Assembly (NCBI RefSeq): GCF_003355155.1
Contig: NZ_CP031320.1
Location: forward strand, 1,164,369-1,228,368
Direction of reading: 5' to 3'
Source: Streptomyces armeniacus
GTDB lineage: Bacteria; Actinomycetota; Actinomycetes; Streptomycetales; Streptomycetaceae
Length of the DNA stretch: 64,000 nucleotides
Numbering within the stretch: position 1 is the stretch's first letter; the number at the start of each line of letters is the position of its first letter. The position numbers and the translations under genes were made by a program. The notes beneath the pieces were generated by a model. The model was not told where the DNA came from. It did no database searches and saw only the letters and a list, made by a program, of their open reading frames with translations. Shown piece after piece: positions 1 through 64,000 of this stretch.

Positions 1-2838
1 CGGCGGTCCCTGGCGATGGCCCACCGCTTCCATCCGGAATTCGCCGTCGGGCACGGCACCGGGGTGCGCTCGGAGCCAAGTCCCGGCGATCCGTTGCGCG
101 CCGCACAGATCACGACCACGGCCGCGCCGTCGTACGAGATCCCGCACACCGACGTGCCCGATCCGCTCGGCGAGCACGACGCGGATCTCGCGGAGTTGCG
201 TGACCTGGTGCTCGACATGCGGGAGCTCGCCAGTCTGGAGCCGACGGCTCTGCGCACGGCGCTGCTGCCGCTCGTCGAGGGCTACCGTGCGTGGATCGAG
301 CGCACGGCACAGTCGATTGACGAGCCGGGCACCCGCCTGGACGGGTACGAAGCGGAGGCGCGCGACAATCTGCGGCGAGCGGGCGAAACCGCCGACCGCA
401 TCCAGGCGGGTGTTGAGCTGCTGACGGAAGAGGCGGCCCTGGAGGCATTCCGGTTCGCCAATGAGGCCATGTGGCAGCAGCGAGTCCACACTCTCGCCAG
501 TGCCCACCGCCGCAGCGATCAGGAACTTTCGCTTGCTGCGGCGGTGGAGGCAGTAGACCTGCCCCGCAACCGTAGCTGGCGGCCGTTCCAGCTCGCCTTC
601 CTGCTCCTCAACCTCCCTTCCCTGGCCGATCCCTCGCACCCCGAGCGGTCCGATGACGCAGCAGCGCTCGCTGACCTGCTGTGGTTTCCCACCGGTGGCG
701 GCAAGACGGAGGCGTATCTCGGTCTCACCGCCTTCACATTGGCCATCCGGCGCCGTCTACGCGGACTTGGCGGGCTCAACAGCGAGTCCGGGGTCGCCGT
801 GCTGATGCGCTACACGCTGCGGCTGCTGACGATTCAGCAGTTCCAACGCGCGGCAGCGCTGATCTGCGCCTGCGAGACGATTCGCCGGTCCGACCCGATC
901 CGGTGGGGCGAGGTGCCCTTCCGTATCGGTCTGTGGGTCGGCGGCAGTGTCACGCCGAACTCCACCGACCAGGCACACGGCTGGCTGAAGGACCTCCGCA
1001 AGGACAGGGGCCGCGGCAGACGGCGCGGTCGCTCGGGTTCCCCGCATCAGCTGACGAGTTGCCCATGGTGCGGCACCAAGCTCGACGCCGGACGGGACAT
1101 CAGTGTGGACACCACAGCGCGCCGGACATTCATCGTCTGTCCGGACGTGTTCTCGTGCCCCTTCGGAATGGGCGCACTCGAGGCCGCTTCGGACGAGCGT
1201 GGACTGCCTGTTCTGGTGGTCGATGAGGAGATCTACCGGCTGCCGCCCAGCCTGGTCATCGCCACAGTCGACAAATTCGCCCAGCTGCCCTGGAAGGGCG
1301 AGACGCAGACGCTCTTCGGCAGAGTGGCCAAGTGCTGCACCAGGCACGGCTACGTCACGGCGGATGCTGTGGACAGCGAGTGGGAACGGCCGAGCCACCC
1401 CGCACAGCACGGCCACCCTGCGGCCCGCACACTCGACGTGCAGAGGGTACGGCCACCGGACCTCATCGTGCAGGACGAGCTGCATCTCATCTCAGGGCCG
1501 CTCGGCTCTCTCACCGGGCTGTACGAAGCGGCTGTCGACCGGCTCTCGACGTGGGACATCCAGCCCGGCCAGGCCGTCCGGCCAAAGGTCATCGCGTCCA
1601 CCGCCACGGTGCGCCGTGCGGAGCGGCAGATCAAGGACCTGTTCGGCCGCCGGACTGCCGTGTTTCCACCACCTGGTCTGACCATGGACGACAACTTCTT
1701 CGCGCGGCGCAGAAGTACGGGTGTCAAGCCAGGCCGCCGGTACGTGGGCATCTGCGCCCAGGGGGTGCGCACCAAGTCGGTGGCCATCCGGGTCTACGTG
1801 GCGCAGCTCGCCGCCGCCAAACTCCTCCACGAGCGGTACGGACAGGGTGAGCTCACCGATCCGTACATGACCCTCGTCGGCTACTTCAATAGCCTGCGGG
1901 ACCTGGGCGGCATGCGCAGGCTGGTGGAGGACGACGTCTCCACCAGGCTTGCCCGGGTGGACCGGCGGGGACTGGCCACCCGGTTCCTGGGGGAGCCCGC
2001 CGAGCTGACCTCCCGTATGTCCTCGGATGCCATCCCTGACATCCTGGAGAAACTCGACCTGAAGTTCGCCGGGCGGAAGAAGGGATCACCTCGACCGATC
2101 GACGTACTGCTGGCCACGAACATGATCGCCGTGGGAGTGGACGTCTCTCGGCTCGGGGCGATGGTCGTCAGCAACCAGCCCAAGTCCACCGCCGAGTACA
2201 TCCAGGCCACGAGCCGGGTCGGCCGGCAGGCTCCGGGGCTGGTCTTCACCGTGCTCAACTGGGCTCGCCCCCGCGACCTCTCGCACTACGAGACGTTCGA
2301 GTCGTTCCACGCCACGATTTACCAGCATGTGGAAGCCCTGTCCGTCACTCCGTTCGCTGAACGAGCCGTCGACCGAGGGCTGACGGGCGTGCTGGCAGCG
2401 CTCGTCCGCGACCTCAAACAGGAGTTCAACGCCAACCGAGGGGCCCAGTTCTTCGACACCCGTGGAGAGCTCGCCGACCACGTCGTGCGATATCTCCAGC
2501 GTCGTGCGGGGTCCGTCACCGAAGACTCCAAGGTCAGTCAGGAGATCGGCAGATTGCTCGGGCAACGTCTCGATTACTGGGAGCAGCGGCGCAAGGCTCC
2601 GGGAACGATCCTCGGCTACCGGACTGCCCGGCGACAGGGAGACGTCACTCCCTTGCTGAAGGACCCGGACGGTACCCGCTGGCAACTCATGACCTGTCCC
2701 ACTTCGCTCCGTGAAGTCGAGCCGCCCGTCCGCTTGATGTTCGTCGGTGACAACGGACAAGACGTGTCCGATGAGCCGTCGTTCGTGCCCCGCCCGCAGT
2801 CCGACTCTCCCGACGATGCCGCTCAGGAGCAGTCGTGA
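1..2838 (+). CDS. drmA: DISARM-type helicase DrmA (5' end outside window)
   Basis: Superfamily 2 helicase-like protein, probably the DrmA component of a DISARM anti-phage system. The frame is open to the left edge; the first in-frame ATG (16) is internal-looking and the 940 residues seen are short of usual DrmA lengths, so the N terminus is missing. Visible from residue 1 at base 16: Walker A FPTGGGKTEAY near residue 225, a Cys cluster (CPWCG, then CPDVFSCPFG) near 350-380, a DELH box (VQDELHLISG) near 490, and helicase motif VI (QATSRVGR) near 735 after TNMIAVGVDVSRLGA. The 3' end overlaps drmB by 4 nt (GTGA), implying translational coupling. Codon usage looks less GC3-extreme than the ribosomal genes to the right, suggesting acquisition by transfer. 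A related non-DISARM helicase/DUF1998 pair is the main alternative. Confidence 0.8.
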   Translation, partial: RRSLAMAHRFHPEFAVGHGTGVRSEPSPGDPLRAAQITTTAAPSYEIPHTDVPDPLGEHDADLAELRDLVLDMRELASLEPTALRTALLPLVEGYRAWIERTAQSIDEPGTRLDGYEAEARDNLRRAGETADRIQAGVELLTEEAALEAFRFANEAMWQQRVHTLASAHRRSDQELSLAAAVEAVDLPRNRSWRPFQLAFLLLNLPSLADPSHPERSDDAAALADLLWFPTGGGKTEAYLGLTAFTLAIRRRLRGLGGLNSESGVAVLMRYTLRLLTIQQFQRAAALICACETIRRSDPIRWGEVPFRIGLWVGGSVTPNSTDQAHGWLKDLRKDRGRGRRRGRSGSPHQLTSCPWCGTKLDAGRDISVDTTARRTFIVCPDVFSCPFGMGALEAASDERGLPVLVVDEEIYRLPPSLVIATVDKFAQLPWKGETQTLFGRVAKCCTRHGYVTADAVDSEWERPSHPAQHGHPAARTLDVQRVRPPDLIVQDELHLISGPLGSLTGLYEAAVDRLSTWDIQPGQAVRPKVIASTATVRRAERQIKDLFGRRTAVFPPPGLTMDDNFFARRRSTGVKPGRRYVGICAQGVRTKSVAIRVYVAQLAAAKLLHERYGQGELTDPYMTLVGYFNSLRDLGGMRRLVEDDVSTRLARVDRRGLATRFLGEPAELTSRMSSDAIPDILEKLDLKFAGRKKGSPRPIDVLLATNMIAVGVDVSRLGAMVVSNQPKSTAEYIQATSRVGRQAPGLVFTVLNWARPRDLSHYETFESFHATIYQHVEALSVTPFAERAVDRGLTGVLAALVRDLKQEFNANRGAQFFDTRGELADHVVRYLQRRAGSVTEDSKVSQEIGRLLGQRLDYWEQRRKAPGTILGYRTARRQGDVTPLLKDPDGTRWQLMTCPTSLREVEPPVRLMFVGDNGQDVSDEPSFVPRPQSDSPDDAAQEQS

Positions 2839-4703
2839 CCACCCCGGCCAATGGACCACTGCGCGTGGGCGAACTCCGCCCGAGCCAGCTTCTGCACACC
2901 TATGGTGTCGGGTCCGTCATCGACCTGCCGAATCTCTCCACCATGGTTCTCGGCCTCGATCACTGGGAGCTGGAACGGGCGACTCCGCTGGCCGAGGACC
3001 GGTTGCTGGCAGCTGTTCGCAGGCGGCTCGGTAGTCAAGTCAGCACCTTGCGCACGCCGCCGTATCTGCTGGAGACCACGGACCCGTTCGGGGACTGGTC
3101 GCGGGTCGGCGTGCCGGTCGCACTCTTCCCCCGCTGGCTTCGCTGCTCGCGCGAGCAGTGCAACCAGCTCGCTCCCGCCTCTTCGGGCTTGTTCGAGCTG
3201 GAGGAGCACTTCTTCCGGCCCGAACGGATCCGCTACGTACACAACTGTTTCGGAGTGGGACGCCGCAGGCCCACTGCCGTCCCCGCCCGTTTTCTCCTCG
3301 CCTGCCGCGATGGGCACATGGACGACTTTCCCTGGCAGTACTTCGTCCACCGCGGCGCCCAGCCGCAGGACGATTGCACCCTCACGCTGGCTGAACGAGG
3401 CACCACCGGCGAGGCCGCCAACGTGTTCGTACGGTGCTCCTGCGACAACGTCAGCGCGCGTTCCATGGTCGAGGCCATGGGGAAACGCGGTGAGGAGGAG
3501 TTGCCCGCGTGCCGGGGTCACCATCCGCACCTGGGCACCTTCGCGCGCTGCGACCAACAGGTCCGTACGATCGCTCTCGGCGCCACCAACAGTTGGTTCG
3601 CCTCACAACTGCGCGTCTTCAGTCTCCCCCGCGCCGAGGAGCCGCTCAGTCAGGCCGTACGGGAGCACTGGCGCTCGCTGGAGCCGCTTGCCGCCGTCCC
3701 CGCCGAAGCTGCAAAGATGCTGCTGCCGACGCAGGCCTGCTGGCCGGACCTGGAGCAGTTCGGCGTCGACCCGGTGTGGGAAGCGATCGCCGACGAAGCC
3801 GCTGCCCAACTGCCGGCGAACGCGGCAAGCCCCGACGACCAGGCCACGGAAGATGAAGAGTTCGACCTGGCGACGCCCGAGTGGCGGGCTTTCACCGCAC
3901 CGCGCAGGTACGAGCTGCCCGACTTCACCACAGAGCACGGAGGGGTCCCCGGGACGGCTTCGAGCTGGCTGGAGCGGGTGGTGCTGGTCCACCGGCTCCG
4001 CGAAGTGTCCGCACTCACGGGGTTCACTCGCATTGATGCACCGGAATGGATGCCACAGGAGGAAGACCCGGCTGTCCAAGCAGCATCTCTGACCAGAGAA
4101 CCACCCGCCTGGGTGCCGTGTGCCGAACTGCGCGGGGAGGGCGTCTTCCTCGCCTTCCGGGAGGACAAGATCGCGGAGTGGGAGAAACGCACCGACGTGG
4201 TGAGCCGCGAGCGGGTGTTGAATCAGGCACACCGACGCTGGTGTCAGGCACGCGGCACCGATCCGCAGTGGCCCGGCATTCGGTACGTGCTGCTCCACAC
4301 GTTCGCCCACGCGCTCATCCGCCAGTTCGCTCTGGAATGCGGGTACGGCGCCTCTGGTATTGCGGAACGCATCTATGCCCGCTCCGGAAAGGAGCCCATG
4401 GCAGGCGTGCTTCTCTACACTGCGGCGCCGGACAGCGAAGGCACCCTCGGTGGCCTGGTTTCGCTCGGTCGTAAGGCCCGGCTGGGCCCTGCTGTCACTC
4501 AAGCGGTCGACGAGGCCCGGTTGTGCAGCTCTGATCCGATGTGCGCCGAGCATGAGCCACGCGTCCACGGGCGTCTGCACGGCGCGGCCTGCCATGCCTG
4601 TCTGTTCGCTGCCGAGACTTCGTGCGAACGGGGGAATCACTTCCTGGACCGAGCACTGCTCGTCCCGACCATCGCGGGCGACCTCAGTGCGTTCCTGTCT
4701 TGA
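2835..4703 (+). CDS. drmB: DrmB family protein (DUF1998)
   Basis: Probable DISARM DrmB, partner of the preceding helicase; in known systems DrmA and DrmB form a complex that engages incoming DNA. 622 aa from a GTG overlapping the drmA stop. The N terminus has the typical ELRPSQLLHTYGVGSVIDL stretch. Cysteines are clustered (RCSREQCNQL near 105, CRDGHMDDFPW near 155, CSCDN near 200), and the C-terminal DUF1998-like part (HTFAHALIRQF, then GASGIAERIYA) ends with HGAACHACLFAAETSC, likely a zinc site. No phospholipase-D-like drmC follows: the next gene is an unrelated hydrolase after about 250 nt. DrmC or a methylase could lie left of the window. Confidence 0.82.
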   Translation: MTTPANGPLRVGELRPSQLLHTYGVGSVIDLPNLSTMVLGLDHWELERATPLAEDRLLAAVRRRLGSQVSTLRTPPYLLETTDPFGDWSRVGVPVALFPRWLRCSREQCNQLAPASSGLFELEEHFFRPERIRYVHNCFGVGRRRPTAVPARFLLACRDGHMDDFPWQYFVHRGAQPQDDCTLTLAERGTTGEAANVFVRCSCDNVSARSMVEAMGKRGEEELPACRGHHPHLGTFARCDQQVRTIALGATNSWFASQLRVFSLPRAEEPLSQAVREHWRSLEPLAAVPAEAAKMLLPTQACWPDLEQFGVDPVWEAIADEAAAQLPANAASPDDQATEDEEFDLATPEWRAFTAPRRYELPDFTTEHGGVPGTASSWLERVVLVHRLREVSALTGFTRIDAPEWMPQEEDPAVQAASLTREPPAWVPCAELRGEGVFLAFREDKIAEWEKRTDVVSRERVLNQAHRRWCQARGTDPQWPGIRYVLLHTFAHALIRQFALECGYGASGIAERIYARSGKEPMAGVLLYTAAPDSEGTLGGLVSLGRKARLGPAVTQAVDEARLCSSDPMCAEHEPRVHGRLHGAACHACLFAAETSCERGNHFLDRALLVPTIAGDLSAFLS

Positions 4704-4950
4704 ACTGGCGGACCAGCGCCAACGACGTTCGACTGAAGAGCCGACAGCGGGGCGGAAGCTGCGGCGCTCCCACCGAATGACCGCGCATCTCGGTCTTTTT
4801 GCCGCGGCGCCACGGCAGAAATCCGCCGGGACGCTCGCACCACCCCGTATTTCTCCCTATGTTGGCGGACGGCCCGCCGTCGCGCGCGCGTCTCGCGCGC
4901 CCGGCGCTCGCTGCCAACTGCCGCCCCCCAGTGGAGAGATGTGCCGCAAC

Positions 4951-5850
4951 GTGACCAATGCGCAGCCGAACACCGGGACCAACACCGAGGACTTGCTGGG
5001 AGCACGCCGTACCGTCCAGACGTCGATCGGCGAGCTGGGCTGCTACGAGCGCGGGGCGGGGCCGACCCTCGTCTTCCTGCACGGAGTCCTCGTCAACGCG
5101 GACCTGTGGACCAGGACCGTGCCCCTGCTCGCCGACACGCACCGCTGCGTCACGCTGGAACTCCCGCTGGGCGCGCACACCACGCCCGCGCCGCCTGAGG
5201 CCGATCTGACGCCGGACGGCATAGCGGCCGCCGTGACGGAGGCCCTGCGGGACCGCGCCCCCGAGGGCTGCGTACTGGTCGGGAACGACGCCGGCGGGGT
5301 GTTCGCGCAGCTGGTCGCCACCAGCTCGCCCGACCTGCTCCGGGGCCTCGTACTGACCTCCTGCGAGACGTACGACAACTACCTCCCCCGTGCCCTGCGC
5401 CACGCGCAGCTCGCGGCGCGCGTACCGGGCGGCGTGTGGCTCATGGTGCAGGCGCTCCGGCTGCGCGCCCTGCGCCGACTGCCCCTCGCCTGCGGCTGGC
5501 TGACGAAGCACCCGCTGGCGCCCGAGCTGCGGCAGTCGTTCCTGGAGCCCGCCCGCGGCGACGCCGGGGTCCGCCGCGACCTGGGGAAGTTCCTGCGCGG
5601 GGTGTCCAAGCGCTACACCCGGCAGACGGCCCGCGAGCTGCGCGAGTTCAAGCAGCCCACGCTCTTCCCGTGGGCCGACACGACCCGGATCTTCCCGGTC
5701 GCGCACGCGCACCGGCTCGCCGCCGCCATGCCGGACGCGCGCGTACGGCCGATCGCGGACAGCTACGCCCTCGTGCCGCTGGACCAGCCGGAGCCGCTGG
5801 CGCGGGAGATCCGCTCGTACGTCGGCAGGCGCATCCGTCCCGCGCTCTGA
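4951..5850 (+). CDS. alpha/beta-fold hydrolase with atypical catalytic residues
   Basis: 299-aa alpha/beta hydrolase. The oxyanion-region motif FLHGVLVNADLW (near residue 38) and nucleophile elbow VGNDAGG (Asp where most members have Ser, as in haloalkane dehalogenases and epoxide hydrolases) are clear. The C-terminal segment where the catalytic His is expected reads DSYALVPLDQPE, with no His. It may be a divergent subfamily or a non-catalytic fold. The GTG at 4951 is preferred over the ATG at 4939 because the only Shine-Dalgarno-like GGAGAG (4933-4938) abuts that ATG, leaving no spacing. Between drmB and this gene (4704-4950) nothing gene-like was seen. It converges on tuf with a shared terminator. 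Confidence 0.72.
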   Translation: MTNAQPNTGTNTEDLLGARRTVQTSIGELGCYERGAGPTLVFLHGVLVNADLWTRTVPLLADTHRCVTLELPLGAHTTPAPPEADLTPDGIAAAVTEALRDRAPEGCVLVGNDAGGVFAQLVATSSPDLLRGLVLTSCETYDNYLPRALRHAQLAARVPGGVWLMVQALRLRALRRLPLACGWLTKHPLAPELRQSFLEPARGDAGVRRDLGKFLRGVSKRYTRQTARELREFKQPTLFPWADTTRIFPVAHAHRLAAAMPDARVRPIADSYALVPLDQPEPLAREIRSYVGRRIRPAL

Positions 5851-5926
5851 CGGCCCCGCCACGGGCACCGCACGGCACCGGAGCACGAGCCCCGCACAGA
5901 CCCCGTACGGGCCCGCCCGCGGCGCG

Positions 5927-5966
5927 CGGAAGGGCCCGTACGACCGAGGTCGTACGGGCCCTTCCG
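5927..5966. terminator. bidirectional terminator hairpin
   Basis: A perfect inverted repeat of about 19 bp (arms 5927-5945 and 5948-5966, tiny loop) lies between the convergent hydrolase and tuf genes. No U-tract, as is common in Streptomyces terminators. Confidence 0.85.
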
Positions 5967-6003
5967 GACAGCTGAGCGGAGTGCGCTCGTCAGGTACCGC
6001 CAG

Positions 6004-7197
6004 TCACTTGTTGATCTTGGTGACCTGGCCGGCGCCCACGGTCCGGCCACCCTCGCGGATGGCGAACTTCAGGCCCTCTTCCATCGCGACGGGCTGGATG
6101 AGCTGCACGCTCATCTCGGTGTTGTCGCCCGGCATGACCATCTCGGTGCCCTCGGGGAGGGTCACGACGCCGGTCACGTCCGTCGTACGGAAGTAGAACT
6201 GCGGGCGGTAGTTGTTGAAGAAGGGGGTGTGACGGCCACCCTCGTCCTTCGACAGGATGTACGCCTGCGCCTCGAACTCCGTGTGCGGGGTGACCGAGCC
6301 CGGCTTGATGATGACCTGGCCGCGCTCGACGTCCTCGCGCTTGATGCCGCGGAGCAGCAGACCGACGTTCTCACCGGCCTGGCCCTCGTCCAGCAGCTTC
6401 CGGAACATCTCGATACCGGTGACCGTGGTGGACGTCTTGGTGTCCTTGATCCCGATGATGTCGACGTTCTCGTTGACCTTGAGCACGCCGCGCTCGATAC
6501 GGCCGGTGACGACCGTACCGCGACCGGTGATCGTGAAGACGTCCTCGATCGGCATCAGGAACGGCTTCTCGACGTCGCGCTCCGGCTGCGGGATGGCCTC
6601 GTCGACGGCGGACATGAGCTTGACGATCTGGTCGCCCCACTCCTTGTCGCCCTCCAGCGCCTTGAGCGCGGAGACCTTCACGACGGGGACATCGTCGCCC
6701 GGGAACTCGTACTCCGAGAGAAGCTCACGGACCTCGAGCTCGACGAGCTCCATGATCTCCTCGTCGTCCACCATGTCGGCCTTGTTCAGCGCGACGACGA
6801 TGTACGGGACGCCGACCTGGCGGGCCAGGAGCACGTGCTCCTTGGTCTGCGGCATCGGGCCGTCGGTGGCGGCGACCACGAGGATGGCGCCGTCCATCTG
6901 GGCAGCACCGGTGATCATGTTCTTGATGTAGTCCGCGTGACCCGGGCAGTCGACGTGGGCGTAGTGACGGTTCTCCGTCTGGTACTCGACGTGCGCGATG
7001 GAGATGGTGATACCGCGCTGGCGCTCTTCCGGCGCCTTGTCGATGTTCTCGAAGGCCGAAGCCTCGTTCAGGTCGGGGTACGCGTCGTGCAGCACCTTGG
7101 TGATCGCCGCGGTAAGAGTGGTCTTACCGTGGTCGATGTGACCGATGGTGCCGATGTTGACGTGCGGCTTAGTCCGCTCGAACTTCGCCTTCGCCAC
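6004..7197 (-). CDS. tuf: elongation factor Tu
   Basis: EF-Tu, the GTPase that delivers aminoacyl-tRNA to the ribosome. 397 aa, full length. G1 GHIDHGKTT near residue 19, G3 DCPGHADY near 81, G4 NKAD near 136, and the conserved domain 2/3 sequences ([33 protein letters not shown]) are present. The region where kirromycin-type resistance changes arise reads [13 protein letters not shown], the ordinary form. It is the last gene of the S12-S7-EF-G-EF-Tu string. A good ribosome-binding site (AGGAGGACC on the coding strand) precedes the ATG, and a 220-nt gap with a hairpin separates it from fusA, so tuf may also have its own promoter. Confidence 0.98.
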
Positions 7198-7329
7198 TGG
7201 GGTCCTCCTGTGGACTGGTGCTGTACGCCCGCCGCTGACTGCGGGGGGTGTTCAGATGGTCGTAGAACCGGTCAGGACCCCGAGGGGACTCCCTTGACCG
7301 TTTCGTCTTGTGGGGCGGCGGCCAGGGCA

Positions 7330-7360
7330 CCGGCACAGATCGCTGGGTGATCTGTGCCGG
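7330..7360. terminator. fusA-tuf intercistronic hairpin
   Basis: A 12-bp perfect stem (7330-7341 with 7349-7360, 7-nt loop) lies between fusA and tuf. It could be a partial terminator or processing site that uncouples tuf from the upstream str genes. No U-run follows on the minus strand. Confidence 0.6.
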
Positions 7361-7417
7361 ATGCCCCGAATGCCGTTGCTCCAGCCTAATGGGTGCGCAA
7401 CGCCCGTGAATCCGGTG

Positions 7418-9541
<2,124 letters not shown>

Positions 9542-9582
9542 AAGGCTTCAGTCTTCTCTCGGTCTCTCGATGGGGTCTGCGA

Positions 9583-10053
9583 CTACCAGCGGTAGTGCGC
9601 GAAGGCCTTGTTGGACTCGGCCATCTTGTGGGTGTCCTCACGCTTCTTCACGGAGGCGCCGAGACCGTTCGAAGCGTCCAGCAGCTCGTTCATAAGGCGT
9701 TCGGTCATGGTCTTCTCGCGGCGGGCGCGGGAGTAACCCACGAGCCAGCGCAGCGCCAGTGTGGAGGCGCGGCCCGGCTTGACCTCGATCGGAACCTGGT
9801 ACGTCGCACCGCCGACGCGGCGGGACTTGACCTCGAGGGTCGGCTTGATGTTCTCGAGCGCGCGCTTCAGCGTGATGACCGGGTCGTTGCCGGTCTTCTC
9901 GCGCAGGCCCTCCATGGCGCCGTAGACGATGCGCTCGGCGGTGGAGCGCTTGCCGTTCAGCAGCACCTTGTTGATGAGGGACGTCACCAGAGGAGAGTTG
10001 TAGACCGGGTCGATGATGACCGGGCGCTTCGGGGCGGGGCCCTTACGAGGCAT
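9583..10053 (-). CDS. rpsG: 30S ribosomal protein S7
   Basis: 156-aa S7, the primary 16S rRNA-binding protein that nucleates the 30S head. The N terminus [11 protein letters not shown] and the C terminus AHYRW are typical of actinobacterial S7. It starts 2 nt after the rpsL stop (stop codon at 10056-10058), so the two are almost certainly co-translated. Confidence 0.98.
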
Positions 10054-10055
10054 CT

Positions 10056-10427
10056 TTACTTCTCCTTCTTGGCGCCGTAGCGGCTGCGAGCCTGCTTGCG
10101 GTTCTTGACGCCCTGCGTGTCGAGGGAGCCGCGGATGATCTTGTATCGAACACCCGGCAGGTCCTTCACACGGCCACCACGCACGAGCACGATGGAGTGC
10201 TCCTGGAGGTTGTGGCCCTCACCCGGAATGTAAGCGGTGACCTCGATGCCGCTGGTGAGGCGCACACGTGCGACCTTACGCAGTGCCGAGTTCGGCTTCT
10301 TCGGGGTGGTCGTGAACACACGCGTGCAGACGCCGCGACGCTGAGGGGAACCCTCGAGTGCGGGCGTCTTGTTCTTCTCGACCTTGTCCTGCCGGCCCTT
10401 CCGGACCAGCTGCTGGATCGTTGGCAC
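10056..10427 (-). CDS. rpsL: 30S ribosomal protein S12
   Basis: 123-aa S12 of the decoding centre. The GTG at 10427 is chosen because it gives the universal [12 protein letters not shown] terminus and has a GGAGA ribosome-binding site; a longer in-frame extension upstream has no S12 similarity. The streptomycin-resistance positions are wild type: [11 protein letters not shown] (Lys43) and [10 protein letters not shown] (Lys88). First gene of the S12-S7-EF-G unit. Confidence 0.97.
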
Positions 10428-10806
10428 CGTTTCTCCGGTTTCTGTGTGCCGTCTCGGTAAAGCTAACCTGGGCCACGCCACCGACCCACGAGGTCGGGTG
10501 TGTCGAAGACTGCAGACCCCTGGGCGGAGGCAAGGAGCTTCCGGGAAGCATGCAGATTTCGGTGTCGCCATCTCCGCTTCCCGAGTGTCAGAACACTTGC
10601 GGGAGCGCAGGGGATACCCCAGGCACAAGGTCAGAGCGTACCCACAGCGTCGGCTCCGGTCAAAACAAATGCCCACGCGAAGGACACGCCGGGGCCAACA
10701 CGACGCTGCGGCCACCGTACTGTGCTAGAGCGGCTCGCGAAAGACCACGCGCGGTACGGCCCCGCACCCGCTGACGTACCTGGTCAGCGGGGTGTACGGG
10801 ACCGGG
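10428..10806. other. non-coding leader/promoter region upstream of rpsL
   Basis: About 380 bp with no convincing gene. It separates rpsL from the DUF1707 gene (both minus strand) and must hold the str-operon promoter and leader. I could not identify a clear -10/-35 pair. A short interrupted dyad (agtgt..acact, 10584-10597) is the only other structure seen. Confidence 0.5.
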
Positions 10807-11295
10807 TCAGCTGGCGATCAGCACCAGCAGCAGGATGCCGAGCGCCAGCCAGCCCAGCGCCAGGCCCGCCACCGCGGAGCCGTCGCCTCGCTCTCCTGTG
10901 CGGCGGATCTCAGAACGCGCCTTGTGGCCGAGGATGATCGCCGGCAGGCCGCTGATGCCGAGGGTGATCGGGGTGACGAGGCCGCAGACGAGCGCGCCGA
11001 TCGCGGCCGAGTTCGTGGGGCGGGCGGGCATGAGCGGCGGGTACACCGGTCCCGGGTACATCGGCGGCCCGTACTGCCCGCGGCCGTGGAACGCCGCCGG
11101 CAGCGCCGGCGTGGGTGCCGCTCCGCCCGGCCCGTGCGGCAGGTCGGCAGTCAGCTGCTGCAACTCCTCGATGGAGCGTGCCGCGACGGCGCGCCCGGTG
11201 CGCTGGTCGTGCTCCTCCTTGGTCAGCCGCCCTTCCGCGAAAGCGGCCCGCAGGACGTCGACCGCGCGCTCACGGTCCGAGTTACTGGCGAGCAT
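10807..11295 (-). CDS. DUF1707/DUF4190 membrane protein
   Basis: 162-aa protein. An N-terminal DUF1707 domain (SNSDRERAVDVLRAAFAEGRL through EELQQLTADLP) is followed by a Pro/Gly/Tyr-rich linker and two C-terminal hydrophobic segments (AAIGALVCGLVTPITLGISG and VAGLALGWLALGILLLVLIAS) of the DUF4190 type. The ATG at 11295 is preferred over a further-upstream start because the domain begins right there and GGGGGTGG precedes it. It lies between rpoC and rpsL. The function of these domains is not established; a membrane-anchored envelope role is inference. Confidence 0.85.
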   Translation of the reverse strand: MLASNSDRERAVDVLRAAFAEGRLTKEEHDQRTGRAVAARSIEELQQLTADLPHGPGGAAPTPALPAAFHGRGQYGPPMYPGPVYPPLMPARPTNSAAIGALVCGLVTPITLGISGLPAIILGHKARSEIRRTGERGDGSAVAGLALGWLALGILLLVLIAS

Positions 11296-11335
11296 GGCAC
11301 CACCCCCGCATCCATGATGCACCCACAAGCCACGA

Positions 11336-11368
11336 AGGGCGGTCACTCCCCTGGGGAGTGACCGCCCT
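11336..11368. terminator. rpoC terminator hairpin
   Basis: A 16-bp perfect inverted repeat (11336-11351 with 11353-11368) lies about 33 nt beyond the rpoC stop on the minus strand. It ends the rpoBC unit. Confidence 0.85.
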
Positions 11369-11401
11369 CTGTGGCAGAACTGAGACCTGGCTAAAGCCTC
11401 A

Positions 11402-15310
<3,909 letters not shown>

Positions 15311-15384
15311 TCCCTCTTTCAGGGTCGTGCCCCTCCGCGTCAGCGGAATATTCAGGCAGGTTCGTGGTCTGGGGGTCCTGGGAC

Positions 15385-15414
15385 GACCGGGCTCTTCGGG
15401 AGAAGGGCCCGGTC
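15385..15414. other. rpoB-rpoC intercistronic hairpin
   Basis: Inverted repeat (15385-15392 with 15407-15414, extendable inward) in the 111-nt gap between rpoB and rpoC. Likely an mRNA processing or stability element rather than a full terminator, because rpoC has to be expressed from the same transcript. This is inference from position. Confidence 0.5.
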
Positions 15415-15421
15415 AGACCCG

Positions 15422-18907
<3,486 letters not shown>

Positions 18908-19385
18908 GAGGGGGTCCTTCCGAGGGCTCGGACTCACTACGCGCATACCGGTGCCCCTGGCGACGGGCAGGGAGCAGCTAGCAGGCAGCGCAAAGGGTCA
19001 GTGTAGCCACACGGCACACTGATGTCCAGAGCGGTTTTCCGGAGACTGGCGCAGTGCCACTCTCCCCCTCTCGTTCTGCTGTCTTGTCGCAGGCCACACG
19101 TGCCGGGAATCGCACGTGCCGCGAGCGCATATCGATGCTTCCCGCTTCGTCCCCGATCCATGCCTCGGATCTGGATCGGTGTGACGACGCGTCCCGAGAA
19201 TTGCGCGCTGCGTGCCATTCGTCAAGGCCCCCAGGACTGCGAAGATCACCATACCCGCCCATATCCCCAGGGCAAGGACGTCGCGTCGGCAACGCCGAAG
19301 GGCGATCACCCGCACGGGTGATCGCCCTCCGGTGAGGCAGTGCCGCGGAAGCCGTACGGGCCCCTCGTCACTTGACCTCAGTGCG
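18908..19385. other. non-coding rplL-rpoB intergenic region
   Basis: About 480 bp without a gene. It contains the attenuator-like hairpin at 19299-19328, an 18-bp-offset copy of the rplL 3' end (19366-19379), and the rpoB leader. A promoter for rpoBC is likely here but I could not place it. Confidence 0.5.
19299..19328. terminator. attenuator hairpin between rplL and rpoB
   Basis: A 14-bp perfect inverted repeat (19299-19312 with 19315-19328) lies about 57 nt after the rplL stop on the minus strand. Partial termination between L7/L12 and rpoB is known from other bacteria and would explain the different gene dosages; the assignment is by position. Confidence 0.7.
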
Positions 19386-19775
19386 TCACTTGACCTCGAC
19401 GGAGGCGCCGGCGCCCTCGAGGGACTCCTTCGCCTTGTCGGCGGCGTCCTTGGCGACCTTCTCGAGGACCGGCTTCGGGGTGCCGTCCACGAGGTCCTTG
19501 GCCTCCTTCAGACCCAGCGAGGTCAGCTCGCGCACGACCTTGATGACCTGGATCTTCTTGTCGCCGGCGCCGGTGAGGATGACGTCGAACTCGTCCTGCT
19601 CGGGCTCGGCCTCGGCGGCGGCGCCGCCCTGGCCCGGAGCGGCGACGGCGACGGCGGCCGGAGCGGCGGCCTCGACGTCGAACTTCTCCTCGAACTTCTT
19701 CACGAACTCGGAGAGCTCGATGAGGGTCATCTCTTCGAACTGCGCGAGCAGGTCGTCCTGGCTGAGCTTCGCCAT
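19386..19775 (-). CDS. rplL: 50S ribosomal protein L7/L12
   Basis: 129-aa stalk protein that recruits translational GTPases. The Ala/Gly-rich hinge (near 35-60) and the C-terminal domain [23 protein letters not shown] are clear. The extreme 3' end including the stop codon is duplicated 18 nt downstream. It follows rplJ by about 105 nt. Confidence 0.98.
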
Positions 19776-19880
19776 GGTGGCGGTCCTTCCACTAAATCGG
19801 CTGGTGCCGGATGTACATAACGGCGGCGGGCGTGGCCCGCTGCGACCGAGGAGTGCTGATGACGCGAGTGCGCGCGCCGA

Positions 19881-20444
19881 CTACTCGGACTCGGCGGGAG
19901 CCGGCGTGCCGGCACCGCCCTGCTCGACCTTGTCGCGAAGCGCGTCCGCGGTGCGGACCATCTTCGTGAGCGGGGCCTGGAAGGTCGCCGCGGCCTTGGC
20001 CATGGACGCCTTCATGCCACCGGCCAGCTTGGCGAGCAGCACCTCGCGGGACTCGAGGTCCGCGAGCTTGTTGATGTCGGCGGCGGACATGGGGCTGCCG
20101 TCGACGATGCCGCCCTTGATGACCAGGGCGGGGTGGTTTTTGGCGAAGTCGCGGAGACCCTTCGCCGCCTCCACCGGGTCACCGGTGACGAAGGCGACGG
20201 CCGACGAGCCCTGGAAGAACTCGTCGAGCTCGTTGAACCCGGCCTCCTTGGCCGCGATCTTGGTCAGTGTGTTCTTCACCACTCGGTACTGAGCGTTCTC
20301 ACCGAGCGAACGGCGCAGCTCCTTGAGCTGCGCCACGGTGAGACCGGTGTACGCGGTCACGACGGCAGCGCTGGAGTCGCGGAACTTGTTCGTCATCTCC
20401 TCGACGGCTGCGACCTTGTCGGGTGCGACCTGGTCCCTTGCCAT
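19881..20444 (-). CDS. rplJ: 50S ribosomal protein L10
   Basis: 187-aa L10, base of the L7/L12 stalk. N terminus [17 protein letters not shown] with a strong AAGGAGG site. The C-terminal helix, which binds L7/L12 dimers, is followed by an Ala/Pro/Glu tail. It is preceded by a structured leader (20503-20665) expected to bind L10 for autoregulation. Confidence 0.98.
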
Positions 20445-20502
20445 GAGCCTCGGCCTCCTTCCGGGTGTTCAGGACCGCTCGGAAGGGGCTGGACAAACGT
20501 AA

Positions 20503-20665
20503 CGCCCCGGCGCAGGCGCACGGGGCGACACTCGACCGGACACAATCGTCCGGGAGCTCATCCAGTCACCTACGCGGGCCGCCCGCAGCTAGCGGGTCCT
20601 TCGCCCGGCACGCCCCCTGCCGGGGCACACCGGTAACCAGCGGTCTTTGGCTTCTCCGTGAGCTT
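20503..20665 (-). ncRNA. probable L10 leader (autoregulatory mRNA structure)
   Basis: Upstream of rplJ on the minus strand is a structured leader. Read in transcript order it holds a CAAAGACCGC segment, paired CCCGCT/GCGGGC arms near 20581-20596, the CCCGCGTAGGTG stretch resembling known L10-leader RNAs, a small hairpin (20536-20553), and a final hairpin CGCCCCG/CGGGGCG (20503-20527) followed by TTACGTTT that could act as an attenuator. The family call is by eye and the exact 5' limit is uncertain. Confidence 0.6.
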
Positions 20666-20797
20666 ACGCGAGCCGCGCCGGGAGCGGCAAATCCGCCCTC
20701 TCCCGGCGCAGCCCGCCCGCACCCGGCAGAGCGGGCGCGTCGTGCCGTACGGGCCACCGTACGGGCCGCCGTACGGGCCTCAGCTGCCGTACGGGCC

Positions 20798-21694
20798 TCA
20801 GCTGAGCTCTTCGAAGCCCACGGTGTCGGAGGCCGGCGGGGCCTCGATGGTGACGTCCGTGCCGTAGTCCGAGTAGTAGACGACCGACTCGTAGTCGCCC
20901 TGGCCCTTGGTGTTCTCGGCCGTCTCGGACTTCTTCACCAGCAGGTCGTCGCCGTCGATCCAGAGGTCGATTTTCTCCGTCTCCAGGCCTGCCGTCTGAA
21001 GCTGCCGCTGCAGCTGTTGGAGCTCCGTCTGGCTCAGTTCCTTGGACTGCATGCGGGTCAGCTCGGAGACGTCCACAGTGCCGCTGTAGTGGGTCGTCTC
21101 GGTGCCCTTGACGGTCTCCGTGCCGACCTTCCGCACCTTGCCCGTGGCGAGCAGGAGCTCCACCGAGCGCGACGGGTTGTTGTTCTGCATCTGGTCCTTG
21201 ATGAACGCGCCCGACGGACCCGCCCGTTCGGCGAGCTTGTCGTAGTCGTACGCGATCCAGTGCGCGCCGTTGCCTGCCGTCGAGGCGAATTCGTCGCCGA
21301 CGTTCACGTACATCGCGTCGGCCGTGTAGCGGGCCGGTGTGGGCTTGTTGGCGATCGGCGAGTTCGCCACCGCGCCACCGCTCTGGGTGACGGTGAGATT
21401 GCCCGTGGTGCCCCCCTCGGACCAGTCCATCTCGCCTTCCATCGCCGTGGTCATCGTCCCCTGGGGGCTGCCCTGGGACGTGTTGCCCTCGACGTGGGCC
21501 GACTTCTGCCGCTCCGTGCTGTCCGAGGCCTTCTTCAGCGCCGCGAGCGGCGAGAAGCCGGTCGACGACTTCTCGGACGAGCGCTTGTCCTTCTTGCCTC
21601 CGCCACCACCGTCGCCGTCGTCGCTGCCGCACGCCGTGAGACCGGCCATCAGCACAACGCCTGCCGTCACCGCGGCTGTTCGCGTCCTGTGCAC
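20798..21694 (-). CDS. lipoprotein (LppX/LprAFG-like)
   Basis: 298-aa exported lipoprotein. The signal peptide MHRTRTAAVTAGVVLMAGLTACGS carries a lipobox (LTAC, Cys near residue 22), then a Gly/Lys/Asp linker, then a beta-rich domain resembling the mycobacterial LprG/LppX lipid-carrier fold (repeated paired strands; TARYTADAMYVNVGDEF-type segment near 125). A lipoprotein in this place between rplA and rplJ is typical of Streptomyces. A role in carrying lipophilic ligands is inference. The 50-100 bp after its stop (20700-20797) hold repeated CCGTACGG motifs that may form terminator stems. Confidence 0.8.
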   Translation of the reverse strand: MHRTRTAAVTAGVVLMAGLTACGSDDGDGGGGGKKDKRSSEKSSTGFSPLAALKKASDSTERQKSAHVEGNTSQGSPQGTMTTAMEGEMDWSEGGTTGNLTVTQSGGAVANSPIANKPTPARYTADAMYVNVGDEFASTAGNGAHWIAYDYDKLAERAGPSGAFIKDQMQNNNPSRSVELLLATGKVRKVGTETVKGTETTHYSGTVDVSELTRMQSKELSQTELQQLQRQLQTAGLETEKIDLWIDGDDLLVKKSETAENTKGQGDYESVVYYSDYGTDVTIEAPPASDTVGFEELS

Positions 21695-21850
21695 GGGACC
21701 CCCCTGGGTTTTAACTGCTCTTTATGTGCCGGGACGACTGTAGCCCGCGGTGAGGTTCCCCCCGCCCCCGGATTCCGTGGTCGGTCACGCACGAGGCCGG
21801 GCCCGCACTCGTCAGAGCGCGGGCCCGGCCTCGTTTGCCGTGCCGGTGGA

Positions 21851-22573
21851 TCAGGCCGCGGCCGGGTCCTCCTCGACGAGGAGGTTCCGGGTGCGGTTGC
21901 CGTCCATCGGGATGCCGGGGCCCATCGTGGTGCTGATGGTGGCCTTCTTGACGTAACGGCCCTTGGCCGCCGACGGCTTGAGGCGGTGCACCTCTTCGAT
22001 CGCCGCGGCGTAGTTCTCGACCAGCAGCCGCTCGTCGAACGACGTCTTGCCGATGATGAAGTGCAGGTTCGCGTGCTTGTCGACACGGAACTCGATCTTG
22101 CCGCCCTTGATGTCCGTGACGGCCTTGGTCACGTCGGGCGTGACCGTACCGGTCTTCGGGTTCGGCATCAGACCACGCGGACCGAGCACGCGGCCGAGGC
22201 GGCCGACCTTGCCCATCAGGTCCGGGGTGGCGACGACGGCGTCGAAGTCGAGACGGCCCTTGGAGACCTCGTCGATCAGTTCGTCGGAGCCGACGATGTC
22301 GGCGCCCGCGGCTTCCGCGGCCGCTGCACGGTCACCGGTCGCGAAGACCAGGACCCGGGCGGTCTTGCCGGTGCCGTGCGGGAGGTTCACGGTGCCGCGG
22401 ACCATCTGGTCGGCCTTGCGCGGGTCGACGCCCAGCCGCAGGGCGACCTCGACGGTCGCGTCGAACTTGGCCGGTGAGGTCTCCTTGGCCAGCCGGACGG
22501 CCTCGAGCGGGGCGTACAGCTTCTCCCGGTCGACCTTGGCGTCCGCGCTGCGGAGGTTCTTGCTGCGCTTCAC
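21851..22573 (-). CDS. rplA: 50S ribosomal protein L1
   Basis: 240-aa L1. The GTG at 22573 is chosen: AGGAG stands 6 nt upstream and it begins [15 protein letters not shown] as in other Streptomyces, whereas the longer frame upstream has no L1 similarity. The signature [14 protein letters not shown] is present near residue 130. About 250 nt separate it from rplK, a gap with small GC-rich hairpins and no gene. Confidence 0.97.
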
Positions 22574-22823
22574 TGCTGCTCCTGTTGTTCGGAACGGAGT
22601 CGTGGTGCGGGCCAGCGCTCGGCCCTTCCACCCTTTGTCTGGGTTCGGTTCGCCTCCGGGCGCTTGTACCCGGTCTCGACGCTCCTCGACTTCCCCTGCC
22701 TTCGGCGGGGAGGCCCCATGCGCTCGCCCGCGGCGGGAGCCGCTCAAGGCACTGTCGCTTGGTCTCGGTCGCTTTCGACACCGGCGCGCCCTTTGGCTCA
22801 CTCACAGTGGTTGTGAGCCGTGG

Positions 22824-23258
22824 TCAGCCCTCGACCGTGACGCCCATGGAACGCGCGGTGCCGGCGATGATCTTCTCGGCGGCGTCCATGTTGTTCGCGT
22901 TCAGGTCGGGCATCTTGGTCGTGGCGATCTCGCGCACCTGCTCGCGCGTGAGCTTCCCGACCTTGTTGACGTGCGGCTGGCCGGAGCCCTTCTCCAGGCC
23001 CGCGGCCTTGAGAATCATCTTGGCTGCCGGGGGCGTCTTGGTGATGAAGGTGAAGGACCGGTCCTCGTAGACCGTGATCTCCACCGGGATCACCCAGCCG
23101 CGCTGCGACTCCGTCGCGGCGTTGTACGCCTTGCAGAACTCCATGATGTTGACGCCGTGCTGACCCAGTGCCGGGCCGACCGGCGGAGCCGGGTTGGCCG
23201 CACCGGCCTGGATCTGGAGCTTGATCAGCCCCGCGACCTTCTTCTTCTTGGGAGGCAT
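22824..23258 (-). CDS. rplK: 50S ribosomal protein L11
   Basis: 144-aa L11 of the GTPase-associated centre, target region of thiopeptides. The ATG at 23258 gives [19 protein letters not shown]; upstream in-frame sequence is unrelated. The Pro-rich linker [19 protein letters not shown] is ordinary, so nothing suggests thiostrepton resistance in L11. Confidence 0.97.
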
Positions 23259-23374
23259 GCTCTCTCCGGGTCCTTGTGAGAGGTGATTCGGCCGCCATGC
23301 CCGGCGACGGAGTCCGTCAGCCGGATGGAGGCATACCGCACCACGATAGCCCGTACCGTGGCGAGCTCTGAAAT

Positions 23375-23429
23375 CGGCCGGTCCCACCGGCCGGAAACGT
23401 ACGGCTCCGGGCTGCCCCGAAGCCGTACG
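23375..23429 (-). terminator. tandem hairpins between nusG and rplK
   Basis: Two consecutive stem-loops lie downstream of nusG on the minus strand: 23398-23406 with 23421-23429 (9 bp), then 23375-23381 with 23387-23393 (7 bp) followed by ATTT. The arrangement suggests a double terminator or attenuator separating secE-nusG from rplK-rplA. Confidence 0.7.
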
Positions 23430-23444
23430 ACCGCGGACGAACGG

Positions 23445-24359
23445 TCAGTTCTTCTGGATCTGGTCGAAGCTGAGCTCGACCGGGGTCTCCCGGCCGAAGA
23501 TCTCGACCAGGCCCTTGACCTTCTTCGAGTCCGCGTTGATCTCGTTGATCGTGGCCTGCAGCGTCGCGAACGGGCCGTCGGTGACCGTGACGGAGTCGCC
23601 CACCTCGAAGTCCAGCACCTGGACCTCGACCTTGCGGCCGGGGCCGCCGACGGGCTTGCCCTCCTCGTCCGTGGCCGCGGCCTTGGCGGCCTTCTCCTCG
23701 GCCTCGGGGGCGAGCATCTTGACGATCTCGTCGAGGGTCAGCGGATACGGGTCGTACGCGTTGCCGACGAAGCCGGTGACGCCCGGGGTGTTGCGGACGA
23801 CGCCCCAGGACTCGTTCGTCAGGTCCATGCGGACGAGGACGTATCCCGGGAGCTTGTTCTGCCGGACGGTGCGCCGGTCGCCGTTCTTGATCTGGACGAC
23901 CTCTTCCTGCGGCACCTCGGCCTGGAAGATGAAGTCCTCGACGTTGAGGGAGACGGCGCGCTGCTCGAGGTTGGTCTTCACGCGGTTCTCGTAGCCCGCG
24001 TAGGTGTGGATCACGTACCACTCGCCCGGGAGGTGGCGCAGCTCGTCGCGGAGCGCGGCGACGGGGTCGACCGGCTCCTCCTCGGCCTCCGCCGCCTCTT
24101 CGCCGGCCTCGGCCTCGTCGGTGCCCTCGTCCTCGTCGGCCTCGGCGTCCGCCTCGGCAGCGGCGGCTCCGGCGTCCTCGTCGGTCTCCGCGTCCTCGTC
24201 GGTCTCCGTGAGGACGGCGGCCTCCTCAGCCGAATCGCCCGATGCGTCGTCGGCGGCCGCCGACAGGTCGACGCTGTCATCCGCCGCCTCGAAAATGGCG
24301 CGCGCGGTGTCTTCGCCCTCTGCGGGCTCGACGGCGTCGTTCGGGTTCGGGTCAGACAC
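23445..24359 (-). CDS. nusG: transcription termination/antitermination factor NusG
   Basis: 304-aa NusG. The first 110 residues are an acidic, Ala/Asp/Glu-rich extension typical of Streptomyces. The NGN domain ([19 protein letters not shown] through GVTGFVGNA) follows, then the KOW domain ([21 protein letters not shown]). It couples RNA polymerase to Rho or the ribosome. It follows secE by about 93 nt. Confidence 0.97.
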
Positions 24360-24452
24360 GGTGGCTGCTTCTTCCTGGCTTCATGGGGTCGATCATGCGG
24401 TGGCCGTGCCGCGGGGGCACTCGGGCTCGCTCGCCGGCCTCCGCGGTACGGG

Positions 24453-24734
24453 TCAGCCGAAGACGGTCTTCATCACTTCGGTGAACCCATAGTCAATCAC
24501 GGTCACAATGCCGATCATGATGACTACGAAGATGATCACCACAGTGGTGTACGTCGAGAGCTGGTTCCGCGTCGGCCACACGACCTTGCGGAGCTCGGCG
24601 ACGATCTGTCGGTAGAAAAGCGCGAGACGGGCCAGTGGGCCCTTCTTGCCTCGCTTGCCTCCGCGCCGGGGCTTCTTGTCGTCTGACGACCGTCCGGGCT
24701 CGGGGACCTCGATGGAGTCCGTGATCTCCGTCAC
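24453..24734 (-). CDS. secE: preprotein translocase subunit SecE
   Basis: 93-aa SecE with one C-terminal membrane segment (TYTTVVIIFVVIMIGIVTVIDYG) after the conserved amphipathic helix FYRQIVAELRKVVWPTRNQL. The N terminus is a charged Lys/Arg/Gly extension. It is the second gene after tRNA-Trp, as in most Actinobacteria. Confidence 0.97.
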   Translation of the reverse strand: MTEITDSIEVPEPGRSSDDKKPRRGGKRGKKGPLARLALFYRQIVAELRKVVWPTRNQLSTYTTVVIIFVVIMIGIVTVIDYGFTEVMKTVFG

Positions 24735-24845
24735 TCGTCCTCACCTGATCCGGGTCGTTGCCCTGCGGCGTCCGGCCCGGCCGCACGGCGGTGCATTTCA
24801 GTACGTACGCAAGCACACACCATATCGGCGATGCGATGTGTGTAG

Positions 24846-24918
24846 CAGGGCCGGAGGGACTTGAACCCCCAACCGCTGGTTTTGGAGACCAGTGCTCTAC
24901 CAATTGAGCTACGACCCT
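24846..24918 (-). tRNA. tRNA-Trp (CCA anticodon)
   Basis: 73-nt tRNA with a 7-bp acceptor stem (AGGGTCG/CGGCCCT with one G-U), standard D and T arms (GGTTCAAGTCC) and anticodon CCA at 24883-24885 (position 34 from the 5' end). It lies directly upstream of secE. Confidence 0.97.
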
Positions 24919-25096
24919 TTGTGCCTTCAACCTACCGCATCCGGGCGGCTGCACCGAGTGCGCAGCACGGAACGATCGATGAGGGCCAACGACGTAGGAG
25001 TGTACGTGTTCCGTGCCCCGCCGTCGAACGCCTAACCACGGGCCCGGCCGCCAAACCCCGGTGCGGGCCCGTTCGCGGGTCTGGGAACATGCCTCT

Positions 25097-26335
25097 ATGA
25101 CGGCTGCTACTCCACCCGCACAGTCCCCGACCGAACGACGCCTCTCGGCCCGTATCGGGTCGATCTCCGAGTCCGCCACCCTCGCCGTGGACGCCAAGGC
25201 CAAGGCCCTCAAGGCCGCCGGGCGCCCCGTGATCGGCTTCGGCGCGGGCGAGCCGGACTTCCCGACGCCCGGGTACATCGTCGAGGCGGCGGTCGAGGCG
25301 TGCCGCAACCCGAAGTACCACCGGTACACGCCCGCCGGCGGCCTCCCCGAGCTGCGCTCCGCGATCGCCGAGAAGACTCGGCGGGACTCCGGTTACTCGG
25401 TCGAGGCCGCGAACGTCCTGGTCACCAACGGCGGCAAGCAGGCCATCTACGAGTCCTTCGCCACCATCCTCGACCCGGGCGACGAGGTGCTCGTCCCCGC
25501 GCCGTACTGGACCACGTACCCCGAGTCGATCCGGCTCGCGGGCGGCGTCCCGGTCGACGTCGTGGCGGACGAGACCACCGGGTACCGGGTGAGCGTCGAG
25601 CAGCTGGAGGCGGCCCGCACGGAGCACACGAAGGTGCTGCTGTTCGTCTCGCCCTCGAACCCGACCGGCGCGGTCTACACCCGCGACCAGATCGAGGAGA
25701 TCGGGCGCTGGGCGGCGGAGCACGGCCTGTGGGTGCTCACGGACGAGATCTACGAGCATCTGGTGTACGGCGACGCCGAGTTCCACTCGCTGCCCGTCGT
25801 CGTGCCCGAGCTGCGGGACCGCTGCATCATCGTGAACGGCGTGGCCAAGACGTACGCCATGACCGGCTGGCGCGTCGGCTGGGCCATCGGCCCGCAGGAC
25901 GTCGTGAAGGCCGCCGCGAACCTCCAGTCGCACGCCACCTCGAACGTGAGCAACGTGGCGCAGGCCGCCGCGCTGGCCGCCGTCTCCGGTGACCTCGAGG
26001 CGGTCGCGGAGATGCGCGCCGCGTTCGACCGGCGGCGGCAGACGATCGTACGGATGCTGAACGAGATCAGCGGCGTCGTCTGCCCCGAGCCGGAGGGCGC
26101 CTTCTACGCGTACCCCTCCGTGAAGGGCCTCCTCGGCAAGGAGCTGCGCGGCAGGCGGCCGGCGAGCACGGTGGAGCTGGCCGAGCTGATCCTGGAGGAG
26201 GTGGAGGTCGCGGTGGTGCCCGGAGAGGCGTTCGGCACGCCGGGCTATCTGCGGCTGTCCTACGCACTGGGCGACGAGGACCTGGTGGAGGGCGTCTCCC
26301 GGATCCAGAAGCTGCTGGCCGAGGCGCGGGACTGA
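25097..26335 (+). CDS. aspC: aspartate aminotransferase (class I/II PLP)
   Basis: 412-aa fold-type I aminotransferase interconverting aspartate/2-oxoglutarate and oxaloacetate/glutamate. [12 protein letters not shown] near residue 48, [10 protein letters not shown] near 190, [10 protein letters not shown] near 220, the PLP lysine in [16 protein letters not shown] near 253, and the C-terminal [16 protein letters not shown] with substrate Arg. The ATG at 25097 gives the family-typical N terminus. It diverges from tRNA-Trp. Confidence 0.93.
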
Positions 26336-26387
26336 CAACTCACCCGGTACGGGCGCGGGCGGCGCCCGTACCGGAAGCGGAGGTTTG

Positions 26388-27413
26388 ATGGGGACGGTTC
26401 GCGACGTCCGGCGGCTGCCGAAAGCGCACCTGCATCTGCACTTCACCGGATCGATGCGGCCCGGCACGCTGCTGGAGCTCGCCGACAAGTACGGTGTGCA
26501 CCTGCCCGACGCGCTCAGCGGCGGCGAGCCGCCGAAGCTGCGCGCGACGGACGAGCGCGGGTGGTTCCGCTTCCAGCGGCTGTACGACATGGCGCGGTCC
26601 TGCCTGCGCGAGCCGGAGGACATCCAGCGGCTGGTGCGCGAGACGGCTGAGGAGGACGTACGGGACGGCTCGCGGTGGCTGGAGATCCAGGTCGACCCGA
26701 CCTCGTACGCGCCCCGGCTGGGCGGGCTGATCCCGGCGCTGGAGATCATCCTGGACGCGGTGGACCGCGCCCGCCGGGACACGGGTCTGGACATGCGGGT
26801 GCTGGTCGCGGCGAACCGTATGAAGCACCCGCTGGACGCCCGTACGCTCGCCCGGCTCGCCGTCCGCTACCGGGACCGCGGGATCGTCGGCTTCGGGCTC
26901 TCCAACGACGAACGCCGCGGTTTCGCACGTGACTTCGACCGGGCGTTCGCGATCGCGCGCGACGGCGGGCTGCTGGCCGCGCCGCACGGCGGCGAGCTGT
27001 CCGGACCATCGAGCGTCCGCGACTGCCTGGACGACCTGCGCGCGGCGCGGGTGGGGCACGGCGTGCGCGCGGCGGAGGACCCGCGGCTGCTGGGGCGGCT
27101 GGCCGAGCGCGGGGTGACGTGCGAGGTGTGCCCCGCGTCGAACGTGGCGCTGGGCGTGTACGAGAAGCCGGAGGACGTACCGCTGCGGGTGCTCTGGGAC
27201 GCCGGGGTGCCGATGGCGCTGGGAGCGGACGACCCGCTGCTGTTCGGCTCGCGGCTGGCCGCGCAGTACGAGCTGGCGCGGGACGCGCACGGCTTCACCG
27301 ACGCCGAACTGGCCGAGCTGGCCCGCCAGTCGGTGCGCGGCTCGGCGGCGCCGCCGGAGGTACGGGACGCGGTGCTCGCGGACATCGACGCGTGGCTGGC
27401 GGCGGACGGCTGA
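26388..27413 (+). CDS. add: adenosine deaminase family protein
   Basis: 341-aa adenosine-deaminase-like metal hydrolase. Metal-binding HLHLH near residue 13, GFGLSNDE near 165, HGGE near 198 (most ADAs have HAGE), RVGHGVR near 220, PASNVALGV near 245, and GADDPLLF near 275 (usually S/TDDP). The catalytic residues are kept, with conservative changes around them, so the substrate may be adenine, adenosine or a relative. The ATG at 26388 has GGAGG 5 nt upstream. Confidence 0.85.
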   Translation: MGTVRDVRRLPKAHLHLHFTGSMRPGTLLELADKYGVHLPDALSGGEPPKLRATDERGWFRFQRLYDMARSCLREPEDIQRLVRETAEEDVRDGSRWLEIQVDPTSYAPRLGGLIPALEIILDAVDRARRDTGLDMRVLVAANRMKHPLDARTLARLAVRYRDRGIVGFGLSNDERRGFARDFDRAFAIARDGGLLAAPHGGELSGPSSVRDCLDDLRAARVGHGVRAAEDPRLLGRLAERGVTCEVCPASNVALGVYEKPEDVPLRVLWDAGVPMALGADDPLLFGSRLAAQYELARDAHGFTDAELAELARQSVRGSAAPPEVRDAVLADIDAWLAADG

Positions 27414-27446
27414 GGTCGGGCCGGGCGCAGTGCGGTTTGCGACCGC

Positions 27447-27468
27447 TTGACTTCAACAGCGGTTGAAG
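27447..27468 (+). promoter_or_regulatory. MerR-type dyad in a promoter-like spacer
   Basis: TTGACT (27447-27452) overlaps a perfect 7-bp dyad CTTCAAC-agcg-GTTGAAG (27451-27468) about 80 nt before the methyltransferase start. The placement resembles MerR/SoxR-family operators set between -35 and -10. No good -10 was found. Confidence 0.45.
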
Positions 27469-27547
27469 AAGCACGCTTCCCGGTATGAGGGGAGGCGCCG
27501 GCGAGCGGCGTCTCCGTCCGCGTTCCGAGGTGCGGGAGGACAACGGC

Positions 27548-28186
27548 ATGAGCGGCTTCGGCAGGTCCGACAGCTTCAACGAGTTCTACGAGGGCACTCC
27601 CCCGTGGGAGATCGCCGCGCCACAGCCCGCGGTCGTCGCGCTGGCCGACCGGGGCCTGTTCACCGGCCGGGTCCTCGACGTCGGCTGCGGCACCGGCGAG
27701 AACACCCTGCACCTGGCGTCCCGCGGGCACACCGTGCTCGGGGTGGACGGGGCCGAGAACGCCGTCGTACGGGCCCGGGAGAAGGCGCGGCAGCGGGACC
27801 TGCCGGTGGAGTTCGCCATCGCGGACGCGTTCGATCTCACCTCCCTGGGACAGAAGTTCGACACCGTGCTCGACTCGGCGTTCATGCACATCCCGGGGAA
27901 CACCGCCGGCCGGCGGCGCGATTACACCCGCGAGCTGGCGAACGTACTGGTGTCCGACGGGTGGGTGCACCTGCTGGAGATCAGCGAGCGCTCCGAGGAG
28001 CACCCGACCCTCACCCGTACGGAGATCGTCGCCGCCTTCGACGACGAGGACTGGACGGACATCCGGATCGGCCCGACGACGTATGCCGTGACCACCGGGG
28101 ACGTCCACGCGTGGCTGGTGAGCGTGCGACGGCGCCAGGCCGCCGCTCCGGGGCAGACCGGTCCGTACGGCGTGGCCCGATCCTGA
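27548..28186 (+). CDS. class I SAM-dependent methyltransferase
   Basis: 212-aa methyltransferase. Motif I LDVGCGTGENTLHLASRGHTVLGVD near residue 42, DAFDL near 95, DSAFMHIPG near 110. The ATG at 27548 is chosen because GGGAGG precedes it; an in-frame ATG at 27485 adds 21 unrelated residues. Substrate unknown; the FYEGTPPWEI N terminus is shared with small-molecule methyltransferases such as thiopurine-type. The dyad upstream may control it. Confidence 0.82.
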   Translation: MSGFGRSDSFNEFYEGTPPWEIAAPQPAVVALADRGLFTGRVLDVGCGTGENTLHLASRGHTVLGVDGAENAVVRAREKARQRDLPVEFAIADAFDLTSLGQKFDTVLDSAFMHIPGNTAGRRRDYTRELANVLVSDGWVHLLEISERSEEHPTLTRTEIVAAFDDEDWTDIRIGPTTYAVTTGDVHAWLVSVRRRQAAAPGQTGPYGVARS

Positions 28187-28192
28187 GGCTCC

Positions 28193-29435
28193 TTGTCATT
28201 CGCGCCACTTGGGCAGGGCGTGAGCATCCCGGCGGACCCCGGCCGGCTGCGCGCCGCCGTCGGCGCGTACGACTTCGGCGAACCGGCCGATCCCGCCGCG
28301 GTGCTGGAGGACGTCGCGGAGCTGCTGCGCGGCGGCACCGTGCACACGACGCACCCCCGCTACTTCGGCTTGTTCAACCCGGCACCGACCCTCCTCGGCG
28401 TGGTCGGGGAGACCCTTGCGGCGGCGTTCAACCCGCAGCTCGCGGCCTGGTCGCACGCGCCGGCGGCCGCGGAGATCGAGGCCCACCTGCTGCGCTTCCT
28501 CGGCGGACGCCTGGGCTACCCGGCCGAAGCGGTGGCCGGGTCGTTTACCAGCGGCGGCGCGGAGGCGAACCTGACCGCCGTACTGCTGGCGCTGACCAAG
28601 GCGTGGCCGGAGTACGGCACCGCGGGGCTGCGGGCGCTGCCCGGACGGCCCGTGCTGTACGCGTCGGCGGAAAGCCATCTGGCATGGCTGAAGATCGCGC
28701 ACGGCACCGGTATCGGACGGGAGGCGGTGCGGCTCGTACCGGTCGACGCCAGTCTGCGCATGGACCTCGGACGGCTGGCAGACCTGGTGGCGTCGGACCG
28801 CGAGGCCGGCGACCTGCCGTTCATGGTGGTCGGCACGGCCGGCACCACGGGAGCGGGCGTCATCGACCCGCTGCCCGAACTGGCCGCGTTCTGCGCGGAA
28901 CAGGGCCTGTGGCTGCATGCCGACGCCGCGTACGGCGGTGCGCGCACAAGTGGCTGAGCGTGCCGATGGGGGCCGGGGCCCTGCTGTGCACCGACAGCCG
29001 GGCGCTGGCGGAGACGTTCCGCGTCACCACGTCCTGCATGCCGTCCGACGTGCCCGACACCGTCGACCCGTACACCTCGGGCCAGCAGTGGTCGCGCCGG
29101 TTCACCGGGCTGAAGCTCTTCCTCCCGGGTGGACCGTCGTCAACGACACACCGCTGCCGGTGGTCTGCTTCGCCGACCCCGCTGCCGACGGCCTCTCCGA
29201 CGGAGCGTCGTGGGAGCACCACGAGGCGCTCGCACGGACCGTCGTGGGCAGCGGGCGCGCCTGGATCAGCACCGTACGGCTGGACGGACGGGCGGCCCTG
29301 CGCGCCTGCGTCATCAGCTTCCGCACCGGCCGCACGGACATCGACGAGCTCGTACGGGCGGTGAACGACACGCGCGGCGGGCCGTACGGCCGTACCGCCG
29401 CTACACCGCGCAGCCCACTGTCACCGGCTCGTTGA
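28193..29435 (+). pseudogene. broken PLP-dependent decarboxylase (group II, GAD/DABA-like)
   Basis: Remnant of a pyridoxal-phosphate decarboxylase related to glutamate/2,4-diaminobutyrate decarboxylases. Piece 1 (from TTG 28193) runs HPRYFGLFNPAPT, FTSGGAEANL, GTAGTTGAGVIDPLPEL to LHADAAYGGA and ends at TGA 28955. Piece 2 resumes one frame over at about 28944 with the PLP lysine (AHKWLSVPMGAG) and runs to LKLFLPGG near 29128. Piece 3, in a third frame (WTVVNDTPLPVVCFADP), runs to 29435. At both junctions a few dozen residues expected in the family are missing, so two frame-breaking deletions explain it. The N terminus also looks short. The 3' end overlaps murB by 35 nt on the other strand. 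Confidence 0.82.
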
Positions 29436-30456
29436 CGAGCGTCACCCCGAAGGCTGTCCGTACGCCCTCGCGTACCTCACGGGCCAGCGCGAGCAGGTCC
29501 TCGGTGGTCGCCTCGCCGCGGTTGGTGAGCGCGAGGGTGTGCTTGGAGGAGATACGGGCCGGGCCGTCGCCGTAGCCCTTGCCGAACCCGGCCTTGTCGA
29601 TCAGCCAGGCCGCGGAGGTCTTGATACGGCCGTCGCCCGCCGGGAAGGAGGGCGGGACCGTGTCCGGACCGAGCCGTTCCGCGGCGCGGGCACGGAAGGC
29701 GGCGTGCTCGGCCTCGCTGAGCACGGGGTTCGTGAAGAAGGAGCCCGCGGACCAGGTGTCGTGGTCCTCCGGGTCGAGCACCATGCCCTTGCCCGCGCGC
29801 AGCTTCAGCACGGTCTCGCGCGCGGTGGCCGCCGGGACCCGCTCGCCGGGCTGTACGCCGAGGACGCGGGCGGTCTCCGCGTACCTCAGGGGCGCCGACA
29901 TGCCGCCCGCGTCCTCCAGCCGGAAGCGGACGCGGAGCACGACGAACCGGGTGGGGTCGCCCTTGAAGCGGCTGTGCCGGTAGCCGAAGCCGCAGTCCGC
30001 GTTCGGGAGGGTCACGGTCTCGCGGGCGCGGCGGTCGTACGCGACGACCTCGGTGATCGTGCTGGAGACCTCCTGGCCGTACGCGCCCACGTTCTGGATC
30101 GGCGTCGCGCCCGCCGAGCCGGGGATGCCGGCCAGGCACTCGATGCCGGCGAGGCCGGCCTCGACCGTGCGCTCGACGACGTCGGACCAGTTCTCGCCCG
30201 CCGCCAGCTCCAGCCGCGTACCGTCCAGCCGGCAGCCGGTGGTGGCGATGCGCAGGGCGGTGCCGCGGAAGCCCTTGTCGGCGACGACGAGGTTGCTGCC
30301 GCCGCCGATGACCAGCAGCGGCGTACCGCTGTCGTCGGCCTCCCGTACGGCTTCGACCACCTCGTCATCGGTGGTGGCCGTACGGAGCCGGTCGGCGGGG
30401 CCGCCCAGGCGGAAGGTGGTCAGGGGGGCGAGGGGGGCGTCGTGGAGTTCCTGCAC
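29401..30456 (-). CDS. murB: UDP-N-acetylenolpyruvoylglucosamine reductase (MurB)
   Basis: 351-aa FAD enzyme making UDP-N-acetylmuramate in peptidoglycan synthesis. FAD-binding PLLVIGGGSNLVVAD near residue 47, GIPGSAGATPIQNVGAYGQE near 120, YRHSRFK near 175, and the C-terminal Ser/Glu catalytic segment (GSFFTNPVLS near 240; NRGEATTED near 315) are all present. The GTG start at 30456 lacks a Shine-Dalgarno; TACTCT ends 7 nt before it (30464-30469), so the mRNA may be leaderless. Confidence 0.95.
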   Translation of the reverse strand: MQELHDAPLAPLTTFRLGGPADRLRTATTDDEVVEAVREADDSGTPLLVIGGGSNLVVADKGFRGTALRIATTGCRLDGTRLELAAGENWSDVVERTVEAGLAGIECLAGIPGSAGATPIQNVGAYGQEVSSTITEVVAYDRRARETVTLPNADCGFGYRHSRFKGDPTRFVVLRVRFRLEDAGGMSAPLRYAETARVLGVQPGERVPAATARETVLKLRAGKGMVLDPEDHDTWSAGSFFTNPVLSEAEHAAFRARAAERLGPDTVPPSFPAGDGRIKTSAAWLIDKAGFGKGYGDGPARISSKHTLALTNRGEATTEDLLALAREVREGVRTAFGVTLVNEPVTVGCAV

Positions 30457-30546
30457 GCGGTCAAGAGTACGAGAGGGGTGCGGCGGGGCCGGCCGTGCCC
30501 GGCTCCAGCCCGGGACACGCGGCCCCGGGCGGGCCGGGCGGCCCGC

Positions 30547-30981
30547 TCAGGCCAGGGCGACGACCGCGCGGGCCATGCCCAGCACCTTCTGCCCGTCGCA
30601 CTTCGCGAGCAGGTCCACCCGGACCGTACGGGCCGACTCGTCGACGACGGCCGCGACCTTCGCCGAGACCTCGACCGTCGCGCCCTTGTCGTCGTTCGGC
30701 ACCTTCACCTGGCGGATGAACCGCACGCCGTAGTCGACGACGGCGCCCGGGTCGCCCACCCAGTCGGTGACCACCCGTACGGCCTGGGCCATCGTGAGCA
30801 TGCCGTGCGCGATGACGCCGTCGAGGCCGACCTCGGTGGCGAACGTGTCGTTCCAGTGGATCGGGTTGAAGTCACCGGACGCGCCCGCGTAGCGCACGAG
30901 CGTGTCGCGGGTGACCTGGAAGGTCTGGGCGGGCAGTTCCGTGCCGACCTCGGCGTCGGCGAATGCGATCTTGGCGGTCAT
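30547..30981 (-). CDS. MaoC/HadB-like (R)-hydratase subunit
   Basis: 144-aa hot-dog fold protein with the hydratase-2 motif YAGASGDFNPIHWNDTFA (near residues 31-48) bearing the catalytic Asp/His pair. It pairs with the gene 4 nt upstream; in mycobacteria the equivalent HadA/HadB form the 3-hydroxyacyl-ACP dehydratase, with HadB supplying the active site. Role in fatty-acid or related acyl dehydration is inferred. Confidence 0.88.
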   Translation of the reverse strand: MTAKIAFADAEVGTELPAQTFQVTRDTLVRYAGASGDFNPIHWNDTFATEVGLDGVIAHGMLTMAQAVRVVTDWVGDPGAVVDYGVRFIRQVKVPNDDKGATVEVSAKVAAVVDESARTVRVDLLAKCDGQKVLGMARAVVALA

Positions 30982-30985
30982 CTCG

Positions 30986-31438
30986 TCACTCCTCGTCCGC
31001 GCCCCGGGCCACCAGCTTCGTGCGGGCGGTCACCACGAGCTCACCCGTCTCGTCGTGCACATCGCCCCGGATCTCCAACACGTCGTGCCCCGCGAGGGAG
31101 TTGATCGACTCGATGGTGGAGGTGACCGCGAGCCGATCCCCGGCGCGTACCGGGCGCACGTACGCGAACTGCTGCGCGCCGTGCACCACCCGGCTGAAGT
31201 CCAGGCCGAGCTGCGGGTCCTCGATCACGACGCCCGCCGCGCGGTACGTGATCGAGAAGACGAACGTCGGAGGCGCGATCACGTCCGGGTGCCCGAGCTT
31301 CTCGGCGGCGGCCGGGTCGGTGTACGCCGGGTGGGGGTCGCCGATGGCCTCGGCGAACTCGCGGATCTTCTCCCGGCCGACCTCGTACGGGCGGGTGGGC
31401 GGATAGCTCCGTCCGACGAACGACTGGTCGAGCGCCAT
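30986..31438 (-). CDS. HadA-like dehydratase subunit (MaoC N-terminal, UPF0336)
   Basis: 150-aa hot-dog protein matching the non-catalytic partner type: N terminus ALDQSFVGRSYPPTRPYEVGREKIREFAEAIGDP, then TFVFSITYRAAG. It lacks the catalytic Asp/His pair of the neighbouring subunit. The stop is separated from the next start by 4 nt, so the two are co-translated as a heterodimer. It lies just downstream of rpmG, a standard actinobacterial order. Confidence 0.88.
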   Translation of the reverse strand: MALDQSFVGRSYPPTRPYEVGREKIREFAEAIGDPHPAYTDPAAAEKLGHPDVIAPPTFVFSITYRAAGVVIEDPQLGLDFSRVVHGAQQFAYVRPVRAGDRLAVTSTIESINSLAGHDVLEIRGDVHDETGELVVTARTKLVARGADEE

Positions 31439-31481
31439 GTGGCCGGCACCTCCTGGGCGTTGGGCGTGGGCAGCGGAACAC

Positions 31482-31515
31482 GTGAGGCCGCCCCCGAAAA
31501 CGGGGACGGCCTCAC
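31482..31515. terminator. rpmG terminator hairpin
   Basis: A long stem (31482-31496 with 31501-31515, one mismatch/bulge) lies 12 nt beyond the rpmG stop on the minus strand. The loop carries TTTT. Confidence 0.8.
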
Positions 31516-31527
31516 GGACGGAGCGTG

Positions 31528-31692
31528 TTATCGCGTTTCGCGGTGCGCTGTGTGCGAGTTGCAGCGCGGGCAGTGCTTCTTCATCTCAAGACGGTCCGGG
31601 TTGTTGCGCCGGTTCTTCTTGGTGATGTAGTTCCGCTCCTTGCACTCCACGCATGCCAGCGTGATCTTCGGGCGGACGTCTGTGGCAGCCAC
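31528..31692 (-). CDS. rpmG: 50S ribosomal protein L33 (zinc-binding form)
   Basis: 54-aa L33 with both CxxC pairs (CVEC, CPRC), i.e. the zinc-containing paralogue used under zinc sufficiency. The GTG at 31692 has AAGGAG 7 nt upstream. The frame is open further upstream through the tRNA-Met gene but that part is not coding. Confidence 0.95.
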
Positions 31693-31784
31693 GTGAGTGC
31701 TCCTTGGACGGACTAGGACGAGTTGAACGCAGAAAGAGTAGCCGATCGGAGGACAGATCCCACAACCGGCTACTGTCAGTGAAG

Positions 31785-31857
31785 TAGCGGCGACCGGACT
31801 TGAACCGGTGACACAACGATTATGAGCCGTTTGCTCTACCGACTGAGCTACGCCGCC
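31785..31857 (-). tRNA. tRNA-Met (CAT anticodon, elongator type)
   Basis: 73 nt; acceptor GGCGGCG/CGCCGCT, anticodon CAT at 31822-31824 (position 34), T arm GGTTCAAGTCC. A G1-U72 pair is present, unlike the unpaired 1-72 of initiator tRNA, so elongator Met is favoured. Confidence 0.95.
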
Positions 31858-31868
31858 ACGATGCGAAC

Positions 31869-31891
31869 GTCTCCCGCGGCAGGCGGGAGAC
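31869..31891. other. hairpin between tRNA-Thr and tRNA-Met
   Basis: A perfect 9-bp stem (31869-31877 with 31883-31891) lies in the 46-nt spacer. Likely a processing or termination element in the tRNA-Thr/tRNA-Met/rpmG transcript. Confidence 0.6.
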
Positions 31892-31903
31892 CTCTCACAC
31901 CAG

Positions 31904-31976
31904 AGCCCCAAAACGGAATCGAACCGTTGACCTTCTCCTTACCATGGAGACGCTCTGCCGACTGAGCTATTGGGGC
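31904..31976 (-). tRNA. tRNA-Thr (GGT anticodon)
   Basis: 73 nt; acceptor GCCCCAA/TTGGGGC, anticodon GGT at 31941-31943 (position 34), T arm GGTTCGATTCC. First gene of the tRNA-Thr, tRNA-Met, rpmG cluster. Confidence 0.95.
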
Positions 31977-32179
31977 GAGCGATGAAGACATTACACGTTC
32001 GGCCGCCGAAGGTGAAATCCGTATCGGGGCCGTCGCGTCCGCCCTGTCTACCCCTTGGCAGCACGGCTCACACCACGCCGGTACGACTATTTCCCTCCTC
32101 CCCGATGCCGCCCGCGGCTCCCCTTACGCTCGTCGCACGCTGCGTGATCTCGATCTTCCGCCGAACCCTGGGGAGTCCG

Positions 32180-33457
32180 ATGGCCGACAGACAGCCGCAG
32201 GAGCCGAGGCACACCGACCGCGGCATCTCGGCCGCCGACTCCAGCGAACTCCTCCTGTGCGCTGCCCGGCTCGCCGACGGGCGCACCGTCGACGTACGCC
32301 TCAGCGGCGGGCGTATCGAGGCCGTCGGCACCGCCGGCAGCCTCTCCCCCGGCCGGCTCCCGCCCGAGGGCGCCCGCGTCGACCTCACCGGCTACCTGCT
32401 GCTGCCCGCCCCCGCCGAGCCGCACGCCCACTACGACTCCGCGCTCACCGCCCTCAGCGCCGCCGAGCCCGGCGCCGACACCCCGCCGTCCAGCGACCCG
32501 TACGAGGTCCAACGGCGCACCACCGAGGCCGCGTTGCTCCAGCTCGGACACGGCGCGACCGCGCTGCGCTCGCACGTGCGCATCGGCGACGTCGTCGGAG
32601 TGCGCTCGCTGGAGGCCGTCCTGCAGGCCCGCAGGGCGCTGCGCGGACTGGCCGACCTGACCACCGTCGCCGTGCCCCGGCTGCTGACCGGGCTGGCCGG
32701 CGCCGAGGACCTGGCGATGCTGCGCGACGCCGTGAAGATGGGCGCGACCGTCGTCGGCGGCTGCCCCGACCTCGACCCCGATCCGGGCGGCTACGTGGAG
32801 GCCGTCCTCGAGGTCGCCGCCGAGCACGGCTGCGCCGTCGACCTGCACACCGACGCCGACGACCCGGCCCGCCTCGCCCGGCTCGCGGCCGCCGCGGGCG
32901 GGCTGCGGCCCGGCGTCACGATCGGCCCCTGCGGCGGGCTGTCCCGGCTGCCGCACGAGGCCACCATGCGGGCGGCCGACCAGCTGGCCGCCGCCGGGAT
33001 CACCGTCGTCGCGCTGCCGCAGGGCAACTGCGTCGCGCTGGAACGCCGTTTCCCCTCCCGCGTCGCGCCCGTACGGCTGCTGCGCGCCGCCGGCGTCACC
33101 GTCGCCGCCGGCAGCGGGGCCCTGCGCGACGCCTCGAACCAGGTGGGCCGCGGCGACCCGCTCAGCGCCGCGTACCTGCTCGCCTCGCACGGCGAGGCAC
33201 ACGCCGTCGCCGCCTACGAAGCGGTCAGCACCCGGGCGCGGGCCGCGATGGGCCTGCCCGAGGTACGCGTCGAGGCCGGGTTCCCGGCCGAACTCCTCGC
33301 CGTACGCGGCACGAGCATCGCGGGCGCGCTGTCCCTCGCGTACAGCCGCATCGTGGTGCACCGGGGGCGCGTGGTCGCGCGTACGAGCGCGGTGCGCGAA
33401 TACTGCGACTCCGCCGCCGCGGTGGAACTCGACCTCCCCCGCCAGTCACAGGGCTGA
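32180..33457 (+). CDS. amidohydrolase related to cytosine deaminase, metal site degenerate
   Basis: 425-aa amidohydrolase-superfamily protein. The first metal pair HAHYD (near residue 82) is present. Other cytosine-deaminase landmarks are altered: HCDE becomes HTDA (near 220), the SH of the next strand becomes GPCGGLS, and the metal Asp motif becomes GSGALRD (near 315). It may be catalytically changed or inactive. The ATG at 32180 follows GGGAG. It diverges from the tRNA cluster; the 203-nt gap before it holds no other gene. This is the last complete gene before the assembly artefact. Confidence 0.75.
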   Translation: MADRQPQEPRHTDRGISAADSSELLLCAARLADGRTVDVRLSGGRIEAVGTAGSLSPGRLPPEGARVDLTGYLLLPAPAEPHAHYDSALTALSAAEPGADTPPSSDPYEVQRRTTEAALLQLGHGATALRSHVRIGDVVGVRSLEAVLQARRALRGLADLTTVAVPRLLTGLAGAEDLAMLRDAVKMGATVVGGCPDLDPDPGGYVEAVLEVAAEHGCAVDLHTDADDPARLARLAAAAGGLRPGVTIGPCGGLSRLPHEATMRAADQLAAAGITVVALPQGNCVALERRFPSRVAPVRLLRAAGVTVAAGSGALRDASNQVGRGDPLSAAYLLASHGEAHAVAAYEAVSTRARAAMGLPEVRVEAGFPAELLAVRGTSIAGALSLAYSRIVVHRGRVVARTSAVREYCDSAAAVELDLPRQSQG

Positions 33458-33487
33458 GCGCGCGCACGCGGGCGTACGGTCGGAGGC

Positions 33488-34225
33488 ATGCGTACAGTCA
33501 TCGCCGGTGGACACGGCCAGATCGCCCTGCGCCTCGAACAGCTTCTCGCCGAGCGCGGAGACACCGTCGCGGGCCTCATCCGCGACCCCCAGCAGTCCGA
33601 CGACCTTCGCGCCACGGGCGCCGAACCCGTCGTGTGCGACCTCGAGTCCGCGTCCGCGGACGAGGTCACGCGGCACCTGGAGGGCGCGGACGCCGCCGTG
33701 TTCGCGGCGGGCGCCGGGCCGGGCAGCGGCGCCGCGCGCAAGGAGACGGTGGACCGCGGCGCGGCCGTGCTGTTCGCCGACGCGGCGGAACGGGCGGGCG
33801 TACGGCGCTTCCTGGTCGTCTCCGCCATGCGCGCCGACGAGGAGCCGCCGCCCGAGATGGACCCTGTGTTCGCCGCGTACCTGCGGGCGAAGGGCGCCGC
33901 GGACGACGCCGTACGCGCCCGCGCCGGGCTGGACTGGACGATCCTGCGGCCCGGACGGCTCACGGACGCGCCGGGCACGGGCCGCGTACGGCTGGAGGAG
34001 CGGACGGGTCGCGGTGACATCACGCGGGACGATGTCGCGGCGGTCCTGCGGGCACTGCTGGACGAGCCGCGCACGGCGGGGCTGACGCTGGAGCTGGTCA
34101 ACGGGGACACGGCGGTCGCGGACGCGGTGGCGGTCTGCGCTCGGGGGTGGGGCTGGCTCTTTTACACATCTGACGCGGCCGACGAAGGGGTGGGCGGAGG
34201 TCTAGGTGGACGGGGTGTGATTTAG
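33488..34225 (+). CDS. NAD(P)-binding (atypical SDR/NmrA-like) protein, 3' end corrupted
   Basis: Rossmann-fold protein. Dinucleotide motif VIAGGHGQIALRL at residue 4 (GxxGxx form), LVVSAMRAD near 115, YLRAKGAADD near 138, and WTILRPGRLTDAPGTG near 158 as in NAD(P)H-binding SDRs. Real coding appears to run to about 34150 (LVNGDTAVADAVAVC); the rest (LFYTSDAADEG) is translated sequencing adapter, so the stop at 34225 is artificial and the true C terminus is missing. Confidence 0.75.
   Translation: MRTVIAGGHGQIALRLEQLLAERGDTVAGLIRDPQQSDDLRATGAEPVVCDLESASADEVTRHLEGADAAVFAAGAGPGSGAARKETVDRGAAVLFADAAERAGVRRFLVVSAMRADEEPPPEMDPVFAAYLRAKGAADDAVRARAGLDWTILRPGRLTDAPGTGRVRLEERTGRGDITRDDVAAVLRALLDEPRTAGLTLELVNGDTAVADAVAVCARGWGWLFYTSDAADEGVGGGLGGRGVI
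34153..34223 (+). other. Illumina Nextera adapter embedded in the assembly (artefact)
   Basis: Bases 34153-34185 match the 33-nt Nextera transposase read-through adapter at 30 of 33 positions. Next come 8 index bases (34186-34193), then a 29-nt block (34194-34222) matching the P5 tail at about 20 of 29. Most mismatches are toward G, as in low-quality two-colour base calling. Translated, it gives the notorious contaminant LFYTSDAADE. It is not biological. Confidence 0.93.
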
Positions 34226-34248
34226 AAAAGGGAGCGGCAGGAGGAGAA

Positions 34249-34377
34249 GACCTGAGCCGCGCGCTCTCCCCTGCAGTGCCCCCTCCCGTACGCGGGCGGG
34301 AGGGGGTACGGAGCGGCAGGCCTCGGCCGCCCGCGTACGGGAGGGGGCACTGCAGGGGAGAGCGCGCGGCTCAGGTC
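34249..34377. repeat. 51-bp perfect inverted repeat next to the adapter (probable chimera)
   Basis: Arms 34249-34299 and 34327-34377 are exact reverse complements around a 27-nt loop. The 11-mer ggagcggcagg also occurs at 34231 and 34310. Coming directly after adapter sequence, this is best read as a fold-back/chimeric read end rather than a terminator, although a real hairpin at the right arm is possible. Confidence 0.85.
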
Positions 34378-34619
34378 CGCGCTGGGGTCTCGCTTCGGGG
34401 CGCGAGCAGGCTCAGTCCGGGGCCCTCAGCGGGCACACATTCGGGCGTCGCGCACTCGGCTCGCGACCGTGCGGCCGGCGCCGCGAGCACACAGACAGCG
34501 GGCGCCGGGCGTCGTGGTCGCCTCGGTCGCGTGGCTGTGGTGGCTCGTCGTGCTCATGTGTTCAGTAAAACAGACGTACGGTGCCGTACCGCCCGCGTCG
34601 GCGGCCCGCCGACGGCCGT
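34378..34619. other. intergenic stretch right of the artefact
   Basis: Together with 34226-34377 this is about 390 bp without a firm gene. Only a doubtful 43-codon frame on the minus strand (34426-34557) is seen. Confidence 0.4.
34426..34557 (-). CDS. doubtful small ORF (43 aa)
   Basis: ATG at 34557 to TGA at 34426, encoding a Ser/Thr/His then Arg/Cys/Ala-rich peptide (MSTTSHHSHATEATTT start). Third positions are strongly G/C as in real genes here, but no Shine-Dalgarno or family is recognised and the region adjoins an assembly artefact. Could be a short regulatory peptide or chance. Confidence 0.25.
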   Translation of the reverse strand: MSTTSHHSHATEATTTPGARCLCARGAGRTVASRVRDARMCAR

Positions 34620-35273
34620 TCAGGCCTCGGTCAGAATCTCCACGCCACTGGCTGTGACCTGCACGGATACACCGGACAGGTCGGTGACGACGGCGTCGGC
34701 GCGCAGCTCCTCGCGGGCGTGTGTTGTGGTCAACGCCACGGTGCGCATGCCCGCCGCGCGGGCCGCCTCGAGACCGGCGGGCGCGTCCTCGAAGACGACG
34801 CAGCGGGCCGGGTCGGCGCCCAGCTTCCGGGCGGCGAGCAGGAACGGCTCGGGGTCGGGCTTGCCGCGTACGACGTCCTCCGCCGCGATCACCAGCGGCG
34901 GCTCGACGCCCACCTCGCGCAGCCGCGCCTCGGCCAGCGGCCGGATCGCGGAGGTGACCACCGCCCAGGGGGCGGGCGCCGCGGAGAGCGCGGAGACCAG
35001 CGCGGCCGTGCCGGGCAGCAGCACCACTCCCCCGCCCACGTCCTCCACTTCGAGCTGTTCGATACGGCGGACCGCACCGGGCACCTCGGCCGCCGGCAGC
35101 AGCTCGGAGATGATCTCCGCGGCGGTCCGCCCGTGCAGCTCGACCTGGGCGAACTCGGCCTCGGTCACGCCGTGCTCTCCGGCCCAGCGGGTCCAGCAGC
35201 GGATCACGGACTCCATCGACGACAGGAGCGTCCCGTCGTTGTCGAACAGCAGGGCATCGGCGGAGAGCTTCAT
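34620..35273 (-). CDS. HAD-family phosphatase
   Basis: 217-aa haloacid-dehalogenase-like hydrolase of the beta-phosphoglucomutase/sugar-phosphatase type. Nucleophile motif [10 protein letters not shown] at residue 10, cap domain, motif II VVTSA near 103, motif III KPDPEPF near 138, motif [13 protein letters not shown] near 160. Likely dephosphorylates a small phosphorylated metabolite; substrate not predictable. Confidence 0.88.
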
Positions 35274-35352
35274 GAGGCGACCCTACGGCGCGCCCGCGGC
35301 ACCGCCGGGGGCCGGAGACTGTGAGATGTTTCGCCCCTTCTAGACTCGGCGC

Positions 35353-35724
35353 ATGCTCACCCCGCTGACGGTCGCGCTCGCCGTGGCCGCGCTCGCTCTG
35401 GCCGCATGGTGCGGCCACGCGGCCTACCGCGACCAGCCCACCAAGGACTGGCACTTCGCGGGCATGGCCGTGGTGACAGTGCTCGCGCTGGCCCAGCTGG
35501 TGGTGGGCGTCGTGCAGTTGGCGCGCGGCGAGGAGCCCGCCGACGGAACCGTGATCTTCGTCTCGTATCTGGTCGGCATCGTGTGCTGCGTGCCGGTGGT
35601 CGGGCTGCTGTCGCTGTCGGAGCGCACGCGATGGGGCTCGCTGACGGTGGTCGCGGGCGCCGTCGTACTGGCCGTGCTGCAGGTGCGGCTCTACGACATC
35701 TGGGAGGGCGGCGCCGGTGCCTGA
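35353..35724 (+). CDS. small integral membrane protein
   Basis: 123 aa with four hydrophobic segments (near 5-22, 37-57, 67-87 and 93-108). No family recognised beyond a conserved-looking Streptomyces membrane protein. It overlaps the next gene by 8 nt, indicating co-translation. Confidence 0.7.
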   Translation: MLTPLTVALAVAALALAAWCGHAAYRDQPTKDWHFAGMAVVTVLALAQLVVGVVQLARGEEPADGTVIFVSYLVGIVCCVPVVGLLSLSERTRWGSLTVVAGAVVLAVLQVRLYDIWEGGAGA

Positions 35725-36178
35725 GCGGAACGGCCGTACGGGAGACGGGTCCGGGGCCGGAGGCGCGTCGGGTCGTCAGCTGGTCAGCGGCCCGGGCCGG
35801 CTGCTCGTCACCCTGTACGGGATCTTCACCGTCGGCGCCGCGTCCCGCTCCCTCTACCAGCTCTCCACGCGCTTCGACGAGGCGCCGCTGGCGTACGTGC
35901 TCTCGGCGGTGGCGGCGGTGGTGTACGCGTTCATCACGGTCGCGCTCGTACGCGGCGGGGAGGGCGCGCGCAAGGCCGCGCTGGTGTGCTGCTGCGCGGA
36001 GTTGCTGGGCGTGCTGACGGTCGGCACCTGGACGCTGGCGGACCCGTCCGCGTTCCCGGACGCGACCGTGTGGTCGGACTACGGGATGGGCTACCTGTTC
36101 ATCCCGCTCGCCCTGCCCGTCACGGGGCTGCTGTGGCTGCGCCGTACGCCGGGCGGCGGCCGGTCCGGGAACGCCTGA
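35717..36178 (+). CDS. integral membrane protein (hypothetical)
   Basis: 153 aa starting at a GTG inside the end of the preceding gene. About four membrane segments (GRLLVTLYGIFTVGAAS, YVLSAVAAVVYAFITVAL, ALVCCCAELLGVLTVGTW, GYLFIPLALPVTGLLWL) after a Gly/Arg-rich N terminus. It resembles unnamed actinobacterial membrane proteins with the RSLYQLSTRFDEAPLAY motif. Function unknown; it probably acts with its overlapping partner. Confidence 0.75.
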   Translation: MPERNGRTGDGSGAGGASGRQLVSGPGRLLVTLYGIFTVGAASRSLYQLSTRFDEAPLAYVLSAVAAVVYAFITVALVRGGEGARKAALVCCCAELLGVLTVGTWTLADPSAFPDATVWSDYGMGYLFIPLALPVTGLLWLRRTPGGGRSGNA

Positions 36179-36214
36179 GGCGCCGGGACGCCTGAAGGGC
36201 CTCCGGAACGGGCG

Positions 36215-36721
36215 TCACGCGCTCGTCGTGAACGCCTGCGCCCCGGCCTCCTTCTCCATCGTCACCACGGTGATCCGGTCGCCGGCGTCCAGGGCCGTGC
36301 CGACCGGGGCGTAGCCGTTCTTGCGGTACAGCCGGAGGCTGACCTCGCTGCGGTGGCCGGTGAAGAGGCGGTACCGCGTGGCGGCGCGCTCGGCGAGCAG
36401 GTGCTCCTCGATCCGGGCGAGCAGCCTGCCGCCCAGCCCGTGCCGGCGCATCCGCGGGTGGACGCAGAGCTTGCTGATACGGGCCGTGGAGTCCGCGTCC
36501 ACGCTGGCCCGTACGGAGCCGATGACCTCCTCGCCGAGGCGCGCGACGAGGACGTACCCCGAGGCCAGCTCGGCACGCAGCTGGTCGAGGGTCTGGGTGA
36601 GGGGTTCGATGCGGTAGTCGCCGTACAGCTCCGCCTCCGACTGGTAGCAGAGGTACTGCAGTTTGAGGATCTGCTCGGCGTCGTCTTCGGTCGCCGTAGA
36701 GATGGTCACGCTCATGCCCAT
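36215..36721 (-). CDS. GNAT family N-acetyltransferase
   Basis: 168-aa GNAT. The acetyl-CoA loop ISKLCVHPRMRRHGLGGRLLARIE (near residues 85-108) and YRLFTGHRSEVSLRLYRKNGYAP are typical. The ATG at 36721 has GGGAGG about 9 nt upstream; a second ATG lies two codons on. Substrate unknown. Confidence 0.88.
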   Translation of the reverse strand: MGMSVTISTATEDDAEQILKLQYLCYQSEAELYGDYRIEPLTQTLDQLRAELASGYVLVARLGEEVIGSVRASVDADSTARISKLCVHPRMRRHGLGGRLLARIEEHLLAERAATRYRLFTGHRSEVSLRLYRKNGYAPVGTALDAGDRITVVTMEKEAGAQAFTTSA

Positions 36722-36980
36722 GCGCGTATGCCTCCCCTGTTCCGTGTGCGCCCGGACGAGCGGGAAATTCGAGGGATGCGCGTCCGAACTGTCTGCCCTG
36801 ATGACGCCGTTTGCTTACCGCACCATTCCCCGGAGTTCAGGTGCTGCAACCTCCGCCGAGAGCATTGTGCGCGGGCGTGAGAGCCGGGGCAACGGGCAGC
36901 GGGGCGCCGCGGGGTGCGCTGTGAGATTCCCAACTCGTCGGCGATATCCGGAATGTGAGGTCCGGGCGTGGTGTGCCGCG

Positions 36981-37020
36981 TCCGGTGACGGTGTGACGGG
37001 TCCGGTGACGGTGTGACGGG
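36981..37020. repeat. 20-bp tandem direct repeat, two copies
   Basis: Two identical 20-bp units (tccggtgacg gtgtgacggg), with a third degenerate start at 37021. They lie between a terminator and the GNAT promoter side. Could be a binding site pair or slippage product. Confidence 0.8.
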
Positions 37021-37026
37021 TCCCGC

Positions 37027-37061
37027 GACGGTCCCCCGCCGCACCGGGGCGGGGGACCGTC
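37027..37061. terminator. terminator of the glpQ-like gene
   Basis: An 11-bp perfect stem (37027-37037 with 37051-37061), GC-rich, about 54 nt beyond the phosphodiesterase stop on the minus strand. Confidence 0.8.
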
Positions 37062-37114
37062 CGCACATAAGGCGGGAGATCCGGGCGCCGGCGGACCGGC
37101 GCCCGGGGCGCGCG

Positions 37115-38281
37115 TCAGTCCCCGCGGAAGTCGGCCGCGGCGAGCAGCGCCGTGTCCGGGTTGTCGGAGAAGATCCCGTCGATGCCGGTCTCGAAGTACG
37201 TCCGCAGCGCGCCGAAGACGTCCCCGTACGCGTACGGGTCGGTGCCCGTGCGGAAGTCCAGCGGCAGGAAGGTGTTCTCGTTCCGCATCGTGTACGGGTG
37301 CAGCACCAGGTCCTGCGCGTGCGCGTCGCGCACCAGGGTGGTGGGCTCGCCGAGGCTGCCGTCGTCGTTCTTCGGGATGACGAGGTCCAGGGTCGGCCCG
37401 ATGCCCTTCGCGAAGCCCGCGATCCACTCCAGCCCTTCGGGCTTCACGAGATCGGCAACCGTACGGGGGTCGCCCGACTCCACGAAGTCCCAGGGCCGGG
37501 TGTCGGCGGCGTCCAGCAGGACGACGCCGGGACAGTCGACGAGTCCGTGCAGCTTCTGGATGCTGCTGGGCTCGAAGGACTGCACGAAGTTCGGAGAGTG
37601 CGCGCGGTGCCGCCCGTACTTGCGGAGCAGCGCGGCGAGCGGCTTCTCCAGGCCGAGCCCGAGGCCGCGGAAGTACGTGGGGTGCTTGGTCTCGATGTGC
37701 AGCCAGACCGGTCGGCCCCGGTCGCGCTGCTGCCGGTCGGCCCAGCGCAGCACCTCCTCGAAGGTGGGCACCTCCCAGCGGCCGTTGTAGACGGTGTTGC
37801 GCTGGCGCTCCTTGGGCAGCCGCTCGACGGCGCGGAGCGTCTTGAGCTCGGCGAGGGTGAAGTCCTCGCTGAACCAGCCCGTCAACGCCTTGCCGTCCAC
37901 CGTCTTGGTGGTCTTGCGGCCCGCGAACTCGGGGTGGTCGGCGACGTCCGTCGTGCCGGTGATGTCGTTTTCGTGCCGGCAGACGAGGTGCCCGTCCTTG
38001 GTGGGCACGAGGTCCTGCTCGATGATGTCGGCGCCCATGGCGAGGGCGAGTTCGTACGAGCCGAGCGTGTGCTCCGGACGGTAGCCGCTGGCGCCGCGGT
38101 GCGCGACGACGGCGGGCACCGGCAGCCGGGTACGGGAGGCCGCCCCCGAGTCGGCCGCCCGTGCCTCCGTCCGCCCCTCCGCGCGTGCCGCGCCGACCGG
38201 TCCCAGCGCAGCCGCGCCCGCGCCCAGCGCCGCCGCCGCGCCCAACAGGGTTCTGCGGCCCGGCCGCTGCTCCTGTGCCAT
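37115..38281 (-). CDS. glpQ: Tat-exported glycerophosphodiester phosphodiesterase
   Basis: 388-aa secreted GlpQ-like enzyme releasing sn-glycerol 3-phosphate from deacylated phospholipids. A Tat signal (GRRTLLGAAAALGAGAAALG, residues 8-27) is followed by VAHRGASGYRPEHTLGSYELAL (catalytic His, Glu/His motif near 60-80), IEQDLVPTKDGHLVCRHEN (metal site and second His), HIETKHP near 205 and the C-terminal GIDGIFSDNPD. Faces the acyltransferase gene divergently. Confidence 0.93.
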   Translation of the reverse strand: MAQEQRPGRRTLLGAAAALGAGAAALGPVGAARAEGRTEARAADSGAASRTRLPVPAVVAHRGASGYRPEHTLGSYELALAMGADIIEQDLVPTKDGHLVCRHENDITGTTDVADHPEFAGRKTTKTVDGKALTGWFSEDFTLAELKTLRAVERLPKERQRNTVYNGRWEVPTFEEVLRWADRQQRDRGRPVWLHIETKHPTYFRGLGLGLEKPLAALLRKYGRHRAHSPNFVQSFEPSSIQKLHGLVDCPGVVLLDAADTRPWDFVESGDPRTVADLVKPEGLEWIAGFAKGIGPTLDLVIPKNDDGSLGEPTTLVRDAHAQDLVLHPYTMRNENTFLPLDFRTGTDPYAYGDVFGALRTYFETGIDGIFSDNPDTALLAAADFRGD

Positions 38282-38552
38282 ACGCTCTCCTCACCTCGTG
38301 GTGCGGTGCTGTCCGCGGCCACCCCGGCGTACCGGCCGGCCCGGTGTCCCGCACCTGACAAACGACGCGCTGATCGTAGGGGCGCGGACCTTTCCCGCGG
38401 GAGACACACGGCGGAACATGGGAGAAACACGCGGCGGGGACACTCGTTCTGTCCAGGGCGTGCGAACCACCCGGTGCCGGGCAACCGTGCAATGGCGAGT
38501 ATCGTCCTCACCTGCGCAGGCGTGCGCTCGACCACCACCGACGGAGGGCCAG

Positions 38553-39233
38553 TTGTCCCGTTTCCTGTTGATCAAGGCACTGCTCGGCTCGCTGCTGCGC
38601 GTGCTGTTCCGCCCGCGGGTCGAAGGCGCGGAACGCATTCCGGGCAGCGGCCCGGTGATCCTCGCGGGGAACCACCTCACGTTCATCGACTCGATGATCC
38701 TCCCGCTGGTCAGCAAGCGTCAGGTGTTCTTCATCGGCAAGGACGAGTACGTCACCGGCAAGGGCCTGAAGGGCCGTCTGATGGCGTGGTTCTTCACAGG
38801 CGTCGGCATGATCCCGGTGGACCGGGACGGCGGTCGCGGCGGCGTGGCCGCGCTGATGACCGGCCGCCGCGTGCTGGAGGAGGGCAAGGTCTTCGGCATC
38901 TACCCCGAGGGCACCCGCTCCCCCGACGGACGGCTGTACCGCGGCCGTACGGGCATCGCGCGGCTCGCCCTGATGACGGGCGCACCCGTGGTGCCGTTCG
39001 CGATGATCGGCACCGACGAGGTGCAGCCCGGCGGCAAGGGCCTCCCGCGCTTCGGCCGCAGCCACCGCATCGCGGTCCGCTTCGGCGAGCCGCTGGACTT
39101 CTCGCGCTACGACGGCATGGACCGCGACCGGTACGTGCTGCGCGCGGTGACGGACGAGGTCATGAGCGAGGTCATGCGGCTGTCCGGGCAGGAGTACGTC
39201 GACATGTACGCCACCAAGGCGAAGGCGGCGTAA
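38553..39233 (+). CDS. 1-acyl-sn-glycerol-3-phosphate acyltransferase (PlsC-like)
   Basis: 226-aa acyltransferase acting in phospholipid synthesis. Motif I GNHLTFIDS (HX4D; near residue 38), GMIPVDRDGG near 87, motif III YPEGTRSPDG near 117, and motif IV VVPFAMIG near 150. TTG start at 38553 with GGAGGG 5 nt before; the longer upstream frame has no family similarity. The genes here (GlpQ, PlsC) both handle glycerophospholipids. Confidence 0.92.
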   Translation: MSRFLLIKALLGSLLRVLFRPRVEGAERIPGSGPVILAGNHLTFIDSMILPLVSKRQVFFIGKDEYVTGKGLKGRLMAWFFTGVGMIPVDRDGGRGGVAALMTGRRVLEEGKVFGIYPEGTRSPDGRLYRGRTGIARLALMTGAPVVPFAMIGTDEVQPGGKGLPRFGRSHRIAVRFGEPLDFSRYDGMDRDRYVLRAVTDEVMSEVMRLSGQEYVDMYATKAKAA

Positions 39234-39259
39234 GGCCGTACGCCGTACGGGCAGCCGGG

Positions 39260-39469
39260 TCAGCGGGGGCCCAGCTGCTCCCGCTGCTCGGTCATCCGCA
39301 GGCCCGTGCCCTTGATCTCTGACGTCTCCGCCGCGCCCAGCATGCGGTACCCATCCGCGTACGAGACGCCGCCCTCGCAGCGGCCGACCTTGGCGAGGAA
39401 CGGGTAGGCAGGGCCGAGCGCCCCAGGGCTGACCGAGGGGTACGGGCCCGGCACGCGTTGAGCCGACAC
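39260..39469 (-). CDS. small hypothetical protein, possibly a C-terminal remnant
   Basis: 69 aa from a GTG. Codon use is typical of real genes here (third positions almost all G/C). Contains PAYPFLAKVGRCEGGVSYADGYRML and ends GLRMTEQREQLGPR. No start-site ribosome-binding sequence is clear and the piece looks like the end of a larger protein. Not recognised. Confidence 0.4.
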   Translation of the reverse strand: MSAQRVPGPYPSVSPGALGPAYPFLAKVGRCEGGVSYADGYRMLGAAETSEIKGTGLRMTEQREQLGPR

Positions 39470-39546
39470 GCGCGGGACCGGCGTACGGCTCGCTCGTACG
39501 GCCCGCGGCTACGGGCCCCGCCGTACGCCGGTCCCCGACGCGCCCG

Positions 39547-39819
39547 TCAGGCCGGCCAGTTGCCGGTCACGCGGCGTATGCCCGCGGCGCCGCCGCGGCT
39601 CATCGCCGCCTTGACGACGGCCGTCACCGCGCCCTGTGCCGCCGCGGCCGCCAGGATCTCGCGCATCCTGCGGTCCTCGTCGGTGGCGCTGGGGGCAGTG
39701 TCGGGGCCGGCCGGGACGGCCTTCCACGCCTTCCGGAACAGGGCGCCGGCGAGGATGCCGCTCACCAGACTGACCACGGTGCTGAAGATCTTGTACACGC
39801 GTGCGCCCATGGCGGTCAC
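39547..39819 (-). CDS. DUF4235 family membrane protein
   Basis: 90-aa protein with one hydrophobic segment (VYKIFSTVVSLVSGILAGALF) then a soluble region, GAVTAVVKAAMSRGGAAGIRRVTG at the end, matching DUF4235. GTG at 39819 overlaps the upstream stop (GTGA), so translation is coupled. An ATG at 39810 is an alternative. Confidence 0.82.
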   Translation of the reverse strand: MTAMGARVYKIFSTVVSLVSGILAGALFRKAWKAVPAGPDTAPSATDEDRRMREILAAAAAQGAVTAVVKAAMSRGGAAGIRRVTGNWPA

Positions 39820-40592
39820 CGCCTTCCGGCGGGCCGTACGGCCCGCGCAGCGGGCCCGGTCCGCGCCTTCGCCTGCGCCTTCACGGCCTTCATGTGCGCC
39901 TTCACCTGCGGCTTGGCGGCTTTCGCGTGGGTCTTGGCCTGCATCCGGGCCGACCTGGTGGACCTTGCGTGCGGCCTGGCGGCCTTCGCGTGCGCCTTCG
40001 CCTGCGCCCTGGCGGCCCGCCCCTGCGCCCTGGCAGCCTGCGCCTGGGCCCGGGACGCCGCGCGCCGCACGGGCCGCGCGACCCGGTCGCCGACCGTACG
40101 GGGGTCCATGGCCGCGGACTTGGCCGTGCCCCGCCGCCGGCGTGCCAGCAGGACGGCCACCACGGCGGCGGCTCCCACCGCCACAATGCCGCCCAGCTTC
40201 CCGGCTCGGCCGCCCGTACGGGCCGCGGCGCCGCCCTCTTCGTCCGTGCCCGCCTGGTCCGCGCGTTCGGCCCCGGTGCCGGCACCGGCCGCGCCGCCGG
40301 GCCCGCCCGTACCGCTCGGGCCGCCGTCCGGGCCGTGCCCGTTGGGCCCGCCGTGGCCGGCGTGACGGCCCGCCGGCATGGCCTTCAGCGTGCCGTGCCG
40401 GCCGCCGTTGCGGCCGCCGCGTGCCCGCTCCTTCATACGGGCCGCCTTCTGCTTCGCGGCGGCCTTCACGTCCGCCTTGCGCGCCAACTCCGACACGGTG
40501 TCGGCCAGTTCCTCGCGTGCGTGCTCCACCTCGGCCCGCAGCTCCTGCGGGCTGCCGGCGTGGCCGCCGCTCGCACGGGCTTCGCGCGTCAT
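39816..40592 (-). CDS. DUF3618 protein with Ala/Lys-rich histone-like tail
   Basis: 258 aa. N-terminal DUF3618 signature (PQELRAEVEHAREELADTVSELARKADVKAAAKQK, residues 16-50), then a Gly-rich linker, one membrane segment followed by RRRR (near 135-153), then a C-terminal basic tail of about 100 residues made of KAHAKAA/AQAKA-type steps resembling histone H1 or HupS tails. It overlaps its neighbours by 4 nt on both sides (ATGA and GTGA). Tail function unknown. Confidence 0.82.
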   Translation of the reverse strand: MTREARASGGHAGSPQELRAEVEHAREELADTVSELARKADVKAAAKQKAARMKERARGGRNGGRHGTLKAMPAGRHAGHGGPNGHGPDGGPSGTGGPGGAAGAGTGAERADQAGTDEEGGAAARTGGRAGKLGGIVAVGAAAVVAVLLARRRRGTAKSAAMDPRTVGDRVARPVRRAASRAQAQAARAQGRAARAQAKAHAKAARPHARSTRSARMQAKTHAKAAKPQVKAHMKAVKAQAKARTGPAARAVRPAGRR

Positions 40593-41065
40593 CGGTGCGC
40601 CCCTTCCCTGATCGCCTGGACGTCCGCCTTCACGCTGCCGATGGTCTGTTTCGGCGCGGGAGGAGTGGCCTGCTTGAACTCCTTCTTGCCGATCAGCGCC
40701 AGTACGCCCGCGATCAGCAGCAGCGCGCCGAACACGATCAGCGCGGACGCCCAGACCGGGAGCGCCAGGGCGAGGGCCGCGATCGCGGCTGCCACCAGCG
40801 CCTGGAGCGCCAGGAAGCCGGCCAGCCCGGCGCCGCCGAACATTCCGGCGCCCAGCCCGGCCCGTTTGCCCTTCTCCTTCATCTCGGCCTGCGCGAGCCG
40901 CATCTCGCTGCGTACGACCTCCGAGAGCTGTTCGGACGCCCGCGTCACCAGCTCTCCGACCGAGTGGTCCCGGGTGTCCCCGCGGTCCGGCATGCGGTCC
41001 TGAGTACGGTCCGGGGTGCCGCGGTCCTGTGTCTGTGCCGCCGCGCGGCTCTCTGTTCCGATCAT
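40589..41065 (-). CDS. phage-holin-superfamily membrane protein (YqjE-like)
   Basis: 158 aa. After a charged Asp/Arg/Gln N terminus comes SVGELVTRASEQLSEVVRSEMRLAQAEMKEKGKRAG and two membrane segments (FLALQALVAAAIAALALAL; ASALIVFGALLLIAGVLALIG), the layout of the putative actinobacterial holin-like family (DUF1469). First gene of the three-gene envelope operon with DUF3618 and DUF4235, a common set; a stress or envelope-maintenance role is inferred, not lysis. Confidence 0.85.
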   Translation of the reverse strand: MIGTESRAAAQTQDRGTPDRTQDRMPDRGDTRDHSVGELVTRASEQLSEVVRSEMRLAQAEMKEKGKRAGLGAGMFGGAGLAGFLALQALVAAAIAALALALPVWASALIVFGALLLIAGVLALIGKKEFKQATPPAPKQTIGSVKADVQAIREGAHR

Positions 41066-41118
41066 TCGGGATCGCCTCTCTTCCCGTCGGTGCCGCCGGG
41101 TTCCCCCGTCCGGGCCGG

Positions 41119-42726
41119 TTATTCGCCCGTACCGGAAGCGGCTGCACCGGCGGCCTCGGCGCCCGCGCCGCCGACCGCCTCCTCGCCGGGGCCGTCCGCC
41201 AGCCGCTGCCCGCGCAGCAGCCGCCAGGACAGCGCCGCCGCGGTCAGCAGCACCACCGCACCCACGGCCGCCCCCGCCCGCAGCCCCTCGGTGAACGTCT
41301 CCCGCGCCGCTGTCATCAGCGCCTCCCCCGACGCGCCCGGCACGCCGTGCGCCGCCTCCACCGCGCCGCCCAGCGACTCGCGGGCCGCGGCGGCCGCGCT
41401 CTCCGGGACGCCCTCCGGGGTGGCGAAGTCCCGGTAGTAGCCGGTGACCACGGAGCCGAGCAGCGCGATGCCGAGCGCCGCGCCCAGCTCGTACGCCGTC
41501 TCGGACACCGCCGAGGCGGCGCCCGCCTGCTCCTTCGGCACGCTGGAGAGGATCACGTCGGCCGTCACCGTGAACGACAGCCCGGCGCCGATGCCCAGGA
41601 CCAGCAGCAGCGTGCCGAGCAGCCAGTAGCCCGTCGACACGTGCAGCAGCACGCACCCGGCGAGCGCCAGGCCGACCGCCGCCAGACCGCCCGAGACGGC
41701 GCCGCGCACCGACGTACGGCGGGCCACCGTGCCCGCCGCCAGGCCCGCGACGACGGCGCCCAGCGCGGCGGGCAGTTCGGCCAGCCCGGCCTGGAACGGC
41801 GTACGCAGCTGCACCATCTGCAGGAACTGCGAGAGGAAGAAGATCAGCCCGGACAGCCCGAGGATCGTGAGCAGGTCGGCGAGTACGGCGCCGGAGAACC
41901 CGCGGTGCCGGAACAGCCGCATGTCCAGCAGCGGCGACGGCAGCCGCAGCTGCCGCCGTACGAAGACGGTGAGCGCCGCCGTACCGAGCACGCCCGCCCC
42001 GGCCACGTCCGCGCTCAGCCCGTGTACGGACGCCTCCTTGATCGCGTATACGGCGGCGACGATCCCGGCCATGGACAGCACGACGCTCGGCAGGTCCCAC
42101 GGGCCCGGCCGCGGATTCCTCGACTCCGGCAGCAGTTTGGCGCCGACGACGACCAGGACCGCCATGACGGGCAGGTTGATGAGGAAGACGGAGCCCCACC
42201 AGAAGTGCTCCAGCAGCAGCCCTCCGACCACCGGCCCGACGGCGGCGCCGGCCGAGGCCATGGCGCCCCAGATGCCGACGGCGACGCTGCGCTCGCGGGG
42301 GTCCGGGAACAGGTTCCGGATGAGCGCGAGCGTGGACGGCATCAGGGTCGCGCCCGCGACGCCCAGCAGCGCACGCCACACGATCATGGTCTCGGCGCTG
42401 TGCGCGTACGCGGTCAGCGCCGAGACCGCGCCGAACGCGACCGAGCCCGTCAGCAGCAGCTTCTTGCGCCCGATCCGGTCGCCGAGCGAGCCCATCGAGA
42501 CGAGCAGTCCCGCGATGACGAACGAGTAGACGTCGCCGATCCACAGCAGCTCCGTGCCGGACGGCCGCAGGTCCTCGCTGAGGTACGGCGTCGCCAGGCC
42601 CAGGACGGTGGCGTCGACGCCGACCAGCAGCACCGCCAGCACCAGCACGGACAGCGCGAGCCAGCGCTGCCGTGCGGACAGCGCGGGGGCGGGCGCCGGG
42701 CCCGCGCCCGCGGTCTTCCGGGTCAT
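41119..42726 (-). CDS. MFS drug exporter (DHA2, 14 TM)
   Basis: 535-aa major-facilitator efflux pump with about 14 membrane segments. DHA2 landmarks: VLAVLLVGVDATVLGLATPYL near residue 28, GSLGDRIGRKK near 80 (motif A), WRALLGVAGATLMPSTLALI near 115, and WGAMASAGAAVGPVVGGLLL (motif C). The start ATG at 42726 overlaps the tetR stop (ATGA), so it is coupled to its regulator. Confidence 0.92.
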   Translation of the reverse strand: MTRKTAGAGPAPAPALSARQRWLALSVLVLAVLLVGVDATVLGLATPYLSEDLRPSGTELLWIGDVYSFVIAGLLVSMGSLGDRIGRKKLLLTGSVAFGAVSALTAYAHSAETMIVWRALLGVAGATLMPSTLALIRNLFPDPRERSVAVGIWGAMASAGAAVGPVVGGLLLEHFWWGSVFLINLPVMAVLVVVGAKLLPESRNPRPGPWDLPSVVLSMAGIVAAVYAIKEASVHGLSADVAGAGVLGTAALTVFVRRQLRLPSPLLDMRLFRHRGFSGAVLADLLTILGLSGLIFFLSQFLQMVQLRTPFQAGLAELPAALGAVVAGLAAGTVARRTSVRGAVSGGLAAVGLALAGCVLLHVSTGYWLLGTLLLVLGIGAGLSFTVTADVILSSVPKEQAGAASAVSETAYELGAALGIALLGSVVTGYYRDFATPEGVPESAAAAARESLGGAVEAAHGVPGASGEALMTAARETFTEGLRAGAAVGAVVLLTAAALSWRLLRGQRLADGPGEEAVGGAGAEAAGAAASGTGE

Positions 42727-43271
42727 TCCGTCCTCCGCAGGGCGCCGCCCAGCAGCAGTTCGGCGGTCATACGGCGGGAGTCGCGCGCCGCGATCCTGCC
42801 CTCCTGCACGGCCCAGGCGGACGCCGTGACCAGAGCGTAGAGGGCGTCGGTCAGCCATGCCGAGGTCAGGTCGAGCCGGAAGACGCCCTGCTCCTGGCCC
42901 CGCCGGAACAGCGCGTCGATACGGGCGTCGATGCGCTGCCAGCCCTCGTTCATCCCGCCGGGCTCGAACAACTGGTTCTCGGTGATCAGAAAGGCGAGGA
43001 ACCCGGCGAGCGGCTCCGCCTCGGCGAGCACGCGGCGCAGCGCCTCCACCGGATCGCCCTCGTCCAGCCGCGCCGCGTCCAGCGCCTCGGACAGCTGACG
43101 CAGGCCGAGGTCCTCCAGCGACCGTACGAGCACGTCACGGCCGGCGAACTGCCGGTGCAGCGTGGCGCGGCTGATGCCCGCTGCCCGCGCGATCTCGTCC
43201 ATGGAGGAGGTCGGCTTGCGGGTCAGCTGGCCGGCGGCGGCACGCAGGACGGCCTCGGGTTCGACACTCAT
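42723..43271 (-). CDS. TetR family repressor of the MFS exporter
   Basis: 182-aa regulator. HTH SSMDEIARAAGISRATLHRQFAGRDVLVRSL near residues 22-52, then an all-helical ligand domain. The ATG at 43271 is preferred; an extension of nine codons would run into the palindrome upstream. Overlaps the exporter start by 4 nt. The perfect palindrome 16 nt upstream is the probable autoregulatory operator. Confidence 0.9.
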   Translation of the reverse strand: MSVEPEAVLRAAAGQLTRKPTSSMDEIARAAGISRATLHRQFAGRDVLVRSLEDLGLRQLSEALDAARLDEGDPVEALRRVLAEAEPLAGFLAFLITENQLFEPGGMNEGWQRIDARIDALFRRGQEQGVFRLDLTSAWLTDALYALVTASAWAVQEGRIAARDSRRMTAELLLGGALRRTE

Positions 43272-43286
43272 GAGACGAGAGCACCA

Positions 43287-43312
43287 CATGTGAGACACGA
43301 GTGTCTCACATG
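43287..43312. promoter_or_regulatory. perfect 26-bp palindrome, likely TetR operator
   Basis: Arms 43287-43298 and 43301-43312 (CATGTGAGACAC with its complement) around a 2-bp centre, lying 16 nt before the tetR start and after argH. Length and symmetry suit a TetR dimer pair. Confidence 0.85.
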
Positions 43313-43357
43313 GAGCCTCAACGTCTCAGTGCTTGCCTTCGGGGCGCACCCGTACGG

Positions 43358-46143
<2,786 letters not shown>

Positions 46144-46161
46144 GGGGTTCTCCTTCTGAAG

Positions 46162-46208
46162 CATGCGCTGATAGGTATAAGTATGCACTCGACTGTATGC
46201 TTCGTCAA
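46162..46208 (-). promoter_or_regulatory. argG promoter with probable ARG boxes
   Basis: -35 TTGACG (46203-46208), 17-nt spacer, -10 CATACT (46180-46185). The stretch holds repeated GCATAC/GCATGC half-sites (46161-46200) resembling Streptomyces ArgR targets and also the argC promoter here. Confidence 0.65.
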
Positions 46209-46354
46209 CCGCGCAGCATGGAAGCGTGCGGGGCGGCGGACGCAGGGGCGCGCGGAGCGGCGCGCAGGGGACGTACGGGGCGCGGGCGCGCGAGACCGTA
46301 CGGGCGCGGGCCTACGGGGTGGAGCGCGGGCGCGCGAGCGGGCAGACCGGAGCG

Positions 46355-46777
46355 TCAGCCTTCGTGCGCGAGGACGTCCGCGAGGATCGCCGCATGGCTG
46401 AGACCGATGTCCTTCGTGGCGGTCAGCAGCGTGAGCGGGCCGTCCTCGGCCAGCTCACGGAGCCGGTCGAGGGTCTCCCGCGGCTCCTCCCCGTCGAGTT
46501 CGGCGCGGTACCGCTCGGAGAACTCCTCGAAGCGTTCCGGATCGTGCCCGTACCAGCGGCGCAGCTCCGTCGAGGGCGCCGCACCCTTGAGCCACTCGTC
46601 CAGCCGGGCCCGGTCCTTCGCCATCCCCCGCGGCCAGACCCGGTCCACGAGGACGCGGGAGCCGTCGGCACCCTCGGGCTCGTCGTAGATCCGGCGCACG
46701 CGGACGTCGAGCGTCGACTGCCGTCCACCGGCCCCGCCGCCCCCGCCGCCACCCCGCTTGCTGTTCCGCTTGGCCAT
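46355..46777 (-). CDS. DUF488 family protein
   Basis: 140 aa with the DUF488 pattern: VRRIYDEPEGADGSRVLVDRVWPRGMAKDRARLDEWLKGAAPS (near 28-70), HDPERFEEFSERYRAEL and LTLLTATKD. An N-terminal Lys/Gly-rich stretch precedes it. Function of the family is unproven. The ATG at 46777 is used because upstream codons are Arg-rich and unlike the family. Divergent from the next gene across a palindrome. Confidence 0.87.
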   Translation of the reverse strand: MAKRNSKRGGGGGGGAGGRQSTLDVRVRRIYDEPEGADGSRVLVDRVWPRGMAKDRARLDEWLKGAAPSTELRRWYGHDPERFEEFSERYRAELDGEEPRETLDRLRELAEDGPLTLLTATKDIGLSHAAILADVLAHEG

Positions 46778-46828
46778 GGCTCCAGCGTGGACCGTGCGGC
46801 GGGCCGTCGCCAGTCGTCGCGACACTTT

Positions 46829-46849
46829 AATGTTGACGGCGTAAACATT
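46829..46849. promoter_or_regulatory. 21-bp near-perfect palindrome (TetR-type operator) with promoter
   Basis: AATGTTgACGgCGTaAACATT, symmetric except one pair and the centre. It overlaps a -35 TTGACG (46833-46838) whose -10 TAGCGT (46857-46862) lies 18 nt on. The pattern matches widespread actinobacterial TetR sites. The -10 ends 7 nt before the ATG at 46870, predicting a leaderless mRNA. Confidence 0.65.
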
Positions 46850-46869
46850 GGACGGGTAGCGTCCCGTTC

Positions 46870-47757
46870 ATGACGGATTTCCCGAGCCTCGCCCGCAGCA
46901 CATGGCACCAGCTGGAGCCCGTACACGCCTCCGTCTACTTCTCCCCCGAAGCGACGGAGGAGGCCGCCGCTCTCGGCTACCCCGCCGACTCCCGCTGGCC
47001 GCGCTACTTCGCCCTGCGCTCCGCGCCCCTCGGCGCGGCAGGCCCGGAACTGGTGACCGCGGCGTACTACAGCTTCAGCCCGCGCGCCGTCCGCGCGTAC
47101 GTGCCCGGCGTGTGGGACACCGCCTCCCCCGACGCCGTGCTGGACGCCAGGCTGCGCGCGGTGGACCGTACGCTGCGCGCGCTGCTCGGCCCCGGCGTCG
47201 ACGACCCCGGGATCGCCGAGGCGGCGCGGCTGGCACGTACGGCCGCGGAGGCCGCCGACCTGCCGGGCCGTACCCTCGCCGCCGCCAACCGCGACCTGCC
47301 CTGGCCCGGCCCCGAGACCCCGCACCTCCAGCTCTGGCACGCCGCCACCGTGCTGCGCGAGCACCGCGGCGACGGGCACCTCGTCGCGCTGCGCGCCGCC
47401 GGGCTGGACGGCTGCGAATCGCTCGTCTCCTTCGCCGCGATCGGCGCGGCACCCGAGCCGAACTTCGCCACGCGCGGCTGGACCGACGAGGAATGGGGCG
47501 CGGCGCGTGAGCGGCTCACCGCACGCGGCTGGCTGGACGCGGAGGGCCGCGCGACGGCGCTCGGGCGGCAGCGCCGCGACGACATCGAACGGATGACGGA
47601 CGAGCTCGCGGCGGAGCCGTACCGCGCACTGGGCGCGGACGGCTGCGCGCGGCTGGCGGAACTCAACGGGCCGGTGTTCGCGGCCGTCATCGGAGCGGGG
47701 ATGCTGCCCACGCAGTCGACCCTGGGGATCCTCACCGTGCGGGCGCCGACGCGGTAG
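46870..47757 (+). CDS. SCO6745-like family protein
   Basis: 295 aa matching the uncharacterised actinobacterial family named for SCO6745: HQLEPVHASVYFSPEATEEAAALGY at residue 12, YFALRSAPLGAAGPELVTAAYYSFSP near 55, and a winged-helix-like C-terminal part (ARERLTARGWLDAEGRATALG then RRDDIERMTDELA). No Shine-Dalgarno; the promoter position predicts a leaderless transcript. A palindrome in the promoter suggests repression by a TetR-type regulator not encoded next door. Confidence 0.8.
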   Translation: MTDFPSLARSTWHQLEPVHASVYFSPEATEEAAALGYPADSRWPRYFALRSAPLGAAGPELVTAAYYSFSPRAVRAYVPGVWDTASPDAVLDARLRAVDRTLRALLGPGVDDPGIAEAARLARTAAEAADLPGRTLAAANRDLPWPGPETPHLQLWHAATVLREHRGDGHLVALRAAGLDGCESLVSFAAIGAAPEPNFATRGWTDEEWGAARERLTARGWLDAEGRATALGRQRRDDIERMTDELAAEPYRALGADGCARLAELNGPVFAAVIGAGMLPTQSTLGILTVRAPTR

Positions 47758-47905
47758 CCCTGGCGGGCGGCGCCTGTCGGTACCTACCGGTCCCGTCCGC
47801 CGGGCGCGGCGGTCACGGGGTGACGGCCACCGGGCCGCACTCGTAGGCGGTCCGAGCCGGAGCGTACGCGGCACAAGGCCGGTGGCCGCCGAGGTCAGCG
47901 CGTAA

Positions 47906-48433
47906 CTACCGGGCCTTCTGGGCCAGTTGCAGCAGGTGTTCCGCCAGCGCCTGGCCCCCCGTCGGATCGCGGCTGATCAGCAGCAGCGTGTCGTCGCCCG
48001 CGATCGTGCCGATGATCTCCTCGACGCCCGCCTGGTCGATCGCCGACGCCAGGAACTGCGCGGCGCCCGGCGGCGTACGGAGCACGACCAGGTTGGCCGA
48101 GGCCTCCGCCGAGATCAGGAGTTCGCCGGACAGCCGTGCCATACGGGCCTCGCTCGCCGACTCGCCGAGCGGCGCCCGCGGCGTGCGGTCGCCGCCCTCG
48201 CCCGGGACGGCGTAGATCAGTTCACCGACCGCGTTGCGGATCTTGACCGCGCCGAGTTCGTCCAGGTCCCGGGAGAGGGTGGCTTGCGTGACGGTCAGCT
48301 CGTCGTCGGCGAGCAGCTTGGCCAGTTGGCTCTGGGAACGGACCGGCTGCCGGTTCAGGATGTCGACGATCCGCCGGTGCCGTGCCGTACGCGTCTGGGG
48401 CACGGCCTGTCCGCTGTGCTGCTCCTCGCTCAT
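47906..48433 (-). CDS. argR: arginine repressor ArgR
   Basis: 175-aa regulator. N-terminal winged helix ([41 protein letters not shown] near 50-65) and C-terminal hexamerisation/arginine-binding domain ([14 protein letters not shown] near 145). It should act on the argC and argG promoters seen here. Follows argD by 16 nt. Confidence 0.95.
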
Positions 48434-48449
48434 CGTCCGTTTCCTCTTA

Positions 48450-49651
48450 TTAGGTTCGTCGGGCTCCGCCGGCCGCGTCCAGTACGGCGGGGAGCGCCGC
48501 GGTGAGCGCGTCCGCCTCGGCCTCGCCGAGGATGAGCGGTGGGGCGAGCCGGATGACGTCCGGGGCGACCGCGTTCACCAGGAAACCCGCGTCCTGAGCA
48601 GCCTGTTGCACGCTGGGTGCGACGGACTCGGTGAGAACGATACCGAGCAGCAGGCCCGAACCGCGGACGTGTTCGATCATTGGGTGTTCCAGCGCCGCGA
48701 TGGAGTCGCGGAGCCGGGCGCCGATCCGTTTGACGTTGGCCAGGATGCCCTCGGCCTCGATGGTGTCCAGCACCGCGAGCGCGGCGGCGCACGCGACGGG
48801 GTTGCCGCCGAACGTGGAGCCGTGCTGGCCGGGCGTCAGCAGGTCGGCCGCGGGTCCGAAGGCGAGGGTCGCGCCGATGGGCAGGCCACCGCCGAGGCCC
48901 TTGGCGAGGGTGAGCACGTCGGGTTCGACGCCCTGCGCCTGGCACTCGGACCAGTGCCCGGTCCGGCCGATGCCCGTCTGCACCTCGTCCACCACGAGCA
49001 GCGTCCCGGTGGCGCGGGTGATCTCGCGTGCCGCGGCGAGATAACCCTCCGGCGGTACGACTACGCCCGCCTCGCCCTGCACGGGCTCGACGATCAGCAG
49101 CGCCGTCTCCTCCGTGACGGCCGCGCGCAGGGCTGCCACGTCTCCGTACGGGACGTGGCTGACGTCGCCGGGCAGCGGCAGGAACGGCTCCTGCTTCGCC
49201 GGCTGCCCGGTGAGCGCGAGCGCGCCCATGGTGCGGCCGTGGAAGCCGCCCTGGGTGGCGACCATGTGCGTACGGCCGGTGCGCCGCCCGATCTTGAACG
49301 CGGCCTCGACCGCCTCGGCGCCCGAGTTGGAGAAGTAGACGCGTCCGGGCCGGCCCGTGCCGGTCACCTCGAGGAGCTTCTCGGCGAGCGCGACGGGCGG
49401 CTCGGCGATGAAGAGGTTCGAGACGTGGCCGAGCATGGCGACCTGGTCGGAGACCGCCCGTACGACCGCGGGGTGCGCGGTGCCCAGCGAGTTGACGGCG
49501 ATGCCGCCGACGAAGTCGAGGTACTCCCTGCCGTCCGCGTCCCACACCCTGGCGCCCTCGCCGTGGGTGAGGGGGACGCGCGGGGTGCCGTAGTTGTCCA
49601 TCAGGGCGCCCTGCCAGCGCCGGGTGAGCTCCTGGTTGCCGTCGCCCCTGC

Positions 49652-49655
<4 letters not shown>
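48450..49655 (-). CDS. argD: acetylornithine aminotransferase
   Basis: 401-aa class III PLP aminotransferase. [24 protein letters not shown] near residue 38, [17 protein letters not shown] near 105, [12 protein letters not shown] near 220, PLP lysine in [15 protein letters not shown] near 250. Overlaps the argB stop by 4 nt (ATGA). Confidence 0.96.
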
Positions 49656-52875
<3,220 letters not shown>

Positions 52876-52955
52876 AGAGTTCCCGGTCAGGGCCGCTCAC
52901 GGCGGGTGCCCGCGCCGCTACGCGTACGTCGCTCAGCCGTCGTCGGTGCCCGGCG

Positions 52956-53096
52956 TCACCCTGCGAACAGGCCGTCCAGCGCGGACTGGCTCTCCACGTC
53001 CGCGGCGCGGTGGATCACCAGCAGCTGGTCCGGGTCCTGGAGCGGCGTGAGCGTTTCGAAATGCACCGCGATCAGACCGGCGTCGGGATGCCGCAT
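52956..53096 (-). pseudogene. C-terminal fragment of an MmyB-like XRE regulator
   Basis: 46 codons ending at TGA 52956, reading MRHPDAGLIAVHFETLTPLQ then DPDQLLVIHRAADVESQSAL. This is the typical tail of HTH regulators with an MmyB-like ligand domain. Everything before HPDAG, including the HTH, is missing; the break falls next to the aldo/keto reductase start. Such regulators often sit divergent to oxidoreductases, so a deletion probably removed most of one. Confidence 0.75.
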
Positions 53097-53100
53097 CCCC

Positions 53101-54159
53101 TTGCGTCTCGACACCTACCGACTGCTGGGCCGTTCCGGGCTGCGGGTCTCACCGCTGGCGCTGGGCACGGCGACGTTCGGCACCGAGTGGGGCTGGGGCG
53201 CCGAACGGGACGAAGCGCGCAAGCTGTTCGACCTTTACGTCGAGCGCGGCGGCAATTTCATCGACACCGCCGTCACCTACACCAACGGCAGCTCCGAGCG
53301 CCTGCTGGGCGAATTCGCCCGCGACAACCGCGAAAGCCTGGTGCTGGCGACGAAGTACACGACGCTGCGCCGCCCCGGCGATCCGAATTCCGGCGGCCCG
53401 CACCGCAAGAGCCTTTTCGCTTCCGTGGAAGCCAGCCTGCGGCAGCTGAACACGGACTACATCGACCTGCTCTACCTGCACGTGTGGGACTCCACGACGC
53501 CGGTCGAGGAGATCCTGCGCGGCATGGACGATCTGGTCCGGCAGGGCAAGGTCCTGTACGTGGCGATCTCCAACGGGCCGGCCTGGCAGGTGGCGCGTAT
53601 GCAGGCGACCGCCGACCTGCGCGGCTGGTCGCCGCTGGTCGCGCTCCAGATCGAGTACAACCTGATCGAACGCACCGGGGAACGTGAACTCATCCCCATG
53701 GCACGCGAGATGGGCCTGGGCGTCGTCCCGTGGTCACCGCTGGCCGGCGGAGCGCTCACCGGCAAGTACAGCCGCGACGACCTGACCGCGCCGGACGGCG
53801 CGTTCGGCGACGGCACCCGCAGGAGTCTGAACCTCGCCCAGGGCGCGCTCACCGAACGCAACTTCGCCATCGTGGACGTTGTACGGGAGGTCGCCGCCGA
53901 GCTGGGCCGTACGCCAGCCCAGGTCGGGCTGGCCTGGACCCTGCAGAACCCGGGCGTGACGGCACCGGTCATCGGCGCCCGCACCCCCGCGCAGTTGGAG
54001 GACAACCTGGGCGCACTGGAGGTCGATTTCACCGCCTCCCAGCTGGCCCGCCTCGACGGGGCCTCCGCGGTCGAACTCGGCTTCCCGCAAGACCTGCTCA
54101 CCCGCGAGACGACCCGCCAACCGACCCGCGGCGACCTGAGGATCGAAGCCCGGCGCTAA
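53101..54159 (+). CDS. aldo/keto reductase
   Basis: 352-aa NADPH-dependent reductase. YRLLGRSGLRVSPLALGTATFG at the N terminus, catalytic Asp/Tyr (GNFIDTAVTYTNGSSE near 50), Lys (LATKYT near 82) and His (LLYLHVWDS near 122), then VPWSPLAGGALTGKY. The TTG at 53101 is the start that fits the family; the frame runs 77 codons further upstream through the regulator fragment without similarity. The original start may have been lost in the deletion that truncated the regulator. Confidence 0.82.
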   Translation: MRLDTYRLLGRSGLRVSPLALGTATFGTEWGWGAERDEARKLFDLYVERGGNFIDTAVTYTNGSSERLLGEFARDNRESLVLATKYTTLRRPGDPNSGGPHRKSLFASVEASLRQLNTDYIDLLYLHVWDSTTPVEEILRGMDDLVRQGKVLYVAISNGPAWQVARMQATADLRGWSPLVALQIEYNLIERTGERELIPMAREMGLGVVPWSPLAGGALTGKYSRDDLTAPDGAFGDGTRRSLNLAQGALTERNFAIVDVVREVAAELGRTPAQVGLAWTLQNPGVTAPVIGARTPAQLEDNLGALEVDFTASQLARLDGASAVELGFPQDLLTRETTRQPTRGDLRIEARR

Positions 54160-54160
54160 C

Positions 54161-54265
54161 GCCCGCCACCGCGACGTCCTGACCGCCGAACGCAAGAAAC
54201 GCGCCCGCATCCGAAGCGAGAAGGGCATCCGTTGGGGCGGACGCCCCCTCAACACCGCAGCCTGA
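54161..54265 (+). other. possible coding remnant after the aldo/keto reductase
   Basis: A frame ending at TGA 54263-54265 encodes DVLTAERKKRARIRSEKGIR then WGGRPLNTAA. Basic and transposase-tail-like in feel, but not identified. No start. Between here and 54417 nothing else was seen. Confidence 0.25.
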
Positions 54266-54417
54266 CCAACCGCGAACTCACTCAGCCACAGCGCATACCG
54301 GTCCGCTCGTGGCCAAGCGCGGACGACCGGAGCGTTGTGAAGACGATCTCGGCTGGGCAGACCCGGAGCCCCGAACGGGGCCGGTTCAGGCGAAGGACGG
54401 CGCCAGAGGAGAATGAC

Positions 54418-54795
54418 TCAGGAGGCGGACGGCTCGATCTCCCCCGCGAAGACGATGACCTGGTCGATGAGGCTCCGCCGCAGATGGACGACGTCCGTTC
54501 CGGCCAGGCGGGGGCCCCCGTCCGGCGTCGTGAAGACCCACTGGTACCGGGCCCACTCGCCCGGCATGTCCACCGCCGAACAGCGCACCATCGTGCCGGT
54601 CCCCGCGGGGTGGCGCCGGATGTCCAGCACGAACCGCTCGACCGCCTCGATCCCCTCACTGCGGCCCAACGGTCCCCAGAAGACCACGTCCGAGGTCAGG
54701 GCCTGGGAGAGCAGCGCAATCACATAGCTGTCGTCCGAGGCATTGAACGCGGAGATGAACGTGTCGATCGCGGACCGCGCGGTCTCTTCCTGCAT
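54418..54795 (-). CDS. SnoaL/NTF2-like domain protein
   Basis: 125-aa single-domain alpha+beta-cone protein: ARSAIDTFISAFNASDDSYVIALLS then LTSDVVFWGPLGRSEGIEAVERFV and YQWVFTTPDGGPRLAGTDVVHLR. Members are ketosteroid-isomerase-like or polyketide cyclases; none of the catalytic residues is decisive here. The ATG at 54795 fits the domain; an upstream GTG at 54858 adds 21 unlikely residues. Confidence 0.7.
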   Translation of the reverse strand: MQEETARSAIDTFISAFNASDDSYVIALLSQALTSDVVFWGPLGRSEGIEAVERFVLDIRRHPAGTGTMVRCSAVDMPGEWARYQWVFTTPDGGPRLAGTDVVHLRRSLIDQVIVFAGEIEPSAS

Positions 54796-54945
54796 GCACC
54801 AGTAATACCAGCCGCCTTGGGGACCGCGCTCGTCCCATGAACCGTCTCTCCCGACCACTGTGAACCATCCCGGTCACACCACTGGGCGGAAAGCCCCGGG
54901 CTCCGGGGCGGCTCCGGGGGCGGCGCCGGTGGCAGGATGGCGGCC

Positions 54946-55701
54946 ATGGGCGGCGACTTCCTGCAGACGGGGTTCGGGGTGCGGTTCGAGTGGGGCCCGG
55001 CCGGGGCCGCGCACCTCGCCCGCGAGGCCGCCTGCCTGGTGGTCGTCGACGTGCTGTCGTTCACCACCACCGTGTCGGTCGCCGTCGAGTCCGGGGCACG
55101 CGTGTTCCCGTACGCGTGGCGCGACGCGACCGCCGCCGAGTTCGCCCGGGAGGTCGGCGCCCCGCTGGCCGTCGGGCGCAGCGCCGCGTGCGAGGACACG
55201 CCGTGGACGCTCTCCCCCGAGGCCGTACGGCGTGCGCCGTTCACGCCCCGGCTGGTCCTCCCGTCGCCCAACGGGTCGGCCATCTCCGCCGCCGCGGAGG
55301 GTCTGCCGGTGGTCGCCGCGTGCCTGCGCAACGGCGCCGCAGTCGGCGCGTGGCTCGCGGCGCACCGCTACGGCACGGCTGAGCGTCCGGTCGGGGTGAT
55401 CGCCGCGGGCGAGCGCTGGCCCGACGGCAGCCTGCGCCCCGCGCTGGAGGACCTGCTGGGGGCGGGAGCGGTGATCGCCGCGCTCCGGCGGAACGGCCGC
55501 ACGTCGCTGTCGCCCGAGGCCGGGCAGGCGGCCACGGCCTTCACCGGCTCCACGGACATCGCCGCGGACGTGGCGGGCAGCGCCTCCGGACGGGAACTGA
55601 CCGACGCGGGCTTCCCCTCGGATGTGTCGATCGCGACGGAGGCGGACACGAGCACCACGGTGCCGCTCCTCGCCGACGGCGCCTTCTCGGCGGCGGACTG
55701 A
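54946..55701 (+). CDS. 2-phosphosulfolactate phosphatase (ComB) family protein
   Basis: 251 aa matching ComB-like proteins: CLVVVDVLSFTTTVSVAVESGARVFPY near residues 25-52, LPSPNGSAI near 103, VIAAGERWPDGSLRPALEDLLGAGAVI near 145. In archaea ComB acts in coenzyme M synthesis; its role in Streptomyces is unknown since no other such gene is here. ATG 54937 is a possible alternative start. The stop codon lies in a short tandem repeat. Confidence 0.82.
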   Translation: MGGDFLQTGFGVRFEWGPAGAAHLAREAACLVVVDVLSFTTTVSVAVESGARVFPYAWRDATAAEFAREVGAPLAVGRSAACEDTPWTLSPEAVRRAPFTPRLVLPSPNGSAISAAAEGLPVVAACLRNGAAVGAWLAAHRYGTAERPVGVIAAGERWPDGSLRPALEDLLGAGAVIAALRRNGRTSLSPEAGQAATAFTGSTDIAADVAGSASGRELTDAGFPSDVSIATEADTSTTVPLLADGAFSAAD

Positions 55702-55731
55702 CCGGACTGACCGGACTGACCGGACTGATCC
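55696..55731. repeat. 9-bp tandem repeat across the comB-like stop
   Basis: Units gactgaccg at 55696, 55705 and 55714 and a degenerate fourth at 55723. The first contains the stop codon. Confidence 0.85.
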
Positions 55732-55788
55732 GGCTGCCGGGCGACACCCGCGTGCCGCCGGGGCAGCCCGGCCTGGGGAAGGAGATCC

Positions 55789-56553
55789 GTGGTGTTCAGC
55801 GTTGAGGAACGGGACCGGGTACGGGCGCGGCTGCTCGCGCGCGCGGAGGCCGACGAAGCCGTCGTGGGCGCCGCCTGGACCGGCTCGCACGCCGTCGCGG
55901 CCGGTGACCGCTGGTCGGACACCGACCTGGTGCTCGCTGTCCGTGGCGGTCTGGCGGCGACCGTGGACCGGTGGACCCGGTGGCTCCGCTCGGCGTTGGG
56001 GGCGCGGCATCACTGGGATCTGCGGTCCGATACGAGTACGGTCCGCGTGTTCCTGCTGCCCGGCTGGCTCGAAGTGGACCTGACGTTCACGCCGGAGGCC
56101 GAGTTCGGGCCGCGGGGCCCGCAGTGGCACACGGTCTTCGGCCGGACCCGTACGCCCGAGCCGTTCCCGGAACCCGACGGGAACGCCCTGGCCGGGCTCC
56201 TCTGGCACCACGTACTCCACGCCTTCGTCTGCCTCGAGCGCGGGCACCGCTGGCAGGCGGCGTACTGGATCGGGGCCGTACGGGACCACGTCGTCACGCT
56301 GGCCTGCCTGCGGCTGGGCCTTCCCGCCGCGCATGCGAAGGGCGCGCACCTGCTGCCGGACGAGCTGGCGGCGGAGCTGGAGACGACGCTCGTCCGCTCG
56401 CTCGACGGGCCGGACCTGCGCCGTGCCCTGACGGCCGCCGTCACTGTCGCCGCGGGCGAGCTGCGGCGGTCCGATCCCGCGCTCGCCGCCCGTCTCAGCC
56501 CGCTCCTCGCGGAGCTGGAGGAGGCGAACGAACGGGCGGCGGGCGGCCGTTGA
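55789..56553 (+). CDS. nucleotidyltransferase domain protein
   Basis: 254 aa with the minimal nucleotidyltransferase signature GSHAVAAGDRWSDTDLVLAV (Gly-Ser then DxD, near residues 32-50), a third acidic residue in LEVDLTFTPEAEFGP near 98, and a helical C terminus (HRWQAAYWIGAVRDHVVTLACLRLG) as in aminoglycoside nucleotidyltransferases. Substrate unknown. The GTG at 55789 has AAGGAG upstream. Confidence 0.8.
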   Translation: MVFSVEERDRVRARLLARAEADEAVVGAAWTGSHAVAAGDRWSDTDLVLAVRGGLAATVDRWTRWLRSALGARHHWDLRSDTSTVRVFLLPGWLEVDLTFTPEAEFGPRGPQWHTVFGRTRTPEPFPEPDGNALAGLLWHHVLHAFVCLERGHRWQAAYWIGAVRDHVVTLACLRLGLPAAHAKGAHLLPDELAAELETTLVRSLDGPDLRRALTAAVTVAAGELRRSDPALAARLSPLLAELEEANERAAGGR

Positions 56554-56603
56554 CGGAGACGGGCGGCCGTTGGCGCGGGCGGGTGGCGGACGGGTGGCCG
56601 GGG

Positions 56604-57440
56604 TCAGCGGAGGGTGAGGACGTTGCCCGTGACGAGGGCCGCCGCGTCCGAGGTGAGGAACGCGATGGTCTCCGCGACCTCGTCCGGCTCCGCGACGTGG
56701 AAGTGCGTGCCGCTCGCGGCGACGTATCGGCGGACATCGTCCGTGACCCATCCGGTGTCGGTCACCGGCGGGTGTACGACGTTCGCGGTGATCCCGAGGT
56801 CGGCGAGTTCCACGGCGGCGGACATCGTGTAGTTGGTCTGGGCTGCCTTGGCCGCGCCGTACGAGACCTCGCCGGGGAAGCCGAGTTCGCCGCCCGACGT
56901 CAGGCCCACGATGCGGCCCCAGTCCGCTCCGCGCTCCCGGTGCCGCCGGGCCAGTTCGCCGATGAGCAGCGCCGGGGCCATCGCGTCCACCGCGAACTGC
57001 CGGGTCCACGTATCGGCGGTCACCTCCTGCAGCGGCCGCCCGAATTGGTCGGCGGGGTCCGGTGTGAACGAGTCCTGGAGCCAGCCCGACGCGTTGTTGA
57101 CCAGGATGTCGACGGGGCCGAGGCGTTCCTCGGCGACGTCGAAGATGATCCCGGGTGCCGCGCTGTCGCCGAGGTCCGCCTCGAACGCCTCCGCGCGCCC
57201 GCCCGCCCGGCGGATCTCCTCCGCGACGGCCTCGCCGGTGGCGGAGCGGTCGCGCTCGTAGCGGCCGTCCGGCCCGGCGGGCTCACCCGTACCGTCCGTG
57301 CCTTCCGGTTCGCGGAGTCTGAGGTAGGTGCAGAGGACCGCGACACCGCGGGCGGCGAGGGCCCTGGCCGTGGCCGCGCCGATGCCCTGGTTCGCTCCGG
57401 TGACGACGGCGACGTGGTGCGTACCGCTTGTATCCCACAT
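56604..57440 (-). CDS. short-chain dehydrogenase/reductase
   Basis: 278-aa classical SDR. Cofactor motif VVTGANQGIGAATA near residue 12, NNAS near 115, catalytic Ser (LTSGGE) and YxxxK (YGAAK) near 190-205. An insert of about 25 residues after the second strand (REPEGTDGTGEPAGPDGRYE) is unusual. ATG 57440 has no Shine-Dalgarno; TTTCGT (57472-57477) and TAGAAC (57449-57454) are spaced 17 nt and end 8 nt before the ATG, so a leaderless mRNA is likely. Confidence 0.88.
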   Translation of the reverse strand: MWDTSGTHHVAVVTGANQGIGAATARALAARGVAVLCTYLRLREPEGTDGTGEPAGPDGRYERDRSATGEAVAEEIRRAGGRAEAFEADLGDSAAPGIIFDVAEERLGPVDILVNNASGWLQDSFTPDPADQFGRPLQEVTADTWTRQFAVDAMAPALLIGELARRHRERGADWGRIVGLTSGGELGFPGEVSYGAAKAAQTNYTMSAAVELADLGITANVVHPPVTDTGWVTDDVRRYVAASGTHFHVAEPDEVAETIAFLTSDAAALVTGNVLTLR

Positions 57441-57481
57441 GGGGAGAAGTTCTAGCGGACGGGAGGCGCGTACGAAACGGA

Positions 57482-59131
57482 TTATCGCCCGGCGCCGGCA
57501 TCGGTGCCGGTGCCGGCATCGCCCGCGCGCGGCACCCGTTCCGCCATCGTGTCGCGCGCCAGCGACGGGTTGGCGGCCGCCGCCTCGGCCACCTGCGGGT
57601 CGGTGTCCCCGAGCAACTCCGCGATGACCGGCGGCGGGAGGGCCGGGTGGGCGGCGGCGAGCGGCCGCGCGCGGCGGTCCGCCAGGCACGGGAGCAGCGC
57701 CGCCGCCGTCGCGTCGGGGTGCCGGGCTATCGAACGGAGCGCCTTCCGTGCGGGCGGCTCGTGCCGCGCCAGTTCCGCCAGCAGCTCCGGCGGCGCGTCG
57801 GGGTTGGCTGCCACCCCGGCGGCGACCCGCGCCCCGTGCCGTACGGCCAGCGCGCGCAGCCGCGCCGCCGAGAGGCCGGGGTGCGGCGCGACGGCGGCGA
57901 GCACCTTCGCGTCGGGGTCTGCGGCGAGGGCGTCCCGTACGGCGGCGGGCAGGTCACGCCGTACGGCCGCCAGCATCCGTACGGCGGGCTGCGGCGACGC
58001 GGCCAGCTCCTCGACCTCGCGGGGCGAGGCGGCGGCGATACGGGGTAGCAGCGTCGTACCGGTCTTCGTCGAAGCGGCCACGCGGGCGAGCACGTCGAGC
58101 GGCACGCGCGGGTTGGACGCGAGCGCGCGCCGCACGTCGTCGTGCGGGTCGGCGGCCAGCCGGTGCAGGAGGGCGGTGTCCGCCGCGGGGTTCGCGGCGA
58201 GGTCGGCCCGTACGCCGGGTACGGGGTCGGCCGCCAGCCGCCGGGCCGCGTACGGGGGCAGGTCGGTACGGGAGGCGAGCGCCCAGCGCAGCAGCGTCGA
58301 GGGGTGGCCGGCGAAGCCGGCGGCGGTGACGGCGGGCGTGGCCGGGTTGGCGAGCGCGTGCCCCAGCGTCTCGTGCGCGGTGGACTGGTGGGTGCCGTCG
58401 CAGGTGGCGCCCGGGCGCAGAGTGCAGTCGGGGCGGGGGCAGGACGGCGGGTGCGTGTACGGCGCCGGGTGGCGGTCGCAGACCAGGCACCGGCGGGCCG
58501 GGGGAAGGCCGTCGCCGGTGAGGAGGGCGGCCAGTACGGCGGGCGGCGCGGACTCGTTGGCCGCCACCGCACGCCGTACCTCGGCGTGCGGGTGCGCCGC
58601 GAGGCGGGCTGCCGTGTCGGGCGAGGCCGTCCAGAGCGCGAGTTCGGCGACGACCTCCACGTCCGGGTCGGCGGCGAGCGTGTCGACGACGTCGGGCGGC
58701 AGCCCGCCGCAGGCGGCCAGCTTCGCGCGCCGCCCGGCGTCCGGGTCGGCGGCGAACAGGCGGGCCCGGTCCGGGTGTCCGCGCCCCGTGTCGAGCAGGG
58801 CGAGCGCCGCCTGCGGGCGCGTCGCGGGGTCGAGGTCGGCGGTGGTCAGCCGGCCGGCGCGGGCGAGGCGTACGGCGGTGTCGTCACCGGCCGCCGCGAG
58901 GGCGACGGCCTGCGCGTGGCCGAGGTCGGCGCGGTCGGCCAGCTCGGCGGCGACGGCGCGGGCGTCCGCGGCGGCGGCATCGGCAGCGGCGTCGGTTGCG
59001 CCGGTTGCGTCGGCGGCAGGCCCACCGGCCCGCGCCACCGCGAACGCGATCAGCCGGTCGACCAGTCCGGGCGGCAGCGCCGTATTGGCCGCGAGTCCGC
59101 AGAGCACAGCGACAGCGTTCACGAGGGGCAT
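57482..59131 (-). CDS. leucine-rich-repeat-variant (LRV/HEAT-like) protein with Cys cluster
   Basis: 549-aa Ala-rich repeat protein. About twenty imperfect 22-24-residue units of the pattern LAADPDxxVRxAVAANPxxP (LRV) cover it. A Cys-rich insert near 210-245 (CLVCDRHPAPYTHPPSCPRP then DCTLRPGATC) may bind metal; LRV proteins of Azotobacter carry a 4Fe-4S cluster with similar spacing. Likely a protein-binding scaffold. ATG 59131 is chosen; 59146 is possible. Confidence 0.8.
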   Translation of the reverse strand: MPLVNAVAVLCGLAANTALPPGLVDRLIAFAVARAGGPAADATGATDAAADAAAADARAVAAELADRADLGHAQAVALAAAGDDTAVRLARAGRLTTADLDPATRPQAALALLDTGRGHPDRARLFAADPDAGRRAKLAACGGLPPDVVDTLAADPDVEVVAELALWTASPDTAARLAAHPHAEVRRAVAANESAPPAVLAALLTGDGLPPARRCLVCDRHPAPYTHPPSCPRPDCTLRPGATCDGTHQSTAHETLGHALANPATPAVTAAGFAGHPSTLLRWALASRTDLPPYAARRLAADPVPGVRADLAANPAADTALLHRLAADPHDDVRRALASNPRVPLDVLARVAASTKTGTTLLPRIAAASPREVEELAASPQPAVRMLAAVRRDLPAAVRDALAADPDAKVLAAVAPHPGLSAARLRALAVRHGARVAAGVAANPDAPPELLAELARHEPPARKALRSIARHPDATAAALLPCLADRRARPLAAAHPALPPPVIAELLGDTDPQVAEAAAANPSLARDTMAERVPRAGDAGTGTDAGAGR

Positions 59132-59264
59132 CCTGTACCCGCGCACCCGGCGCGTGAGAATTCACCGGAAGAAATCCGGAGGGAGCTGTCGATCCGGCGG
59201 TCTCCCGTTCGACGCAGGGGTGAGAGGCGAGGAGAGCCCGCGCCCTTCCGACCGAGGAGCCACC

Positions 59265-59621
59265 ATGCCGCGTTTCCTGACGATCGTCATGCACAACGAG
59301 CGCACCCAGCCCACCGAGGACCCGAGCCCCGAGCTGCAGCGGCGGATGGGCGAGCTGTTCGAGGAGATCAGCAAGGCCGGGGTGATGCTCGACATGGGCG
59401 AGCTGACCCGTACGCCGGACGCCACCCGGCTGACCTGGACGGGCGGCGAGCTCAGCCAGACCGACGGGCCGTTCACCGAGAGCAAGGAGGTCGTCGGCGG
59501 CTACACGATCATCCAGGCCAAGGACAAGGCCGAGGCTCTGGAGTGGGCCAGGCGGTTCGGCGACATCCAGGGCCTGCACGAGGATCTGACCGCCGAGGTG
59601 CGGCAGATCTCCGAGGACTGA
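59265..59621 (+). CDS. YCII-related domain protein
   Basis: 118-aa DGPF/YCII-type protein: MPRFLTIVMHNERTQP, then SQTDGPFTESKEVVGGYTIIQAKDKAEALEWA. This family is nearly always beside an ECF sigma factor, as here. Ribosome-binding GAGGAG 6 nt before ATG. Biochemical role unproven. Confidence 0.9.
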   Translation: MPRFLTIVMHNERTQPTEDPSPELQRRMGELFEEISKAGVMLDMGELTRTPDATRLTWTGGELSQTDGPFTESKEVVGGYTIIQAKDKAEALEWARRFGDIQGLHEDLTAEVRQISED

Positions 59622-59719
59622 CCGGCCCTGTACCGGCACCGCACCGGCCCGCACCGGCCCGGCCTGAGACCCTCGCCGCCGCGCTTGCCCACCCCTCGTA
59701 CGGCTGTTCTGATGTGGCC

Positions 59720-60988
59720 GTGACGGCAGGAAGCACGGCCGAGACGGTCGAGACGGTGTTCAGGATCGAGTCCGCGCGGATCATCGCCGGTGTCGCCCGC
59801 ATCGTGCGGGACGTGAGCATCGCCGAGGAGCTCGCGCAGGACGCGCTGGTCGCCGCGCTGGAGCGGTGGCCGGAGTCGGGTGTCCCGGACCGGCCGGGCG
59901 CCTGGCTCATGGCCACCGCCAAGCACCGCGCGGTCGACCTCGTACGCCGCAGGGAGACGTACGCCCGCAAGCTCGCGGAGGTCGGGCGGGCGCTGGAGGA
60001 CGTGCCGCCGCCCGAGGAGACGGCGGACTTCGACGACCCGGACCGCATCGACGACGACCTGCTGCGGCTGATCTTCACCGCCTGCCACCCGGTGCTGTCG
60101 ACGCAGGCCCGCACGGCGCTGACGCTGCGCCTGCTGGGCGGGCTGACGACGGACGAGATCGCCCGCGCGTTCCTGACGTCCGAGCCGACGGTCGCGCAGC
60201 GCATCGTCCGCGCGAAGCGGACGCTGGCGCAGGCGGGCGTCCCGTTCGAGGTCCCGTACGGCACCGGGCGGGACGAGCGGCTGGCGTCGGTCCTGGAGGT
60301 CATCTACCTGATCTTCAACGAGGGTTACTCCGCCACCGCCGGCGACGATCTCGTACGCCCCGCCCTGTGCGAGGACGCGCTGCGGCTCGTACGGGTGCTG
60401 GCGGGGCTGATGCCCGGCGAGCCGGAGGTGCACGGGCTGGCGGCGCTGCTGGAGTTCCAGAGTTCCCGTACGGCGGCCCGTACCGGGCCCGACGGCCGGC
60501 CGGTGCTGCTCGCCGACCAGAACCGGGCCAGGTGGAACCGCATGCTCATCCTCCGCGGCGCCGAGGCCCTGCGCCGCGCGGGCACCGGGCCGTACTCCGT
60601 GCAGGCCGCCATCGCGGCGTGCCACGCGCGGGCGGTGCGCTACGAGGACACGGACTGGCAGTCGATCGCCGCGCTGTACGGGCGGCTGGCGGCGCTGACC
60701 CCGTCGCCGGTCGTGGAGCTGAACCGCGCGGTGGCCGTCTCCATGGCGGAGGGCCCGGCCGCGGGCCTGGAACTGGTGGACGCGCTGGCCGGCGAACGGG
60801 CCCTGCGCGACTACCACTTGCTGCCGAGCGTACGCGGCGACCTGCTCGAACGGCTGGGGCGCGGCGCGGAGGCCCGTACGGAGTTCGAGCGGGCGGCGTC
60901 CCTGACCCGCAACGCCCGCGAACGGGATCTGCTGCGGGAGCGGGCGGCCCGCGCCGGGGCCGGCGGCCCGTCCCGTACCGGGGCCTGA
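59720..60988 (+). CDS. ECF sigma factor (SigJ-like, SnoaL-less ECF41-relative with C-terminal domain)
   Basis: 422-aa RNA polymerase sigma factor of the long YCII-linked group. Region 2 RIESARIIAGVARIVRDVSIAEELAQDALVAAL near residue 15, then MATAKHRAVDLVRR; region 4 LTLRLLGGLTTDEIARAFLTSEPTVAQRIVRAKRTL near 135-170; a long helical C-terminal domain (EGYSATAGDDLVRPALCEDALRLVRVLAGL onward) as in the DUF6596 group. GTG 59720 or 59714 could be the start; neither has a good Shine-Dalgarno. Confidence 0.88.
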   Translation: MTAGSTAETVETVFRIESARIIAGVARIVRDVSIAEELAQDALVAALERWPESGVPDRPGAWLMATAKHRAVDLVRRRETYARKLAEVGRALEDVPPPEETADFDDPDRIDDDLLRLIFTACHPVLSTQARTALTLRLLGGLTTDEIARAFLTSEPTVAQRIVRAKRTLAQAGVPFEVPYGTGRDERLASVLEVIYLIFNEGYSATAGDDLVRPALCEDALRLVRVLAGLMPGEPEVHGLAALLEFQSSRTAARTGPDGRPVLLADQNRARWNRMLILRGAEALRRAGTGPYSVQAAIAACHARAVRYEDTDWQSIAALYGRLAALTPSPVVELNRAVAVSMAEGPAAGLELVDALAGERALRDYHLLPSVRGDLLERLGRGAEARTEFERAASLTRNARERDLLRERAARAGAGGPSRTGA

Positions 60989-61003
60989 CCTCCGAGCCGA
61001 AAC

Positions 61004-61035
61004 TTGACCTTCGAGCCGGGTCGAAGGTCTACCTT
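61004..61035 (+). promoter_or_regulatory. MerR-type promoter/operator
   Basis: -35 TTGACC (61004-61009), 20-nt spacer, -10 TACCTT (61030-61035). A perfect 8-bp dyad ACCTTCGA-gccggg-TCGAAGGT (61007-61028) fills the spacer. Over-long spacer with a central dyad is the hallmark of MerR-family control. Confidence 0.85.
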
Positions 61036-61042
61036 CGCGTAC

Positions 61043-61876
61043 ATGGGCACTTCAGGCACGCACACCGCGGGCGGCGGCACCATGCGGATCTCGCAGCTGG
61101 CCGCGCGCTCCGGCGTCCCCGCCAGCACCCTCCGGTTCTACGGGAGCGCCGGTCTGCTGCCCGCCGGGCGCACCCCCACCGGGTACCGGGTGTACGGCGA
61201 GGACGCGCTCGCGCGCCTGTCGTTCATCGGGCTGGCCAAGCGGCTCGGGCTGCCGCTGAACGACATATCCGAGGTGCTGGCCGTGTGGGAGTCGGGCGCG
61301 TGCGCGGAGGTGAAGGCCGCGCTGCGGCCGCGCGTCGCCGCCCGTATCGCGGTCACGGGAGCGCGCGCCGCCGAACTCGCCGCGCTCACGGGGGCGTTGC
61401 ACGGCGTACGGGACCGGCTCGACGCGCTGCCCGACCGTGCGGCGGAGCCGTGCGGCCCGGAGTGCGGCTTCGGCGGGGCGGGCGCGGCGGAGGCCGCGGA
61501 CCCGGCGGAGGCGGCAGACCCGGCTCCGGTTCCGGCTCCGGCTCCGGCCGAGGAGCGTTGGCGCACCGCCCCCGTGGCCTGCTCCCTCACCTCCGGCGGG
61601 CTGGACGCGCGCGCCGCCGAGTGGCGGGAGGCCGTGGCGGGTGCCGTACGGCGTGCGGTGCCGGACGGCGTACGGCTGACGCTGCCCGCCGAGCGCGCCG
61701 GTACGGTCGCCGCGCTGGCGGCGGCGGAGCAGCGGTGCTGCCCGTTCTTCGACTTCCGGCTCCATCTCGACGGCGCCGCGCTGCACTTGGAGGTACGGGC
61801 GCCGGCCGAGGCGGCCGGGCTGCTGGACGGCCTCTTCGGCGGTCCGGAGGGCGGCGGCACGCGGGGAGACGCGTAA
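61043..61876 (+). CDS. MerR family regulator with Cys-rich sensor
   Basis: 277-aa regulator. HTH MRISQLAARSGVPASTLRFYGSAGLLPAGRTPTGYRVYG (near 14-52), coiled region, then cysteines (EPCGPECGF near 140) and a C-terminal domain ending CCPFFDFRLHLDG. Between them is a low-complexity PVPAPAPAEE stretch. ATG 61043 sits 7 nt after the -10, so the mRNA is probably leaderless; ATG 61082 just before the HTH is the alternative. It should autoregulate through the operator upstream; the effector may be metal or thiol-reactive. Confidence 0.87.
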   Translation: MGTSGTHTAGGGTMRISQLAARSGVPASTLRFYGSAGLLPAGRTPTGYRVYGEDALARLSFIGLAKRLGLPLNDISEVLAVWESGACAEVKAALRPRVAARIAVTGARAAELAALTGALHGVRDRLDALPDRAAEPCGPECGFGGAGAAEAADPAEAADPAPVPAPAPAEERWRTAPVACSLTSGGLDARAAEWREAVAGAVRRAVPDGVRLTLPAERAGTVAALAAAEQRCCPFFDFRLHLDGAALHLEVRAPAEAAGLLDGLFGGPEGGGTRGDA

Positions 61877-61919
61877 CGGCGCCGGGACCGCTCCCGACGG
61901 ACGCTCCGAGAATGGCCGC

Positions 61920-62642
61920 ATGACATGGCGCGGGGACCGGAGACGGCGGGCGGCGGACGGCGCGGAGCCGCGGAAACCCGCGCGGCGCGGGACGTACGTG
62001 GTGCGGCAACGGTTGCGCCTCGGCGGCCTGGTGAGCGGTGTCCTGCTGGTCGGCGGGCTGGCCGCGCTGGCGGCGGTCGTGCTGACCCTCCCCTGGTGGA
62101 TCACCGCGCCGTTCCGGGAGGCGGAGCACGTGGGCGATGTCCTGATCGGGCTGTTCGCGGCGCTCATCGTGCTGGGCCTGCCCGCCATGGTGGCGACGCT
62201 CGCCGGGCTCCGTACGGGGAACGCCGCCCTGCGCCGCCGCGTGCTGGCCATGGACGTCACGGGGGTGTGGGTGTACCCGTCGGCGCGCTGGTGGCGGAAC
62301 CCGTACGTGGTGCGGTGGCACCAGGCCGCACCGGTTCGCGCGTTCACGCTGGAGTACACCCCGGGGGGCGGTGATCAGACGTTCGGCCCGACGCTGGTGC
62401 CGTGGGACTACGTGGCGTTCGGCGAACCGGTGTGCGGCGCCACCGTCCACTTGCTGTGGCTGACGGCGACGGTGGAGGAGATCGTGGCTGAGACCCGGCT
62501 CCGCTGCCCGGAGCTGGTCTTCCGCGACGAGCGGACTCCGCCGCCGCCGGGCATCGGCGGGTGGGTGCTGCGCCGCCGCCGGGCGGGGCCGCCGTTCCGG
62601 CTGCCCCTGCGGCGCGGCACGGGCCGCCCGTTCAGTCCCTGA
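61920..62642 (+). CDS. membrane protein (hypothetical)
   Basis: 240 aa. Basic N terminus, two membrane segments (LVSGVLLVGGLAALAAVVLTL; VGDVLIGLFAALIVLGLPAMVATL), then a soluble domain with WVYPSARWWRNPYVVRWHQ. Not recognised. Overlaps the convergent reductase gene by 11 nt at its 3' end. Confidence 0.65.
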   Translation: MTWRGDRRRRAADGAEPRKPARRGTYVVRQRLRLGGLVSGVLLVGGLAALAAVVLTLPWWITAPFREAEHVGDVLIGLFAALIVLGLPAMVATLAGLRTGNAALRRRVLAMDVTGVWVYPSARWWRNPYVVRWHQAAPVRAFTLEYTPGGGDQTFGPTLVPWDYVAFGEPVCGATVHLLWLTATVEEIVAETRLRCPELVFRDERTPPPPGIGGWVLRRRRAGPPFRLPLRRGTGRPFSP

Positions 62643-63216
62643 CGCGCTCGTACGTGAGGACCGCCGCGCCGTTGCTGAACGTACGGCTGTCCGCCAGCTC
62701 GAAGCGGAGCGGCCCGTCCCAGTCCGCGACGAACATGGGGATGCCCGAACCCGCCACGATCGGGTAGACCTTCGTCACCATTTCGTCGATCTCGGGCAGC
62801 AGCGTGCCCGCCAGCGCCCCGCCGCCGCAGAGGTAGATGTCCAGGCCGCCCTCCTCGGCCTTCAGCTCCCGCACCCTGTCCAGCGCGTCGGACGCGACGA
62901 TCTCCACCGCCGGGTCGGGGGCCTCGGTGCGGCTGTGGGAGAAGGCGTACTGGCGCAGATGCCCGTACGGGCTGGTGTTGCCCTCCTGGACGGCGAGTTC
63001 GTAGGTGTCGCTGCCCATCAGGACGGTGTCGAAGTGCCGGTTCTCGGCGTCGTCGAAGCCGAGCATGCGGCGGATGTGCGTGGGCAGCGTCTCCGGGTAC
63101 TCCGTGGCGAGGTACTGCGTCATGTCCTCGCCGATGGGATAGAAGTCGGCCGTGCCGTCCGGGGCGGCGATGAACCCGTCGATGGTCAGCGCGATGTAGT
63201 AGCTCAGCTTGCGCAT
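62632..63216 (-). CDS. dihydrofolate-reductase-like (RibD C-terminal) protein
   Basis: 194-aa RibD-C/DHFR-fold protein: RKLSYYIALTIDGFIAAPDG at the start, VLMGSDTYELA near 65, IYLCGGGALAGTLLPEIDEM near 128, and a C-terminal strand pair. Members are NADPH-dependent reductases of unknown substrate in Streptomyces. GGGAGACC precedes the ATG. Confidence 0.88.
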   Translation of the reverse strand: MRKLSYYIALTIDGFIAAPDGTADFYPIGEDMTQYLATEYPETLPTHIRRMLGFDDAENRHFDTVLMGSDTYELAVQEGNTSPYGHLRQYAFSHSRTEAPDPAVEIVASDALDRVRELKAEEGGLDIYLCGGGALAGTLLPEIDEMVTKVYPIVAGSGIPMFVADWDGPLRFELADSRTFSNGAAVLTYERVRD

Positions 63217-63365
63217 CCCGGTCTCCCGTCAGAGGTGCGTGTGCGGGTACGTGTGCAGGTCGGTCTCAGGTGTCTGGTGTCCGGTGCCGGATGTCCGGTG
63301 TCCGTGGCCAGGCGCACCGGAGGGGGTGGTGATCACCGCATTCTGCCGTTCCACGGGTGCCCGGC

Positions 63366-63935
63366 TCACTCCACGCTGAGACACCACTGGCCTGCGCGGC
63401 CCGTGATCACCAGCGGGGTGAGCGGATGGGCCTCGATCCGCCAGTACGAGTGCGGCGGCGACTTGAGCACGTAGCACACCGCCGCCCGTACGACCGAGGG
63501 CTCCGCGACCGCGACGACCCACTCGTCGTCGCCGTCCATCGGCCGGGTGTCCAGCCAGCCGCCGACGCGGGATATGAATGCCAGCAGCGACTCGCCGCCG
63601 TGCGGCGCGGACCGCGGGTCCGCGAGCCAGGTGTCGACCGCGCGCGGCTCGCGGGCGGCGATCTCCTGGAGCGTACGGCCGCGCCAGCGGCCCATGTCGC
63701 AGTCGCGCAGGGCGGGTTGGGCGATCGGGGACAGCCCGAGCAGGTCGCCGGTCTCGCGGCAGCGCCGGGACGGCGAGCAGTACCGCAGCTGCGCGGCGGC
63801 CAGCCGGGCCAGCCCGGGGACCGCGTGCTGCACCTCGTGCCAGCCGGCGGAGTCCAGCGGCCGGGCGTCCTCGAACCGCACGTCGAGCAACGAGGAGCTG
63901 CGGCCGGCGGTGAGCAGCGTCACACGAAGGTGCAT
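63366..63935 (-). CDS. histidine-phosphatase family protein lacking catalytic histidines
   Basis: 189 aa with the phosphoglycerate-mutase/phosphatase fold: YCSPSRRCRETGDLLG (near 52), CDMGRWRGRTLQEIA (near 79), and APHGGESLLAF (near 110). The nucleophile motif RHG is replaced by TAGRS (near residue 10) and the second His (usually SHGG) by AEPSVV (near 145). It is likely non-catalytic or a sensor or binding protein. Such genes often lie by cobalt/cobalamin transport genes, which would be outside the window. The 65 nt to the right end show no gene. Confidence 0.72.
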   Translation of the reverse strand: MHLRVTLLTAGRSSSLLDVRFEDARPLDSAGWHEVQHAVPGLARLAAAQLRYCSPSRRCRETGDLLGLSPIAQPALRDCDMGRWRGRTLQEIAAREPRAVDTWLADPRSAPHGGESLLAFISRVGGWLDTRPMDGDDEWVVAVAEPSVVRAAVCYVLKSPPHSYWRIEAHPLTPLVITGRAGQWCLSVE

Positions 63936-64000
63936 CCGGTGATCGTAGGGCGCGGGCTGCTTTTGTTCGATACCCCCGCGTAGGCGTATGTGAGCGCCAC

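Follow-up and report, generated by a model that had tools for sequence, protein, structure and literature searches.

The window, by which we mean the whole stretch of 64,000 nucleotides analysed here (G000:C1:1164369-1228368), belongs to an 8.08-Mb genome, G000, that consists of one contig of 8,083,249 bases and scores 100 for completeness and 0.31 for contamination. On its plus strand, positions 33488-34152 hold the gene of an NAD(P)-binding protein, which we assigned from Pfam (PF13460, E = 9.4e-45 for the ORF at 33488-34225), the lengths of its homologues and the order of genes at the locus, and which appears to be the last gene of a left-hand contig. The next 33 bases (34153-34185, plus strand) agree at 30 positions, with 3 mismatches, with the Illumina Nextera transposase/i5-side adapter, a match that arose in none of 100 shuffles; they seem to have been read through from the left contig. 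Behind them (34186-34248, plus strand) lies what looks like a degraded, error-rich index, the P5 complement, an A-rich tail and unassigned read-tail sequence, with 23 of 37 bases agreeing with the consensus of 53 adapter copies. A perfect inverted repeat follows, with 51-nt arms (34249-34299 and 34327-34377) that are 100% complementary around a 27-nt loop (34300-34326). Loop and right arm are included in the stretch 34300-34619 (minus strand), which spacer alignments mark as the probable tip of a right-hand contig, and the first gene of that contig, whole in G000, encodes a HAD-family hydrolase according to Pfam (34620-35273, minus strand). No N gap is present at this junction. Farther right, a check of gene families covered GDPD, MFS, argH and argG; the labels PlsC and TetR are those of the earlier note.

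The gene at the left end is nearly complete. Homologues of the NAD(P)-binding protein at 80 named loci measure 216-226 aa from ATG to stop, the best-matching named locus being 82% identical, and the window copy has about 221 codons ahead of the adapter; therefore, doubt extends only to the stop and a few final residues. The earlier note had stated that the true end of this gene is missing, which holds for a few final codons and the stop but overstates the loss.

The order of genes changes exactly where the adapter and the fold-back lie, as had been claimed. To the left, G000 from 1079 to 1198.5 kb is collinear with 3440-3538 kb of the closed genome G031, and to the right 1199-1319 kb is collinear with 1173-1332 kb of G031, apart from a few stray matches that are probably paralogous. 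These two sides presumably correspond to the rpoB region (SCO46xx) and the arginine region (near SCO1565-1580) of S. coelicolor, as the earlier note proposed. Its suggested synteny check against a closed relative was thus run, and G031 places the two sides at separate loci; G055 shows the same split. In all five relatives examined locally, the left-side genes were found on one locus, with the CDA-NAD order, and the right-side genes on another. Among 100 sampled relatives (E up to 1e-40, with the own genome excluded for the left gene), the NAD(P)-binding gene was present in 97 and the HAD gene in 49. In nineteen relatives, a single contig carried both; their linear spacing there ranged from 1.50 to 5.99 Mb and in no case fell below 100 kb. 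No HAD gene occurred in the fetched flanks of any of the 80 named loci of the NAD(P)-binding gene, and for 69 of these the sequence extends at least 8 kb downstream of that gene. By this comparison, the flanks of the junction are distant in the way that a misjoin would require, with a separation of no less than 1.5 Mb in each of the 19 relatives. Between the NAD(P)-binding gene and dnaA there are 1.85 Mb in G000, versus 0.48-0.95 Mb in 17 of 19 relatives; G007 (9.0 Mb as a linear count) and G088 (2.8 Mb) fall outside this range. By contrast, the adjacency of argG and argH (43358-46188, minus strand), which had been listed as an oddity, was not borne out as one: the two genes stand side by side in G031 as well, at 1182.7 and 1184.2 kb, and we dismissed this ordinary order as a sign of misassembly.

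The right end of the junction still carries sequence that belongs to a gene located elsewhere. The usual neighbour of the HAD gene is metN. Of 47 relatives with both genes, 4 were excluded because the genes fall on different contigs; in the other 43, the two are adjacent on one contig in every case, separated by a spacer of 333-456 bp (a linear distance, as for the spacings above). In G000, metN lies at 1455256, 256 kb from the HAD gene and directly after a GtrA gene, a neighbourhood seen in 0 of 38 relatives with both genes (lists compared by eye). When we aligned 34300-34619 with the HAD-metN spacers of five relatives, the best local scores were 81-93, whereas 200 shuffles each reached at most 49, and 34378-34600 aligned with 23 sequences upstream of metN, taken from 28 that carry a leader ORF. 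Therefore, the right contig still begins with the metN leader even though metN itself is elsewhere, and we regard this leader, retained to the left of the HAD gene, as the strongest single proof of a misjoin.

One alternative is that the two regions became neighbours through a genuine rearrangement of the chromosome, with a hard breakpoint filled by adapter junk and the scaffold order being right. In favour of this, metN in G000 follows the GtrA gene without any N or fold-back, and the chromosome arms may rearrange within the genus, given that, with respect to dnaA, the NAD(P)-binding and HAD genes share a side in some relatives but are divided between the two sides in others. The leader to the left of the HAD gene, however, places the break inside the HAD-metN spacer and at a contig tip, rather than at a native breakpoint that leaves the spacer of the old neighbour unsplit, and metN sits at another such tip. 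Moreover, the two tips in G000, of 320 bp on the HAD side and 96 bp on the metN side, together make 416 bp, which is a normal spacer size. The metN-side tip clearly beat its shuffles against the spacer of one of five relatives, and its last 25 or so bases aligned by eye with all five. A degraded adapter (21/33 bases) lies at 1455127, exactly at the seam between GtrA and metN; because it is so degraded, and one 21/33 match also arises by chance in 800 kb of relatives, the join between GtrA and metN is the less certain of the two. This adapter and the shared leader speak against a clean natural join at that seam.

The usual neighbour of the left end is also found elsewhere. A yajQ/DUF520 gene stands downstream of the NAD(P)-binding gene in G031 and in 20 of 26 stretches from other relatives, with a tRNA-Tyr between the two genes in G031, G090, G036 and L129; no such tRNA was found in the L112 and L120 stretches. 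In G000, yajQ is located at 6834825-6835340 with tRNA-Tyr beside it in a mirrored arrangement, 5.6 Mb from the NAD(P)-binding gene. When open reading frames from the G000 stretches fetched beyond 1300 kb were compared with the 80 named loci of the NAD(P)-binding gene, one match, to one locus, resulted; therefore, this DNA is not the usual downstream region of that gene. The true continuation is not closed in G000, where about 50 kb lies between tRNA-Tyr and an adapter-bearing contig end at 6886448. Thus, both ends have their usual neighbours elsewhere in the same genome (yajQ at 6834825 and metN at 1455256), which again points to a misjoin.

The fold-back has no counterpart at the homologous sites. 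The next-longest inverted repeat in 400 kb of G000 had arms of 24 nt, no perfect inverted repeat longer than 13 nt occurred in 29 stretches upstream of metN in relatives, and the longest perfect repeat in five HAD-metN spacers of relatives was 10 nt. Judged by its absence from these spacers, the 51-nt repeat is an artefact, in which the left arm (34249-34299) would be a spurious copy of the right. A natural terminator or palindrome was ruled out by the same comparison, and matches to Rfam families at the fold-back (RF04159, RF03828 and two weaker ones) fell on the hairpin itself with scores far below the gathering thresholds. Fold-back (inverted chimeric) reads are a recognised class of read artefact, and the repeat resembles them in its perfect arms, its short loop and its absence from relatives. 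It differs in being an occasional companion of the junctions, because arms of at least 30 nt were found at only 2 of the 48 junctions in adapter stretches of G000 (1198617 and 4957666); both lie within 100 bp after the start of an adapter.

Adapter sequence is spread throughout the record. An initial search of G000 (E up to 10) returned at least 42 matches with 40 of 71 candidates scored, and missed at least the copy at 1327219, so that all counts of copies are lower bounds. We then surveyed 39 further stretches of 8-15 kb together with the locus of this junction, at a cut-off of at least 22 of 33 bases. This yielded 53 rows, grouped as 48 junctions including this one, and 1 of the 39 stretches was empty; less one duplicate and with the copy at 1327219 added, G000 has at least 53 distinct copies, which divide between the two strands as 29 and 24. 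Their consensus runs from the adapter, with a single base changed, through an index-like stretch that the copies share to the P5 complement and poly-A, with the majority base at each index position present in 43-81% of copies. Two relatives, scanned over 800 kb in all, gave no match of at least 22/33. Four of the junctions carry a pair of copies that point towards each other, as expected of two contig tails. Short N gaps lie within about 170 bp of the adapter at three junctions (606359, 2703844 and 7420941), and longer N runs lie about 2 kb from the adapter at 7997220 (at least 3049 N) and at 1105124 (1185 N). The latter run (G000:C1:1105124-1106308) falls within the left contig, some 58 kb ahead of the window.

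With index and P5 complement in order and the same index across copies, this sequence is adapter read-through contamination, which occurs in short-read assemblies. The likeness lies in the read-through order of adapter, index-like stretch and P5 complement; the difference is that here the copies are very error-rich, sit inside one large contig and mark joins. In the titles and abstract openings of the literature we found no account of adapter-joined genomes.

As a control, we examined 19 other junctions below 7.0 Mb among the 48, comparing 37 of 38 flank pieces with G031, G055, G090 and G093 (the right piece of 5862311, probable junk, was left out). Both flanks were clearly placed in at least one relative for 8 of the 19 (1069034, 2704005, 3663625, 3929674, 4055991, 4957579, 5547622 and 6295506). 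None of these eight joined neighbouring regions, and the flanks were at least 0.8 Mb apart in all, although some placements, such as that of the MFS flank at 3929674, may involve paralogues, and the placement of 4957579 relies on G093. The placement of the junction at 6886448 was weak, its left flank being only 47-55% identical, and 10 of the 19 had no usable placement. The junction at 1327219 joins sequence like that at 1332 kb of G031 to sequence like that at 3396 kb. Very probably, the G000 record strings together about 50 misordered and misoriented contigs, joined at adapter tails, and claims from G000 about gene order, replication arms or cluster boundaries would therefore be unsafe. Real rearrangements would not coincide with adapters; with none of the eight clearly judged junctions joining neighbours, and with the metN leader kept at the right end, a rearrangement is very unlikely as the origin of the junction. 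The reading that the adapter is a mere local blemish in a correctly assembled locus, compatible with the lack of an N gap and with the fact that adapter contamination need not mean a misjoin, has next to no likelihood, as the gene order changes at the adapter compared with relatives and each side has its usual neighbour at another place in the assembly.

Taken together, these data indicate, with a probability of roughly 97%, that the junction is an assembly artefact in which distant contig ends were joined through adapter and fold-back sequence. The earlier claim of a false join between distant regions, across which linkage is not to be trusted, is upheld by the distances in all 19 relatives, the neighbours found elsewhere and the adapter junk at the join. 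The left contig (the rpoB region) ends in the NAD(P)-binding gene and runs into the Nextera adapter, and the right contig (the arginine region) begins in the metN leader and bears a fold-back tip. In the sequence of events that we propose, short library inserts may have caused reads to run into untrimmed adapter, and the assembler may have let noisy adapter tails lengthen the contig ends. A fold-back read would have lengthened the HAD end, at a hard G+C-rich spot, and the ends would then have been merged or concatenated without real linkage. Chimeric scaffolds and contig misjoins are recognised assembly faults, and the present case resembles them in that distant regions are fused while collinearity is kept on each side; it differs in that the fault appears to recur widely in one record that is counted as a single contig and 100% complete.

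The junction is not a real biological feature and contains nothing biologically new; it is a warning about data quality. The fault is invisible to completeness and contamination scores, whereas simply scanning single-contig genomes for adapter sequence would reveal records of this kind. Until checked, linkage across 34.15-34.30 kb of the window and across the other adapter sites is unfit for analyses of synteny, operons, gene clusters or chromosome arms.

Several observations lie beside this question. The last 0.2 Mb of the record (G000:C1:7868100-8083249) is rich in adapter copies, many only a few kilobases apart, which gives the impression that small unplaced contigs were appended there. Among other Streptomyces, G031, G036, G055, G090 and G069 have the rpoB-side NAD(P)-binding gene and the HAD/arg region together on one side of dnaA, and G040, G049, G068, G083, G093 and others have them on opposite sides, which reflects either real rearrangement of the arms in the genus or the way in which contigs were split and oriented. 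In G000, the 3' end of tRNA-Tyr is followed immediately by a stretch of about 50 kb (G000:C1:6835593-6886448, L359-L361) for which the fetched parts of G031 and G055 offer few counterparts and which is possibly an element integrated at the tRNA. In G055, some 23 kb likewise separates the NAD(P)-binding gene from yajQ.

The metN leader itself is widely shared. A small ORF (MTTTS...ARCMCRMC..., with a Met/Cys-rich end) lies about 300 nt upstream of metN at 28 of 29 loci (L260-L288), or at 17 of 29 under a stricter three-Cys pattern, and is followed by a strongly conserved CGCCCCGAAGCG hairpin; the window copy, at 34378-34600 on the minus strand, carries an insertion of about 45 nt. Two copies of the ORF had no match in NCBIfam, the G090 copy of the leader had none in Rfam, and the titles and abstract openings of the literature gave no account of this leader. 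Across 23 copies, differences at the three codon positions numbered 616, 773 and 493, a pattern atypical of protein, and for this reason the leader may be an attenuator RNA.
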